Below, in pieces: positions 1 to 64,000 of a DNA stretch of 64,000 bases (positions are counted from its first letter, which is position 1; each line of letters begins with the position of its first letter). The notes under the pieces are model-generated. The model searched no databases. It was not told where the DNA came from and saw only the letters and a list, made by a program, of their open reading frames with translations. This DNA is from Chitinophagaceae bacterium (lineage in GTDB: Bacteria > Bacteroidota > Bacteroidia > Chitinophagales > Chitinophagaceae): the NCBI GenBank assembly GCA_947374225.1, contig CANCAY010000010.1, positions 1 to 64,000 on the forward strand, given 5' to 3'. A program made the position numbers and the translations under genes.

Positions 1-270
1 AAACCAATTGATCTTCCAATAGTTCGGTCCCGGTAAAAATTTGAGTTGCTTGGAATTTCTGATACATATATTAGGAAGTCGTTTAGGTAGAATCTGCTAA
101 AATTAGGCCAGAATTGTCAAAAATAGGAGAATGAAGGGTACTGGAAACCTAAATGAGTACAATATCTCAAAATCTGGCTTATTATTGATTTTCTAACTCA
201 TTGATAATCAGTACCTATTTAGTATGATATAATTCATGATACAAAAATATAATTGATAATCAATTAGTTG

Positions 271-334
271 CAAAGGTATGGTCAAAAATATCACTTAAAA
301 AGAAGGGAAAAGCCAAAATCCGCTCGTACCTTTG
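271..334. promoter_or_regulatory. Divergent TACCTTTG elements upstream of rplM
   Basis: Minus strand TACCTTTG (plus caaaggta 271-278) and plus strand TACCTTTG (327-334). Confidence 0.5.
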
Positions 335-401
335 CTCTCCCTTATAAAAGGGGATAATTTATGGCTAGCGGGATAGCGCAGCCTCATTTAAACAAAAGAT
401 T

Positions 402-845
402 ATGAGTAAACTACATTTCACCACGAAGCACGCCAACGCGGCTACCGTTACACATGGCTGGTACATTGTTGATGGTACTAATCAAACCGTAGGACGTATT
501 GCTTCAAAAATTGCAGCTGTTCTACGTGGTAAGAACAAGGCTTATTACACTCCTCACGTTGATTGTGGAGATTATGTAATCATCATTAACGCAGAAAAAG
601 TAAAATTAACTGGAAACAAATTCCACGATAAAGTTTACTTGAACTATTCTGGATACCCAGGTGGTAAGAAAGAAGAAGCTGCAGAAGATTTAATCAAGCG
701 TCGTCCAGAAGTTATTATGGAAAGAGCGGTAAAAGGTATGTTACCTAAAAACCGTTTAGGACGTAAGATGGTTAAAAAATTGTTTGTTTATGCAGGTGAA
801 AAACACCCACATAGTGCACAACAACCTAAAGAATTCAAATTTTAA
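402..845 (+). CDS. rplM: 50S ribosomal protein L13
   Basis: 147 aa ORF with L13-like motifs (GRIASKIAAVLRGKNK, GDYVIIINAEKVKLTGNK, GMLPKNRLGRKM); adjacent to rpsI. Confidence 0.97.
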   Translation: MSKLHFTTKHANAATVTHGWYIVDGTNQTVGRIASKIAAVLRGKNKAYYTPHVDCGDYVIIINAEKVKLTGNKFHDKVYLNYSGYPGGKKEEAAEDLIKRRPEVIMERAVKGMLPKNRLGRKMVKKLFVYAGEKHPHSAQQPKEFKF

Positions 846-866
846 TTAATTCCAAATCTAATATAA

Positions 867-1256
867 ATGGAAAAGCAAACAAATGCAGTAGGTCGTCGTA
901 AGGAAGCGGTAACACGCGTCTTCGTCAGCAAGGGTACTGGAAAGATCACTGTTAATGATAAAGATTACAAAGCATACTTTCCTTTAGTATACTTACAAAA
1001 CCAAGTGGAAGCTCCTTTAAAGGCAGCTGAAGCAGAAGGAAAATACGATATCGTAATTAATGCAACTGGTGGTGGAATGAAAGGCCAAGCAGAAGCAGCT
1101 AAATTAGGTATTGCACGTGTATTAGTTGAATTGAATCCTGAAGTTCGTCCAACGTTAAAAGCGGCTGGTCAATTGAAGCGTGATCCAAGAAGTGTAGAAC
1201 GTAAGAAGTTCGGTCACAAGAAGGCACGTAGAAGCTTCCAATTTAGCAAGCGTTAA
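867..1256 (+). CDS. rpsI: 30S ribosomal protein S9
   Basis: 129 aa; GRRKEAVTRVF start and the typical KKARRSFQFSKR C-terminus. Confidence 0.97.
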   Translation: MEKQTNAVGRRKEAVTRVFVSKGTGKITVNDKDYKAYFPLVYLQNQVEAPLKAAEAEGKYDIVINATGGGMKGQAEAAKLGIARVLVELNPEVRPTLKAAGQLKRDPRSVERKKFGHKKARRSFQFSKR

Positions 1257-1295
1257 TCGACACAATTTTTTAATTCATTATTACAACTTATACAA

Positions 1296-2174
1296 ATGGA
1301 AAATAACACTTCATTACAACAGCAACTTTTGGAGGCCGGCGTACACTTTGGTCACCTTAAAAAGAAGTGGAACCCTAAGATGTTACCTTACATCTTCGCT
1401 GAGAAGAAAGGTATCCACATCATTGATTTAAATAAAACAGTTGCTCATTTACAAGAAACTGCTGCTGCTTTAAAGCAAATTGCTAAGAGCGGTAAGAAAA
1501 TTATGTTTGTTGCTACTAAGAAACAAGCAAAAGAAATTGTAAGCGAGTGCGCTAAGAAAGTGAACATGCCTTACGCTACAGAGCGTTGGTTAGGTGGTAT
1601 GTTGACTAACTTCAATACCGTTCGTAAGAGCGTTAAGAAAATGCAAAGCATTGAAAAAATGTTGAGCGACGGAAGTGCTGAAAGCTTAACTAAAAAAGAG
1701 CGTTTAACATTAGGTCGTGATAAAGATAAAATGGAGAAAGTATTAGGTGGTATCGCTCAAATGGGTCGTTTACCAGCAGCTTTATTCTTAGTTGATATCG
1801 GACATGAGCATATCGCATTATCAGAAGCAAAGCGTTTGGGTATCCAAACATTTGGTATGGTAGACACTAACTGTGATCCTAATAAAGTTGACTTCTCTAT
1901 TCCAGCGAATGACGATGCAACTAAATCAATTGCAATTATCACTAACTATATTACTGCAGCAATTGCAGAAGGTTTAGCAGAGCGTCAAGCATCTAAAGAT
2001 GATGAAGGCGAAGCAGAAGAAGGTAACAATGAGAACGAAGCGAAAGCGCGTAGAATGGAAGCTGAAGCAAATGCTGAAGGCGGAAGAGCTAAGCGTGGCG
2101 CGGGTGCTGCTCCAACAGCTCCAGGTGCTCCTAAGCGTCGTATTCAAAGTACACGTCGCCCTGCAGGTAAATAA
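1296..2174 (+). CDS. rpsB: 30S ribosomal protein S2, with a low-complexity charged C-terminal extension
   Basis: LLEAGVHFGHLKKKWNPKM and RWLGGMLTNFNTVRKS motifs; followed by tsf. Confidence 0.97.
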   Translation: MENNTSLQQQLLEAGVHFGHLKKKWNPKMLPYIFAEKKGIHIIDLNKTVAHLQETAAALKQIAKSGKKIMFVATKKQAKEIVSECAKKVNMPYATERWLGGMLTNFNTVRKSVKKMQSIEKMLSDGSAESLTKKERLTLGRDKDKMEKVLGGIAQMGRLPAALFLVDIGHEHIALSEAKRLGIQTFGMVDTNCDPNKVDFSIPANDDATKSIAIITNYITAAIAEGLAERQASKDDEGEAEEGNNENEAKARRMEAEANAEGGRAKRGAGAAPTAPGAPKRRIQSTRRPAGK

Positions 2175-2185
2175 ATTTTAATGCA

Positions 2186-2226
2186 AATTGGGTTATTAGT
2201 GTCTTATGGATACTAATGACCCAATT
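2186..2226 (+). promoter_or_regulatory. Strong intercistronic stem-loop between rpsB and tsf (possible attenuator or processing site)
   Basis: AATTGGGTTATTAGTGTC-TTATG-GATACTAATGACCCAATT; nearly perfect arms; no clean U-tract. Confidence 0.6.
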
Positions 2227-2287
2227 GTATTTATTTGAACCAAGCGGGTTACTCCAATATTAAAAGACAATTATAAAACTATATTTT

Positions 2288-3121
2288 ATGAGCGCAATAA
2301 CTGCTGCAGATATTAATAAATTACGTCAAGCTACAGGTGCTGGTATGATGGATTGTAGAAAAGCATTAACAGAAACAAATAATGATTTTGAAGCTGCTAT
2401 CGACTGGTTACGTAAGCAAGGACAAAAAGTTGCTGCTAAGCGTAGCGACCGTGAAGCAAAAGAAGGTGTAATTATTGCACAAACTTCTGCTGACAAAAAA
2501 GTTGGATTTGTGGTATGTATTTCTTGTGAAACAGATTTCGTTTCTAAGAATGCAGAGTTCGTAGCATTTGCTCAAACAATTGCTGACGCTGCTGTTGCAA
2601 ACGACGTTAAGTCTGCTGAAGAATTAAATGCAGTAAGCATTAATGGTACTACAGTTGCTGATATGATTAATGACAAATTAGCTTCTATTGGTGAGAAAAT
2701 CGCGGTAGCTAAATTTGAAAGAGTAGAAGCTCCATATGTTGCTTCTTATATTCACGGTTCATACAGAATGGGTGTATTAGTTGCCTTGACTGCAGAAGCT
2801 GCTGAATTGGGTAAAGACCTTGCAATGCAAATTGCAGCGATGAACCCAGTGGCGGTTGATCCAGAATCTGTACCTGCTGAAACAGTTGCACGTGAAAGAG
2901 CAATTATCATAGATACAATGAAAGAGGATCCTAAGATGGCGGGTAAGCCAGAAGAAATGATTGCAAAAATTGCCGAAGGTAAAATTGCAGCATTCTTCAA
3001 AGAGCAAACTTTATTAGCACAGTCTTTTGTTAAGGACGGTTCTAAAACAGTGGGCGAGCATATCAAGTCTGTAGGGGCTGATATTAAGGTTACAGAATTC
3101 AAACGTGTTGCTTTAGGTTAA
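2288..3121 (+). CDS. tsf: Translation elongation factor Ts
   Basis: 277 aa; LRQATGAGMMDCRKAL and CETDFVSKN motifs. Confidence 0.97.
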   Translation: MSAITAADINKLRQATGAGMMDCRKALTETNNDFEAAIDWLRKQGQKVAAKRSDREAKEGVIIAQTSADKKVGFVVCISCETDFVSKNAEFVAFAQTIADAAVANDVKSAEELNAVSINGTTVADMINDKLASIGEKIAVAKFERVEAPYVASYIHGSYRMGVLVALTAEAAELGKDLAMQIAAMNPVAVDPESVPAETVARERAIIIDTMKEDPKMAGKPEEMIAKIAEGKIAAFFKEQTLLAQSFVKDGSKTVGEHIKSVGADIKVTEFKRVALG

Positions 3122-3165
3122 ATTGCAAGTGGACACTGTTTAGTTCAAAAAATACAGATGATTCA

Positions 3166-3199
3166 AATTCCTAGACAATAATAAATAGTCATAGGAATT
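3166..3199 (+). other. Stem-loop in the tsf 3' region, immediately upstream of the terminator
   Basis: AATTCCTAGAC...GTCATAGGAATT inverted repeat (8 bp perfect, then 3 bp with one bulge). Confidence 0.5.
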
Positions 3200-3213
3200 A
3201 ACAATACCGAGAA

Positions 3214-3237
3214 GGGGGTCCAAAAGGCCCCCTTTTT
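3214..3237 (+). terminator. Rho-independent terminator after tsf
   Basis: GGGGGTCC-AAAA-GGCCCCC followed by TTTTT. Confidence 0.85.
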
Positions 3238-3327
3238 ATTTGTGTCAAAATAAGGAGTAGCCGTCCATATAAATCCAACAAAACCTTCTTCAAAATTTGT
3301 ATCTTGCAAGTACAAATCAGTTCAACT

Positions 3328-4044
3328 ATGCAGCCAAAATATAAACGCGTATTACTTAAACTTTCTGGAGAAGCTTTATTAGGAAATGAAAGAAACGGAG
3401 ACCCTTTCAATCCTAAAATTATAGAGCAGTATGCAAATGAAATTAAAGAATTAGTAGGTTTAGGGGTAGAAGTAGCCATTGTAATTGGAGGCGGTAATAT
3501 TTACCGAGGCATGAATGAAGCTGATAGTGGAATTGAAAGAGCACATGGTGATTATATGGGTATGTTGGCAACAGTAATCAATGCCATGGCCATACAAGCA
3601 ATGTTAGAAAAAATTGGAGTGTACACTCGATTACAGTCTGCGATTAATATGGAACAAGTAGCAGAACCCTATATAAGAAGAAAAGCATTAAGACATTTAG
3701 AAAAAGGACGTGTAGTTATATTTGGAGCAGGAACAGGTAATCCTTATTTCACAACAGACACGGCGGGTTCTTTAAGAGCTATTGAGATGAAAGCAGATGT
3801 AATATTAAAAGGAACAAGAGTAGACGGAGTATATGATTGCGATCCAGAAAAAAATCCAGGCGCTATAAAGTTTGATACGATTAGTTTCCAGGACTGTATT
3901 TCAAAAAATTTGAAAGTAATGGACATGACGGCTTTCACATTATGTATGGAAAACAAATTGCCAATTATTGTATTCGACATGAACAAGGCAGGAAATTTAT
4001 TGAAAATTGTTAAAGGCGAGAAAGTAGGAACATTAGTAGGATAA
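3328..4044 (+). CDS. pyrH: UMP kinase
   Basis: [25 protein letters not shown] and [12 protein letters not shown] motifs; ATG at 3328 preferred over the TTG at 3304 used in the ORF track. Confidence 0.96.
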
Positions 4045-4058
4045 GAAAAACAAAAAGC

Positions 4059-5381
4059 ATGCAAAAAGTAAAGACGTTAGTATCATTCGTATTATTAGTT
4101 ATTATAGGAAATTCAGTTAACGCACAAGTATTAACATTAAATGAAGCGGTAAAAACGGCTTTAAAAAATAGTTACGATATCCAATTAGTAGAAAACAGTT
4201 TGGCTATTGCAAAGAATAATAATGATTTAGGCGTAGCGGGCGCATTGCCAACTATAACTGCCACTGCAAATAATAATAAGTCAATAAGCACAATACAACA
4301 AAACTTTGCAGACCCAAGTCGTAATACAACTAAATCAGGAGTAGACGGAAACACTTTAACAGCAGGACTTACCGCGTCTGTGGTGATATTCAATGGCTAC
4401 AGAATCATGACTACTAAAGACCGATTAGCTTCTATTGAAAAGCAAAATGGATTATTATTAAAGGCGCAAATGAACAATACAGTGGCTTTAGTGATGCAAC
4501 AATATTATAATGTAGCACGTCAGCAAGCGTATTTAAAAACAATTCAAAAATCAATTGAAGCAAGTCAACAAAGATTAGACATTGTAAAAACAAGACAACA
4601 GGTTGGTGTTGCAAATCAGGCAGACATTTTACAATCTAATTTGGATTTAAATGCATTAGTGCAAGCAAAGCGCAATCAAGAATTATTAATAGCACAATCT
4701 AAATCAGATTTATTAAGAACCATGGTAATGCCAGAAGGTTCAATAAATTCAATGCAAGTGCAGGACAGTATTCAACTGGATGCTAAGTTAAAATATACAG
4801 GTGCAGACGGAATCGAAAACAACATTGCACAAAATCCACAAATGGCTGCTATTGCGCAACAAGTAGACATTAATAAATTAATAGAAAAAGAAACCAAAGC
4901 TTTATTGTATCCAACATTAAGAGCAAGTACAGGGTATAATATAAACAGTACCACTTCTGCAGCAGGATTTGCTTTGTTAAATGAAACCTATGGTCCATTC
5001 TTAGGAGTGAATTTATCTATTCCAATTTATGCTGGAGGACTAGCTAAAAAGAATTTGAAGAATGCTAGAACCAATTCAAGCAGTGCAGCTTTGCAATATA
5101 ATAATGCAATGCAGGATACCAAGAACAATGCCTACAAAACAAACGAAGCATATCAAAACAGCATTCAACAAATACCAGTAGAAACCGAGAACTATAATAT
5201 GTCTCAGTCTTTATTAGACTTAGTGATGCAAAAGTATCAATTAGGTCAAGCTACCATGGTAGACGTGAAACAAGCACAACAAAGTTTTGAGAATGCAGGC
5301 TTTAGATTAGTAAGTTTAAGATACACAGCAAAAATTGCAGAGATTGAATTAAAGCGACTTGCAAATCAATTGAATTTCTAA
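4059..5381 (+). CDS. TolC-family outer membrane efflux protein
   Basis: Signal peptide ending NAQ; coiled-coil OEP repeats (LNEAVKTALKNSYDI, QKYQLGQATMVDVKQAQQSFENA). Confidence 0.88.
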   Translation: MQKVKTLVSFVLLVIIGNSVNAQVLTLNEAVKTALKNSYDIQLVENSLAIAKNNNDLGVAGALPTITATANNNKSISTIQQNFADPSRNTTKSGVDGNTLTAGLTASVVIFNGYRIMTTKDRLASIEKQNGLLLKAQMNNTVALVMQQYYNVARQQAYLKTIQKSIEASQQRLDIVKTRQQVGVANQADILQSNLDLNALVQAKRNQELLIAQSKSDLLRTMVMPEGSINSMQVQDSIQLDAKLKYTGADGIENNIAQNPQMAAIAQQVDINKLIEKETKALLYPTLRASTGYNINSTTSAAGFALLNETYGPFLGVNLSIPIYAGGLAKKNLKNARTNSSSAALQYNNAMQDTKNNAYKTNEAYQNSIQQIPVETENYNMSQSLLDLVMQKYQLGQATMVDVKQAQQSFENAGFRLVSLRYTAKIAEIELKRLANQLNF

Positions 5382-5428
5382 TTCAAACAAGTTGCGTTTC
5401 TAAAAATCATTCGCATTAATTAAATTTC

Positions 5429-6538
5429 ATGCAATCCATAACAGTAAAAGCTCCGGGCAGAATCAATTTAATTGGAGAGCATACTGATTATAATAATGGA
5501 TTTGTATTACCTGCTGCAATTCAAAAAGCAGCGACAGTTACAATCGAAAAAAGAGTAGACAGACTAGTCTTAATGAATGCTGTTGATTTAAATGATTCCA
5601 TTTCCATCTTATTAGAGGAGATTAAACCATCCGAAATTCACTGGGCTAATTATATAATAGGCGTGATTGTACAGTTTCAGAAAAATCATAATTTCCCAAC
5701 AGGTTTTTCAATAACCTTAAAAAGTGATATACCAATGGGCGCAGGACTATCAAGTTCCGCAGCCATTGAATGTGCAGTAGCATATGCATTAAATGAATTA
5801 TTTGCTTTTGGTATAGACAAAATGGAATTAGCTTTAATGGCACAAAAAGCAGAACAGGAATACGCTGGAGTGCAATGTGGTATTATGGATCAGTTTGCAA
5901 GCCTATTTGGCAAAAAGGATCAGGTAGTTTTATTAGATTGTAAAACAATGGAATACCAATACTTTCCATTATTATTAGAAGACTATACCATAGTATTATT
6001 TGACACCCAAATTAAACATGCACTAGCAAGCAGTGAATACAATACTAGACGCTTGGAATGTGAAGTGGGTGTGTCCATGATACAGACTAAATTTGCTCAA
6101 GTAAATTGTTTAAGAGAGGCTAATTTAGACATGCTCAATGAATGCGTAAATGCAAGTTTACATCCCATTGTATATAATAGATGTAAATATGTAATTGAAG
6201 AAATGGAAAGAACCTTAGCTGCAACAGAAAATTTAGTTGCCAATGATTTAGCAGCTTTTGGAGAAAAAATGTTCGCAACACATGAGGGATTGACTAAGCT
6301 ATATGAAGTGAGTTGTGTAGAACTAGACGCATTGGTTGCAATGGTAAAAAATAAGAAAGAGGTAATAGGTGCTAGAATGATGGGAGGTGGTTTTGGGGGA
6401 TGCACCATTAATATTGTGAAAAAGACCGAATTGAATAAAGTAATAGTAAATACTAGCGATGCCTATAAGCAGAAAACTGGAAAAGACCTTGTACATTATA
6501 TTGTAAATATTGAAGACGGTGCACATATAACTAACTAG
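5429..6538 (+). CDS. galK: Galactokinase
   Basis: APGRINLIGEHTDYNNGFVLP signature; PMGAGLSSSAAIE; GARMMGGGFGGC. Confidence 0.95.
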   Translation: MQSITVKAPGRINLIGEHTDYNNGFVLPAAIQKAATVTIEKRVDRLVLMNAVDLNDSISILLEEIKPSEIHWANYIIGVIVQFQKNHNFPTGFSITLKSDIPMGAGLSSSAAIECAVAYALNELFAFGIDKMELALMAQKAEQEYAGVQCGIMDQFASLFGKKDQVVLLDCKTMEYQYFPLLLEDYTIVLFDTQIKHALASSEYNTRRLECEVGVSMIQTKFAQVNCLREANLDMLNECVNASLHPIVYNRCKYVIEEMERTLAATENLVANDLAAFGEKMFATHEGLTKLYEVSCVELDALVAMVKNKKEVIGARMMGGGFGGCTINIVKKTELNKVIVNTSDAYKQKTGKDLVHYIVNIEDGAHITN

Positions 6539-6572
6539 TTCATAGTAATAAAAAAATTATTTATGTAAAATA

Positions 6573-6606
6573 AAATCCCCCCTAATTGTGTTAGGAGGGA
6601 TTTTTA
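6573..6606. terminator. Bidirectional intrinsic terminator between the convergent galK and RND genes
   Basis: AAATCCCCCCTAA-TTGTG-TTAGGAGGGATTTTT. Confidence 0.8.
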
Positions 6607-6645
6607 AATTAAATACTATTCGATTAGGAATATTATTTCAAATTC

Positions 6646-9600
6646 TTAGAACCAAGAACCATTGATGACTTCGTCACCATTGGCATTGTTCTTTGCTTTT
6701 CTTCTTGCAACATTTCTTTTTTGAATCCAAGTGCTTAAAAGCATCAAAGGAATAAAGATAAAAGTTAAAGGAGGAATACCTAACATGCTAATCCACTTGC
6801 CACCAAAATGACGGCGCATTGGACGACGTAAGCGTTCTGCCATTAAATACATACCTGGTACAATAAACAAAGTCATGAAAAACGCAAAAGTTAAACCATA
6901 TATAATGGTCCAGCTTAATGGTTTCCAGAAAGCAACGTTATCACCACCAAAGAAGATATGTGGATTCAACTCGCTAAATAACGTTACAAAGTTGATATTA
7001 AATCCAACGGCAATTGGAATAAAACCAAGTATTGCAGCTAAGGCGGTTAGCATTACTGGAATAATTCTAGTCTTACCAGCTTGTACCACTGCTTCCCTTG
7101 TTTTATAACCTCTTGCTCTTAATTCGTCGGCAAATTCAATTACAAGGATACCATTTTTAACAACGATACCCGCAAGTCCTACAATACCTAAACCAGTCAT
7201 CACACCAGAAACCTTCATACCGAATATAGAGAATCCTAAGAAGACTCCAATGATACTAAACAAGATCTCTGTTAAGATAATCACAGATTTAGAGATAGAA
7301 TTAAATTGTAAAACCAAGGTAAACAAGATCAACATTAAAGCAATCACTAAAGCTTTACCTAAGAAGGCAACGGTCTCTAATTGTTGTTCATTCTCTCCTG
7401 TTTGGGATACAGTTACCCCTTCTGCAATTCCTGGGTAGTTGCTAATAAATTGTGCAATTACCTGATTCACCGCTGTTGGGTTATAACCTTGGTCAGTTAA
7501 TACATTAGACCTTAATTGAATTAAACGTTTTTGGTTTTTTCTTTTAATACTTCCTAAAGTACTCGTTGGCTCCACTTTCACTAAAGAGCTAATTGGAATA
7601 TTTTTAACCATACCACCTGCTGCCATATCTCTAAAAGATAAACGCATATTAAGTAAGTCAACTAAATTCTTTCTTTGTGTTTCTTCGTTTCTTAATTGAA
7701 TTTTATATTCTTCTTTACCATCTTTAATTTTAGAAACCTCTTTACCAAATAAGGCAGTACGAATTTGCATACCTACTTGCGCACTTGAAACGCCTTCTAT
7801 TAAAGCACGCTCTCTGTCAATGGTTAAAGTCAATTCAGGATTATTTAAATCCACGTCCATCTTCAAGGCTTCAATACCTGGTATTTGAGCAGCGTCTAAA
7901 TAGTTTTTTAAACCTACTGAAGTTTTTATTAATTTATCAAAGTCGTCTCCTTGAATCTCAATATTTACTGGAGGTTCAGTTGGAGGTCCACTTGACTCTT
8001 GTGTAACAGTAATTTCAGAACCAGGAATTCCTTTCATTTGAGCACGTATCGCATCTAAATAAGGAGCAGTAGATTTGCCATGACGTTTTTCAAATTCCAC
8101 AAAATTGATTTGTAAACGACCTAATTCAGAACGCGTACTTCTGTCTCCAGACTGAGGGTCACCTGCACCAACCGCTACGTTTGAAATAATACTTTCTACT
8201 ACCGGGTTGGTTCTGCCATTATCAATCTCTAAAATTTTAGCTACTTTTTTCTCTAATACTTTAGTTACAGAATCGGTATAACCCACTTGCGTTCCAACTG
8301 GAAGTTTTAAATAAACATATACTTGGTTAGGGTCTCCTTTAGGGAAAAACTCAATACCTACTCTTCCGGTATTAATACTAATTATAAATACAATAAGGGA
8401 AACTATAAACAATACAATAGTTCCAATTAATAATTTAACAGGTCTCCAGCCGCTTAATGCTCTTCTTAAAATACGCTCGTAGGTATTCATCATTGCAGGT
8501 AAGATCTTTTCTTGGAAAGCTTCAATAGCGCTCGTAATAAAATATTTATTAGCAACTACTAAAATCATAAAGAAGATTAATAAGTTACCTAGGAAGGTAG
8601 CGCCCATGATATCTAATAAAATACCAAAGGCAATTGGAAGCCAAAATGTTCTCTTTTTAAAGATGGCAGATTTTGGTTCCTCAGACTTCGCTTCTTCGTG
8701 ATTCATAAAGTCAACCGCAAATACGGGGTTCATAATAAACGCAACTACCAATGAAGCAGCTAATGTAAATATTAACATTGCCGGTAGATACACCATGAAC
8801 TTACCAATAATTCCAGGCCAGAATAATAATGGGAAGAAAGGAGCTAAAGTGGTAATGGTACCTGCAAATACAGGAACGAACACTTCACCCGCAGCCATTC
8901 TAGCAGAAGTAGTAGCAGTTAATTTTCCCTTGCCCTGAATAAATATTCTGTGTGTGTTTTCAATAACCACAATGGCATCGTCAACAATAATTCCCAATCC
9001 AAACAATAAGGCAAATAATACCATAAAGTTAAGGGTGATATGAGAACCTACTACTAAGTCACCAGCCGGTAATAATACAAAGGCAACGAACATACTCAAT
9101 GGAACAGAAAGTGCCACAAAGAAGGCGTTGGTAATGCCCATGAAAAACATTAACACAATCAATACTAAAACGAAGCCAATTACAATAGAGTTAACCAATT
9201 CAGTAAATGAACTTCTGGTTCTAATACTTTGGTCTCCAGTAATAACTGCTTTTAAATCCTTAGGCAACATAGTTGCCTTTGCCTCCTCTACAATTTTCTT
9301 AACAGCGTCGGAAGTGGCAATTAAATTTTCCCCGTTTCTTTTAATAATATTTAAAGTCAATACATTCTTGCCGTCTAAACGTGCATAGCTTTCATTGTCT
9401 TTAACCGTATCCTTAATAGTAGCTACGTCTTTCAAATAGATTGGTGCGCCACTAGTATTACGTACAATAATATTAGCAATATCATTGGCGTTTTTTAATT
9501 GGCCTTTTAATTGAAGGTTACGCTTCATGGTACCCACTTCTAATTGGCCACCAGATAAATCTAAATTTTCTCTTTGTATAGCATTACTAATATCATCAAA

Positions 9601-10239
9601 TGTGATACCAGAGCTTTGCATACGATAGTTGTCAACGTTTATTTGAAACTCTCTTTCGGGAGCACCTACTAAGTCAACTCTATTAATTTGTGCAACGCCT
9701 TCTAATTTATCTTTTAAGTCGTCAGCATATTTTTTTAATTGAACACCACTGTAGTTACCACTAATGTTAACATACATAATTGGCATATCACTAATATTAA
9801 CTTCAATTACTCTTGGTTCTTGTGTTAAGTCATTAGGTAAGTCTCCTTTAGCTTTATCCACCGCATCCTTCACTTTTTGCAAAGCGATGTCTGGTTTCAC
9901 GTCGGTGCTAAATTCAACAGTGATCGCAGAGAAGTCTTGTTGTGAAGTAGAAGTAAACTTATTAATTTTTACGCCACTGATACTTTTAATTTGCTTCTCA
10001 ATAGGACGTGTAACCAAGTTTTCAATATCCTTAGGAGAATTACCTACATATATTGTTTGCACATACATAGTTGGAATAATCACTTCCGGAAACTGTTCTT
10101 TTGGAAGTGTCAAAAACTGATAGATACCACCTAAGCTTAAAAATAACATGATCAAATAGATCGATGTTTTATTGGTGATACTCCAAGAAGTAGGTTTAAA
10201 CTCCTTGAACTTCTCTTTTATTTTATGGAATTTCGACAT
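6646..10239 (-). CDS. RND-family efflux transporter inner membrane permease (AcrB/HAE1-like)
   Basis: 1197 aa; FPEVIIPTMYVQTIYVGNSPKDIENLVTRPIE; GIIVDDAIVVIENTHR; downstream of MFP and TolC genes. Confidence 0.93.
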   Translation of the reverse strand: MSKFHKIKEKFKEFKPTSWSITNKTSIYLIMLFLSLGGIYQFLTLPKEQFPEVIIPTMYVQTIYVGNSPKDIENLVTRPIEKQIKSISGVKINKFTSTSQQDFSAITVEFSTDVKPDIALQKVKDAVDKAKGDLPNDLTQEPRVIEVNISDMPIMYVNISGNYSGVQLKKYADDLKDKLEGVAQINRVDLVGAPEREFQINVDNYRMQSSGITFDDISNAIQRENLDLSGGQLEVGTMKRNLQLKGQLKNANDIANIIVRNTSGAPIYLKDVATIKDTVKDNESYARLDGKNVLTLNIIKRNGENLIATSDAVKKIVEEAKATMLPKDLKAVITGDQSIRTRSSFTELVNSIVIGFVLVLIVLMFFMGITNAFFVALSVPLSMFVAFVLLPAGDLVVGSHITLNFMVLFALLFGLGIIVDDAIVVIENTHRIFIQGKGKLTATTSARMAAGEVFVPVFAGTITTLAPFFPLLFWPGIIGKFMVYLPAMLIFTLAASLVVAFIMNPVFAVDFMNHEEAKSEEPKSAIFKKRTFWLPIAFGILLDIMGATFLGNLLIFFMILVVANKYFITSAIEAFQEKILPAMMNTYERILRRALSGWRPVKLLIGTIVLFIVSLIVFIISINTGRVGIEFFPKGDPNQVYVYLKLPVGTQVGYTDSVTKVLEKKVAKILEIDNGRTNPVVESIISNVAVGAGDPQSGDRSTRSELGRLQINFVEFEKRHGKSTAPYLDAIRAQMKGIPGSEITVTQESSGPPTEPPVNIEIQGDDFDKLIKTSVGLKNYLDAAQIPGIEALKMDVDLNNPELTLTIDRERALIEGVSSAQVGMQIRTALFGKEVSKIKDGKEEYKIQLRNEETQRKNLVDLLNMRLSFRDMAAGGMVKNIPISSLVKVEPTSTLGSIKRKNQKRLIQLRSNVLTDQGYNPTAVNQVIAQFISNYPGIAEGVTVSQTGENEQQLETVAFLGKALVIALMLILFTLVLQFNSISKSVIILTEILFSIIGVFLGFSIFGMKVSGVMTGLGIVGLAGIVVKNGILVIEFADELRARGYKTREAVVQAGKTRIIPVMLTALAAILGFIPIAVGFNINFVTLFSELNPHIFFGGDNVAFWKPLSWTIIYGLTFAFFMTLFIVPGMYLMAERLRRPMRRHFGGKWISMLGIPPLTFIFIPLMLLSTWIQKRNVARRKAKNNANGDEVINGSWF

Positions 10240-10277
10240 ATAGCTCGATTTGCTTTTTTAAATTTAATTCGCTGTAA

Positions 10278-11459
10278 TTATTTAACAGCAGTTGTAATAG
10301 TTTGACCGTCATAGATAGACTGAAAACCTTCAGTAATCATTTGCTCACCAGCAGCTAAGCCACTTAATATTTCAATATTATTACCATAAAACTCACCAAC
10401 TGTAACTACTTTTTTACGAGCAATTAATTTTCCCTTTTCTGAAACTGCAACATAAATGAATTTTCCATTTTCATCATTCTGTAAAAGATTAATAGGAATG
10501 CTGATAGCGTTTACTTTCGAGTAGTCTTTTATTTTAACCTGAACCAATTGGTTAGGTCTAAAGTTTTTATCAACAGGTAATTTAGCTTCTACATAAAAGC
10601 TTCTACTTAATGGGTCAATCACATTACCCACCACCGCTAATTTAGCAGCTACTGTTTTTTGAAGATCAGGGAATGTTAAGCTAGCTTCCGTACCTACTTT
10701 AACTTTACCAGCGTAGTTTTCAGGAACCTGAGTAGTTAACTTTAAATGTTCTGTGTTTACTATTTTTAGTTGACCAGCACCACCGAATAATTCACCTACT
10801 TTAATATTCACTTCTTCCGCAACACCAGCAACATCACTATAGACACTTGTGAAAGCTAGCTGGTCTCTCACCATGCCTAACTGTTCTTGAGCTGCTTTCA
10901 ATTGACTAGCCATTGCGTCTGCATTGGTTTTAGCAGTTAACAGTTGAATTTCACTACCAATATTTTGATCCCATAAATTCTTTTGTTTCTCATAAATAGA
11001 TTTCGCTAAAGCAGCTTGTGCTTTAACTGTCTCAATATTTTGAGCAGCAGCAGCAGCGCTTTGCTTAATCAAGCTATTGTCCAATTGTAATAATAATTGA
11101 CCTTTTTTAACAATATCACCTCTTTTAACAAAAATGGCTTTTACTTGACCGCCACCAGCACGAGGGGTTACAAAAGAAACACTTTCAGATTCTATCTTAC
11201 CTTGTAATTCAATAAAGTGAGTAAAGTCTTGAGGAACAATAGGGGCAATTGCTACTAAAATTGCTTTAGCCGCGTCAGCGCCACCTGCTTTTTCTAATTC
11301 TTTTTCCAATGCAGCAATTTTCACATTCAAGTCTAGCGCTTGCTTTTTTAAATTAGCAATTGCTATCTTTTTTGATTCAATACTATTGTCACTCCCACCG
11401 CCACAGGCTACTGTCAGCAATACTAGGACGGAGATAAATAAAGTTGCGATATTTTTCAT
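10278..11459 (-). CDS. RND efflux periplasmic adaptor subunit (membrane fusion protein)
   Basis: Lipoprotein-like N-terminus (VACGGG); GDIVKKGQLLLQLDNS; SVYSDVAGVAEEVNIKVGE. Confidence 0.92.
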   Translation of the reverse strand: MKNIATLFISVLVLLTVACGGGSDNSIESKKIAIANLKKQALDLNVKIAALEKELEKAGGADAAKAILVAIAPIVPQDFTHFIELQGKIESESVSFVTPRAGGGQVKAIFVKRGDIVKKGQLLLQLDNSLIKQSAAAAAQNIETVKAQAALAKSIYEKQKNLWDQNIGSEIQLLTAKTNADAMASQLKAAQEQLGMVRDQLAFTSVYSDVAGVAEEVNIKVGELFGGAGQLKIVNTEHLKLTTQVPENYAGKVKVGTEASLTFPDLQKTVAAKLAVVGNVIDPLSRSFYVEAKLPVDKNFRPNQLVQVKIKDYSKVNAISIPINLLQNDENGKFIYVAVSEKGKLIARKKVVTVGEFYGNNIEILSGLAAGEQMITEGFQSIYDGQTITTAVK

Positions 11460-11489
11460 TGTATATATTTTATTAAGTTGATTGTTTGA

Positions 11490-12833
11490 TTAAAGGTTAC
11501 CAGTTGCTTTTAATAAGTCCACCTTAGCAATTAAGGCACTATATAAAGCGTTCATGTAATTATTTTGAGCACTTACTAAGTCGGCTTGTGCGGCAGAGAT
11601 TTCTGTATTAGAACCAGTTCCTGTTTCAAACTTCTTTTTAGTTTGAGCATACACCGTTTCAGCTAAAGTCATATTCTTCTTTTGAAACTGCACGGTAGCA
11701 ACAGAAGACATATAGTTTAATTTAGCCTGTGTGATTTCGTTGTCTATATTGTTTTTTAAAGCCTCAATTTGATTCTCAACTTGCTTTAACTCAATTTTAG
11801 TTCTTTTAACTCTTGCGTCAGTAGCAAATCCATTGAATATAGGCAGATTGATATTCAAGCTAATTAAAGAAGTTGCAAACCAGTTACCGCTTTCGAAAAA
11901 GTCAAATTTAGAACGTTGTGCGTTTTTTGAATAAGCGCCAGACATGCTTACGGTTGGTAAATAACTTAATTGGTAACGCTTAACATTAAACTCGTTCATT
12001 TTTTTAACGGTGTTTAAATATTGAAAGTCTTTTCTAATTGCGTATTGAAAATCATTTTCAACTAAAACGTCTCCAGTTAAACTTTGCTCATTAATAACGT
12101 CAGTTAAAACCAAGCTATCTTTTACTGGCATGCCCATTAGCATTTTCAAACCCATATAACCAATAGCAACACTATTGTTAGCTTTTAATTTTTCAGTTTG
12201 TAAATTATTTAATTGAACACTTACCTTGTCTACATCTAATTTTTCAGCGAAACCATTTTGGTACATGATTTCTGCATCATGCGCTAATTTGTTCAGTCTT
12301 TCAATATTGGCGTCTAGGATATTTAATTGTGTTTTACTAGCAGATAATTGGTAGTAAATTTTATAAATATTTGCTTTAATACCTTCTTCCGTTAATGCAG
12401 CATTGTTTACTTGTAATTGCATAGAAGTAGACCTTGCTCTTAAAGCAATAAATACTTGACCGTCAAATAATAATTGTTGAATATTAGCACCGTAGTTAGC
12501 GTTAAACTTAGTTCCAAACTGAACAGGAATAAAGGTTCCAGCAGCTTGACCAAATATTTGACCCGGTAACAAAGAGGTAGGTATTTTCAAATAGTCTGTT
12601 CCACCTATATTAGTACTAATAGACGGAAATGCAGCAGCTGCAATTTCTCTATTGGTTTGCTTTTGAGCTTCAATTGTTAATAATGCATTTTTAACTTGTA
12701 CATTATTTTTTTGCGCATACACCACACAGTCATCTAGTTTAAATGCATGTACTGTTTTGTTTGCATCTTGGGCTTGTAAGTTTCCTAAACTTATAAAACC
12801 GCAAATTATAATTCCTATTTTTTTCATTTTCAT
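11490..12833 (-). CDS. TolC-family outer membrane protein
   Basis: Signal peptide; OEP repeats; same operon as MFP and RND. Confidence 0.9.
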   Translation of the reverse strand: MKMKKIGIIICGFISLGNLQAQDANKTVHAFKLDDCVVYAQKNNVQVKNALLTIEAQKQTNREIAAAAFPSISTNIGGTDYLKIPTSLLPGQIFGQAAGTFIPVQFGTKFNANYGANIQQLLFDGQVFIALRARSTSMQLQVNNAALTEEGIKANIYKIYYQLSASKTQLNILDANIERLNKLAHDAEIMYQNGFAEKLDVDKVSVQLNNLQTEKLKANNSVAIGYMGLKMLMGMPVKDSLVLTDVINEQSLTGDVLVENDFQYAIRKDFQYLNTVKKMNEFNVKRYQLSYLPTVSMSGAYSKNAQRSKFDFFESGNWFATSLISLNINLPIFNGFATDARVKRTKIELKQVENQIEALKNNIDNEITQAKLNYMSSVATVQFQKKNMTLAETVYAQTKKKFETGTGSNTEISAAQADLVSAQNNYMNALYSALIAKVDLLKATGNL

Positions 12834-12852
12834 ATATATTTTATTGCTTGCT

Positions 12853-13506
12853 TTAATTATTAATTTCTAAAATTGATTGTAAATTTTTATCTTGATTAGC
12901 AGCTTCTACTTTAGCTAGCTTGTATTGTTCCATAAGTCTCAGCCCTTCCACCGACATAACACCATATATATAGTGTTCCATTATTTGCAGGTTTACACTA
13001 CCTACGTCGAATTTACTTAAAGGGTATAGCTGCGTATTAAATGCAACGAAACCGGTTTCTAATCGGTAGATGGATAATATCTCAGGATCAATGTCTTTTC
13101 TATAAACACCTTGTTCAACACCTCTTATTAAATTGGTTTTAATAATGCCATGCATAAAATCATCCTTATGCGTTTGAATTCTTTTAAACGCTTCAGGGAA
13201 GAATTTCTGAATCTCGGTCATGGTGAGGGGATTCATTTTTTTGAACATTTCCTGTATGTCTTCTAGTAAAAGGAACATTTCATGAACCGCGTTGTCTGCA
13301 TTTTCCTGACTCCTCTTACATTTAAGTGACTGTTCTTCTAACTCCAAGTCCACTACTGCCAATACGAGCGCTTCCTTATCTTTATAAAACTGATAGATGG
13401 TTTTTTTACTGATACCCAATTGGTTAGCTAAATCGTCCATAGTAACAAATCGTACCCCGTTAAGGACCATTAACTCCCTGGCTTTCAATAATATTCTATT
13501 TTCCAT
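12853..13506 (-). CDS. TetR/AcrR-family transcriptional regulator
   Basis: N-terminal HTH FVTMDDLANQLGISKKTIYQFYKDKEALV; first gene of the efflux operon. Confidence 0.92.
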   Translation of the reverse strand: MENRILLKARELMVLNGVRFVTMDDLANQLGISKKTIYQFYKDKEALVLAVVDLELEEQSLKCKRSQENADNAVHEMFLLLEDIQEMFKKMNPLTMTEIQKFFPEAFKRIQTHKDDFMHGIIKTNLIRGVEQGVYRKDIDPEILSIYRLETGFVAFNTQLYPLSKFDVGSVNLQIMEHYIYGVMSVEGLRLMEQYKLAKVEAANQDKNLQSILEINN

Positions 13507-13523
13507 AACTTAATTTGAGGCCG

Positions 13524-13560
13524 CAAAACTACGGAAACTATTATGGTTTACAAAGTTTCC
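13524..13560 (-). promoter_or_regulatory. Consensus Bacteroidota promoter with overlapping inverted repeat (candidate TetR operator)
   Basis: Minus strand TTTG-N19-TAGTTTTG (caaa 13551-13554; caaaacta 13524-13531), with GGAAACT-N14-AGTTTCC at 13533-13560. Confidence 0.7.
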
Positions 13561-13628
13561 AGGTTAATTATTTATATTTTATGTTGAATGGTAAAAAAGG
13601 TTGAAATTTGGGTCTAAATCCTATCAAA

Positions 13629-14300
13629 ATGCCCAGTTTAAGGGAAAAAACAACAAAAAAGGCAATATTAGCTGCATTGGCACAACTCTTTTTTCAAGGA
13701 GTCGTGGTATTGGCTCCCATTGGGGTAACCGTTTGGGTAATAGTGAGCTTATTTAATTGGGTGGACAATTTCCTACCTAACTTATTGAACGCATTATTCC
13801 CAATTCAGTTTGCTGCAGTGAATGGTCAAATCCCAAAAGTAACAGGACTTGGATTTGTAGTAGTTATAGCATTAGTATTAATAGTAGGCTGGTTGTCTTC
13901 CTTATATTTTATGGAGCGATTGGTTTCTGTTTTTGACAAAGTTTTAGAGCGTACACCAGGCATCAAAATAATATACTCTTCTGTTAAAGATTTTTTAGAA
14001 GCATTTGCAGGTAATAAGAAAAAATTTGATCAACCAGTTTTGGTCAATGTGGATGCAACAGACGTTTGGAGAATTGGATTTATAACACAACAAAATAGTG
14101 AACATTTTGGGATGCAAGATTTTGTCACGGTATATGTTCCACATTCTTATGCGATATCTGGAATTACCTATATTGTATCACCTACTAGAATAAAAAAATT
14201 ACCAAAAAGTATTGGTGCGTCCGAAGCCATGAAGTATGTAGTGTCAGGTGGTGTAACAACAATAGATGAACAAGCTCAGGAGCAAGAAGAGATTGCATAA
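13629..14300 (+). CDS. DUF502 family membrane protein
   Basis: Two TM segments, VVVLAPIGVTVWVI and PGIKIIYSSVKDFLEAF, typical of DUF502; ATG at 13629 preferred. Confidence 0.82.
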   Translation: MPSLREKTTKKAILAALAQLFFQGVVVLAPIGVTVWVIVSLFNWVDNFLPNLLNALFPIQFAAVNGQIPKVTGLGFVVVIALVLIVGWLSSLYFMERLVSVFDKVLERTPGIKIIYSSVKDFLEAFAGNKKKFDQPVLVNVDATDVWRIGFITQQNSEHFGMQDFVTVYVPHSYAISGITYIVSPTRIKKLPKSIGASEAMKYVVSGGVTTIDEQAQEQEEIA

Positions 14301-14309
14301 AATAAATAA

Positions 14310-14331
14310 TAAAATTAGTATACTAATTTTA
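14310..14331. promoter_or_regulatory. 22-bp perfect palindrome upstream of serC
   Basis: TAAAATTAGTATACTAATTTTA is self-complementary over 22 nt. Confidence 0.6.
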
Positions 14332-14356
14332 ACACAATAATATAATTACTTATATA

Positions 14357-15424
14357 ATGGAATTGCACAATTTTAATTCAGGTCCTTCAATATTACCACA
14401 GCAAGTTTTAGACCAAGCTGCAGCAGCGATACATAATTTTAATAATACAGGGTTATCAATATTAGAAATTGGACATCGCACTTCACATTTTATGGAAGTG
14501 GTACAGGAGGCACAAGAAACTGTAAAAAGATTAATGGGATTGGGGGATGATTATGAAGTACTTTTTTTACAAGGAGGTGCGACAATGCAATTTATGCAAG
14601 TGCCCATGAACTTATTGGATGAAAATGGATTGGCTGCAATTTGTGACAATGGAGTATGGGGAAATAAAGCAGTAAAAGAAGCCAATTTATTTGGGCCTGT
14701 AAAAGTGGTTGCAGATACGTCGGACAAAAAACATACGTATTTAAAAAAGGATTTAGAACTACCAGCAAGTACTACATATTTACATATAACCACCAACAAC
14801 ACTGTAGAGGGAACGCAGTGGCATAGCTATCCTCAGGTGAATGTGCCATTAGTAGGAGATATGAGTTCTGATATATTTTGCAGACCAACTCCTTTCCATG
14901 AATTTGATTTAATATATGCAGGAGCACAAAAAAATATGGGAGCTGCAGGCGTAACATTAGTGGTTGTAAAAAAATCAATATTAGGAAAAACCAATAGAGC
15001 GATACCCGCTATTTTAAATTATCAAAAACATATCGACGCGGGTTCTTTAATGAACACGCCACCGGTATTTGCAATTTATGTAAGCTTATTAACATTAAGA
15101 TGGATAGAGCAAGAAGGTGGATTAGCAGAGATGGAAAAACGCAATAACGAAAAGGCAAATTTATTATATAATACTATTGACGAGTTACCAGCATTCTATT
15201 GTCCAATTGCAAAAGAAGATAGAAGTATTATGAATGCTGTTTTCTTTTTAACTGACCCAAATAGAGAAGCAGACTTTTTAGTTTTGTGTAAGGAAAAGGG
15301 CATGATTGGCGTAAAAGGTTATAGAACTGTTGGTGGAATTAGAGTAAGTATGTACAATGCACTTCCTTTATCAAGTGTTAAAGCATTTTGTGAATTGATG
15401 AAATCCTTCGCTGAAAAAAATTAA
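14357..15424 (+). CDS. serC: Phosphoserine aminotransferase
   Basis: HNFNSGPSILPQQVLDQAA; IYAGAQKNMGAAGVTLVVV PLP-lysine region. Confidence 0.95.
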   Translation: MELHNFNSGPSILPQQVLDQAAAAIHNFNNTGLSILEIGHRTSHFMEVVQEAQETVKRLMGLGDDYEVLFLQGGATMQFMQVPMNLLDENGLAAICDNGVWGNKAVKEANLFGPVKVVADTSDKKHTYLKKDLELPASTTYLHITTNNTVEGTQWHSYPQVNVPLVGDMSSDIFCRPTPFHEFDLIYAGAQKNMGAAGVTLVVVKKSILGKTNRAIPAILNYQKHIDAGSLMNTPPVFAIYVSLLTLRWIEQEGGLAEMEKRNNEKANLLYNTIDELPAFYCPIAKEDRSIMNAVFFLTDPNREADFLVLCKEKGMIGVKGYRTVGGIRVSMYNALPLSSVKAFCELMKSFAEKN

Positions 15425-15454
15425 ATCCCAAAAAAAAGAACGATCTTCGCGCCC

Positions 15455-16675
15455 ATGGCAAAAATTAGTCCCTTTGAAGCAGTACGTCCCCAACCGCAGT
15501 TGGCGAAACAGGTTGCAAGTAAACCTTATGACGTATTAAATAGTGCAGAAGCAAAAGCAGAAGCAGTTGGTAATGCTTATTCTTTTTTACATATCACAAA
15601 AAGTGAAATTGACCTTCCAGAATCTACAGATATACATAGTCAAAAAGTGTATGATATTGCATTAGAAAATTTAAACGCTTTTTTACAAAGAGATGTTTTA
15701 TTTAAAGAATCAAAACCTTGTTATTATATATATCAATTAATCATGGATGGCCGAGCACAAACTGGTTTAGTTTGTGTAAGTAGCATTGATGATTATAATA
15801 ATGATATTATAAAAAAGCATGAGTTTACGCGTCCAGAAAAAGAGCAGGATAGAATCAATCATATAAAAACAACAGGCGCTCAAACTGGTAATGTGTTTTT
15901 AGCGTATCGCAATCAAGCTTCTATTGACGCTTTGATAGACAAGTGGAAAACCACAAAGAATGCCGTTTACGACTTTACAACTGAAGACGGTATTCAACAT
16001 ACGGTTTGGGCAGTAAGTGACTCTGAAGTTATAGACCAAATCACGCAATTATTTGCAACGGAAGTTCCGTTTACCTATATCGCAGACGGTCATCATAGAG
16101 CAGCATCGGCAGCTAAGGTGAAATTATCATTAGGCGCAAGTTCAAATTTCTTCTTAACTACTTTGTTTCCTTCCAATCAATTACATATCATGGACTATAA
16201 CCGTGTAGTAAAAGACTTAAATGGACAGAGCACAGAAGAATTTATTGCAGCATTGTCAGCTGAATTTGATGTTACAGAAAATGAAGTTGCCTATAAGCCA
16301 ACACATTTACACAGATTTGGAATGTATATTAATAGTAAATGGTATGTGTTAACGGCAAAAGCAGGAACCTATAATGACGCAGATCCTATTGGCGTTTTGG
16401 ATGTTACCATTTTATCTAATAATATTTTATCTAAATTATTAGACATAAAAGACCAGAGAACAGATAAGCGAATTGATTTTGTAGGTGGAATCCGAGGATT
16501 AGCAGAATTAGAAAAGCGAGTAGACAGTGGAGAAATGGCTGCTGCGTTTAGTTTATACCCAGTAACGATAGATCAATTATTTAATATAGCAGATGCAGGC
16601 GAAGTGATGCCACCAAAAAGCACTTGGTTTGAACCAAAACTAAGAGACGGATTATTGACGCATCTCATAAACTAG
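15455..16675 (+). CDS. DUF1015 family protein
   Basis: ISPFEAVRPQPQLAKQVASKPYDVLNSAEA; YIADGHHRAASA. Confidence 0.92.
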   Translation: MAKISPFEAVRPQPQLAKQVASKPYDVLNSAEAKAEAVGNAYSFLHITKSEIDLPESTDIHSQKVYDIALENLNAFLQRDVLFKESKPCYYIYQLIMDGRAQTGLVCVSSIDDYNNDIIKKHEFTRPEKEQDRINHIKTTGAQTGNVFLAYRNQASIDALIDKWKTTKNAVYDFTTEDGIQHTVWAVSDSEVIDQITQLFATEVPFTYIADGHHRAASAAKVKLSLGASSNFFLTTLFPSNQLHIMDYNRVVKDLNGQSTEEFIAALSAEFDVTENEVAYKPTHLHRFGMYINSKWYVLTAKAGTYNDADPIGVLDVTILSNNILSKLLDIKDQRTDKRIDFVGGIRGLAELEKRVDSGEMAAAFSLYPVTIDQLFNIADAGEVMPPKSTWFEPKLRDGLLTHLIN

Positions 16676-16712
16676 ATAAAACAATAAATCAAGTTAAACC
16701 TAATATAATCTA

Positions 16713-16742
16713 AAGCCCAACACAAACGTGTTGGGTTTTTTT
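16713..16742 (+). terminator. Rho-independent terminator after the DUF1015 gene
   Basis: GCCCAACAC-AAAC-GTGTTGGGTTTTTTT. Confidence 0.88.
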
Positions 16743-16772
16743 GTAACTTGTATCCACAATTTTGCTTGACTT

Positions 16773-18557
16773 ATGGAATGTAAAAGACTCTTCGATTGTA
16801 TCGATCATCAATTAGCGCATTTTCCTCAAGAGGACATGTTAGCGGCCAAAGTAAATGGCGAATGGAGAAAGTATTCAACTAAAGAAGTTGCACAAACAGT
16901 AAATGAGTTAAGTGCAGGTCTGCTTAGTTTAGGATTATCTGGAAATAATTTTACGCCAGAAGGAAGTGATAAAATTGCTATAATTAGTGAGAATAGACCA
17001 GAGTGGTTAATAGCGGATATGGCAACGCAACAAATTGGAGTTATCTGGGTGCCAGTATATCCAACAACCAATCCTTTAGAGCTTAGTTTTATATTAAATG
17101 ATGCGTCGGTGCAATATATGTTTGCGAGCACACTCGATTTATATAATAAGGTAATGTCCATTAAAAATGAAGTGCCATGTTTAAAAGAGGTATATACATT
17201 TGACAAAATAGCAGGAGCAAAACATTGGACGGAATTATGTAATAAGGACACTGATATTATTGCGCAAGTAGACGTAATCAAAAAAACAATACCAGTAGAC
17301 CAGGTTGCAACATTTATATATACATCAGGAACAACAGGAACACCAAAGGGTGTAATGTTAACACATCGTAATATTTATTTTAATTTACAATCAGGAAAAG
17401 AAAGTTTTCCTTTCCCAGATGCGCCAGACCAAAAAGTATTAAGCTTTTTACCACTGAATCATATTTTTGAAAAAGTGGCTTCCTATATTTATATGTATAG
17501 CGGCATGAGTGTTTACTATGCAGAGAGCATGGAGACGATTGGCGAGAATTTGAAAGAAGTAGCACCAGACGGGTTTTCAACGGTTCCAAGATTATTGGAA
17601 AAGGTATTTGAAAAAATAATGTTGAAGGGAGAAGAGTTAAGTGGTGTGAAAAGAAAATTATTTTTCTGGTCAGTAGCATTAGCAGAACAATATGACAATA
17701 TGGTACCAGGATCATGGTGGTATCAAACAAAATTAAAATTTGCCAATAAAGTTATCTTTTCAAAATGGAGAGAAGCGCTAGGAGGCAATGTTAAATTTAT
17801 CGTAACAGGCGGCGCTGCTTGTCAAGTAAAATTATTACGCATATTTAATGCAGCGCAAATACCAGTATATGAAGGATATGGACCAACAGAGAATAGTCCT
17901 ATAATAAGTATTAATTTAAGAACAGCAGACGGAACTAAATATGGCACGGTAGGACATGTAATTAAAGGCGTGCAATTAAAACTAGAAGCAGACGGAGAGA
18001 TATGTGTAGCAGGCCCTAGCGTAATGTTAGGCTATTATAAGCGCCCTGATTTAACAGCAGAAACAATTATTGACGGATGGTTGCATACCGGAGATATTGG
18101 AGAATTAATAGACGGTAAGTATTTAAAAATTACCGACCGTAAGAAAGAATTATTTAAAACAAGTGGTGGTAAATATGTGGCACCACAGCCTATCGAAAAC
18201 AAAATGAAAGAAAGTCCTTTCATAGAGCAAATTGTTTTGGTAGGAGACAATAAGAAATTTGTAAGCGCCTTAATTGTACCAGGATTCTCAAAACTAAAAG
18301 ACTGGGCAAAGCAACATGGCATTGAATATACAAGCAATGAAGCAATCATTAAAAATACGATGGTGCTTGCCATGATTGAAGATATTGTAGAGGAATACAA
18401 TACTTTATTCAATCCAGTAGAGCAGGTAAAGAAATTTGTATTATTGCCAAGAGAGTTCACTATAGACAAAGGAGAGATGACTCCTAAATTGAGCATCAAA
18501 AGAAAAACAGTATTAGAGAATTTTGCGAAAGAAGTGTCAGAAATTTACGAAGGGTAA
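16773..18557 (+). CDS. AMP-dependent synthetase / long-chain fatty acid-CoA ligase
   Basis: FIYTSGTTGTPKGVMLTHRN; YEGYGPTENSPIIS; TGDIGELIDGKYLKITDRKKE. Confidence 0.94.
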   Translation: MECKRLFDCIDHQLAHFPQEDMLAAKVNGEWRKYSTKEVAQTVNELSAGLLSLGLSGNNFTPEGSDKIAIISENRPEWLIADMATQQIGVIWVPVYPTTNPLELSFILNDASVQYMFASTLDLYNKVMSIKNEVPCLKEVYTFDKIAGAKHWTELCNKDTDIIAQVDVIKKTIPVDQVATFIYTSGTTGTPKGVMLTHRNIYFNLQSGKESFPFPDAPDQKVLSFLPLNHIFEKVASYIYMYSGMSVYYAESMETIGENLKEVAPDGFSTVPRLLEKVFEKIMLKGEELSGVKRKLFFWSVALAEQYDNMVPGSWWYQTKLKFANKVIFSKWREALGGNVKFIVTGGAACQVKLLRIFNAAQIPVYEGYGPTENSPIISINLRTADGTKYGTVGHVIKGVQLKLEADGEICVAGPSVMLGYYKRPDLTAETIIDGWLHTGDIGELIDGKYLKITDRKKELFKTSGGKYVAPQPIENKMKESPFIEQIVLVGDNKKFVSALIVPGFSKLKDWAKQHGIEYTSNEAIIKNTMVLAMIEDIVEEYNTLFNPVEQVKKFVLLPREFTIDKGEMTPKLSIKRKTVLENFAKEVSEIYEG

Positions 18558-18615
18558 TATCCTTCTTGCGCCCCAAATTTTTAAAAAATATTGATTTTAC
18601 TCAACTATAATCTGT

Positions 18616-20190
18616 TTAGATTTTATTAGCCAACTCAAATTTCTCTCTAATAATAGTTTGAACGTCTTTGTCTTGAATTTTACTTTCTAACCAAGAGATA
18701 ATATCAAGGTACATAAAGGCGCGACTTTCTAATTTATTTTTCTCTAAAGGCTGAAGCGTTGCTAGTAAATCAACGAAAGAATTTTTAATTTCCTCACTAC
18801 CAATGGCTGCGTTTTTGGTAATGCCATCTGTTTGAATAGACTTTCTTAAAAAGTTAAATAACACTTCTTCTACTTCGCCTAGGTTTTTCATTTTAGACAT
18901 GAAGCGATACACCGACTTAGATAAGTAACGCACCACATCCATATTGCCCAATTCATAATGTGCAATTAAATGCAATAAACGAGCATAACATTGTAAGTCG
19001 TCACGTAAACTAAGTTTCCAATTAATAATTCGGTTTAAGTAGTCAATGGACTTAGCAGCTTGACCTGCACCAAAATACAAGGAGGCAATTTTATAATAAA
19101 ACACAAGCACACGGTGACTATCAAGGTACAATTCAATCTCTTTTAACTTCTCTTCCATTTTAGGAATCATATCCAAGCCTTCGCTAAAGCTACCTTCTAA
19201 AAAGTGTTGATTAATTTTTGCAATATATAAATACACAAAAGATTGAATCAAATTATTTTGATTGTTTAATACAACAGGCGTCTCACTAAAGTTTTCTAAA
19301 ATACAAATAGTTTCTTTCAGCTTATCAATATTTTTCAAATCAAAATGGGCACTAATTAAATTGTGTAAGCCTTTAATATATTGTGCCGTTTCAATTTGCT
19401 TCATGTGTTCTTCCTTATCAAATAGGTCTACCCATTTTTGACTATATCTATAATGCAATAAAAAGTCTTGGTTAATAAACCCATACCAGCATTGGCATTG
19501 GTAGCGATAGAGTCTTTCATAAAAACCTTTAGCAGTCTTTACTTTTTCTAAAATGGGATCCTGCATAAAAACATCAAGGTCTTTTCTATCCTCGTCGTTG
19601 CGAGCATGACCATGTTGAATATACCAGCCGTATAATTGTAAACTTAAATTGGAAGTTTTTGTAATCAACTCAATCCTTTCATTCACTTCATTCATTTCCT
19701 CACTCAATTTTAAAGCACGGTCTTGCATGCTTCTAGTAATATGAAGGGACTCTATTTTTTTCTCTAAAAATAAAACCTGTAATAAATAAGTAACTTGATT
19801 GTTTTGCTTTGCTAAGGTTTTAATTTTATCCAGTAAACGTAAACTTTGCAAGAACAGACCCTTGTTGTATAAAATTTTAGCATGGTCTAATTGCTCGTGA
19901 ATTTGCAGATCAATATTTTCACTTTGCTTCAAAACGCGAAGACTAGACAAAAGCTGGTCGTATAAATGGGCTTTTAAATTTGACAATTGCACTTTCTGAA
20001 TAGACTCGTTTTTGCGCAGTAATTCTTCCTCATCATAGTCCTTCATTTTGTCCAAGGCGTCAAAAAGCTGGATGATCTTTAGGTCCGAGGACGCAGTGTT
20101 TCTAGTCACGTATAACTTGAAGTTGCGCTTCTCACCCCTTTCCAGGGATTTTATCAAAATAAATAGCGCATCCGTACTCAGGTTGGGCAT
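18616..20190 (-). CDS. Hypothetical protein, helical and possibly TPR-like
   Basis: 524 aa intact ORF, leucine/helix-rich with no catalytic motif recognised; divergent from leuA. Confidence 0.8.
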   Translation of the reverse strand: MPNLSTDALFILIKSLERGEKRNFKLYVTRNTASSDLKIIQLFDALDKMKDYDEEELLRKNESIQKVQLSNLKAHLYDQLLSSLRVLKQSENIDLQIHEQLDHAKILYNKGLFLQSLRLLDKIKTLAKQNNQVTYLLQVLFLEKKIESLHITRSMQDRALKLSEEMNEVNERIELITKTSNLSLQLYGWYIQHGHARNDEDRKDLDVFMQDPILEKVKTAKGFYERLYRYQCQCWYGFINQDFLLHYRYSQKWVDLFDKEEHMKQIETAQYIKGLHNLISAHFDLKNIDKLKETICILENFSETPVVLNNQNNLIQSFVYLYIAKINQHFLEGSFSEGLDMIPKMEEKLKEIELYLDSHRVLVFYYKIASLYFGAGQAAKSIDYLNRIINWKLSLRDDLQCYARLLHLIAHYELGNMDVVRYLSKSVYRFMSKMKNLGEVEEVLFNFLRKSIQTDGITKNAAIGSEEIKNSFVDLLATLQPLEKNKLESRAFMYLDIISWLESKIQDKDVQTIIREKFELANKI

Positions 20191-20303
20191 CGTAGCTGAA
20201 TTTAGTTCAAGTTACTGAAAATCAATTGGTTAATCAAAATAATAGACCCTTAGAGCTTGTAAAATAACCCTAAAAATGATACAAAATACTACTAGGTATT
20301 GGG

Positions 20304-20339
20304 TAAATTTGAACAATAAACGGGCTAAAAGCCCGTTTT
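20304..20339 (+). promoter_or_regulatory. Candidate -7 element and perfect 9-bp stem-loop in the leuA 5' region
   Basis: TAAATTTG at 20304-20311; AAACGGGCT-AAA-AGCCCGTTT at 20318-20338, ~30 nt before the leuA ATG. Confidence 0.6.
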
Positions 20340-20368
20340 GTATCTATAATATATTCAAAATCAACGAG

Positions 20369-21520
20369 ATGAGCGAAAAAGTATACATATTTGACACTAC
20401 CCTAAGAGACGGAGAACAGGTCCCAGGTTGTAAGTTAAACACCAAGGAAAAATTGGAATTAGCAGTTAAGTTGGAGCACTTAGGAGTGGACATATTGGAA
20501 GCGGGTTTTCCAGTTTCAAGCCCAGGTGATTTTGAGTCGGTGAACCAGATTGCAAAGACATTAAAAAACACGGTGGTTTGTGGATTAACCAGAGCGGTAC
20601 AAAACGATATTGAAGTTGCAGCGGAGGCATTAAAGCCTGCAAAGCGATTCAGAATACATACAGGAATAGGCACGTCGGATTTGCACATAAAATATAAATT
20701 CAATAGTACTCGCGAAGAAATTATTGAGCGTGCGGTGAAAGCAGTAAAGATGGCGAGAAACTTTACAGACGACGTAGAGTTTTATGCAGAGGATGCAGGA
20801 AGAACCGACAACGAATATTTAGCAAGAGTGATAGAAGCGGTTGTGAAAGCAGGTGCAACTACATTGAATATACCAGACACTACAGGCTATTGTTTACCAA
20901 ATCAGTATCAAGAAAAAATGCAATACTTGGTGAACAATGTACCCAATATTGACAGAGCCATTTTATCCTGTCATTGTCATAACGACTTAGGATTAGCCAC
21001 TGCAAATTCAATAGCAGGTGTGATTGGTGGTGCAAGACAAATAGAGTGTACTATTAATGGATTAGGAGAGCGTGCAGGAAATACTGCATTAGAAGAAGTG
21101 GTGATGATATTGCAACAACATAAAGACTTAGGATTCTATACTGACATCAATCCAAAATTATTGACAGCAATGAGTCATGAAGTGTCGGATGTGATGAGAA
21201 TGATGGTGCAACCCAATAAAGCAATTGTAGGTGCGAATGCATTTTCACATTCATCAGGAATACATCAGGATGGATTTTTGAAAGAAGCACAAACTTATGA
21301 AATCATTAATCCTGCAGAAGTGGGTGCAGAGGAAAGTAAGATTGTGTTAACTGCAAGAAGTGGAAGAAGTGCATTGGCACACCGTTTACACAAATTAGGA
21401 TTTGAGTATACCAGAAATGATATAGACGAATTGTATCCAAAATTTGTGGAGATAGCAGACAGAAAGAAAGAAGTAAACGAAGATGATTTAAAAGAAATGG
21501 CAGCAGCCTACAAAAAATAA
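20369..21520 (+). CDS. leuA: 2-isopropylmalate synthase, short form lacking the C-terminal regulatory domain
   Basis: [41 protein letters not shown]; start at MSEKVYIF (20369) preferred over 20276. Confidence 0.92.
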
Positions 21521-21540
21521 TTTCTACAAAAAAACAAACA

Positions 21541-22944
21541 ATGGCAAAAACATTATTTGAAAAAATTTGGGACAAGCATGTTGTAAAACAAATTGAAGAC
21601 GGTCCTTCGGTTGTTTACATAGACAAGCATTTTATACATGAAGTAACTAGTCCGCAAGCTTTTAGCGGAATAGAGAAAAGAGGAGTAAGCTTATTTCGTC
21701 CAAAACAAATTGTGGCAACGGCAGATCATAATGTACCTACATTACATCAGGAGTTGCCCATCGCAGATGCATTATCTCGATTCCAAGTAGATACTTTAAT
21801 AGACAATTGTAAAAAGCATGGAGTTGAATTATACGGACTAGGACATGAGCATCAAGGAATCGTGCATGTAATAGGACCCGAATTAGGAATCACTCAACCA
21901 GGCATGACAATAGTTTGTGGAGACAGTCATACGTCAACACATGGTGCATTTGGAAGTATTGCTTTTGGTATAGGAACTAGTGAAGTGGAAATGGTATTTG
22001 CGGCACAATGTATTATGCAGAGTAAGCCAAAAGTAATGCGCATCAATATAGACGGTGCTTTACAAAACGGAGTCGTGTCAAAAGATATCATCTTGTTTAT
22101 CATTGCACAAATTTCTGCAAGTGGCGCAACTGGATACTTTGTAGAATATGCAGGGTCGGCAATACGTGCATTAAGTATGGAAGCAAGAATGACCATTTGT
22201 AATATGAGTATTGAGATGGGCGCAAGAGGAGGAATGATTGCACCAGACCAAACTACATTCGATTATATCAAAGGACGATTGTTTGCACCAACAGGAGCTG
22301 AATGGGAAACTAAGTTAGCTGCATGGAAGGAATTGTATACCGATACAGATGCAAAATTTGATGTAGAAATAAATATTAAAGCGGAAGACATTGACCCGAT
22401 GATCACTTATGGAACTAATCCAGGAATGGGATTGTCTGTAACAGGAACATTACCAACAGTAGAAAGTTTTACCGACGCAACAGAAAAACAAAACTACGAG
22501 AAAGCATTAAAATACATGGGCTTAACAGCAGGACAAACATTATTAGGAATGCCAGTACAAAACGTATTTATAGGATCATGTACCAATTCAAGAATTGAAG
22601 ATTTCAGATTGGTAGCAAGTATTATAAAAGGAAAGCAAAAAGATCCAAATATAAAAACATTAATTGTTCCAGGTTCACAAGAGGTAGCGAAACAAATCAA
22701 AGCAGAAGGATTGGATAAGATATTTGCAGCTGCCGGTATTGAAATTAGACAAGCGGGATGTAGTGCTTGTTTGGGAATGAACGAAGATAAAATACCAGCG
22801 GGTGAATATTGTATCAGTACCAGTAACAGAAATTTTGAAGGACGTCAGGGAGCAGGTGCAAGAACTATGTTAGTGAGTCCACTAACAGCAGCAGCGGCAT
22901 TATTAACAGGAAAGATTACGGACATCAGAACCATGTTGAGTTAG
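21541..22944 (+). CDS. leuC: 3-isopropylmalate dehydratase large subunit
   Basis: CGDSHTSTHGAFGSIAFGIGTSEVE; FIGSCTNSRIEDFR; CSACLGMNEDK. Confidence 0.96.
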   Translation: MAKTLFEKIWDKHVVKQIEDGPSVVYIDKHFIHEVTSPQAFSGIEKRGVSLFRPKQIVATADHNVPTLHQELPIADALSRFQVDTLIDNCKKHGVELYGLGHEHQGIVHVIGPELGITQPGMTIVCGDSHTSTHGAFGSIAFGIGTSEVEMVFAAQCIMQSKPKVMRINIDGALQNGVVSKDIILFIIAQISASGATGYFVEYAGSAIRALSMEARMTICNMSIEMGARGGMIAPDQTTFDYIKGRLFAPTGAEWETKLAAWKELYTDTDAKFDVEINIKAEDIDPMITYGTNPGMGLSVTGTLPTVESFTDATEKQNYEKALKYMGLTAGQTLLGMPVQNVFIGSCTNSRIEDFRLVASIIKGKQKDPNIKTLIVPGSQEVAKQIKAEGLDKIFAAAGIEIRQAGCSACLGMNEDKIPAGEYCISTSNRNFEGRQGAGARTMLVSPLTAAAALLTGKITDIRTMLS

Positions 22945-22999
22945 AAAAAAATGAAATTTAAAAATGACTACTAAAAGGTAGTTACAAATAAAAGATCAA

Positions 23000-23587
23000 A
23001 TGCAATCACTACAAAAAATCACCAGTAAGTTTATTCCGCTACGCATTGAAAACGTAGACACGGATCAAATTATACCAGCACGTTTTTTAAAAGCAACTAC
23101 CAAAGACGGCTTTGGAAAAAACCTATTTAGAGACTGGCGTTATGAAAATGATGACGAGACAAAACCTAAAGCAGATTTTGTTTTAAATCAATCACAATAC
23201 AGCGGACAAATATTAGTAGCTGCAAAAAACTTTGGATGTGGTTCTTCAAGAGAGCATGCTGCCTGGAGTATACAAGACTATGGGTTTAAAGTAGTAGTGT
23301 CAAGTTTCTTCGCAGACATCTTTAAAAACAATGCATTAAACAATGGTGTATTACCAGTAACAGTAACGGATGCTTTCTTGCAACAAATATTTGCACAAGG
23401 GTCAGAAGATACTTTGTCAATAGACTTAGCAGCGCAAACTATAACAATCGACAAAACAGGTGCTTCAGAAAAATTTGAAATCAATTCCTACAAAAAGACA
23501 TGCATGTTAAACGGGTATGATGACATTGATTATTTATTAAGCATGAAAGCAGAGATAGAAGCTTTTGAAAAAACAAATAAACAGTAG
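23000..23587 (+). CDS. leuD: 3-isopropylmalate dehydratase small subunit
   Basis: [29 protein letters not shown]. Confidence 0.96.
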
Positions 23588-23646
23588 AAAAGAAAACGGG
23601 TAAACTATAAATAAATGATACAAGACAAGAGCGAAAACAAATTATT

Positions 23647-24762
23647 ATGGAAAAGAAAATAGCAGTCATTTTAGGAGATGGAATTGGACCGGAAGTCACG
23701 CAACAGTCAATTAAAGTATTGAACATGATTGCAAAGCAATACAATCATAGTTTTAGTTATGAGCACGCATTAATGGGTGCTATTGCGATTGACGAAACAG
23801 GGAATCCATTACCAGACGAAACCATTAAAATATGTTTAGCAAGTGATGCTATTTTATTTGGCGCCATTGGTGATCCAAAATACGATAACGATCCTTCAGC
23901 AAAAGTAAGACCAGAGCAAGGCTTATTAAAGTTGCGTAAGGAATTACAATTGTTTGCCAATATCCGTCCGGTAAAAACATATTTGTCCTTACAACATTTG
24001 TCTCCATTAAAACCAAAATTATTAGAGAATGTAGATTTTGTAATTTATAGAGAATTAACAGGTGGAATTTATTTTGGAGCAAAGTCATTAAGTGAGGACG
24101 GTACAATTGCGAGAGACGACTGTTCTTATTCTGTAACCGAAATAGAGCGTATTGCACATTTGGCATTTAAGCATGCACAAATTAGAAGAAAAAAATTAAC
24201 ATTAGTAGACAAAGCAAATGTATTAGAGACTTCTCGTTTATGGAGAAAAGTAGTACAAGCAATGTGTTCGGAATATCCAGACGTAACAGTAGATTATTTA
24301 TTTGTGGACAATGCAGCAATGCAAATCATTTTAAATCCAGGACAGTTTGATGTGGTATTAACAGAAAATTTATTTGGAGACATTATTAGTGATGAGTCAT
24401 CTGTGTTAGCAGGTTCATTAGGATTATTACCGTCTGCTTCAGTAGGAAATACAGTTGCCTTATTTGAGCCTATACATGGATCGTATCCACAAGCAAAAGG
24501 AAAAGACATTGCCAATCCATTAGGTTCTATTTTATCGGCTGCTATGTTATTAGATCATTTTGGTTTGAATGCAGAAGCAGATATTATAAGAGAGGGAGTA
24601 GACTGGTGTTTGAATAATGGTTTTGTAACAAAAGACATTGATCCAAATAATAGTTACACAACTACTGCAATAGGAGACATGATAGCAGAATTTATAGAAA
24701 GACATGCAAAAGGAGAAACACATCCAATACATGAGCGACTTCATAAATCTACCATCATCTAA
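23647..24762 (+). CDS. leuB: 3-isopropylmalate dehydrogenase
   Basis: VILGDGIGPEVTQQSIKVL; VLTENLFGDIISDESSVLAGSLGLLPSAS. Confidence 0.96.
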   Translation: MEKKIAVILGDGIGPEVTQQSIKVLNMIAKQYNHSFSYEHALMGAIAIDETGNPLPDETIKICLASDAILFGAIGDPKYDNDPSAKVRPEQGLLKLRKELQLFANIRPVKTYLSLQHLSPLKPKLLENVDFVIYRELTGGIYFGAKSLSEDGTIARDDCSYSVTEIERIAHLAFKHAQIRRKKLTLVDKANVLETSRLWRKVVQAMCSEYPDVTVDYLFVDNAAMQIILNPGQFDVVLTENLFGDIISDESSVLAGSLGLLPSASVGNTVALFEPIHGSYPQAKGKDIANPLGSILSAAMLLDHFGLNAEADIIREGVDWCLNNGFVTKDIDPNNSYTTTAIGDMIAEFIERHAKGETHPIHERLHKSTII

Positions 24763-24857
24763 CAAACATTCGTCTTAAGGTTAAGCGAGTAAATGGTCGT
24801 AAATTTATATAAGGTGAAAAGGGAGTCAAAAAAGCGACTCAGATAAAAATAATAAAT

Positions 24858-26537
24858 ATGGAACTAAATAAATATTCAAAGACAATTACACTAGACCCAA
24901 CACAACCGGCTGCGCAAGCTATGTTTTATGGCATAGGATTAACGGATGAAGATTTACATAAAGCACAGGTAGGTATTGTGAGTATGGGTTACGACGGTAA
25001 CACTTGTAATATGCATTTGAATGCATTAGCAGATCAGGTTAAAACAAGTGTATGTGCAAACGACTTAGTAGGATTAACATTCCATACTATTGGCGTGAGC
25101 GACGGAATGAGCAATGGTACCGACGGTATGCGATATTCATTAGTAAGCCGTGATGTAATTGCAGACAGTATTGAAACGGTTTGTGGTGCACAATATTATG
25201 ATGGATTAATAACTGTGCCAGGTTGTGATAAAAATATGCCAGGTTCATTAATTGCAATGGGAAGATTAAATCGCCCGTCATTAATGTTATATGGAGGAAC
25301 GATTGCGCCAGGACATTATAAAGGGCAGGATTTAAATATTGTATCGGCGTTTGAAGCTTTAGGACAAAAAATAGCAGGACAATTAGACGAAGCAGATTTT
25401 CAAGGAATTGTAAAACATGCTTGTCCAGGAGCTGGAGCATGTGGTGGAATGTATACCGCAAACACAATGGCATCCGCTATTGAAGCACTAGGAATGAGTT
25501 TGCCATTCTCTTCTTCCAACCCAGCATTGAGTGAGGAGAAGCAACAAGAATGTAGAGATGCAGGAAAAGCAATACGATTATTATTAGAGCGAGACATCAA
25601 GCCAAAAGATATCATGACGCGCAAAGCATTTGAAAATGCAGTGGCGGTTATTATGGTATTAGGCGGAAGTACGAATGCGGTATTGCATATGATTGCGATG
25701 GCAAAGGCAGTAGGCGTGCAATTTACACAAGACGATTTTCAAACCATTAGCGATAAGATTCCGGTGTTAGCAGATTTTAAACCATCAGGTAAATATTTAA
25801 TGCAGGACTTACACCAGTATGGAGGTGTGCCAGCAGTAATGAAATACATGTTAGCACAAGGATGGTTACATGGAGATTGTTTAACGGTAACAGGAAAAAC
25901 CATTGCAGAAAACTTAGCAGGCGTACCTGATTTAGATTTCGACAAACAAAAAATAATTCTACCAAAAGAAAATCCAATAAAAGCAACAGGACATTTACAA
26001 ATCATGTACGGCAATTTAGCAACGGGTGGAAGTGTTGCAAAAATTTCAGGCAAGGAAGGAGACATGTTTGTAGGACCAGCAAGAGTATTTGACGGAGAGC
26101 ATGCATTGATAGAAGGCATCAACTCTAAAAAAATACAATCAGGGGATGTGGTTGTTATTAAAAATGTAGGACCTATTGGCGCACCAGGAATGCCAGAAAT
26201 GTTAAAACCAACTTCAGCAATTATAGGAGCGGGCTTAGGAAAGTCAGTGGCCTTAATTACAGACGGACGTTTTAGCGGAGGTACACACGGATTTGTTATT
26301 GGACATATCACACCGGAAGCTTACAAAGGAGGATTGATAGGATTGGTAGAGGACGGTGATGAAATAGAATTGAATGTGCCAGAAAGAAAAATGACTTTAA
26401 AAGTAGACGACGCAACGATAGCAAAAAGAAGAGCAGCGCAACCAGCACCGGTATTGAAAGTAACGAATGGCGTATTATGGAAGTATGCGAAATTAGTGAA
26501 AGATGCAAGTGAAGGATGTGTAACTGACCAAGACTAA
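24858..26537 (+). CDS. ilvD: Dihydroxy-acid dehydratase
   Basis: [44 protein letters not shown]. Confidence 0.96.
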
Positions 26538-26551
26538 ACTCGCTGAGTTTA
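26535..26551 (+). other. Small intercistronic hairpin overlapping the ilvD stop codon
   Basis: TAAACTC-GCT-GAGTTTA, perfect 7-bp stem. Confidence 0.45.
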
Positions 26552-26561
26552 ATTTGATAAA

Positions 26562-28268
26562 ATGAACAAAATGGAAACGAAAAAATTAACAGGATCGAAA
26601 GCAGTATTAGAAGCATGTATTGCGGAAGGCGTGGATACCATATTTGGATATCCAGGAGGAGCCATCATGCCAATCTATGATGCATTGTATGACTATAAAG
26701 AAAAGCTACAACATATATTGGTCCGTCATGAGCAAGGAGGAATTCATGCAGGACAAGGGTATGCGCGAAGCTCTGGAAAAGTGGGTGTCGTATTTGCAAC
26801 CAGTGGACCAGGTGCTACTAATTTAGTAACAGGATTAGCAGACGCCATGATAGACAGTACCCCATTGGTATGTATCACAGGACAGGTGTTTGCACATTTA
26901 TTAGGAACCGACGCATTTCAGGAAACGGACGTGATTAATATTACCATGCCGGTAACAAAATGGAATTATCAAATCACAGACGCTACAGAAATTCCAGGCA
27001 TATTAGCAAAAGCATTTTATATAGCAAGAAGCGGAAGACCAGGACCTGTATTAATTGACATTTCAAAAAATGCACAGTTTCAGGAATTTGATTATGAAGG
27101 CTATACCAAATGTAATCATGTAAGATCTTACCGACCTTCTCCAATTATCAGAAAAGAATATATTGACGAAGCAGTACAATTAATCAACAATGCAAAAAAG
27201 CCATTGGTGGTTTTTGGACAAGGAGTGGTATTAGGAAAAGCAGAGAAAGAGTTTAAGAAGTTTATAGAAAAGTCAGGGATGCCAGCAGCTTGGACTATTT
27301 TAGGATTGAGCGCCTTGCCAACGGACCATCCACAAAATGTAGGAATGGTGGGCATGCACGGAAACTATGGACCCAATGTTTTGACGAATGAGTGTGATGT
27401 ATTAATTGCAATTGGAATGCGATTTGACGATAGAGTAACTGGAAGACTAGACAAATACGCCAAGCAAGCAAAAATTATACATTTAGACATTGATCCGTCG
27501 GAGATAGATAAGAATGTAAAAGCGGATGTTGGAGTATGGGGAGATTGTAAAGAAACTTTGCCATTGCTAACATTAGGCATAGAGCAAAAAGATAGAAGCG
27601 AGTGGTTAAAAGTATTTGCAGATTATGCAAAGCAAGAATATGATCAGTGTATACAACCAGAATTATATCCAACAACACCAGAGATGACCATGGGTGAAGT
27701 AATCCGAATTGTAAATGAAACCACAAAAGGGAATGCGATAGTTGTAACGGACGTAGGACAACATCAAATGGTTACTTGTAGATATGCGAAGTTTAATGAG
27801 ACAAGAAGCAATATCACTTCTGGCGGATTAGGTACCATGGGCTTTAGTTTACCAGCAGCTATTGGTGCGAAGTTTGGAGCATTAGACAGAACAGTTGTAG
27901 CAGTAATTGGAGACGGTGGATTCCAAATGACCTTGCAAGAACTAGGAACCATCATGCAAACAGGCATTGACGTAAAAATATTGATTTTAAATAATCAGTT
28001 TTTAGGAATGGTAAGACAGTGGCAGGATATGTTTATGGAAAAGCGATATTCATTTGTTGACATACAAAGCCCTAATTATGTGATGCTAGCAAAATCATAT
28101 GGAATAGAAGGTGCTAAAGTAGAAGACAGAGCAGACTTAGTAAAAGCAGTAGAAACCATGTTGGCGCATAAGGGATCTTATTTATTAGAAGTAATGGTAG
28201 GGAAAGAAAACAATGTATTTCCAATGGTACCGCAGGGTTGTTCAGTCTCAGAAATCAGACTTAAATAA
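26562..28268 (+). CDS. ilvB: Acetolactate synthase large subunit
   Basis: TIFGYPGGAIMPIYDALYDY; GDGGFQMTLQELGTIMQ TPP motif; start at 26562 or 26571. Confidence 0.96.
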   Translation: MNKMETKKLTGSKAVLEACIAEGVDTIFGYPGGAIMPIYDALYDYKEKLQHILVRHEQGGIHAGQGYARSSGKVGVVFATSGPGATNLVTGLADAMIDSTPLVCITGQVFAHLLGTDAFQETDVINITMPVTKWNYQITDATEIPGILAKAFYIARSGRPGPVLIDISKNAQFQEFDYEGYTKCNHVRSYRPSPIIRKEYIDEAVQLINNAKKPLVVFGQGVVLGKAEKEFKKFIEKSGMPAAWTILGLSALPTDHPQNVGMVGMHGNYGPNVLTNECDVLIAIGMRFDDRVTGRLDKYAKQAKIIHLDIDPSEIDKNVKADVGVWGDCKETLPLLTLGIEQKDRSEWLKVFADYAKQEYDQCIQPELYPTTPEMTMGEVIRIVNETTKGNAIVVTDVGQHQMVTCRYAKFNETRSNITSGGLGTMGFSLPAAIGAKFGALDRTVVAVIGDGGFQMTLQELGTIMQTGIDVKILILNNQFLGMVRQWQDMFMEKRYSFVDIQSPNYVMLAKSYGIEGAKVEDRADLVKAVETMLAHKGSYLLEVMVGKENNVFPMVPQGCSVSEIRLK

Positions 28269-28283
28269 ATTAAAAAAGAATTT

Positions 28284-28886
28284 ATGAAAGACGAAAACGA
28301 AAAACAAGAATATACGATAACGGTGTATACGGAAAACCAAGTTGGTTTATTAAATCGTATTGCCATTATTTTTTCAAGAAGAAAAATAAATGTAGAAAGC
28401 TTGAACACTTCACCGTCGGAAGTGCCGGGCATACATCGTTTTACGATTGTAGTAGAAGAGTCACGTGATGTGGTACTTAAAGTGGTGAGACAAATTGAAA
28501 AGCAGGTAGAAGTATTGAAAGCTTATTATAATACCAATGACGAAATTGTATGGCAGGAATTGGCATTATATAAAGTATTGAGTGAAGAGATAACAGAGAA
28601 AGTAAAAGTAGAAAGACTATTAAGAGAATATGGAGCACGTGCGGTAGCTATCAGAAAAGATTTTATTGTATTTGAAACTACAGGACACAGAGAAGAGACT
28701 AATAAATTAATGAAAGCATTAGAGCCTTACGGATTAGTAGAATTTGTAAGAAGTGCAAGAGTGGCTATCATAAAAGAGAGTGCAGGATTTCACGAGAAGT
28801 TAAAAGATTTTGAAAAAAGAGAACCAGGAGAGGAAGTAACAGAGAACGAGTATTTAGGGAAAAGAGAAGCCGTATTCACTATGTAA
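28284..28886 (+). CDS. ilvN: Acetolactate synthase small (regulatory) subunit
   Basis: ACT domain VYTENQVGLLNRIAIIFSRRKINVESLNTSPSE. Confidence 0.93.
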   Translation: MKDENEKQEYTITVYTENQVGLLNRIAIIFSRRKINVESLNTSPSEVPGIHRFTIVVEESRDVVLKVVRQIEKQVEVLKAYYNTNDEIVWQELALYKVLSEEITEKVKVERLLREYGARAVAIRKDFIVFETTGHREETNKLMKALEPYGLVEFVRSARVAIIKESAGFHEKLKDFEKREPGEEVTENEYLGKREAVFTM

Positions 28887-28961
28887 ACATTGAATAAGTT
28901 TTGCAAAAAGCTTGTCAACACAAATAAAACAATAAACTAAACACAAATTAAATTTCAAAAA

Positions 28962-30017
28962 ATGGCAAAGTTAAATTTCGGAGGTACGGAAGAAAATGTG
29001 GTAACTCGTGAAGAGTTCCCATTAGCTAAAGCGCAGGAAGTATTAAAGAACGAAGTAGTAGCAGTAATTGGCTATGGCGTTCAAGGACCAGGACAAGCAT
29101 TAAACCAAAAAGAAAATGGTGTGAATGTAATTGTTGGTCAACGTAAAAATTCAAAAAGTTGGGATAAGGCAATTGCTGATGGATTTGTTCCAGGTACAAC
29201 CTTATTTGAAATAGAAGAAGCATTAGAGAAAGGAACTATTATTTGTTATTTATTGAGTGATGCAGCGCAAATCGCAATGTGGCCTACCGTTAAAAAACAT
29301 TTAACTCCAGGTAAAGCATTGTATTTCTCTCATGGATTCGGAATTACCTATAAAGAGCAAACAGGAATTATACCTCCAGCAGACGTGGATGTATTTTTAG
29401 TAGCTCCAAAAGGATCTGGTACTTCATTAAGAAGAATGTTTTTACAAGGACGTGGCTTGAACAGTAGTTTTGCTATTTTCCAAGACGCAACAGGTAAAGC
29501 ACATGATAGAGTTATCGCATTAGGTATCGCAATTGGTTCTGGATACTTGTTCGAAACAGATTTCAAAAAAGAAGTATTCTCTGATTTAACAGGAGAGCGT
29601 GGAACATTAATGGGAGCTATTCAAGGTATCTTCGCAGCGCAATATGAAGTGTTACGTAAGAATGGCCATAGCCCTTCAGAATCATTCAACGAAACTGTAG
29701 AGGAATTAACACAATCATTAATGCCATTGGTAGCAGAAAACGGAATGGACTGGATGTATGCCAACTGTTCTACTACAGCACAAAGAGGTGCGTTGGATTG
29801 GTGGAAAAAATTCCGTGATGCAACTTTACCAGTATTTACAGATTTATACAATAGCGTAGCAACAGGAGCAGAAGCTGCACGTTCAATTGACTTAAATAGT
29901 AAAGCGGATTACCGTGAGAAATTAGAAGTTGAATTAGCTGAATTACACGATAGTGAAATGTGGCAAGCAGGTCGTACAGTTAGAAGCTTACGTCCAGAGA
30001 ATCAACCAGCAAAATAA
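28962..30017 (+). CDS. ilvC: Ketol-acid reductoisomerase, class I length, eukaryote/fungal-like sequence
   Basis: VVAVIGYGVQGPGQALNQKENGVNVIVGQR; FLVAPKGSGTSLR; GERGTLMGAIQGIFAAQYEVL. Confidence 0.95.
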   Translation: MAKLNFGGTEENVVTREEFPLAKAQEVLKNEVVAVIGYGVQGPGQALNQKENGVNVIVGQRKNSKSWDKAIADGFVPGTTLFEIEEALEKGTIICYLLSDAAQIAMWPTVKKHLTPGKALYFSHGFGITYKEQTGIIPPADVDVFLVAPKGSGTSLRRMFLQGRGLNSSFAIFQDATGKAHDRVIALGIAIGSGYLFETDFKKEVFSDLTGERGTLMGAIQGIFAAQYEVLRKNGHSPSESFNETVEELTQSLMPLVAENGMDWMYANCSTTAQRGALDWWKKFRDATLPVFTDLYNSVATGAEAARSIDLNSKADYREKLEVELAELHDSEMWQAGRTVRSLRPENQPAK

Positions 30018-30018
30018 T

Positions 30019-31293
30019 ATGAGTGAAGATAAATTAGTAGATAAGCCTGCACTAGATATTGACGGAGCTGCAAAAAGATTGAAGCCGGTGGTTAACCATA
30101 CCCCGCTTCAATTTAATGCAAATTTATCCAGAAAGTATCAGTGCAGGGTTTATTTGAAGCGAGAGGATTTGCAGATAGTACGATCTTATAAATTAAGAGG
30201 TGCTTATAATATGATGAGTCAGTTGACACCTAGTCAATTGGCAAAAGGCGTAGTATGTGCAAGTGCGGGAAATCATGCGCAAGGCTTTGCGTATAGTTGT
30301 AAAAAATTAAATGTAAAGGGAGTGGTATTCATGCCAATTCCTTCTCCACAACAAAAAGTGAGTCAAACAAAAATGTTTGGTGAAGATTTTGTAGAAGTAA
30401 AATTAGTAGGAGATACATTTGACGACACAGCTGTTGCAGCTAAAGCGTATACATTAGAACATGGTATGACATTCATACCACCATTCGATCATCCAGCAAT
30501 TATTGAAGGACAAGCAACGGTAGGAGTAGAAATCTTAGAAGACTACAATCAATTAGAACAGGAACCAATAGATTATATGTTTGTGCCAATTGGTGGTGGC
30601 GGACTAAGTGCAGGGCTAGGATATTATTTTAAAGAAAAGTCACCGCATACAAAAATCATAGGACTAGAGCCAGAAGGAGCACCAAGTATGTTGGCCGCTT
30701 TAAAAGCAGGACATCCAGTGATGCTAGAAAATATTGACAAGTTTGTAGACGGCGCTTCTGTAAAAAGAATTGGTGACTATACTTTTTCAATATGTAAAGA
30801 TGCATTAGACGACATGCATTTGGTACCAGAAGGAAAAATATGCACGACCATTTTACAAATGTACAATGAGGAAGCGATTGTGGTAGAACCCGCAGGGGCT
30901 ATGTCTATTGCGGCATTGGACGATTACGCAGCACAAATAAAAGGCAAAACCATTGTATGTATAGTGAGTGGGGGCAATAATGATATTGCACGTATGCAAG
31001 AGATCAAAGAAAGATCATTGATATACGAAGGATTAAAATATTATTTTTTAATACGCTTTGCACAAAGACCAGGAGCTTTAAAAGAATTTGTAAATAAAGT
31101 ATTGGGTCCAGAGGACGACATTACACGTTTTGAATATATACAAAAGCATAATAAGGAAGCTGGTCCGGCATTGGTAGGATTAGAATTAAAATCAAAAGCA
31201 GATTATGCTGCGCTTATGGAAAATATGAAGCAGTATCAAATCAATTACAACGAAATTAATAAGGACGACAATATATATGGCTATTTAATATAG
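30019..31293 (+). CDS. ilvA: Threonine dehydratase (ammonia-lyase) with C-terminal ACT-like domain
   Basis: LKREDLQIVRSYKLRGAYNMM; SAGNHAQGFAYSC; IGGGGLSAGLGYYF; ATG at 30019 follows the ilvC stop. Confidence 0.94.
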   Translation: MSEDKLVDKPALDIDGAAKRLKPVVNHTPLQFNANLSRKYQCRVYLKREDLQIVRSYKLRGAYNMMSQLTPSQLAKGVVCASAGNHAQGFAYSCKKLNVKGVVFMPIPSPQQKVSQTKMFGEDFVEVKLVGDTFDDTAVAAKAYTLEHGMTFIPPFDHPAIIEGQATVGVEILEDYNQLEQEPIDYMFVPIGGGGLSAGLGYYFKEKSPHTKIIGLEPEGAPSMLAALKAGHPVMLENIDKFVDGASVKRIGDYTFSICKDALDDMHLVPEGKICTTILQMYNEEAIVVEPAGAMSIAALDDYAAQIKGKTIVCIVSGGNNDIARMQEIKERSLIYEGLKYYFLIRFAQRPGALKEFVNKVLGPEDDITRFEYIQKHNKEAGPALVGLELKSKADYAALMENMKQYQINYNEINKDDNIYGYLI

Positions 31294-31314
31294 TAGTCAA
31301 CAAAAACAAAGATC

Positions 31315-33792
31315 ATGAAGGTTTTAAAATTTGGAGGAAGTTCGGTAGGTAATGCAGAAGCAATAGCGAAAGTAGTTTCGATTGTAACAGAGCGCATTAA
31401 GACAGAACCAGTAATTGTTGTTGTGTCAGCCATGAGTGGTGTGACAGACCAATTATTAATGTTAGCTCAAAGTGCATCACAAGGAAACGAGGCTTACAAA
31501 ACGATTATTCAAAATATAGAACAAAAGCATTTGGATGCAGTGCGTGCATTGTTACCAATACAACAACAAAGCGGAACATTAAGTATGGTGAAGCAGCTGT
31601 TGAATGAATTAGAATCTAACTGCGAAGGGTTGTTTATGCTAAAGGAATTGTCAATGCGTATGCAGGACAAGATTGTTAGTTATGGAGAATTGTTGTCATC
31701 AAAAATAATAAGTGCCACATTTGAATCAAAGGGAATTAAGCAACAATGGATAGATTCAAGAAACTTAATTAAAACAGATAGCAATTATTTTAATGCCAAT
31801 TTAAATAAGGAATTGACGGACAAAACAATACAAGCTTATTTCTCTTCAACAGACAATAATAAATTTGATGTTTATATGGCGCCAGGTTTTATCGCGTCAG
31901 ACAAGGATGACAATACCACAACATTAGGAAGAGGTGGTTCGGACTATACAGGTGCTATTTATGCAGCCGCATTAAAAGTAACTGCTTTAGAAATATGGAC
32001 GGACGTGAGTGGCATGATGACAGCCGATCCGCGTATGGTACAAAATGCAAAAGAGATACCACATATTTCTTATCAAGAAGCCATGGAGTTATCGCATTTT
32101 GGTGCTAAAATTATTTATCCTCCAACTATTCAACCGGTAATGCATCAAAATATACCGGTATGGATAAAGAATACATTTGAGCCGGAACATCCAGGAACTT
32201 TAATAGAAAATGTAACTGCAAACGACGGAAATTTTATTAGAGGTATTTCCAGTATCAAGGATTTATGTTTATTGAGTTTAGAAGGAGCGGGCATGGTAGG
32301 CATACCGGGATTCTCAAGAAGACTATTTGATGCTTTGGCAAAAAAATTAATCAATGTAATATTAATAACACAAAGCTCTTCAGAGCATTCTATTTGTGTA
32401 GGTGTAAATGTACAAGACGCGCATCAAGCAAAATTAGCAGTGGACGCAGAATTTGAACAAGAAATAAATACACAGAAAGTTGATCCATTAATTATTGAAA
32501 AGGATTTATCTATTATCGCATTGGTGGGAGAGCAAATGCGTAACCACCCAGGTGTGAGTGGAAAAATGTTTGGTGTATTAGGAAGAAACGGTATTAATGT
32601 AAGAGCTATTGCACAGGGATCTTCAGAGAAAAACATAACAGCAGTCATTGCAGCGTCGGATGTTAAGAAGGCGATCAACGTATTGCATGAAGAATTCTTT
32701 GAGACTTCATATAAGCAAATGAATATCTATGTTGCAGGAGCTGGTAATGTAGGCAGCAAGTTAATTGATCAAATACAGAAGCAGATTCCGTATTTGAAAA
32801 AATCATTGCGTCTACAAATTAATATAGTGGGGATTGCAAATAGCAAAAAGCAATTGGTGAATATAGAAGGAATAGATTTAAGTAATTGGAAAGAACAATT
32901 AGCAGCAGCACCTGCAGGAGGCATTACAGATTATGTACACACGATCATTAACAATAATTTACGTAATAGTGTATTTGTAGACGTTACGGCACATGAAACA
33001 GTGGCGAATGCATATGCACAATTATTAGAAAAAGCAGTATCGGTAGTGGCCTGTAATAAAATTGCATGTTCATCTCCTTATGAACATTACGCGCACTTAA
33101 AGTCCTTAGCAAGACAATATAATGCAGCTTTCTTATTTGAAACCAATGTGGGAGCAAGTTTACCAATTATAGGAACCTTGAATGACTTGATAAGAAGTGG
33201 AGACAGTATTAATAAAATTGAAGCAGTATTATCGGGTACTTTAAATTTTGTATTCAATAATTATGCAGGGGGCACCGATGGAAAAACTTTCTCTGCTGTT
33301 GTAAGACAGGCACAGACTGAAGGATATACAGAGCCGGATCCAAGATTGGATTTAGGAGGAACCGATGTAATGCGTAAAATAATGATCTTGGCACGTGAAG
33401 CGGGCACCAAATTAGAAATGGAAGATATAGTGAATGAAGGTTTCTTACCAGCGTCATGTTTTAATGGAAGCGTAGAAGATTTCTATAATGAAATGGAGAA
33501 GCAGGAAGCGCATTTCAAAAAATTATATGATGCAGCTTTAGCGGAAGGATGTAAGTTAAAATTTGTTGCTAAATTTGAGAATGATGCTAATGGAAAAGGA
33601 GCTGCGAAAGTAGGGTTACAGCATATACAACCGAGTTCAGATTTTTATCATTTGTATGGCAAAGACAATTTAGTATTATTCTATTCTATGAGATATCCTG
33701 AATTACCATTAGTGATAAAAGGAGCGGGTGCAGGAGCGGACGTAACTGCGTCGGGTGTATTTGCGGATATCATAAGAGCAGCAAGAGTTTAA
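31315..33792 (+). CDS. thrA: Bifunctional aspartokinase / homoserine dehydrogenase
   Basis: MKVLKFGGSSVGNAEAI; TTLGRGGSDYTGAIYAAAL; AVLSGTLNFVFNNY; TEPDPRLDLGGTDVMRK. Confidence 0.96.
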   Translation: MKVLKFGGSSVGNAEAIAKVVSIVTERIKTEPVIVVVSAMSGVTDQLLMLAQSASQGNEAYKTIIQNIEQKHLDAVRALLPIQQQSGTLSMVKQLLNELESNCEGLFMLKELSMRMQDKIVSYGELLSSKIISATFESKGIKQQWIDSRNLIKTDSNYFNANLNKELTDKTIQAYFSSTDNNKFDVYMAPGFIASDKDDNTTTLGRGGSDYTGAIYAAALKVTALEIWTDVSGMMTADPRMVQNAKEIPHISYQEAMELSHFGAKIIYPPTIQPVMHQNIPVWIKNTFEPEHPGTLIENVTANDGNFIRGISSIKDLCLLSLEGAGMVGIPGFSRRLFDALAKKLINVILITQSSSEHSICVGVNVQDAHQAKLAVDAEFEQEINTQKVDPLIIEKDLSIIALVGEQMRNHPGVSGKMFGVLGRNGINVRAIAQGSSEKNITAVIAASDVKKAINVLHEEFFETSYKQMNIYVAGAGNVGSKLIDQIQKQIPYLKKSLRLQINIVGIANSKKQLVNIEGIDLSNWKEQLAAAPAGGITDYVHTIINNNLRNSVFVDVTAHETVANAYAQLLEKAVSVVACNKIACSSPYEHYAHLKSLARQYNAAFLFETNVGASLPIIGTLNDLIRSGDSINKIEAVLSGTLNFVFNNYAGGTDGKTFSAVVRQAQTEGYTEPDPRLDLGGTDVMRKIMILAREAGTKLEMEDIVNEGFLPASCFNGSVEDFYNEMEKQEAHFKKLYDAALAEGCKLKFVAKFENDANGKGAAKVGLQHIQPSSDFYHLYGKDNLVLFYSMRYPELPLVIKGAGAGADVTASGVFADIIRAARV

Positions 33793-33870
33793 TAATGACT
33801 TTTAGTAAAATAAAGGATTAAATAAATAGAAGTAAAATACTAATAAAGGAATAATAAATTATATTAGATA

Positions 33871-34818
33871 ATGGTCCCAATGAATCAATGGATAAAAATT
33901 AAAGCACCTGCCACTGTAGCAAATATGGTTTGTGGCTTTGATATATTGGGCTTTGCTGTGAACAATCCTTATGATGAAATGGAAATGCGTTTGGTAGAAC
34001 GCGCAGCAAACGGAGCGAATATTGTAATCATAAATATAGATGACTATAATTTACCAACCGACCCGGAAAAGAATGTAGCAGGCGCTGCATTAATTGCATT
34101 GATAGAAGAGTATGATTTTTCTAATTTAGCATTCGAGGTAAAAATTAATAAATTAATTAAGCCAGGTTCGGGCGTGGGGTCCAGTGCAGCGAGTTCTGCA
34201 GGGGCTGTGGTGGGAGCGAATTATTTATTAGGGAATCCATTTTCAAAGGATGACTTAGTAAGATTTGCAATGAATGGAGAAAAAGTAGCGTCGGGTGTAA
34301 AGCATGCCGACAATATTGCTCCTTGTATACATGGAGGGGTGACTTTAGTAAGGTCAATATTTCCATTAGAAGTGATTGCCTTGCCTTCACCACAATTGCA
34401 TGTAACCATTGTGCATCCGCAAATAGAAGTAAAGACGGCCGACGCAAGAAGTATCTTGAGACAAAATGTAAAATTGAAAGATGCTATAAAGCAGTGGGGA
34501 AATATAGCGGGCTTGGTAGCGGGATTAATGAAAGGAGATTATGATTTAATTGGACGTTCCTTAGAAGACGTAATTATAGAACCCATCAGATCTATATTGA
34601 TACCAGGATTTGATGACTTGAAAAAAGCCTGTAAGGAAGTTGGCGCTTTGGGTGGAGGCATTTCAGGATCAGGTCCTTCTATATTTATGTTGAGCAAAGA
34701 AAAAGAAACAGCATTAGCGGTGGAGCAGGAGATGAAAAAAATATATGAAGGATTTGGATTGGCGCATCATACATATGTGACTACGATTAATCAAGCAGGA
34801 GTTGAGATAACAGAATAA
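33871..34818 (+). CDS. thrB: Homoserine kinase
   Basis: GHMP kinase motifs: KAPATVANMVCGFDILGFAV, KPGSGVGSSAASSAGAVV, GGGISGSGPSIF. Confidence 0.95.
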   Translation: MVPMNQWIKIKAPATVANMVCGFDILGFAVNNPYDEMEMRLVERAANGANIVIINIDDYNLPTDPEKNVAGAALIALIEEYDFSNLAFEVKINKLIKPGSGVGSSAASSAGAVVGANYLLGNPFSKDDLVRFAMNGEKVASGVKHADNIAPCIHGGVTLVRSIFPLEVIALPSPQLHVTIVHPQIEVKTADARSILRQNVKLKDAIKQWGNIAGLVAGLMKGDYDLIGRSLEDVIIEPIRSILIPGFDDLKKACKEVGALGGGISGSGPSIFMLSKEKETALAVEQEMKKIYEGFGLAHHTYVTTINQAGVEITE

Positions 34819-34828
34819 TTAGTTGAAT

Positions 34829-36238
34829 ATGCAATATTATAGTTTAAATAAGCAATCGCCTAAGGTTGATTTTAGAACTGCAGCCATCACGGGGCAAGCG
34901 CCAGACAAGGGATTGTATTTTCCTACAGAAATTCCAAAATTTACGAAACCGCAAATTGAGCGATTTAAAACTTTAGATAAAGCGGAATTGGCATTTGAAG
35001 TAATGAAGCCTTATGTAGGAGGAACAATTGACGACGACAGTTTAAAGCAAATTTGTGCAGAGACCATTAATTTTAATTTTCCATTAATAGAAGTAACGGA
35101 TACCATTTTTTCATTGGAATTATTTCATGGTCCAACCCTTGCGTTTAAGGACGTAGGCGCTAGATTCATGAGTAGATGTTTGGGCTATTTTTCGAAACAA
35201 TTAAAAGAAGAAAGAGCAAAATTAAATTCTTCAAAAGGTCAGGCAGTAGTAGATAATATAAAAGATACAACGGTCTTAGTGGCAACATCAGGTGACACCG
35301 GAGGTGCGGTGGCAAATGGATTCTTAGGAGTGGCAGGTGTGAATGTAATTATTTTATACCCAAAGGGTAAAGTGAGTCATATACAAGAATTACAATTAAC
35401 TACTTGCGGACAAAACATAACAGCATTAGAAGTAGACGGAAGTTTTGACGATTGTCAAGCAATAGTGAAAGAGGCATTTATGGATGCGGACTTAAATAAA
35501 GCGTATAGTTTAACGTCGGCGAATTCAATTAACGTAGCAAGATGGTTGCCACAGCAATTGTATTATTTCTTTGCATGGCAACAGTGGATAAAAGAGTTTG
35601 ATGAAAATACACCCATGAATATGGTCGTTCCAAGTGGAAACTTTGGAAATATCTGTGCGGGTATGATGGCAAAGGCAAGCGGATTACCCATTGGTAAATT
35701 CATTGCAGCGACCAATGCGAATGACGTAGTTACAAGATATTTGCATTCAGGAAAATATGAAGTGAAGAGAGCGATTTCAACGGTTTCAAATGCGATGGAT
35801 GTAGGTGAGCCGAGTAATTTTGTACGTATTATGGAAATTATGCAAAATGATTTCACTTCCTTAAAAAACACTTTATCAAGTTATACAGTAGACGATGCAA
35901 CAACAAAGGCCGCTATTGCCAGAGTGTATAAAACAGAGAATTATTTATTAGATCCACATGGTGCAGTGGCTTTTGTAGCAGCAGAAAGATTTAATATAGA
36001 CCAAGCAGAAGAAATTACGTTTCATGATCATACCATTGAATCATTCCCGGTTCGCTCTGTGATTTTAGAAACAGCACATCCAGTAAAGTTTCCAGACATT
36101 GTGGAAGAAGCCGTAGGAGAACAAATTGTAATTCCAAATTCGGTTAAATTCTTATTGGATAAGGAAAAAATATTTATTCCCATAGCAGCTAGCTTTGGTA
36201 ATTTCAAATCATGGATGTTGAGTAAGGTATCGGCTTAG
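34829..36238 (+). CDS. thrC: Threonine synthase
   Basis: LFHGPTLAFKDVGARFMSR; VATSGDTGGAVANGF; PSGNFGNICAGMMA; ATG at 34829 preferred over TTG at 34823. Confidence 0.95.
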   Translation: MQYYSLNKQSPKVDFRTAAITGQAPDKGLYFPTEIPKFTKPQIERFKTLDKAELAFEVMKPYVGGTIDDDSLKQICAETINFNFPLIEVTDTIFSLELFHGPTLAFKDVGARFMSRCLGYFSKQLKEERAKLNSSKGQAVVDNIKDTTVLVATSGDTGGAVANGFLGVAGVNVIILYPKGKVSHIQELQLTTCGQNITALEVDGSFDDCQAIVKEAFMDADLNKAYSLTSANSINVARWLPQQLYYFFAWQQWIKEFDENTPMNMVVPSGNFGNICAGMMAKASGLPIGKFIAATNANDVVTRYLHSGKYEVKRAISTVSNAMDVGEPSNFVRIMEIMQNDFTSLKNTLSSYTVDDATTKAAIARVYKTENYLLDPHGAVAFVAAERFNIDQAEEITFHDHTIESFPVRSVILETAHPVKFPDIVEEAVGEQIVIPNSVKFLLDKEKIFIPIAASFGNFKSWMLSKVSA

Positions 36239-36661
36239 TTATATCTCAAATAGTTTTATAAACTCTAAAGGATTGTAAATAGGTAAAGTAGAATTTGCTT
36301 CTTTTTTTAATTGCTTATCACCAGATATGAAATAATCTAGTTGATGATACATAGCAGCGTAGTATTGTAAAGCATCTTCTGTATCATCTATGTTTGATGA
36401 AATTGCATTGATAGCAACTTGTTGAGGTGTATCAATAATGCTCACTTCTTCTAATAAATTAAGTAATATTTCTTTAGTCACTTTTTTACTGAAATTTTTT
36501 GGTAATATGTAACATAGAATATGTAGCACAGAGCTACTAATATACGCCTTATATATACCTTTTTGAATTCCGATAAAAATTGTTCTCGCTTCTTCAAATC
36601 CCTTTCTTTTTAAATTTAGATCTAGTAAGACATTTGCATCTAAAAATATTTTATAAGCCAT
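36239..36661 (-). CDS. PIN-domain protein (putative toxin ribonuclease)
   Basis: KIFLDANVLLDLNLKRKGF N-terminus with conserved acidic residues; overlaps the upstream small antitoxin-like ORF. Confidence 0.82.
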   Translation of the reverse strand: MAYKIFLDANVLLDLNLKRKGFEEARTIFIGIQKGIYKAYISSSVLHILCYILPKNFSKKVTKEILLNLLEEVSIIDTPQQVAINAISSNIDDTEDALQYYAAMYHQLDYFISGDKQLKKEANSTLPIYNPLEFIKLFEI

Positions 36662-36899
36662 ATTTTTTCATTTTTGCTTTATAATATTCATCGATTAAGT
36701 CAAGATCTTCAGGAATATTTGGTTTTGGTAACGCATCAATAATCTCGATGAATGCTTTCTTCTTAGGTTTGGTTATAGATATAAAATAGTTTTCTACTAA
36801 TTCAGAAACACTCGTATGTTGTTTAGCGGCTATTTTTTTTACCTCTTTTAATAGGGGTTCTTCAATAGTAAGATTTAATCTAGCTTTCATAGTATTCAT
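36651..36899 (-). CDS. Antitoxin-like protein (ribbon-helix-helix type, possibly DUF6364-like)
   Basis: KARLNLTIEEPLLKEVKKIAAKQHTSVSELVENYF; 11-nt overlap with PIN gene; start at 36899 or 36890. Confidence 0.75.
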   Translation of the reverse strand: MNTMKARLNLTIEEPLLKEVKKIAAKQHTSVSELVENYFISITKPKKKAFIEIIDALPKPNIPEDLDLIDEYYKAKMKKYGL

Positions 36900-36912
36900 T
36901 TGTATTACATTA

Positions 36913-36944
36913 CAAAGATACGTATATATATTATTTATGCGCAT
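36913..36944 (-). promoter_or_regulatory. Candidate toxin-antitoxin promoter and palindromic operators
   Basis: Minus-strand TATCTTTG (36913-36920); 8-bp palindromes ATACGTAT (36918-36925) and ATGCGCAT (36937-36944). Confidence 0.5.
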
Positions 36945-37092
36945 GATCTATTATTGCTTTATTGATTGTTTAACCAAAATAGCCTAATCTATAAGACCAA
37001 AATCAAGTATTAATACGCTCTGACTTTATTCTAAGTCACCCTTAATTGGGAATTGTAATAATTAGGTATATTTAATTCACAAACAGGATATT

Positions 37093-38865
37093 ATGAAACG
37101 ATTGATCTTGCTAATGGCAATGGCTTTTGCATTGCAAAGCATAATTGCACAACCAATTCAAAAAGCGTTAATGGCACAAACGCGCTTGGCTACTTATTGT
37201 AACCCAATAAATATAGATTATGGCTTTTGCCCTATTCCAAATTTTGTTCAAAATGGCAAACATAGAGCAACAGCCGACCCCATCATTTCTGTGTATGATA
37301 ATAAATATTTTATGTTCAGTACAAACCAATGGGGCTATTGGTGGAGCAATGACATGAAAGATTGGAATTTTATTTCAAGAAAATTCTTAAGACCTTGGAA
37401 CAATGTATACGATGAATTGTGCGCGCCAGCTTCTGTGGTGTTGGGCGATAGTTTATTAGTGATAGGTTCTACGCAGGAAAAGAAATTTAGTTTATGGTAT
37501 AGCACTAATCCCACAAAGGACGACTGGCATGTGGCGGTTGATAGTTTTCAAGTTGGTGCATGGGATCCTGGATTTTTATTAGACGACGATAATAGATTAT
37601 ATATTTATTGGGGCTCCAGTAATTTTTATCCAATTTATGGACAGGAATTAGACAGAAAAACATTTGAACCAAAAGGGGACATAATTCCTTTAATACATTT
37701 AGTAGACAGTGTGCATGGTTGGGAGCGATTTGGAGAACATCAGGACAATACATTCTTGAAGCCATTTATGGAAGGTGCATGGATGAATAAACATAATGGA
37801 AAATATTATTTACAATATGGAGCGCCGGGCACAGAGTTTAGTGGATATGGAGACGGGGTATATGTAAGTGATAAGCCATTGGGGCCATTTACGTATCAAA
37901 AACACAATCCATTTTCTTATAAGCCGGGAGGCTTTGCGCGCGGGGCGGGACATGGAGCAACTTATCAAGATAATTTTAAACAATGGTGGCACATTTCAAC
38001 GATTGCAATTAGTGTAAAAAATAATTTTGAAAGAAGGTTAGGTATATGGCCAGCACAGATAGACAAGGAAGGAATACTATATAGCAATACATCTTATGGA
38101 GATTATCCGCATTATATTCCAAACGCAAATGCGAATCATGACGAGTCGCAATTTACAAGATGGATGTTATTGAATTATAATAAGCCAGTACAAGTGTCTT
38201 CCACACTTAGTGCATTTACGGCAAATAATGCAGTGGATGAAAATTTAAAAACATATTGGTCAGCAACAACAGGAAATGCGGGAGAGTGGATACAAACAGA
38301 TTTAGGAAAAGTAAGTACCGTAAAAGCGATACAAATAAATTATGCGGATGAGGGGTCGGAGTTGATGGGGAAGTATACTAATATTTATCATCAGTATGAA
38401 ATGTATGCATCACTTGATGGAAAATTGTGGACACTGATAATTGATAAGTCAAAAAACAAAACAGATGTACCTCATGATTATGTGGAGTTGGAAATTCCAA
38501 TAGAAGCAAGATTTATTAAAATGGTCAACAAGCATATGCCAGACGGCAAGTTTGCAATTGCGGGATTAAGGGTTTTTGGAAAAGTTGCTGGTGCAAATCC
38601 GGGAGCGGTTCAAAATTTTGTAGCGTTAAGAGGAGACAGTGAGCGCCGAAATGCCTGGTTAAAATGGGCGGTGAATCCAAACGCAACAGGCTATCATATT
38701 TATTTCGGCAGCGATCCAAATAAATTATACAATAGTGTAATGGTATATGGAGTGAGTGAATACTATTGTACCGCACTAGAAAAAGACCAAACTTATTATT
38801 TTCAAATAGAAGCTTTCAACGAATCAGGAATTGGCAAGCGCACCGAAATTAAGAAAGCAGAATAA
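37093..38865 (+). CDS. GH43-like secreted glycoside hydrolase with F5/8 type C (discoidin-like) and FN3-like C-terminal domains
   Basis: Signal peptide; RATADPIISVYDNKYFMFSTNQWGYWWSNDMKDW; WDPGFLLDDDNRLYIYWGSSN; Asn-Ala-Val-Asp-Glu-Asn..WSA lectin-like segment. Confidence 0.85.
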   Translation: MKRLILLMAMAFALQSIIAQPIQKALMAQTRLATYCNPINIDYGFCPIPNFVQNGKHRATADPIISVYDNKYFMFSTNQWGYWWSNDMKDWNFISRKFLRPWNNVYDELCAPASVVLGDSLLVIGSTQEKKFSLWYSTNPTKDDWHVAVDSFQVGAWDPGFLLDDDNRLYIYWGSSNFYPIYGQELDRKTFEPKGDIIPLIHLVDSVHGWERFGEHQDNTFLKPFMEGAWMNKHNGKYYLQYGAPGTEFSGYGDGVYVSDKPLGPFTYQKHNPFSYKPGGFARGAGHGATYQDNFKQWWHISTIAISVKNNFERRLGIWPAQIDKEGILYSNTSYGDYPHYIPNANANHDESQFTRWMLLNYNKPVQVSSTLSAFTANNAVDENLKTYWSATTGNAGEWIQTDLGKVSTVKAIQINYADEGSELMGKYTNIYHQYEMYASLDGKLWTLIIDKSKNKTDVPHDYVELEIPIEARFIKMVNKHMPDGKFAIAGLRVFGKVAGANPGAVQNFVALRGDSERRNAWLKWAVNPNATGYHIYFGSDPNKLYNSVMVYGVSEYYCTALEKDQTYYFQIEAFNESGIGKRTEIKKAE

Positions 38866-38920
38866 TGATCCTTGGCGACAGGGCTCATTATTGACGCAAT
38901 AAAATTTAAGTTTTAATTCA

Positions 38921-39090
38921 ATAATCTATGGGTATCTAAATTGCGCGATTTTAAAAGCGTTGCTTATGATCCACATTCTTATTGTTTATGTTGCAGATAA
39001 ACCACGTTTTTGAAAAGTGTTGTACAAGAACCACAAATTGGTTGATTATGTTGCGAGTATGCCACGGTTTTAAAACGGCATTAATTATGA
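38921..39090. repeat. Degenerate tandem repeat, period 60 bp, ~2.7 copies
   Basis: Sequence in register every 60 bp: ...TTTATGTTGCAGATAA/ACCACGTTTTTGAAAAGTGTTG... and ...ATTATGTTGCGAGTAT/GCCACGGTTTTAAAACGGC... Confidence 0.6.
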
Positions 39091-39157
39091 GTGTAATTAA
39101 TTAGATGTGTAATTAAATATCTAAGTAACCAATACACTTAAAATTAAATTCATAAAA

Positions 39158-39186
39158 AAAGCGTCACCAAATTGGGACGCTTTCTT
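39158..39186 (-). terminator. Intrinsic terminator for the nitroreductase gene (potentially bidirectional)
   Basis: GCGTC-A-CCAA-A-TTGG-GACGC flanked by A-rich and T-rich tracts. Confidence 0.8.
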
Positions 39187-39229
39187 TTTTCCGATTGCTT
39201 GCTTGTAAATCCTACTATACCATCTCTAA

Positions 39230-39859
39230 TTATTTTTTGATAATTAATTTATCAGCAGTGCGTCTTACTTTTTTCGCACCAGATAAATAATCATTTTCAG
39301 CGTCTCTATAACCTAATGTTAAAGCAACTACTGCGTGTAAACCTTGAGCAGCTAAACCTAATTCAGCATCAACAGCAGCAGGATCAAATCCTTCCATTGG
39401 AGTTGCATCCACTTGCTCAGAAGCAGCAGCAACTAAGCCAAAACCTAAAGCGATATAAGTTTGTTTTGCAGCCCAAGCTTGTAATTGCTCTTGAGATTGA
39501 TGTGCGATAGCACCTTTAACATAACCTGAGAAATCATTTAATGCTTCCACTGGAACACCTCTTTGTTCAGCAATTTCTTGCATGTATGCATCTACATCTT
39601 TTTCTGTTACACTTGTATGTGCAGCAAAAATTACAACTGCAGAAGACTCAACAATTTGAGGTTGGTTGTAAAAATGAGGTTGTAATTTCTTTCTAGTTTC
39701 TTCGTCTTCTACTACAATGATGTTGTAAGGAGTTAAACCAAAAGAACTTGGTGCTAAACGTGTTGCTTCTAAAATTGTGTTTAAAGTTTCAGCAGGGATC
39801 TTTGATCCGTTCATTCTTTTAACAGCATAACGCCATTTCAATGCATCTAATAATTTCAT
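39230..39859 (-). CDS. NAD(P)H-dependent nitroreductase family protein
   Basis: LKWRYAVKRMNGSKIPAETLNTILEATRLAPSSFGLTPYNIIVV. Confidence 0.92.
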   Translation of the reverse strand: MKLLDALKWRYAVKRMNGSKIPAETLNTILEATRLAPSSFGLTPYNIIVVEDEETRKKLQPHFYNQPQIVESSAVVIFAAHTSVTEKDVDAYMQEIAEQRGVPVEALNDFSGYVKGAIAHQSQEQLQAWAAKQTYIALGFGLVAAASEQVDATPMEGFDPAAVDAELGLAAQGLHAVVALTLGYRDAENDYLSGAKKVRRTADKLIIKK

Positions 39860-40098
39860 AATTCTATTTTTTGTTAGTTAATTAATGTTTGAACATCAAA
39901 AATAGGCAATATTGCCAAATGCTCCAAATTAAACATGTTAAGTTCTGTTAATAATATAACTGAATAGAGCCCAAAAGGTTCAAAATCAATCGAATAATGG
40001 CTATATTTTTAACAAAAACCTATGTTTTGCCCTATTTTTTACATCAAAATTGAATTAACTTTAGAGTGTGGAGGGTGAATGTATTTTTAAAATATCAT

Positions 40099-42501
40099 AT
40101 GAAAACGTATTTCAATCTAAAAAAACAGAGCAGTTTAGTTAAAAGTCTCTTTTTCGTCATTATAGGAAGTTTGATGATTGCAAATCCGGAACCCTTGTAT
40201 GCCCAAAAATCCCAGCCAAAATATAGCTTAACAGGGAAGGTTACAGACCAGGTTACTGGGCAAAATCTCATAGGCGCGTCGGTCTATTTTCCAGAGTTGA
40301 AAAAAGGAGTCATCACCAATGACAAAGGAATCTATCAAGTTCAGTTGAATGCCGGCAATCATTTGGTGGAAGTAAGCTATATCGGTTATGTGATTTTCTC
40401 AAAAACCATCACTATCAATCCCAACAATAATATTCAGGACTTTGCGCTAGGACATACCGTAGTGGAAAGTGCTAACGTTACGGTTACTAGTTTTTTACGC
40501 GCCACTTCTTCCAAGCGAACTCCTACTCCTATTAGTATTTTAAAGAAAGAAGATTTGTTCCGCGGAGCAAGCACCAATTTTATTGATGCACTTTCTAAAA
40601 CACCAGGCGTTACACAATTAAGTACCGGCCCAGCAATTTCAAAACCAGTAATTAGAGGATTGGGTTATAATAGAGTGGTGGTTTTAAATGACGGCGTAAG
40701 ACAAGAGGGACAACAATGGGGCGACGAACATGGAATTGAAATTGACGAATACAATGTTTCAAGAACAGAAGTTTTAAAAGTTCCAGCATCTATTATTTAC
40801 GGCAGTGAAGCATTGTCTGGCGTTATTAATATAGTTTCCAATGTGCCAGTGTCAGACGGCGCTGTGCGCGGAAATGTTTTTAGTAATTATCAATCCAATA
40901 ATAAATTACAAGGATATCATATAGACTTCGCAGGAAATAATAAAGGATTTGTTTGGGGCGTGAATGGTTCTTTCAAACAAGCAAGCGATTATAAAAATAA
41001 ATATGACGGCTACGTTTTAAATTCAAAATTTAAAGAATTGGACGGAAGTGCTTATGCAGGAATAGAAAAGGATTGGGGATTTAGTCATTTCTTTGTAAGT
41101 CAGTTTACACAGAAGTTAGGAATGATAGAAGGGGAAAGAGATGAAATGGGTGCGTTTATAAAACCAGACGGAGTGGTTGCCACTGACGCAGATTTTTCTT
41201 CCACCACTCCTTCTGTACCTTATCAATATATTCAACACACTAAATATATTTTAGATAATAGTGTTAAATGGGGAGCAGGAAGATTGAAAGCTAATATTGC
41301 TTACCAAAGAAATCAAAGACAAGAGTTTGGGAATATTGACAATCCTGTGGAGAAGAGTTTATATTTTGACTTAGGAACATTGAATTATGCGTTTCAATAT
41401 TTATTACCAGAAAATAATAATTGGAAACATACTATTGGTGTGAACGGAATGCAACAAGAAAATATTAATAAAGGAATAGAAACTTTAATACCAGCTTATA
41501 AGTCAGTGGAGTTAGGATTGTTTTTCTACACACAAAAAAATATTAATCTATTACATTTAAGTGGTGGTGCAAGAATAGATAAAAAAGGAATTGAATTTAC
41601 AGACCACCTAGGTGTGCATCAGCAAAAGGATTATGGTGCATTAGCAGGATCGGTGGGAGCTACTTATGACCTAACAGACAAGTGGGTATTAAAATTAAAT
41701 ATTGCAAAAGGTTACCGTGCTCCTAATTTATCGGAGCTGGGAAGTAATGGCGCGCACGAGGGGACCAACAGATATGAATATGGAAATACGAATTTAAAAT
41801 CGGAGAAGAGTTTGCAATTTGATTTAGGAACGGAGTGGAGTAATGAACATTTATCTTTTTCTGGAAATGTATTTTACAATATGGTGAATGATTATATTTT
41901 TTATCAAAAGTTAACGAATCATTTAAATACAGATTCTATCATTGTAAAAGAAGATAAAAATTATTATGCATTTGCCTACAAGCAGGACAATGCAGATTTA
42001 TATGGAGCAGAATGTGTGTTAGATATACACCCGCATCCATTGGACGGATTACATATTGAAAATACATTGTCCTATGTAAGAGGAACATTTGAAAAAGCAT
42101 TGGACGGAAGTAATAATTTACCAAGCATACCGCCGTTCAGATGGATATCAGAATTAAGATATGAATTAGCTAAGCAATCTGAAGAATATAAAAACAGCTA
42201 TGTTTCTGTACAGTTTGATAATGTAGGAAAACAAAGTAATCCATTTACAGGTTACAATACAGAAACCGCTACTCCAGGATACACCTTAATAAATATAGGT
42301 GCAGGCACGCAGGTGAATCATAAACGCAAGCAATTATTTAGCGTTTCCTTAGTAGCACAAAATGTATCGGACGTGGCGTATCAAAATCATTTAAGTAGAT
42401 TAAAATATTTATCTGAAAATAGTGCAACTGGCCGAATGGGTATTTTTAATATGGGCCGCAATTATAGCTTGAAATTAAATGTACCGTTGGTGTTTGATTA
42501 G
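40099..42501 (+). CDS. TonB-dependent receptor with CarboxypepD_reg-like N-terminal domain
   Basis: LTGKVTDQVTGQNLIGASVYFPELKKGVITNDKG; plug PVIRGLGYNRVVVLNDGVRQEGQQWGDEHG; C-terminal beta-barrel strands. Confidence 0.93.
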   Translation: MKTYFNLKKQSSLVKSLFFVIIGSLMIANPEPLYAQKSQPKYSLTGKVTDQVTGQNLIGASVYFPELKKGVITNDKGIYQVQLNAGNHLVEVSYIGYVIFSKTITINPNNNIQDFALGHTVVESANVTVTSFLRATSSKRTPTPISILKKEDLFRGASTNFIDALSKTPGVTQLSTGPAISKPVIRGLGYNRVVVLNDGVRQEGQQWGDEHGIEIDEYNVSRTEVLKVPASIIYGSEALSGVINIVSNVPVSDGAVRGNVFSNYQSNNKLQGYHIDFAGNNKGFVWGVNGSFKQASDYKNKYDGYVLNSKFKELDGSAYAGIEKDWGFSHFFVSQFTQKLGMIEGERDEMGAFIKPDGVVATDADFSSTTPSVPYQYIQHTKYILDNSVKWGAGRLKANIAYQRNQRQEFGNIDNPVEKSLYFDLGTLNYAFQYLLPENNNWKHTIGVNGMQQENINKGIETLIPAYKSVELGLFFYTQKNINLLHLSGGARIDKKGIEFTDHLGVHQQKDYGALAGSVGATYDLTDKWVLKLNIAKGYRAPNLSELGSNGAHEGTNRYEYGNTNLKSEKSLQFDLGTEWSNEHLSFSGNVFYNMVNDYIFYQKLTNHLNTDSIIVKEDKNYYAFAYKQDNADLYGAECVLDIHPHPLDGLHIENTLSYVRGTFEKALDGSNNLPSIPPFRWISELRYELAKQSEEYKNSYVSVQFDNVGKQSNPFTGYNTETATPGYTLINIGAGTQVNHKRKQLFSVSLVAQNVSDVAYQNHLSRLKYLSENSATGRMGIFNMGRNYSLKLNVPLVFD

Positions 42502-42504
42502 TTT

Positions 42505-42672
42505 TTAAATAATCAATAAAACAATGGCATAAAAAACTAATAAGCCAATTACAATAAAACTTATTCTCTTAAACTGATTGAAATATTTCTTGATAAAAAT
42601 ATAAATAAACAGATCTAACAAAAGTAGATACAGAATTGTAGTGCCAATAAAAGCGTAGATTAATTCTTTCAT
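42505..42672 (-). CDS. Small hydrophobic (membrane) protein, 55 aa
   Basis: MKELIYAFIGTTILYLLLLDLFIYIFIKKYFNQFKRISFIVIGLLVFYAIVLLII* translated by hand; TAATG overlap with the upstream small ORF. Confidence 0.55.
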   Translation of the reverse strand: MKELIYAFIGTTILYLLLLDLFIYIFIKKYFNQFKRISFIVIGLLVFYAIVLLII

Positions 42673-42866
42673 TATTTACTTTTTAAGTAATCAATCAACC
42701 CCATGATTAATAATAACAGGTAGCTTAAAATGGTAATCGCAATCCCCACTCGGAATAATTTCTTACTTCTTTGAATAGCATCTTTTAATTTAGTTGCATC
42801 ATAAACCCATATAAAAATATTGAACAGAATCAATGTCACGAGAAAGAACAGTAGTAATAGTATCAT
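42672..42866 (-). CDS. Small hydrophobic (membrane) protein, 64 aa
   Basis: Two predicted TM helices (MILLLLFFLVTLILFNIFIWVYD, GIAITILSYLLLLIMGLIDYL). Confidence 0.6.
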   Translation of the reverse strand: MILLLLFFLVTLILFNIFIWVYDATKLKDAIQRSKKLFRVGIAITILSYLLLLIMGLIDYLKSK

Positions 42867-42894
42867 AATTGTTTTTTCATTAGCTTTGTTAAGT

Positions 42895-42980
42895 GATACT
42901 TGGTAAAGCCTCTTATTATTATTTTAATAACGTAACCAAGTAAAAGATTTTAGTCCAGTTTTTAACTGGACTTTTTTTAT
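42895..42980 (+). ncRNA. Candidate small RNA or attenuated leader with its own promoter and terminator
   Basis: TAGCTTTG (42881-42888); 8-bp stem TACTTGGT/ACCAAGTA (42897-42904/42935-42942) enclosing TTATTA-TTT-TAATAA; terminator at 42952-42979. Confidence 0.5.
42952..42979 (+). terminator. Strong intrinsic terminator with no upstream same-strand CDS nearby
   Basis: AGTCCAGTT-TTT-AACTGGACT followed by TTTTTTT. Confidence 0.85.
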
Positions 42981-43095
42981 TCCTACAATTTAACTTCTGA
43001 TTTTCAAATAAATCTTAAACTTAGAATAGGTGCTACGTATTTATTTTTTGTACCTTGTAACTATACTTATGAGATTATTTTCTAAAAACTATTCT

Positions 43096-44451
43096 ATGAA
43101 AAACCTTTTCCTCTTATTCGCGTTTGCAATATCTATTTCAACTAGCGCACAGCAAAGCCAAAATCGCACAAGCTCAAATGCAAGCATAACTAGTAAACCT
43201 TTAACCAGGGAGGAGCAAAAGATGATGGATTATATAGACGCGAATATGCCAAGAGCGATTGCGTTATTAAAAGAGTCGGTGAATATAAATAGTGGATCAT
43301 TAAATATTGAGGGAGTGAAAAAAGTGGGTGCGATTTTTGCGAAAGAATTAGCTGCAGCAGGATTGAAAACAGAATGGATCACCTTACCAGATTCCTTAAA
43401 GCGTGCGGGGCATTTGGTCGCAACCACAGCAGCCGCTCAATCAAGCGCCGCAAAGCATAAAGGCAAAAAGCTTTTCCTAATAGGACATTTGGACACGGTG
43501 TTTGAACCCGACATGCCTGCGAATCCATTCACTATGTTGAATGATTCCACCGCAACAGGACAGGGCGCAAATGACATGAAGGGCGGAGACGTTGTTATGA
43601 TATTAGCATTACAAGCAATGCAGGCGCAGGGCTTATTAAAGGACGCGGCAATCACAGCCTACTTTACAGGAGACGAGGAGAGTGCGGGGCATCCGAGAGA
43701 AGTGAGTCGTGGAGATTTTATACAAAGAGCGAAGCAGTCTGAAGTAGCATTAGGATTTGAGGGAGCAACAGGATTAGTAACCGTGGCAACAGCACGCAGA
43801 GGCGCAAGTGGATGGCGCTTGGATGTAACTGCAAAAACAGGACATAGCAGTGGCGTGTTCACACAAAGCGCAGGTTACGGAGCCATTTATGAAGCGTCCA
43901 GAATTATCAATGAGTTCAGACTCGCGTTGAGCACCGAAAAATATTTAACCTTCAACCCGGGTATATTCATAGGAGGTTCAGAAATGAATTATGACGACAG
44001 TAAGGCAAAGGGCAATGCGATAGGCAAAACCAATATCATTGCACCCAATGCAACGGTGGTGGGAGATCTAAGATTCTTAACCGAAGCGCAGAAGAACAAT
44101 GCGCGTGCAGTGATGCAAAATATAGTGAGCACCAATAACTTAGCGGGCACTAAAGCGACCATACAATTTCAGGACGGCATACCAGGAATGGCGCCAACCG
44201 AGGGCAATAGCAAAATATTGGCGGTAATAAGTGGAGTTTCTACCGATTTAGGCAAGGGGCCAACGGCAGCGGGCGACCCAGGTTCCCGTGGAGCGGGGGA
44301 TATTTCCTATATAGCGGAGTTTATGGATTGTATAGACGGATTGGGTGCGTCTGGAAGAGGAGCGCACGCGGTGGGAGAGACTATTAACCTAAATGAGCTA
44401 CCATTTTTGATAAAAAGAGCGGCTTTGACTATGTATCGATTGACTCGATAG
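43096..44451 (+). CDS. M20-family metallopeptidase (glutamate carboxypeptidase-like), secreted
   Basis: Signal peptide MKNLFLLFAFAISISTSAQ; LFLIGHLDTVFEPD; GANDMKGGDVVMILALQAM; FTGDEESAGHP. Confidence 0.92.
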   Translation: MKNLFLLFAFAISISTSAQQSQNRTSSNASITSKPLTREEQKMMDYIDANMPRAIALLKESVNINSGSLNIEGVKKVGAIFAKELAAAGLKTEWITLPDSLKRAGHLVATTAAAQSSAAKHKGKKLFLIGHLDTVFEPDMPANPFTMLNDSTATGQGANDMKGGDVVMILALQAMQAQGLLKDAAITAYFTGDEESAGHPREVSRGDFIQRAKQSEVALGFEGATGLVTVATARRGASGWRLDVTAKTGHSSGVFTQSAGYGAIYEASRIINEFRLALSTEKYLTFNPGIFIGGSEMNYDDSKAKGNAIGKTNIIAPNATVVGDLRFLTEAQKNNARAVMQNIVSTNNLAGTKATIQFQDGIPGMAPTEGNSKILAVISGVSTDLGKGPTAAGDPGSRGAGDISYIAEFMDCIDGLGASGRGAHAVGETINLNELPFLIKRAALTMYRLTR

Positions 44452-44497
44452 AAGGTAAAAAATCGATATATTTGCCAATCAATACATAATATTGCCA

Positions 44498-45331
44498 ATG
44501 AATAAGTCATTAATAGTAGTCACTTGGGACGGTAAATCAAAGCCACTTAATTATATATATATCGACGCGGAGCGCAGTTTTGATTTGTTCATATTTGACC
44601 ATAGTGCGGAGGATCATTCGGAGGCGTTAAAGGCATTGAATCCAACCTACTATTTAAGCACAAGAACCGAGAATAAAGGACAGGTTTTTTTTGAGGTATT
44701 CAAGCATTTGTATTCAAAGAATGAAACGAGATATGAATATGTAGGGGTGTTGGACGACGACATATATACAAGCTACTCAGATTTAAACAGATTACTTTTT
44801 ATAGGAGCTATGAATGGATTGGATGTATTCCAACCATGTATCGCGCATGACAGTTATTACGATCACAGACAGTTTACACATAAGCCAGGGTATCAAATAA
44901 AAGAAGAAAAGTGGGTAGAAATTATGGCACCATTTTATAGGGAATCATTATTTAAAGCGGCGGGTCCCTATTTTGACGAAACTATTTCTGGGCAAGGGGT
45001 TGACGTGTATTTGATGCCATGTTTACAACGAATTCAAGGCTTAACCAAAACAGCGGTGGTACATGAGATACAGGTAAAACATTGTAGACCAGTACAGTCA
45101 GGAAAAAGATTGTATTCTAATGGAAAGTCAAATGTGCAGGAAATAGCGCATATAAGAGATTTAAGTATTGAATTAATAAATAAGCATCCGCAATATTTTG
45201 ATGCAGCATTTAAGGCAAGTATTATAGACGATATCTATGCGAAGGATATCCCATTGTCAAGAAAATGGACAAGATTAAAGTACTTGTTTAAAAATTTATA
45301 CAAGGAAATTGTTAATCTTAGCTATAGGTAG
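44498..45331 (+). CDS. Putative glycosyltransferase-like protein (possibly DUF707-like)
   Basis: YVGVLDDDIYTSYSDLNRLLFIG, a DDD-type motif; start of polysaccharide gene run; ATG at 44498 preferred over TTG at 44492. Confidence 0.5.
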   Translation: MNKSLIVVTWDGKSKPLNYIYIDAERSFDLFIFDHSAEDHSEALKALNPTYYLSTRTENKGQVFFEVFKHLYSKNETRYEYVGVLDDDIYTSYSDLNRLLFIGAMNGLDVFQPCIAHDSYYDHRQFTHKPGYQIKEEKWVEIMAPFYRESLFKAAGPYFDETISGQGVDVYLMPCLQRIQGLTKTAVVHEIQVKHCRPVQSGKRLYSNGKSNVQEIAHIRDLSIELINKHPQYFDAAFKASIIDDIYAKDIPLSRKWTRLKYLFKNLYKEIVNLSYR

Positions 45332-45452
45332 CGCAAGGCAGCTAGATTCAATATAAGGCACTAAAATTGCCCATTAAAATGTATTTTTACAATGGAGTTG
45401 ATTTTCAATTCATTAAGAGAAAACAACCTGAATAATAATAATTAAGTTCAAT

Positions 45453-46478
45453 ATGTCAAATTCGACACCTCAAACTATCAAGTATACCGAATTAATGGTG
45501 GTAGGAAAAAGGTTTTCTAAATATTTTATAAGCCAATATAAATTTATTCTAATTGTAACTTTAATAACAAGTGCAATAGGATTATTGTATGGTAAAATAC
45601 AACCATCAAGCTATACCGCAACAGCTACATTTATTGTAGACGAGAAGGGAGGAAGTAAGGGAGGAGGATTGTCTGGACTAGCATCACAGTTTGGAATTGA
45701 TATGGGAAGTATTACAGGAGGAAGCGGTGGATTGTTTGACGGAGATAATATTTTAGAGATCATGAAGTCTCGACGCGTAATTGAAACAGTTTTATTGTCA
45801 AAAGTAGAAGACGCCATTCCGGAGAAAGGATTAACTATTGCAGATTTTTATTTAAAAAATTCACCATTAGGAGAGGCGCTAGCAACAAAAAATATTACCA
45901 CTGCAACATTAGGGTTTGCCAATATCACCGAGGATTCAAAACATACCATTGTACAGGATAGTGTATTGTATATGATATATACTCGAATTAAAAAGGATTT
46001 GAATGTAGAAAAGCAGAATAAGAAAAGCACCATTATCACTTTAGGAATCAATTCACCAAGTCAAGTTTTTTCAAAAACCTTTGTAGAAACCTTATTGAAG
46101 AAAACAAGTGAAATGTATATTGAAATCAAAACAGGAAATCTGTCTGAAAATATTACAAAGTTGCAAAAGAAAGCAGATTCATTATTTGCTATTTTAAGTT
46201 CAAGTGCAGATAGAAGAAACTATATTAATTTATCTATTCCAAATGAAGGTAATTCTAGAGACAAGAGTGTGGCGAGTGCATTGTTTGGAGATGTAGCAAA
46301 GAATATAGAAACAATGAAGCTATCGTTGATTAATCAAACACCTGTAATACAAATATTGGACGGTCCAAAGTATCCATTGTTAGACAAGCGAACACCCGCA
46401 AGATACTTTTTATTAATAGGATTTGTAGTAGGTATAGGCTTCTCATTGGCTGTATCATTGTATAAGTATACAGCTTAA
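45453..46478 (+). CDS. Wzz/chain-length determinant family protein
   Basis: N- and C-terminal TM segments; GLSGLASQFGIDMGS...ILEIMKSRRVIETVLLS; TPARYFLLIGFVVGIGFSL. Confidence 0.85.
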   Translation: MSNSTPQTIKYTELMVVGKRFSKYFISQYKFILIVTLITSAIGLLYGKIQPSSYTATATFIVDEKGGSKGGGLSGLASQFGIDMGSITGGSGGLFDGDNILEIMKSRRVIETVLLSKVEDAIPEKGLTIADFYLKNSPLGEALATKNITTATLGFANITEDSKHTIVQDSVLYMIYTRIKKDLNVEKQNKKSTIITLGINSPSQVFSKTFVETLLKKTSEMYIEIKTGNLSENITKLQKKADSLFAILSSSADRRNYINLSIPNEGNSRDKSVASALFGDVAKNIETMKLSLINQTPVIQILDGPKYPLLDKRTPARYFLLIGFVVGIGFSLAVSLYKYTA

Positions 46479-46480
46479 AC

Positions 46481-47323
46481 ATGGCCTTTATGCATCGTAT
46501 ATTTTCATTAAGAGCCTACGGTGATTTTGTTATTTTATTACAAGCAATTATAAGAAGCCCAAAAAGAGGGGACTATAAAATTATTGCATCTAAGCATTTA
46601 GAAGATTTATATAAAGCACTGTCCAAAAAAATAGATACAAATGAAATTCAAATTGAGTTTGTAGATTTTGGTATAACTAAAACACAGTTAGGACTATTTA
46701 CCAATAAGCATTTGGTAAGAAAAGGAACGCTGGACGAAGTTAGCAAAATAAAGGCTTATGTAAAAGAGAATCCTAATCATAATACAAATGCTAATGAGAA
46801 AGGCATAGATTATATAGAGCAGGACAAAAGAATAACTTTGTTGAATGTATTAACAGGACATAATTTTAAAGCAATTGTTTCAGACAAGCCCATCTATGAA
46901 ACCTATGATGTGTTTTTTAATAATGCACCACAAGAAGTATATGAGGCCAAGGAACAAGTACAGCGCGTGGTAATGTTTCCAGATTCCAGGTTGCCCGTAA
47001 AGAATATCCCCGACCATTTAATGGGTATAATTGAAAACACATTACTACAAAAAGAAAAAAAAGTAAGCGCGGCCTATTTTAGAAAAAAAAATAAGGAAAC
47101 CGATTTGAGTTATGATTCCTTTGCTACCCTACTAGACATAATTGAAAATGCAGATTTTGTAATAGGCGCCGATAGTTTGCCTGTGCATATTTGTAACTTA
47201 ATGCAAAAGCCACATTATATATTGTATCCAACTGGCTATACGCAATTGTTTATGACACCATTTGCAAAAAGGAATCAGCAGTTTGGACAATTTGATCATT
47301 TTGATTTATCTGTTATAAAGTAA
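46481..47323 (+). CDS. Putative glycosyltransferase family 9-like protein
   Basis: LRAYGDFVILLQAI start; LLDIIENADFVIGADSLPVHICNLMQKPHYILYPTG resembles the heptosyltransferase C-terminal fold. Confidence 0.55.
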   Translation: MAFMHRIFSLRAYGDFVILLQAIIRSPKRGDYKIIASKHLEDLYKALSKKIDTNEIQIEFVDFGITKTQLGLFTNKHLVRKGTLDEVSKIKAYVKENPNHNTNANEKGIDYIEQDKRITLLNVLTGHNFKAIVSDKPIYETYDVFFNNAPQEVYEAKEQVQRVVMFPDSRLPVKNIPDHLMGIIENTLLQKEKKVSAAYFRKKNKETDLSYDSFATLLDIIENADFVIGADSLPVHICNLMQKPHYILYPTGYTQLFMTPFAKRNQQFGQFDHFDLSVIK

Positions 47324-47324
47324 T

Positions 47325-48047
47325 ATGGAAAACGAAATCAAAACCTATATTTTATATTCAGCTGTAGAAACAGAAAGAGCTGCAAGCATAGCGGCGCTAA
47401 AAAAATCATTTAGTGATTTTACAATTATACCTTCTGTCTATCCCATGTTTTTACATGTACCCTATTTAAATGCATTAATAGAAAAGTCAAAAGCAAGGAC
47501 GGGCGCTGCACTAAAGCCTAGTGAGATAGGTTGTTTATTGGGGCATAGAAAGATCTGGCAGGAAATAGTAAGAAGAGAAGGTAGTGGGCATTATTTAGTT
47601 TTAGAATCAGATAGTAAAATCAATAATCCCTCATTACTTATAAGCCATTTTGAAAAGTATACCCAACCTTATGATTTGTTTTTTTGGGGAGCCTGGGATG
47701 GGCATATCAGCATAAAAAGAAGCAGTATAATATATAATGAAAATGGGCATACTATAGGAGAACCGTTAATAAAGTCGGTGTATTGTACCTATGGCTATTC
47801 CATCAACAAAAAAGCTGCCCAATATTTATTACAGCAAACTAGGCAAGTCTCCTATCCGGTGGATATGTTCAAACATTTTGTAATACCAGGAACCATAAAA
47901 ATAGGCGGTATCAAAAAGGAAATTATAAGTACTTGGTCCAATATGGGAAGTTATATAAGAACCAATACCATTGGATCCAGCATTAAGCGATTCTTAATAT
48001 TGCTAGTGTTTACTGTTAGAAATAATATTCAGGCATTTTTTTCATAA
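47325..48047 (+). CDS. Glycosyltransferase family 25-like protein
   Basis: AALKPSEIGCLLGHRKIWQEIVRREGSGHYLVLESDSKI. Confidence 0.8.
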   Translation: MENEIKTYILYSAVETERAASIAALKKSFSDFTIIPSVYPMFLHVPYLNALIEKSKARTGAALKPSEIGCLLGHRKIWQEIVRREGSGHYLVLESDSKINNPSLLISHFEKYTQPYDLFFWGAWDGHISIKRSSIIYNENGHTIGEPLIKSVYCTYGYSINKKAAQYLLQQTRQVSYPVDMFKHFVIPGTIKIGGIKKEIISTWSNMGSYIRTNTIGSSIKRFLILLVFTVRNNIQAFFS

Positions 48048-48068
48048 CATTTTTAGTATTTTTAATTA

Positions 48069-49511
48069 ATGTCAGTAAAGAACAGCATATTCTATAACGT
48101 ATTGCTTGCTATATCACAGGTTTTCTTCCCATTAATAACCTTCCCGTATTTAGCAAGAACATTAGGCCCCGAACATATTGGCGCCTTGAACTTTGCGGAG
48201 AGTATGGCCAAGTATTTTGTAATGTTAGCCGCGTTGGGAATACCCATTTATGGAGTTAGAGAAATTGCTAAGGTTCATAATAACAAAGATGAGTTAACAA
48301 AAAGGTTTACCGAGATATTTGCGATTAATATTATATGCACAATAGGACTCAGCTTATTCTTTTTTGCTTCCATTTTCTTTATACCACAACTATATGATCA
48401 GAAAGTATTGTTTTACTGGACAGTCATCTATTTTGTATTGCAAGTATTTTATTTAGAATGGTTCTTCAATGGCATGAATCAATTTAAGTTTATTGCGATA
48501 AGGCAATTTATTATCCGATTCTTTTTCATCGTATTTGTGTTTTTATTAATTCGGGGCAAAGCAGACTATGTTAATTATATGATGATGCAGGTAGGGCTAA
48601 ATATATTATTAGCCATCATTAATATTAACAATCTTAGAAAGCTAATCATAATTGATAAAAACATTTTCAAAAACTTAGACTTAAAGCGACATTTCAAACC
48701 TTTATTTTATTTGTTCTTAACCATATTCTCCATTAGTATTTATTTTTCATTAGACACTATTTTGTTAGGCTTCTTGGCGAACAATGAGAGTGTAGGATAT
48801 TATTCTACAGCATTAAAATTGAATAAATTAATCATAGCAGTATTTAGTGCCGTAACAGTTGCTATATTTCCAAGTATGATCAACTTGTATCATAATGGAC
48901 ATATAGAGAAGTTTAAGGAAATGATAAGACAGGTATTTTTTGTATTGGTAAGCTTATCCATACCTGCGGTGTTGGTTTTAATATTCTGTGCAAGAGAAAT
49001 AGTACACTTGTTGTTTAGTACTAGTTTTGATAGGGCTATATTACCCTTACAAATAACGGCGCCACTCATTTTAATTGTAAGTCTGTCTAGTATATTTGGC
49101 TTTCAGGTATTGAGTGCGCTTTCAAAGGACAGACAGATATTATATTCGGCAGTCATAGGAATGCTAGTAAGTATAATACTCTCTGTATTACTAGTGCCAC
49201 AGTATAAAGAAGTAGGAGAAGCCATCACCATATTGCTTACAGAGTTGGCGGTATGCTTGTCGTTTATCTATTTCACCATGAAGAACTTTAGAGTAGGAGG
49301 ACTTAGAAAAATGTTCTTAAAATTATTTATATCAGCAATTCCTTATACTTTTTTTATTTTGATCTTTAAAAATATAGTATCGGACTCTGTAACAAGATTA
49401 ATTTCTGTAACTATAATTTCACTTATCTGGTTTTGTATCTATCACTTGTTTGTTTTAAAAACAAGTTATTTCAAAGTGTACCTGAATAATTTTTTAGAAA
49501 AGACTAACTAA
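48069..49511 (+). CDS. Oligosaccharide flippase (Wzx-like, PST family)
   Basis: 480 aa multi-TM; VFFPLITFPYLARTLGPEHIGALNFAESMAKYFVMLAALGIPIYGVREIAK. Confidence 0.92.
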   Translation: MSVKNSIFYNVLLAISQVFFPLITFPYLARTLGPEHIGALNFAESMAKYFVMLAALGIPIYGVREIAKVHNNKDELTKRFTEIFAINIICTIGLSLFFFASIFFIPQLYDQKVLFYWTVIYFVLQVFYLEWFFNGMNQFKFIAIRQFIIRFFFIVFVFLLIRGKADYVNYMMMQVGLNILLAIININNLRKLIIIDKNIFKNLDLKRHFKPLFYLFLTIFSISIYFSLDTILLGFLANNESVGYYSTALKLNKLIIAVFSAVTVAIFPSMINLYHNGHIEKFKEMIRQVFFVLVSLSIPAVLVLIFCAREIVHLLFSTSFDRAILPLQITAPLILIVSLSSIFGFQVLSALSKDRQILYSAVIGMLVSIILSVLLVPQYKEVGEAITILLTELAVCLSFIYFTMKNFRVGGLRKMFLKLFISAIPYTFFILIFKNIVSDSVTRLISVTIISLIWFCIYHLFVLKTSYFKVYLNNFLEKTN

Positions 49512-50504
49512 AAATTTCTTAAATTTTCTAAGAAGGAATAAAATTGGAAAACTTGCTTTGCCAATTGCATCCAATTCATATATTTTTTTCATTATATTAT
49601 TCTCTATACTAATCATTATTTGATTACTTGTATTAAGAACTTCATCATCATTCTCCACTAACAAACCGCTTGAAACAAGCTTTTTGTGTAATGTTAAGTT
49701 ATAGTCACATTTATTGGACAGGTCCTTATATTGCTTAAAACTAATACCATTAAAATCGTTTTTATAAAGCCTAGCGTTTAAATCTAAATAATAGGCTTGG
49801 TTTTCATTTTTGCCACCTACTACTTGATGCTCGTGTTGGCGATATTTTATAAGGGGCTCGTTTATCAAACCCATTTCATTATTCAAGCAAAGGTTCAATG
49901 CAATCCATCTGTCATGAAATAGACCATTAATTATTGGGAAGGGCTTTTCTAAAAAAGGGAGCTGCTTGTAAAAAGCCATAGTAGCACCAGTAGCAAAGTT
50001 CTCTACTTCTGTGATATATTTTAATAAGTTAATATCATTGCCAATCTCCTTAATTGGAAAACTCATGGAATCCCATAAATTAATATCAGATCCAATTTCC
50101 TCCATAGGAGAACTAATAGTTTCTCCCTTAGCATTAATTACAAAGCCATTGGTAAATAAGCCTTTAATGGAAGGGTTTTGTTTGAAGTAGTTTAAACTAG
50201 TTGCTACTTTATTAGGCATCCAAATATCATCTTGGTCTGCTAAAAATAGGATATCACCCGATGCAGCTTTAATACAATGCTCAATATTTTGAACTGCGCC
50301 AATATTAGACGTATTGTTCAGTATTTTAAAAAGTTCAGGAAATCTTAAGCTATATGTTTGTAAAATTGATAATGTGTTATCGGTGGAAGCGTCGTTGGAA
50401 ACTATTATTTCATTTACTGGAATAGTTTGTGCGAGAATAGAATCAATTTGCTCCTTGATATAGGAACTACCATTATATGTTATTAAGCAAACTGAAATTT
50501 TCAT
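49494..50504 (-). CDS. Glycosyltransferase family 2
   Basis: VCLITYNGSSYIKEQIDSILAQTIPVNEIIVSNDASTDNTLSIL; FLADQDDIWMPNK. Confidence 0.92.
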   Translation of the reverse strand: MKISVCLITYNGSSYIKEQIDSILAQTIPVNEIIVSNDASTDNTLSILQTYSLRFPELFKILNNTSNIGAVQNIEHCIKAASGDILFLADQDDIWMPNKVATSLNYFKQNPSIKGLFTNGFVINAKGETISSPMEEIGSDINLWDSMSFPIKEIGNDINLLKYITEVENFATGATMAFYKQLPFLEKPFPIINGLFHDRWIALNLCLNNEMGLINEPLIKYRQHEHQVVGGKNENQAYYLDLNARLYKNDFNGISFKQYKDLSNKCDYNLTLHKKLVSSGLLVENDDEVLNTSNQIMISIENNIMKKIYELDAIGKASFPILFLLRKFKKFLVSLF

Positions 50505-50602
50505 AATGGTAATTAAGCAAGAATATTAATTAAACAAAAATATTAATTGTATAAATTGAGCAACAATGTAAAGATATTACTTTAAAATAAACAAATATTA
50601 TA

Positions 50603-50617
50603 TAACTTTGTTATATG
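50603..50617 (+). promoter_or_regulatory. Candidate -7 promoter element abutting the first Wzi-like start codon
   Basis: TAACTTTG at 50603-50610, ATG at 50615; local inverted repeat TATAAC-TTT-GTTATA. Confidence 0.4.
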
Positions 50618-52372
50618 CTTATTCGTAAAAGAAATAACTTCTTTTTCTATTCCCCCATTTTAATTATTTTGTTTTTGACTCAGTCTTTTTTTGTGCATGC
50701 ACAAATTAAAACTAAGCCAACAAAAACAGAACAGTTAAAGCATGTGATGCATAATATATTTAGCAAGGTAAAGTTGCCACATTTCAATTTTAAGAAGTCA
50801 CAAAGAGATAGTATTGGTACAACTAGAATAAAAGCTAAAAGAATTATTCTTAACAGAAGCGCTGTTCCATTGCCAGTTGGATATGTTGATTTTGATGATA
50901 ATGTAAGAGACTTACAATTATTGGGGAAAATTGCACCAGACAATTCATTAACCATGCGTCCCTTTATTTTAAATAAGGGCCTGACTTATGATAGTTTGTT
51001 GCAATTAATTGACACAAGCATACATTATAAAGGAACCCTAATTCATAAAAAGAATTTTGATGTTCAACTATTGCCAGTAAATTTTTTACAAAAATATAAT
51101 AGCAACCACCCTTATGGTTGGGATGACGGGGCTTTGTCTTTCTCAAAGGGCTATCAAATGAGTGTAAGCACTGGTGTATATGTGCATTGGTATAATTTGC
51201 ATTTAACATTAAGACCAGAATATTTCAAGACCGCCTCAGAACAATATGAAACTAGTGGCGCATGGGGACAAGTAACACCGAGTGTAAGTAAATTTTGGCT
51301 AGGACAGTCCAGTTTAAGATTAGACCTTGGTAAACTAAGTGTGAAAGTAGGAACTGAAAATTTATGGCTAGGCCCAGGAATATATAGTTCCTTATTAATG
51401 AGTAATAATGCACAAGGCTTTGCGCATGCAAGTGTAGGAACTAATAGACCACTGAAAACATTTTTAGGGGATTTTCAAATTCAAGTAATTGGCGCAACAT
51501 TAACACAGAATAAAACAGATGGTTTTGAAAATGGTAATTTAAAATCAAGAGGAATAGCTGATAATACTAGATATATAAATATGCTTGCTATGACCTATAG
51601 CCCGGCATTTATGAAAAATGTTTATTTTGGTTTTAATAGAGTATTTCATCAGTACTCGATTATAGGTAAAAGTACCAATTTTATGACCGATTATTTACCT
51701 GTTACTAATGGTTTGTTTAGAAATAATTATCAGGATAATGCATTGGCAATTGACCAAGTTATAAGTGGCTATACCCGTTGGGAATTTCCTAAAAATCATG
51801 CCGAAGTGTATTTCGAATATGGTTGGAACGATGGCGCATCTAATTCTAGGGATTTAAATTTGGATTTATCTCATTCTTCTGCTTCCATTTTTGGATTTAA
51901 AAAATTACAGTACTTAAATAAAACCACTTATTTAAGTTTACAAGCCGAAGCTACCAGAATGTCTCAAACTCCTAGTTATATTCAAAGGAATGCAGGTAAT
52001 TGGTATGAACATAGTATGATACATGAAGGGTATACCAATGAAAATCAAATAATGGGTGCTGGAAGTGGTTTTGGAAATAATGTACAAACATTTACAACTA
52101 GTATTAATAAGGGGTTTAATTCAGTAGGAATAAAATTTCAACATATAGCTCAAAACCCAAGAAGGTTCGCAGCATATTATTCAAACTTGTTTTTGGGCCC
52201 TATTTCTTCAGATTGGCATGACTATGCTTATGGCCTTACTGCAAAATTTAGGTATAAGAAAATATTAATTAATTTGGATACACAATGGGTTAATTCTCAA
52301 AACTATTTATGGACGCCGGGTCACAATGTCGGTAATTTTTATTGCTTTTTAAATACCATTTATATATGGTAA
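50615..52372 (+). CDS. Capsule assembly Wzi-family outer membrane protein (copy 1)
   Basis: Signal peptide; Wzi-like blocks LWLGPGIYSSLLMSNNAQGFAHASVGTNRPL and NQIMGAGSGFGNNVQ. Confidence 0.8.
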   Translation: MLIRKRNNFFFYSPILIILFLTQSFFVHAQIKTKPTKTEQLKHVMHNIFSKVKLPHFNFKKSQRDSIGTTRIKAKRIILNRSAVPLPVGYVDFDDNVRDLQLLGKIAPDNSLTMRPFILNKGLTYDSLLQLIDTSIHYKGTLIHKKNFDVQLLPVNFLQKYNSNHPYGWDDGALSFSKGYQMSVSTGVYVHWYNLHLTLRPEYFKTASEQYETSGAWGQVTPSVSKFWLGQSSLRLDLGKLSVKVGTENLWLGPGIYSSLLMSNNAQGFAHASVGTNRPLKTFLGDFQIQVIGATLTQNKTDGFENGNLKSRGIADNTRYINMLAMTYSPAFMKNVYFGFNRVFHQYSIIGKSTNFMTDYLPVTNGLFRNNYQDNALAIDQVISGYTRWEFPKNHAEVYFEYGWNDGASNSRDLNLDLSHSSASIFGFKKLQYLNKTTYLSLQAEATRMSQTPSYIQRNAGNWYEHSMIHEGYTNENQIMGAGSGFGNNVQTFTTSINKGFNSVGIKFQHIAQNPRRFAAYYSNLFLGPISSDWHDYAYGLTAKFRYKKILINLDTQWVNSQNYLWTPGHNVGNFYCFLNTIYIW

Positions 52373-54039
52373 AAAAAATATTTATATATAGTATCCTGTT
52401 TATGTTTTGTATAATTCAAGTGAATGCGCAACATACATTTTTGGATGAGATTCAATTAATGGATCAGCAAAGAAGCAGACAATTATTAAAGGATACTGAG
52501 AATAATATTTCAAATTCATTTTTAATAAGGAATAGTTATTTGTTCCAGTCCATTCAAGATAATATCGAAAAAAAGAAGAAAAAGCGTTTTGTTAGTGATT
52601 TTCATGTGGGATACGATTTTCAAAATAATACTTTATTGCCCCAAAGTTGGAATGACGGCCTAATGTATCCTGCAAGGGGTTGGCAGGAAAGGTTTACTGT
52701 AGGTTTAAATTTAAGGGTAGGGATATTAGATATTAATATGCAACCAGAATGGTTGAAAGCGCAGAATATACCACAAGAGCCTTATTATGGTAATACCAAT
52801 GACGGAAATTGGGGCGCTAAATATTTTGGATATGTAGCGAATCATATTTCTAATTTTAGGCAATTTGGAAATAGTCAAATTGATACATTTTCCATAGGAC
52901 AATCTAGGATTGGCATTAATACAAATTATATTGCATTAGGTGTATCTAATCAAAATATTTGGTGGGGTCCTGGAAAAAGAAATAGTGTAGTATTTACCAA
53001 TAATGCGGGTGGCTTTAAACATATGTATTTGCATACCAATAATCCCTTGCCTACACCCATTGGGAATATAGAATTAGCTGCTGTTATAGGGGTATTGGAT
53101 ACCACACGGTATACGGATCCCGATTTGGGATTACTGAGCGGATGGAAGGATGGTATTGCAATAAAAAATCCAAGTCAACGAAATATAAATGCCATTACCC
53201 TAAATTGGAATCCTAAGTGGATACCAGGTTTGTATTTAGGATATGCTTATTCTAGACAATATTATAAAGACCAGGTAAATCAAGCAGGCGATACTTTAAG
53301 GTTTTTTAGTAAGGACTTAGTTAAAACAGAAATAGGAAGTTTCATGTTTAGGTTTGCACTTCCAAAAGACCATGCTGAATTTTACGGAGAAATTGGAATA
53401 CCCAATAAAGCTGCATGGCCTTGGAAATTCTTTGAGTCCAATCCGCAAACTGCATTTATTTTTGGAGCATCTAAATTGTTTCTATTAAACAAGGGTAAAT
53501 CCTATTTTAATTTGAATGTAGAATTTGCTCAATTCCAGTTAATGGATCCAAGGAATATTTATTATTTAGGAGCCCCGTGGGTAGGTGGCCCACCTAATAG
53601 TTGGTATGTGAGTCCTATAATAAAACAAGGCTATACTAATAATGGACAAATTATGGGAGCGAGTATTGGGCCTGGTTCTAATAGTCAAAGTATTAATTTT
53701 AGTTGGAATAGGGGTTATAATAAAATAGGCCTATCAGCTGAAAGGATAGTACATAATAATGATTTTTATTATTTAGTATATTTGAGGCCGCATGATGCTC
53801 AATATGGTTATTATAATAGGTATTGGGTGGACGTGAACACCAGCATTTATATGCAGTTAATGCCCATAGATAATATTTTAATTGCTGCTAGCTTTATGAA
53901 TACCAATGCCTTAAATTATATGTGGATACGTAATGAAGACGGAAAATCAGCGTATGACGAACCTTCTTCCCTTACTGATAAATTTAATGTACAGTTCAAA
54001 TTTTCTGTAAAATATTTATTACATGCAAGTATTAAATAG
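52366..54039 (+). CDS. Capsule assembly Wzi-family outer membrane protein (copy 2)
   Basis: IWWGPGKRNSVVFTNNAGGFKHMYLHTNNPLPTPIG; NGQIMGASIGPGSNSQS; ATG at 52366 overlaps the copy 1 stop. Confidence 0.82.
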   Translation: MVKKIFIYSILFMFCIIQVNAQHTFLDEIQLMDQQRSRQLLKDTENNISNSFLIRNSYLFQSIQDNIEKKKKKRFVSDFHVGYDFQNNTLLPQSWNDGLMYPARGWQERFTVGLNLRVGILDINMQPEWLKAQNIPQEPYYGNTNDGNWGAKYFGYVANHISNFRQFGNSQIDTFSIGQSRIGINTNYIALGVSNQNIWWGPGKRNSVVFTNNAGGFKHMYLHTNNPLPTPIGNIELAAVIGVLDTTRYTDPDLGLLSGWKDGIAIKNPSQRNINAITLNWNPKWIPGLYLGYAYSRQYYKDQVNQAGDTLRFFSKDLVKTEIGSFMFRFALPKDHAEFYGEIGIPNKAAWPWKFFESNPQTAFIFGASKLFLLNKGKSYFNLNVEFAQFQLMDPRNIYYLGAPWVGGPPNSWYVSPIIKQGYTNNGQIMGASIGPGSNSQSINFSWNRGYNKIGLSAERIVHNNDFYYLVYLRPHDAQYGYYNRYWVDVNTSIYMQLMPIDNILIAASFMNTNALNYMWIRNEDGKSAYDEPSSLTDKFNVQFKFSVKYLLHASIK

Positions 54040-55270
54040 AACTTATATTAGCTTGTATTTTTTAGTATTTGCCTTATATGCATTTTTAAATAAGGGAGTA
54101 GCGTATACTTATTTAGTGGAAGGGTTATTAGGCATAGGAATTGTACTCTTGTTTTTGAATAGAAAAGAGCTGGAAATTATTATTGAAAAAAAAGCCTTGA
54201 TAGTGCTATTTTTTATTGTGCTTACTATTATTTATATATTTCTTGGAATAGGAAAGTATGGTATTACAGATATTATAAGAGATTCCTTGGTGTTTGAATA
54301 TGCTTTTTTTGCCTTTATACTTTATTTTTTTAAGGAGGAAGCTATTTTCATTTGGTATAAAATGATATTGATTTATAAGTGGATACCCCTAGTAATTTTA
54401 CTTAATTTTTTAATTGCCAATTTTTTCCCCAGCTTACAAACTATTAGCTTATTTGGCAATGTCCCCTTATTATTATTTAAAAATGGAGACAAAAGTGTTC
54501 ATCTTTTAATTAGTACTATTTTTTTAGTTTTATTTTCAGAACAGTATTCAAAAAAATGGTTATACCTCAATTTCTTTTTGATTTTATTGGATATGCTTAT
54601 TTTGCTTTCCTATACTCGCTCTGGAAGTGTGGCTTATTTTATAGGACTTGCCTGTTTTTTTATTTTTAATAAAGGAAGCATTTTGAATCCAGCATTAAAA
54701 CAGATTGTCAAATTTGCTCCTTTGTTTTTAATTGTAATTATTGGAATATTTGCATCCCTTGAAATACAAGCAGATGATCAGGGCAGGGTTGTTGGATTTG
54801 GACAAATTAAAGACAATTTGGGTTCTATTGTAAATAGTGATATTGACGGAAACCTAGGAGCCAATAAAGTATGGAGATTAATTTGGTGGGCTAAAATTGT
54901 TAATGAAAGCTTTAGCCCAGAGTATATTTTAAAAGGAAAGGGATTGGGAATGTCGCTTGCAGGAGCAGACCAGCAAACTACTGACGAAAATGTGCGTTCG
55001 CCCCATAATTATAATTTAACTATCATGGCAAGGTATGGCCTAGTGGTATTTGGAATTTGGATATACTGGTTGGTACTATTATTTAAACCTTTATTTAAAA
55101 AAAGACTTCAAGGTAAACAATTAGCTATTGTATGTATACTACTAGCTTTTATAATTAATGCAAGTTTTGATGTTTATTTAGAAGGTCCTATGGGTGCATT
55201 TCCTTTTTGGTCCTTTGTGGGATTATTATTTATTACGGAAGACCAAAACTTATCCCAACAGCATAGCTAG
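54023..55270 (+). CDS. O-antigen polymerase/ligase-like membrane protein (Wzy-like)
   Basis: 415 aa multi-TM; SYTRSGSVAYFIGLACFFIF; SPHNYNLTIMARYGLVVFGIWIYWLV. Confidence 0.75.
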   Translation: MQVLNRTYISLYFLVFALYAFLNKGVAYTYLVEGLLGIGIVLLFLNRKELEIIIEKKALIVLFFIVLTIIYIFLGIGKYGITDIIRDSLVFEYAFFAFILYFFKEEAIFIWYKMILIYKWIPLVILLNFLIANFFPSLQTISLFGNVPLLLFKNGDKSVHLLISTIFLVLFSEQYSKKWLYLNFFLILLDMLILLSYTRSGSVAYFIGLACFFIFNKGSILNPALKQIVKFAPLFLIVIIGIFASLEIQADDQGRVVGFGQIKDNLGSIVNSDIDGNLGANKVWRLIWWAKIVNESFSPEYILKGKGLGMSLAGADQQTTDENVRSPHNYNLTIMARYGLVVFGIWIYWLVLLFKPLFKKRLQGKQLAIVCILLAFIINASFDVYLEGPMGAFPFWSFVGLLFITEDQNLSQQHS

Positions 55271-56870
55271 TGTTATTTGTTTTTAATCCATTGGTATAAT
55301 CTTCCTTCATCCATTGCGCCGAGGTTCTTAGGTATACATTGTGAATCCATTCAAAGTTTGCTTGTAAAAACAAGTCCTTTCTGTTTTTTTGATAATTGTT
55401 CAAAAATGAAGGTTGTGGTTCCGCTAAATATTGTTCCACGATAGTTCCCGCCCCTCCTTTTCTAATATTTTGATATCGTGCGTAAAAGTTTAATTTAGGA
55501 ATGGGTGTATATTTAACAAATAGTATTTTTCTATCAAAATTATTTCCCATCCAATCTCCTAGGCTATAATCATAATTAGTATAGCGTTGCGCAGGAATTA
55601 AATTATTATACACAAATGGATTAACACGGGTATATTCAGCACCCATAGTTAAATAAGGAAGGAAGAGATCTGTTAGGGAACCTCCAATGGTATATCCTAA
55701 TTGATTTCTTTTTTTCAATTTATTAAACATTTCAGATACTCTTATTTCGTCTATAAAAGTAGATGCGTATAAATGCGTATTCTTAATTTGGTTTCTTGAA
55801 CTTATTTGTAAAAAGTATTGTCCATTAGACCCCGCATTAATTGAATAGTTACTGCGGTTATTGTCGTAAATTTTAAATAAGTTAATTGGAATAAAAAAAC
55901 CTGGGTCTAATTGGTCACTATAAATTATAGATTCTCCAAGGGCAATATTTAATCCCTTCATAGGTTTAAATACTATACTATGGGTTGCAAAATATTTTTG
56001 AATAAATAAAATTCTTGTATCACCACTTACGCCACCTGTGTATGTATTGTAAGATAAATTAGAGTCTACTAAATTAGAATTCAACCAGGCATGCATATAA
56101 TTAAAGCTCATCCATTTAAAAGGGCTGTAGTCTAATCTTATATAAGGATAAGAAGGTGCTTTACTTGATAATATAATTTTTCCATTTTCGCCGTAACCCC
56201 AATTCATATTATCCTTTCCAAAAATAATGGATCCGTTTTTCCAAGTATAAGAAAGGTTGGCTCTTATTTCACTATAATTAATTTGATGATTATTATTAGT
56301 GCCTACAAGTATTCTTCCAGTTTCGGGATTTTCCAAATTTAAAACATGATTCACTTCTCCTGTCTCCGTATAATCGCGATAATATAATTGATAGCCCCAT
56401 TGTTTTTTTTCACCTATGCTTCCCCATAAATCAATACCATTGCTTACCTGCTTGATTGTTTTTCCGTTCTCGCTTATGGATCCTATACCAATTATAGGAT
56501 CTGCATTTAAGCTAAACGAGGGTGATTTAATATGCAAGGTTCTCCACCGGTTGTTTTGGTCTTTTTTTAAAAAACTAATTTTAGTATTGGTGTCATTTAT
56601 GATTCTAAATTCTTCTAAGTAAAATTCAAGTTCTTTTTGTTCCTTATTAGACAGCCGTGTTTTCTTATTATTTAAAATCAATAATGCATCAGCTATATGT
56701 GTTCTTGGAACTGGTTGAATGATATCATTAAATTCAACAAAACCTTTTTGGGCCATTCTATTTAAAAAAGGATACACATTAGAACGGTAATTTTCAAAAA
56801 TAGTTTGTGCAGACAGTTGTTGACTCATTAATGAAAAGGAAATCAGTAATAGAAAGGATAGCTTTTTCAA
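55233..56870 (-). CDS. Capsule assembly Wzi-family outer membrane protein (copy 3), likely TTG start
   Basis: KKLSFLLLISFSLMSQQLSAQ signal peptide begins at TTG (56870); GKDNMNWGYGENGKIILSSKAPSYPYIRLDYSPFKWMSFNYMHAW. Confidence 0.78.
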   Translation of the reverse strand: MKKLSFLLLISFSLMSQQLSAQTIFENYRSNVYPFLNRMAQKGFVEFNDIIQPVPRTHIADALLILNNKKTRLSNKEQKELEFYLEEFRIINDTNTKISFLKKDQNNRWRTLHIKSPSFSLNADPIIGIGSISENGKTIKQVSNGIDLWGSIGEKKQWGYQLYYRDYTETGEVNHVLNLENPETGRILVGTNNNHQINYSEIRANLSYTWKNGSIIFGKDNMNWGYGENGKIILSSKAPSYPYIRLDYSPFKWMSFNYMHAWLNSNLVDSNLSYNTYTGGVSGDTRILFIQKYFATHSIVFKPMKGLNIALGESIIYSDQLDPGFFIPINLFKIYDNNRSNYSINAGSNGQYFLQISSRNQIKNTHLYASTFIDEIRVSEMFNKLKKRNQLGYTIGGSLTDLFLPYLTMGAEYTRVNPFVYNNLIPAQRYTNYDYSLGDWMGNNFDRKILFVKYTPIPKLNFYARYQNIRKGGAGTIVEQYLAEPQPSFLNNYQKNRKDLFLQANFEWIHNVYLRTSAQWMKEDYTNGLKTNNTSYAVGISFGLP

Positions 56871-56871
56871 T

Positions 56872-58263
56872 TTAGTAGGCGTTTTGGTCACCCCTAATAA
56901 TGTTGACCACGGTTTGTATAATAATTTGAATATCCAACCAAAAAGTCCAGCGGTGAATATAGTATAAGTCAAAATTAATTCTTCTTTGCATTTCCTCAGT
57001 GGTTTTGGTTTCACCCCTACAACCATTTACTTGGGCCAACCCAGAAATCCCCGGCATTACTAAATGCCTTAGCATATAATTGTCCACGGTTTGCATGGAA
57101 GCTAAATTCAATGGGGTTGGATGTGGTCTTGGCCCCACCACCGACATATTGCCAATTAGTACATTCCAAAACTGAGGTAATTCGTCCAAATTGGTTTTTC
57201 TTAGGATTCGACCAATAGTGGTAATTCGAGGATCGTCCTTAAAAGCCTGGTTGTAATTTCCGTCCTCGTCCACGTCCTTACTGTCTTTTACCATGGACCT
57301 GAATTTATAGCAAAGTATACTTTTGTTATTGTGCCCCCAACGCTCTTGTTTGAAGAAAATAGGCCCTTTGGAGGAAATTTTTATTAAAATGGCTATAAGT
57401 GGAAACAACCAAATACCAATAATTAAAAAAAACAGGCTTGCAAAAACAATGTCAAATCCACGTTTTAAGAGCCTATTTTCAGCTTTGTCCAACGGTAAAT
57501 GCCCTATATTCACCACGGGTAGCATACCAATATTGTTAATATAAATGGAGGAAGAGGTATAGTCGGTTAAATCTGGTAAGATTCTTACTTTAATCCTATT
57601 GGCATCACAAATATTGATACAATTTTGAATTTTTTCATTTTCATTGGTAGGTAATGCTATAAAAACTTCGTCTATACTATTGTTAATCAGTACCTTATCC
57701 AATTGTTCGAAATTTCCAAAATAGGGACATTGGGAGCCTAATTTGTCATTTTCGTCTATATAACCAAGGCATTTAAAGCCATAATAGTAATATTTCTGAA
57801 CCGTCTCTATAAAGTTTACAGCAGCTTCATTAGAGCCAATTAATAAGACATTGTCATAAAAATTACCCTTTATTAGGGCCGCATGAATCTTTTTTCTAAA
57901 AGCATATTTGGTTAAAATAGCCAATAAAGCATTGATAAACACATAAATTATCACAAAACGAGCAGGATATTTATGGTTTAGATTCAAAAAGAATAATACC
58001 GAACTCAGGGAGACAGAGAATAAAATAGTATGATAAATAACAAAAACAATCTCCTCCGAGAACTTATTTGACCTTCTTTCCACATATAATTTAGAAAAAA
58101 TGGACATTGTATACCAAATGATACAGCAAACCAAGTAAAAAAGGAGACTAAAACCAGGGAAGGGCTTGTTGTAAAAAAAACTAGCAATATAATAGCCTAA
58201 TATTAATACCAGCGCATCTAAGGCAAAACGAATTAATTTTATAAAAAGATGCGATTTTTTCAT
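56872..58263 (-). CDS. Undecaprenyl-phosphate sugar phosphotransferase (WcaJ-like polyprenyl glycosylphosphotransferase)
   Basis: KRGFDIVFASLFFLIIGIWLFPLIAILIKISSKGPIFFKQERWG; NLDELPQFWNVLIGNMSVVGPRPHP. Confidence 0.94.
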   Translation of the reverse strand: MKKSHLFIKLIRFALDALVLILGYYIASFFYNKPFPGFSLLFYLVCCIIWYTMSIFSKLYVERRSNKFSEEIVFVIYHTILFSVSLSSVLFFLNLNHKYPARFVIIYVFINALLAILTKYAFRKKIHAALIKGNFYDNVLLIGSNEAAVNFIETVQKYYYYGFKCLGYIDENDKLGSQCPYFGNFEQLDKVLINNSIDEVFIALPTNENEKIQNCINICDANRIKVRILPDLTDYTSSSIYINNIGMLPVVNIGHLPLDKAENRLLKRGFDIVFASLFFLIIGIWLFPLIAILIKISSKGPIFFKQERWGHNNKSILCYKFRSMVKDSKDVDEDGNYNQAFKDDPRITTIGRILRKTNLDELPQFWNVLIGNMSVVGPRPHPTPLNLASMQTVDNYMLRHLVMPGISGLAQVNGCRGETKTTEEMQRRINFDLYYIHRWTFWLDIQIIIQTVVNIIRGDQNAY

Positions 58264-58271
58264 ACTCTTTT

Positions 58272-58339
58272 CAAAGGTAAATATAAAAAAGTAAAGACGG
58301 TTATTTATACTTTTTACTAGTAATTTTTATTTACCTTTG
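58272..58339. promoter_or_regulatory. Divergent promoter pair built on a 12-bp perfect inverted repeat
   Basis: CAAAGGTAAATA (58272-58283) and TATTTACCTTTG (58328-58339), each containing an outward TACCTTTG -7 element. Confidence 0.6.
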
Positions 58340-58564
58340 CAGCTCCCCCATTTTAGTTATTGTTTTGATAAACTATTGACTAGTATATAGATAATAGCCT
58401 ATTTCAAATAGGAATATTCATATGTATTTAGTACTATTGTAATAGATTTTATATGCTCTGTTTACATAGAGCTGGTACTTGGGTTAACTATGTGACTTAG
58501 AATGGCGAAGCCCTGCAATTTTCTGAATTTTATTAATTAAATACTTTACATTAAATCTCAAATT

Positions 58565-61132
58565 ATGAGAATTTTCAAATTGATTTTATTGGTGGCTATT
58601 TTAGCAATTGTAAGCAATGTTTCCATGGCTCAAAATCCATTGAGTGGAACGGACTTGAGTACCATTAAGGTTGACGCCTTGTCCGAATCTCAAATTAGCC
58701 AGATAAAGTCGGAGTTATCAAAACGTGGAGTTACTATTGAACAAGTAGAACCTCAGGCCCTTGCAAAAGGGATGACTTCCACTGAGTTTGCTAAATTAAG
58801 AGACCGAGTAAACAATCCTGTAACTTTTGCAAAAAAGAACGCAAATTTGGCAGCATCTAAAACTGCCATTAAGACTACAACCACGAAGGATACTGTTAAT
58901 GTAATCTATAATACTGAAATTAATCCGCTAGTATATGGTTCTGAATTATTTTCAAAATCTAGTAATGGGAATACAGTAAATAAAAGCATTGCAACACCCT
59001 TGAATTATGAAATTGGACCTAATGATGTATTAAAAGTGGTGGTATACGGGGTGCAAGAATATTCTGGAGACTTAACAGTAAGTAAGGAAGGTAAAATTCA
59101 AGTTGAAAATGTAGGACAAATAAAAGTTAGTGGTTTAAGTATTGAAGCTGCTATTTCAAGATTGAAACAACAATTGGGAAATAGTGCTTACCCAAGTTTA
59201 AGGTCGGGTGAGTCAAAATTGGCATTAACGGTAGGTGATATTAGAACCATTTTTATAAATGTAATTGGTGCTTATAAAAGCGGCACTTACAATGTATCCT
59301 CACTGTCAAATGTAATAAGTGTATTAAGTGAAGCGGGGGGGCCTAGCAATATTGGGTCATATAGAGAAATAGAAGTAATAAGAAATAATAAAGTAATTGC
59401 TAAATGTGATTTATATAAATTTTTACAAAATGGGGATCAATCACAAAATATTAGTTTAAAGGATAATGATGTATTAAGAGTGCCTCCTTATAAAGGAAGA
59501 ATTGAAATACAAGGTGAAGTAAAGCGTCCAGGAATTTTTGAAGTATTAGCTAATGAGGAATTTTCACAGGTTTTAAAATATGCAGGTGGATTTGGTGATG
59601 ATGCATATACTGCCATGGTGAAAGTGGTTCAAAAAAGTGACAGAGAAAAATCGGTTAAGGACGTTTTAAATGCTGATTTTGCAAAGTACCAACCTAAAGG
59701 TGGAGACTTAATTAGTGTTTCAAAAATTATTAATCGATATCAAAATAGAGTTACTTTAAATGGAGCTGTTTACAGACCAGATGTGTATGAATTAATTCCT
59801 GGTATGCGTGTTGCAGATTTAGTACAAAGAGCGGATGGATTAAAGGAAGATGCATTTATAGGTCGTGCACAATTAATTAGAGTAAAGCCTAATTTATTAA
59901 AAGAAATGATTAGTGTTAATTTAACAAAGGCATTACAAAAGGACCCTTCTGAAAATATCTTATTACAAAGAGAAGACGAATTATACATTAATTCTATTTT
60001 AGAATTAAGAGATTCTTTAACAGTGGACTTATTAGGGGAAGTAAGATCACCAGGCAAGTTTAACTATATTGATAGTATGACGGTGAAGGATTTAATTTTA
60101 ATCGCAGGCGGCTTTACGCATGCTGCAAATAAACATGTGGAAGTTGCAAGGCTTACACAATATGGTGACAGGGTAATTGACAATCAAGTAACAACTATAT
60201 TAGGAACCGATATTAATGGTGATTTAAGTTTTAATGCAGGACAAGTGAACTATATATTACAACCTTTGGATGTAGTAACTATAACTAAAAAAGTAGGATA
60301 TACTTTACCAGAAGTAGTAAGTATAACTGGTCAGGTACAGAGTACGGGTAAATATACTTTAAGTAGTAGGGTGGAAAGAGTAAGCGACATTATAAAGCGT
60401 TCTGGAGGTTTAATTGGTCAAGCTTATGGGGAAGGGGCTTATATTAGAAGAAGAAGATTTGATATAGATTCTTTAAGATCTGATGAATCACAAACCTCTA
60501 TTGAATTAGCCTATACTCGTAAATTTAAGGCAAAACAGGAATCAGACAAAGCATCCGTATTAGCTGTGCCAGCAGTGGTGGTTGCTCCAGTACCAGGCGC
60601 ATTAACAACTGGGCCAATCGACCTAGACCCTAAAGTAAATGGGAATAGACTGAAAGACACTTTAAGTGCCCTCCTTAAAGAAAGAGAGGATGATTATTAC
60701 CAAATTGCGATTGACATTAATTATATCATGAGCCATCCGGGCAGTGAAGTGGATTTAGTATTAAGAAATCATGACGAAATTGTAATTCCCAAAACAGACA
60801 ATAGAGTAAAAATTAGTGGTGGTGTATTGAGACCTACTAATATCGTTTATAGAGACGGCTTAACCATTGGAGAATGCATTAGTGCTGCTGGTGGTATTTC
60901 TGAATATGCGCAACGTGGGAGAGCTTATGTTATTTATGCTAATGGAAAATCAAAAAGAACAACACATTTTGGATTCTTTAAAATTAATCCAGTTATAAGG
61001 CCAGGTAGTGAAGTAGTATTGCCAGAAACAGATGTTAAAAAAGACAAGCCATTAACAACCATTATACAATTCACAACTGTGTTAGCTCAAGTTGTTGCCG
61101 CAATTGCTACTATTAGTTTGTTGAAAAAATAA
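58565..61132 (+). CDS. Polysaccharide export protein with multiple SLBB domains (Wza-like)
   Basis: YEIGPNDVLKVVVYGVQEYSGDLTVSKEGKIQVENVGQIKVSGLS; repeated G-x-V-x-x-P-G SLBB blocks. Confidence 0.93.
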   Translation: MRIFKLILLVAILAIVSNVSMAQNPLSGTDLSTIKVDALSESQISQIKSELSKRGVTIEQVEPQALAKGMTSTEFAKLRDRVNNPVTFAKKNANLAASKTAIKTTTTKDTVNVIYNTEINPLVYGSELFSKSSNGNTVNKSIATPLNYEIGPNDVLKVVVYGVQEYSGDLTVSKEGKIQVENVGQIKVSGLSIEAAISRLKQQLGNSAYPSLRSGESKLALTVGDIRTIFINVIGAYKSGTYNVSSLSNVISVLSEAGGPSNIGSYREIEVIRNNKVIAKCDLYKFLQNGDQSQNISLKDNDVLRVPPYKGRIEIQGEVKRPGIFEVLANEEFSQVLKYAGGFGDDAYTAMVKVVQKSDREKSVKDVLNADFAKYQPKGGDLISVSKIINRYQNRVTLNGAVYRPDVYELIPGMRVADLVQRADGLKEDAFIGRAQLIRVKPNLLKEMISVNLTKALQKDPSENILLQREDELYINSILELRDSLTVDLLGEVRSPGKFNYIDSMTVKDLILIAGGFTHAANKHVEVARLTQYGDRVIDNQVTTILGTDINGDLSFNAGQVNYILQPLDVVTITKKVGYTLPEVVSITGQVQSTGKYTLSSRVERVSDIIKRSGGLIGQAYGEGAYIRRRRFDIDSLRSDESQTSIELAYTRKFKAKQESDKASVLAVPAVVVAPVPGALTTGPIDLDPKVNGNRLKDTLSALLKEREDDYYQIAIDINYIMSHPGSEVDLVLRNHDEIVIPKTDNRVKISGGVLRPTNIVYRDGLTIGECISAAGGISEYAQRGRAYVIYANGKSKRTTHFGFFKINPVIRPGSEVVLPETDVKKDKPLTTIIQFTTVLAQVVAAIATISLLKK

Positions 61133-61158
61133 ATCTCAGATACTATTAATATTATAAA

Positions 61159-62253
61159 ATGATGTCAGAAAACAACCAAATTGATTCGGATGAGATTTCA
61201 TTAAAAGAACTCATTTTAAAACTTAGAGAATGGGGCGTTTATTTAAAAAGTAAATGGAAAGCTATTATATTAATTTGTTTTTTAGGCGCTTCAGTCGGCT
61301 TGACATATGCTTTGATAGAAAAACCTAATTATAAAGGGGCGCTCACTTTTGCAATGGAAGAGGATAAGAGTAGCGGAAGCGGTGGTGCTGGACTGAGTGG
61401 AGCTTTAGGATTAGCTAGTAGCTTTGGTATTGATTTAGGTGGTGCAGGGGGAGGAGGCGCTTTTGCTGCTAGCAACCTATCAGAGTTAATGAAGAGTAGA
61501 TTGATAGTTGAAAAAGTACTTCTGAATTCTACTATCATAAAAGGGAAAAACACAACTCTAGCAGAATATTATATTAATATAAATAAATTAAGAGAGAGTT
61601 GGGATAAAAAGCCAGCCTTGAAAAACATTCATTTTTTGCCAGGATCGGATAGACTTAATTTTACTTTACAACAAGATTCAATTTTAAAGCAAATACATAA
61701 AAAACTAATTGAAATAGACAAATTAAGTATTATGCAAAAGGATAAAAAAGTTACTATTTTATCCATTGAAGTAACAAGCGAAGATGAAATATTCTCAAAA
61801 ATGTTTTGTGAAAACTTAGCAAAAGAAACTTCAGACTTTTACATCCAGACTAAAAGTAAAAAAGCAAAAATAAATGTGGATGTTTTACAAAAACAAGTAG
61901 ATAGTGTTAAAAATGAACTTAATAATTCAATAACAGGTGTAGCACAAGCTGCTGATAATATATACAACTTAAATCCAGCTTTAAATATAAAAAGCGCAGG
62001 TAGTAAGCAAAAGCTTGTTGATGTGCAAGCAAATACTGCAATACTTACAAATTTAGCTGTACAATTAGAATTGGCAAAAATTACTTTAAGAAAAGAGACG
62101 CCATTAATACAGTTAATTGATAGACCAATTTTGCCACTCGAAAAAGAAAAAACTGGTAAGTTAAAAGCATTGATAATTGGCGGACTTTTTGCTGGCTTTT
62201 TAAGTGTGATATATCTAATTTCTGGTTTATTATTTAAAAAATTGCTAGATTAG
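61159..62253 (+). CDS. Wzz/chain-length determinant family protein (second copy)
   Basis: GLSGALGLASSFGIDLGGAGGGG...LSELMKSRLIVEKVLL; terminal TM segments. Confidence 0.87.
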   Translation: MMSENNQIDSDEISLKELILKLREWGVYLKSKWKAIILICFLGASVGLTYALIEKPNYKGALTFAMEEDKSSGSGGAGLSGALGLASSFGIDLGGAGGGGAFAASNLSELMKSRLIVEKVLLNSTIIKGKNTTLAEYYININKLRESWDKKPALKNIHFLPGSDRLNFTLQQDSILKQIHKKLIEIDKLSIMQKDKKVTILSIEVTSEDEIFSKMFCENLAKETSDFYIQTKSKKAKINVDVLQKQVDSVKNELNNSITGVAQAADNIYNLNPALNIKSAGSKQKLVDVQANTAILTNLAVQLELAKITLRKETPLIQLIDRPILPLEKEKTGKLKALIIGGLFAGFLSVIYLISGLLFKKLLD

Positions 62254-62400
62254 TGTAGTTCTCATTTATTCGGAGTATCATTCGATATTCTAATATTAAA
62301 AAATCAATCATTTTATATATTTAAAATTTTCTATTACTTAAAAAAGCCTATAAATAGGATGAATGAGTGCATTTCTGTGCGTTCTTTTAACGAATAAGAT

Positions 62401-63489
62401 ATGAAAAAAGCGATTATTACGGGAATTACAGGTCAAGATGGAGCATACCTTGCTGAATTCTTATTAAATAAAGGATACGAGGTACATGGAATAAAAAGAA
62501 GATCTTCTTTATTTAATACACAAAGAATAGATCATATTTATGTAGATCCTCATACTCCCCATAGGCATTTACATTTACATTACGGAGACCTAACAGATAG
62601 TACTAACTTAATCCGAATTATACAAGAAGTACAACCTGATGAAATCTACAATTTGGCCGCGATGAGTCATGTAGCTGTAAGTTTTGAAGAACCAGAATAT
62701 ACAGCAAATGCAGATGGAATTGGTACTCTTAGAATTTTAGAAGCTGTACGATTATTGGGTTTAACTAAAAAAACAAAAATATACCAAGCTTCCACATCGG
62801 AATTATATGGTTTAGTACAAGCTGTACCACAATCCGAAACTACTCCTTTCTATCCACGCTCACCTTATGCTGTGGCAAAACTATACGCATATTGGATTAC
62901 TGTAAATTATAGAGAAGCATATAATATGTATGCTTGTAATGGTATCTTGTTTAATCATGAGTCTCCACAACGAGGTGAAACATTTGTAACTAGAAAAATT
63001 ACAAGAGCAACTGCAAAAATTGCTTTAGGTATGGACAATTGTTTGTACTTAGGAAATTTAGATGCAAAAAGAGACTGGGGGCATGCAAAGGATTATATAG
63101 AAGGAATGTATTTGATTTTACAACAAGAAAAACCAGAGGACTTTGTTTTGGCAACTGGAATTACTACAACAATTCGAGATTTTGTAAAAATGAGTTTTGC
63201 AGAATTAGGAATTGAATTAGAATTTAGAGGAAAAGGTGAAGCGGAAGAAGGTTATGTTGCAAAAAACACTGGTGAATACAAATTGGAAGAAGGTAAAGTA
63301 GTAGTTAAAGTAGATCCTAAATATTATAGACCAACGGAAGTTGATTTGTTAATTGGAGATCCAACTAAAGCAATGATTAAATTAGGTTGGAAACCTAAAT
63401 ATGATTTATTAGAATTAGTTAAAGAAATGGTAGCTAGTGATGTTTCTTTATTTAAAAAAGAATTGTATTTAAAAAAAAGTGTATTATAA
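62401..63489 (+). CDS. gmd: GDP-mannose 4,6-dehydratase
   Basis: [60 protein letters not shown]. Confidence 0.96.
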
Positions 63490-63689
63490 TACAAATAAGT
63501 TTAAACAATTCTAATTTACAAAGCTTTAATTTATCATTCTATTAATTTGACTTTTGTTTTTAAAAAGTAAATACATAATTAATCAGAATTACATTAACAT
63601 TTAAACTAAATCTAGTCAATACTTTAAGTTTATTTTCAGAACAATCAAATTTTCTGATTTAAATTCAATATATACATAATTAAAACTCA

Positions 63690-64000
63690 ATGATTGACAA
63701 ACCTTTAATTATATTAGCAGGTGGCTTTGGAACAAGGCTTCAATCAATATTAAAAGGAAGCCCAAAACCATTAGCTGATATTAATGGAGTTCCGTTTATA
63801 TATTTTCTTATTCAAAATTGGATCGAAAAGGGATTTTCTGATTTCATCTTTTCACTACATTTTGAAGCAGATAAAATAATTGATTTCATAGAAAAAAATA
63901 AAAAACAGCTCTTCAAAAACTGTACAGTTAGGTATCTAGTTGAACCGACTCCATTGGGAACTGGAGGTGCAGTATCTTTTGTATTAAATAATGTAGATAT
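63690..64000 (+). CDS. Sugar nucleotidyltransferase, truncated at window edge (HddC-like guanylyltransferase possible)
   Basis: MIDKPLIILAGGFGTRLQSILKGSPKPLADINGVPFIYFLIQNWIEKGF; VEPTPLGTGGAV; open to 64000. Confidence 0.8.
   Translation, partial: MIDKPLIILAGGFGTRLQSILKGSPKPLADINGVPFIYFLIQNWIEKGFSDFIFSLHFEADKIIDFIEKNKKQLFKNCTVRYLVEPTPLGTGGAVSFVLNNVD

Follow-up and report, generated by a model that had tools for sequence, protein, structure and literature searches.

The window, i.e., the whole 64,000-nt stretch of Chitinophagaceae contig CANCAY010000010.1 analyzed here, carries a short element that, by analogy with abiF RNA, is probably (at a rough probability of 0.78) an independently terminated antitoxin RNA of ~85 nt from an abiF-like Bacteroidota module with an Abi_2/PD-T4-5-like toxin, the window copy being a retained orphan. 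The element lies between a small membrane ORF and an M20 peptidase gene, and its features are given in Table 1. An earlier note on this DNA had described it as a possible unannotated small RNA with a promoter box, nested stem-loops and a terminator, or else as a leader of the peptidase gene. Inspection bore out the box, the 8-bp outer stem, the strong terminator with its 9-bp stem and T-run, and the minus-strand orientation of the intervening ORFs; the 6-bp inner stem was also present, but the loop that it closes is TTATTT (6 nt) and not TTT. Folding of the element in its sense strand gave -22.9 kcal/mol against a shuffle mean of -11.9 (z = -3.9), and none of 200 dinucleotide shuffles folded as well. 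Because the opposite strand folded equally well, the strand call rests on the T-run, the box and the homologues.

Table 1. Features of the window RNA, and phage RNAs located directly between tRNA genes.
Feature	Position	Strand	Basis
Promoter -7 box TAGCTTTG, fits TAnnTTTG	42881..42888	+	sequence
Small-RNA core matched by covariance model R1	42894..42946	+	66.9 bits (window sequence among the nine model sequences)
Stem P1, 8 bp, TACTTGGT with ACCAAGTA	42897-42904 with 42935-42942	+	fold, covariation
Asymmetric internal loop, 5' side AAAGCCTC	42905..42912	+	invariant in nine seed sequences
Variable hairpin P2, TTATTA, loop, TAATAA	42913-42918, 42919-42924, 42925-42930	+	covariation
Internal loop, 3' side CGTA	42931..42934	+	invariant in nine seed sequences
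Intrinsic terminator, 9-bp stem (42952-42972), 3-nt loop, T-run to 42978	42952..42978	+	
RNA between same-strand tRNA genes, phage contig L201	5771-5820		
RNA between same-strand tRNA genes, phage contig L200	848-895		
RNA between same-strand tRNA genes, phage contig L191	3229-3276		
RNA between same-strand tRNA genes, phage contig L183	252-302		
RNA between same-strand tRNA genes, phage contig L250	2707-2757		

The element belongs to a structured, covarying RNA family with a promoter box and a terminator. When 131 bases were compared with 101 genomes by BLASTN, a single match was convincing; it came from a different family within the order and reached 76% over the box, stems and loop. Weaker matches (L011-L023) had neither stems nor core and were set aside as chance. 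The strings common to the convincing pair were made into a search pattern, which yielded nine genuine members, the window included, from 399 genomes, the remaining hits being rejected. All nine had the stems, the promoter-like box and the terminator. When the nine sequences were aligned with MAFFT alone, unfitted to any model, compensatory changes were seen in both stems, and the signal was lost when partner columns were slid. The covariance model R1, together with a pattern scan of named genomes, produced 58 usable copies; two hits from that scan, L127 (within a CDS) and L160 (P1 unpaired), were dropped as chance. Across 56 distinct aligned rows, both stems again covaried, with 93.4% of cells pairing and 104 double changes versus 32 in shuffles. 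Because this larger alignment is model-fitted and its core strings were set by the search patterns, only the stems and flanks constitute independent evidence. The flanks lay outside R1: in 51 of 58 copies, versus 5.2 expected from shuffles, a TAnnTTT box ended 4-6 nt before the point at which R1 starts, and a terminator, identified by a simple rule, followed the RNA in 56 of 58. The family core consists of an invariant UAAAGCCUCUU...AACGUAAC between the two covarying stems. The family is unlisted in Rfam, whose models gave nothing but chance matches (e.g., PrrF) to the window at gathering and permissive thresholds. Distribution of the family was patchy and nearly confined to Bacteroidota (6/396 genomes of the phylum and 5/147 of the genus, with filters that lose weak matches). 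A full RNA-Abi pair was also present in L132 (JAQTYU010000007.1), a MAG labelled Thiotrichaceae, outside Bacteroidota, through either transfer or misbinning.

In most loci, a ~230-aa ORF was found on the other strand with its start usually 46-75 nt upstream of the RNA core; RNA and toxin would therefore be made divergently. A hand tally of 52 genuine genome loci (54 from the named-genome scan minus the chance hits L127 and L160) placed an Abi gene, whole, edge-cut or broken, beside the RNA in 41. The gene was full-length in 25 loci, ran off the end of the retrieved sequence in 4 and was broken or truncated in 12; 10 loci had none and 1 lay at a contig end. In every full-length locus listed, the toxin gene was divergent from the RNA. 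The partner proteins carry the HEPN motif RN[x3]H, its R and H invariant, and all 22 of 22 matched the PADLOC PD-T4-5 model, whereas Pfam Abi_2 exceeded its cut-off for L067 alone and matched the remaining proteins weakly, below cut-off. The available text of Vassallo et al. (2022; PMC9519451) presents PD-T4-5 as an abortive defence gene distantly related to AbiF/D and as a plasmid-borne single gene, with no mention there of an RNA partner. A conjugative plasmid of Bacteroides faecis (L328; NZ_CP081915.1) carried the Abi gene and the divergent RNA together, and a Phocaeicola vulgatus plasmid had a matching Abi gene, its identity equal to that of the B. faecis plasmid gene. R1 found no match beside plasmid-borne toxin relatives from Proteobacteria (two checked) and Riemerella.

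Truncated or frameshifted Abi genes stood beside intact RNAs in L113, L116, L120, L124, L128, L135, L139, L146, L147, L152, L155 and L158. Often, the toxin decays and the RNA stays. At the window locus itself, the Abi_2-type HEPN gene is absent, and the partner gene was therefore invisible to the author of the earlier note. Nor was an Abi gene found elsewhere in the window's genome using Pfam Abi_2 and profiles A3 and A5; since the assembly is a 2.46-Mb draft that is 92% complete, Abi could be missing from it. Ten other bacterial loci were orphans, and profile A5 located no Abi anywhere in eight of their genomes, among them Chitinophaga sp. E66, whose chromosome is complete; in the other two, Abi was present elsewhere.

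Judged by position, the element would suit a conditionally terminated M20 leader or a regulator of the neighbouring membrane ORFs: its terminator precedes the M20 start by ~120 nt, and the divergent small ORFs take the place that Abi usually has. Both readings are very improbable. Homologues of the RNA adjoin Abi. Within the genus, no other locus was found to have one next to M20 or the small ORFs, nor did any homologous locus show one beside M20. In L107, the nearest relative with both neighbours, a different ORF occupied the place of the RNA and no RNA was found, yet the sequence directly upstream of the peptidase gene was retained. With both genes present there and no RNA found, the element is taken to be neither a peptidase leader nor tied to the membrane ORFs. 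The element is an sRNA and not a leader, so the first reading was half right. The membrane ORFs are likewise incidental, since no RNA accompanies their counterparts elsewhere in the genus. These two adjacent ORFs of 55 and 64 aa occupy positions 42505-42866 of the minus strand, and distant relatives of the 64-aa ORF occur here and there in the genus, again unaccompanied by the RNA. In Sediminibacterium ginsengisoli DSM 22335, which shares its genus with the window's genome in the GTDB sense, an intact Abi-RNA pair is located downstream of a homologue of the window's TonB receptor; because the intervening genes differ, we do not claim that this pair and the window RNA are one locus.

Whether the window copy has a present role is a separate matter. 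It could be a neutral relic, abiF-like by descent, whose toxin was lost and whose RNA has not yet decayed. Toxin loss is evidently frequent, since the Abi gene next to an intact RNA was broken or truncated in 12/52 loci, and an orphan may be the end stage of such loss, and the window copy has no TTG at -33, at the expected distance from its box. On the other hand, the window RNA has lost neither box nor terminator, its two stems and invariant loop are intact, and its R1 score of 66.9 bits, obtained with a model that includes the window sequence, matches that of Abi-linked copies; moreover, no Abi remnant was detected within the window, and the eight other orphan genomes in which Abi was not found have kept intact RNAs. 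We regard the relic explanation as possible but somewhat doubtful.

AbiF is a relative of Cas13, which is thought to descend from the protein side of abiF-type modules. Like abiF RNA (PMC12373285), the RNA described here is small, has its own terminator and a near-invariant single-stranded loop, and in most of its genome loci, though not in the window, lies beside an Abi_2-type HEPN gene; known examples of abiF RNA include that of RCd22/AbiF of C. difficile and that of the Prevotellaceae PbAbiF complex (8VZ6). The consensus of abiF RNA (RF03085) is P1-AAGCCUCU...GCUCAAAUC-P1', and in both families AAGCCUCU directly follows the 5' strand of P1 (in the window, AAAGCCTCTT), so that the 5' side of the window loop has AAGCCUC(U) in common with the RF03085 consensus. 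The window family differs in its additional variable hairpin P2, in having CGUAAC in place of GCUCAAAUC, and in having one motif copy per RNA versus two in RCd22. Gene order also differs, Abi being divergent in the window family whereas AbiF is downstream of, and co-transcribed with, abiF RNA. RF03085 did not match the window at its gathering threshold (37 bits) or at E<=10, nor did it match 12 homologous loci at E<=5. On the protein side, the ~230-aa toxin belongs to the PD-T4-5 branch, and neither sequence nor fold searches joined it to AbiF: partner profile A3 had no match in the PDB at E<=1, although 8VZ6 was in the library; hhalign gave a probability of 1% for the partner profile against phiC2 AbiF; and Foldseek with the AlphaFold model of the partner (pLDDT 94) had no match at E<=0.001. 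Because neither the profile, hhalign nor Foldseek links the partner to AbiF or 8VZ6, the AbiF analogy spans a distant relationship.

RCd22 neutralizes AbiF by direct binding, in cis and in trans, and requires its stems to do so (PMC12373285); according to a review, bulge nucleotides of AbiFr inhibit PbAbiF (PMC12737573). The RNA folds into stem P1 and the variable hairpin P2, with an invariant internal loop of asymmetric shape (AAAGCCUC/CGUA) between them. By analogy with AbiF and its RNA, this loop, whose 5' side is the putative site of toxin contact, would attach to the dimeric HEPN protein and inhibit its RNase activity. The RNA and Abi most likely form a type III-like toxin-antitoxin module, in which Abi would be the toxic component. 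As in the ToxIN family, an RNA antitoxin would inhibit an RNase toxin by binding it. In contrast to ToxIN and other type III systems, the RNA has no tandem repeats and a single motif, the HEPN toxin is unrelated to ToxN, and the order is divergent instead of RNA followed by toxin in one transcript. The window orphan, which is probably expressed, could neutralize an incoming Abi in trans and may benefit its host in this way.

The RNA might instead serve another protein or target, perhaps a host factor or a HEPN system of another kind, its proximity to Abi being secondary. Orphan and phage copies occur without Abi, the AAGCCUC motif could pair with RNA targets, and three loci without a visible Abi (L075, L134 and L156) adjoin HepT/MntA-like (HEPN-nucleotidyltransferase) pairs, which may be another partner or may merely share islands with the RNA. 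However, two of these three cases come from one genus group and their arrangements differ, the short divergent spacing to Abi is fixed in most loci, and AAGCCUCU is common to the abiF antitoxin RNA. We therefore consider another target improbable and the antitoxin reading preferable.

Copies of the RNA were also found in phages. A pattern scan of IMG/VR produced at least 120 matches, compared to 29 for a reversed control pattern. Among the matches listed, 80 viral loci were readable; P1 paired in 62 of them versus 2 of 29 controls, R1 matched 69 of the 80, and the stems covaried (126 double changes versus 37 in shuffles); the 62 P1-paired loci represented 34 distinct RNAs. A TAnnTTT box was present in 12 of these 62 listed loci, and a same-strand tRNA gene lay within 40 nt in 19. 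Five of the RNAs directly between tRNA genes are given in Table 1; they are situated as if released by tRNA processing, and tRNA-processing enzymes could free the RNA as a decoy. Tenacibaculum jumbo phage pT24 (L323) and the crAss-like phages cr114_1 (L325) and cr125_1 (L326) carried the RNA at 41-55 bits, inside intergenic DNA or bordering on it, and in L195 it was located just upstream of terminase genes. No Abi was detected in the 80 viral loci among the matches listed, over the full length of 20 IMG/VR records (some of them fragments), or in the whole records of pT24, cr114_1 and cr125_1, for which a plasmid control matched. The uncultured 634-kb phage LR745206 had no R1 match. BLASTN matches in phages outside Bacteroidota (Synechococcus, Vibrio, Staphylococcus and others) were not counted; the one checked, S-SKS1, had no R1 match.

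These observations suggest, by analogy with the RNA anti-CRISPRs known as Racrs, that solitary phage copies provide RNA counter-defence and may be regarded as 'anti-Abi RNAs'. We would give about even odds that Bacteroidota phages (crAss-like, jumbo and others) carry them as decoys disarming Abi_2/PD-T4-5 HEPN defence, with orphan chromosomal copies acting likewise against incoming modules. Racrs resemble the phage copies in being a defence system's own RNA, solitary and viral, without the genes of that system (PMC10651486). Racrs mimic CRISPR repeats and are shown inhibitors of Cas, whereas the phage copies would mimic an Abi antitoxin and presumably inhibit Abi; unlike Racrs, many of them adjoin tRNA genes. 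Canonical abiF motifs (AAGCCTCT...GCTCAAATC) were also encountered in viral contigs, where P1 was present in 22 of 80 pattern matches. By a weak search, only one of these 22 loci had an AbiF-like ORF; L343, L350, L352, L355, L358, L374, L394 and others had the motif and P1 with no adjoining AbiF-like ORF. A region of phage sk1 DNA is reported to shield phage 712 against AbiF (title of Rince et al., 2000, as cited in a review), which is a possible precedent. A literature search that left out the majority of subscription journals yielded no paper on such phage RNAs, which leaves priority unestablished.

Taken together, the RNA family, the branch of its partner and the solitary occurrence in phages appear to be new. 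The kind to which they belong, that of RNA antitoxins acting on Abi_2-type HEPN toxins, is known. The results add a probable RNA partner to PD-T4-5, a defence family described as a single gene, extend abiF-type RNA modules to a branch of Bacteroidota that Rfam misses, and reveal solitary copies of the RNA in crAss-like and jumbo phages. If the proposed role is true, the phage copies would represent an RNA-based counter-defence against abortive infection, the toxin-antitoxin counterpart of Racrs.
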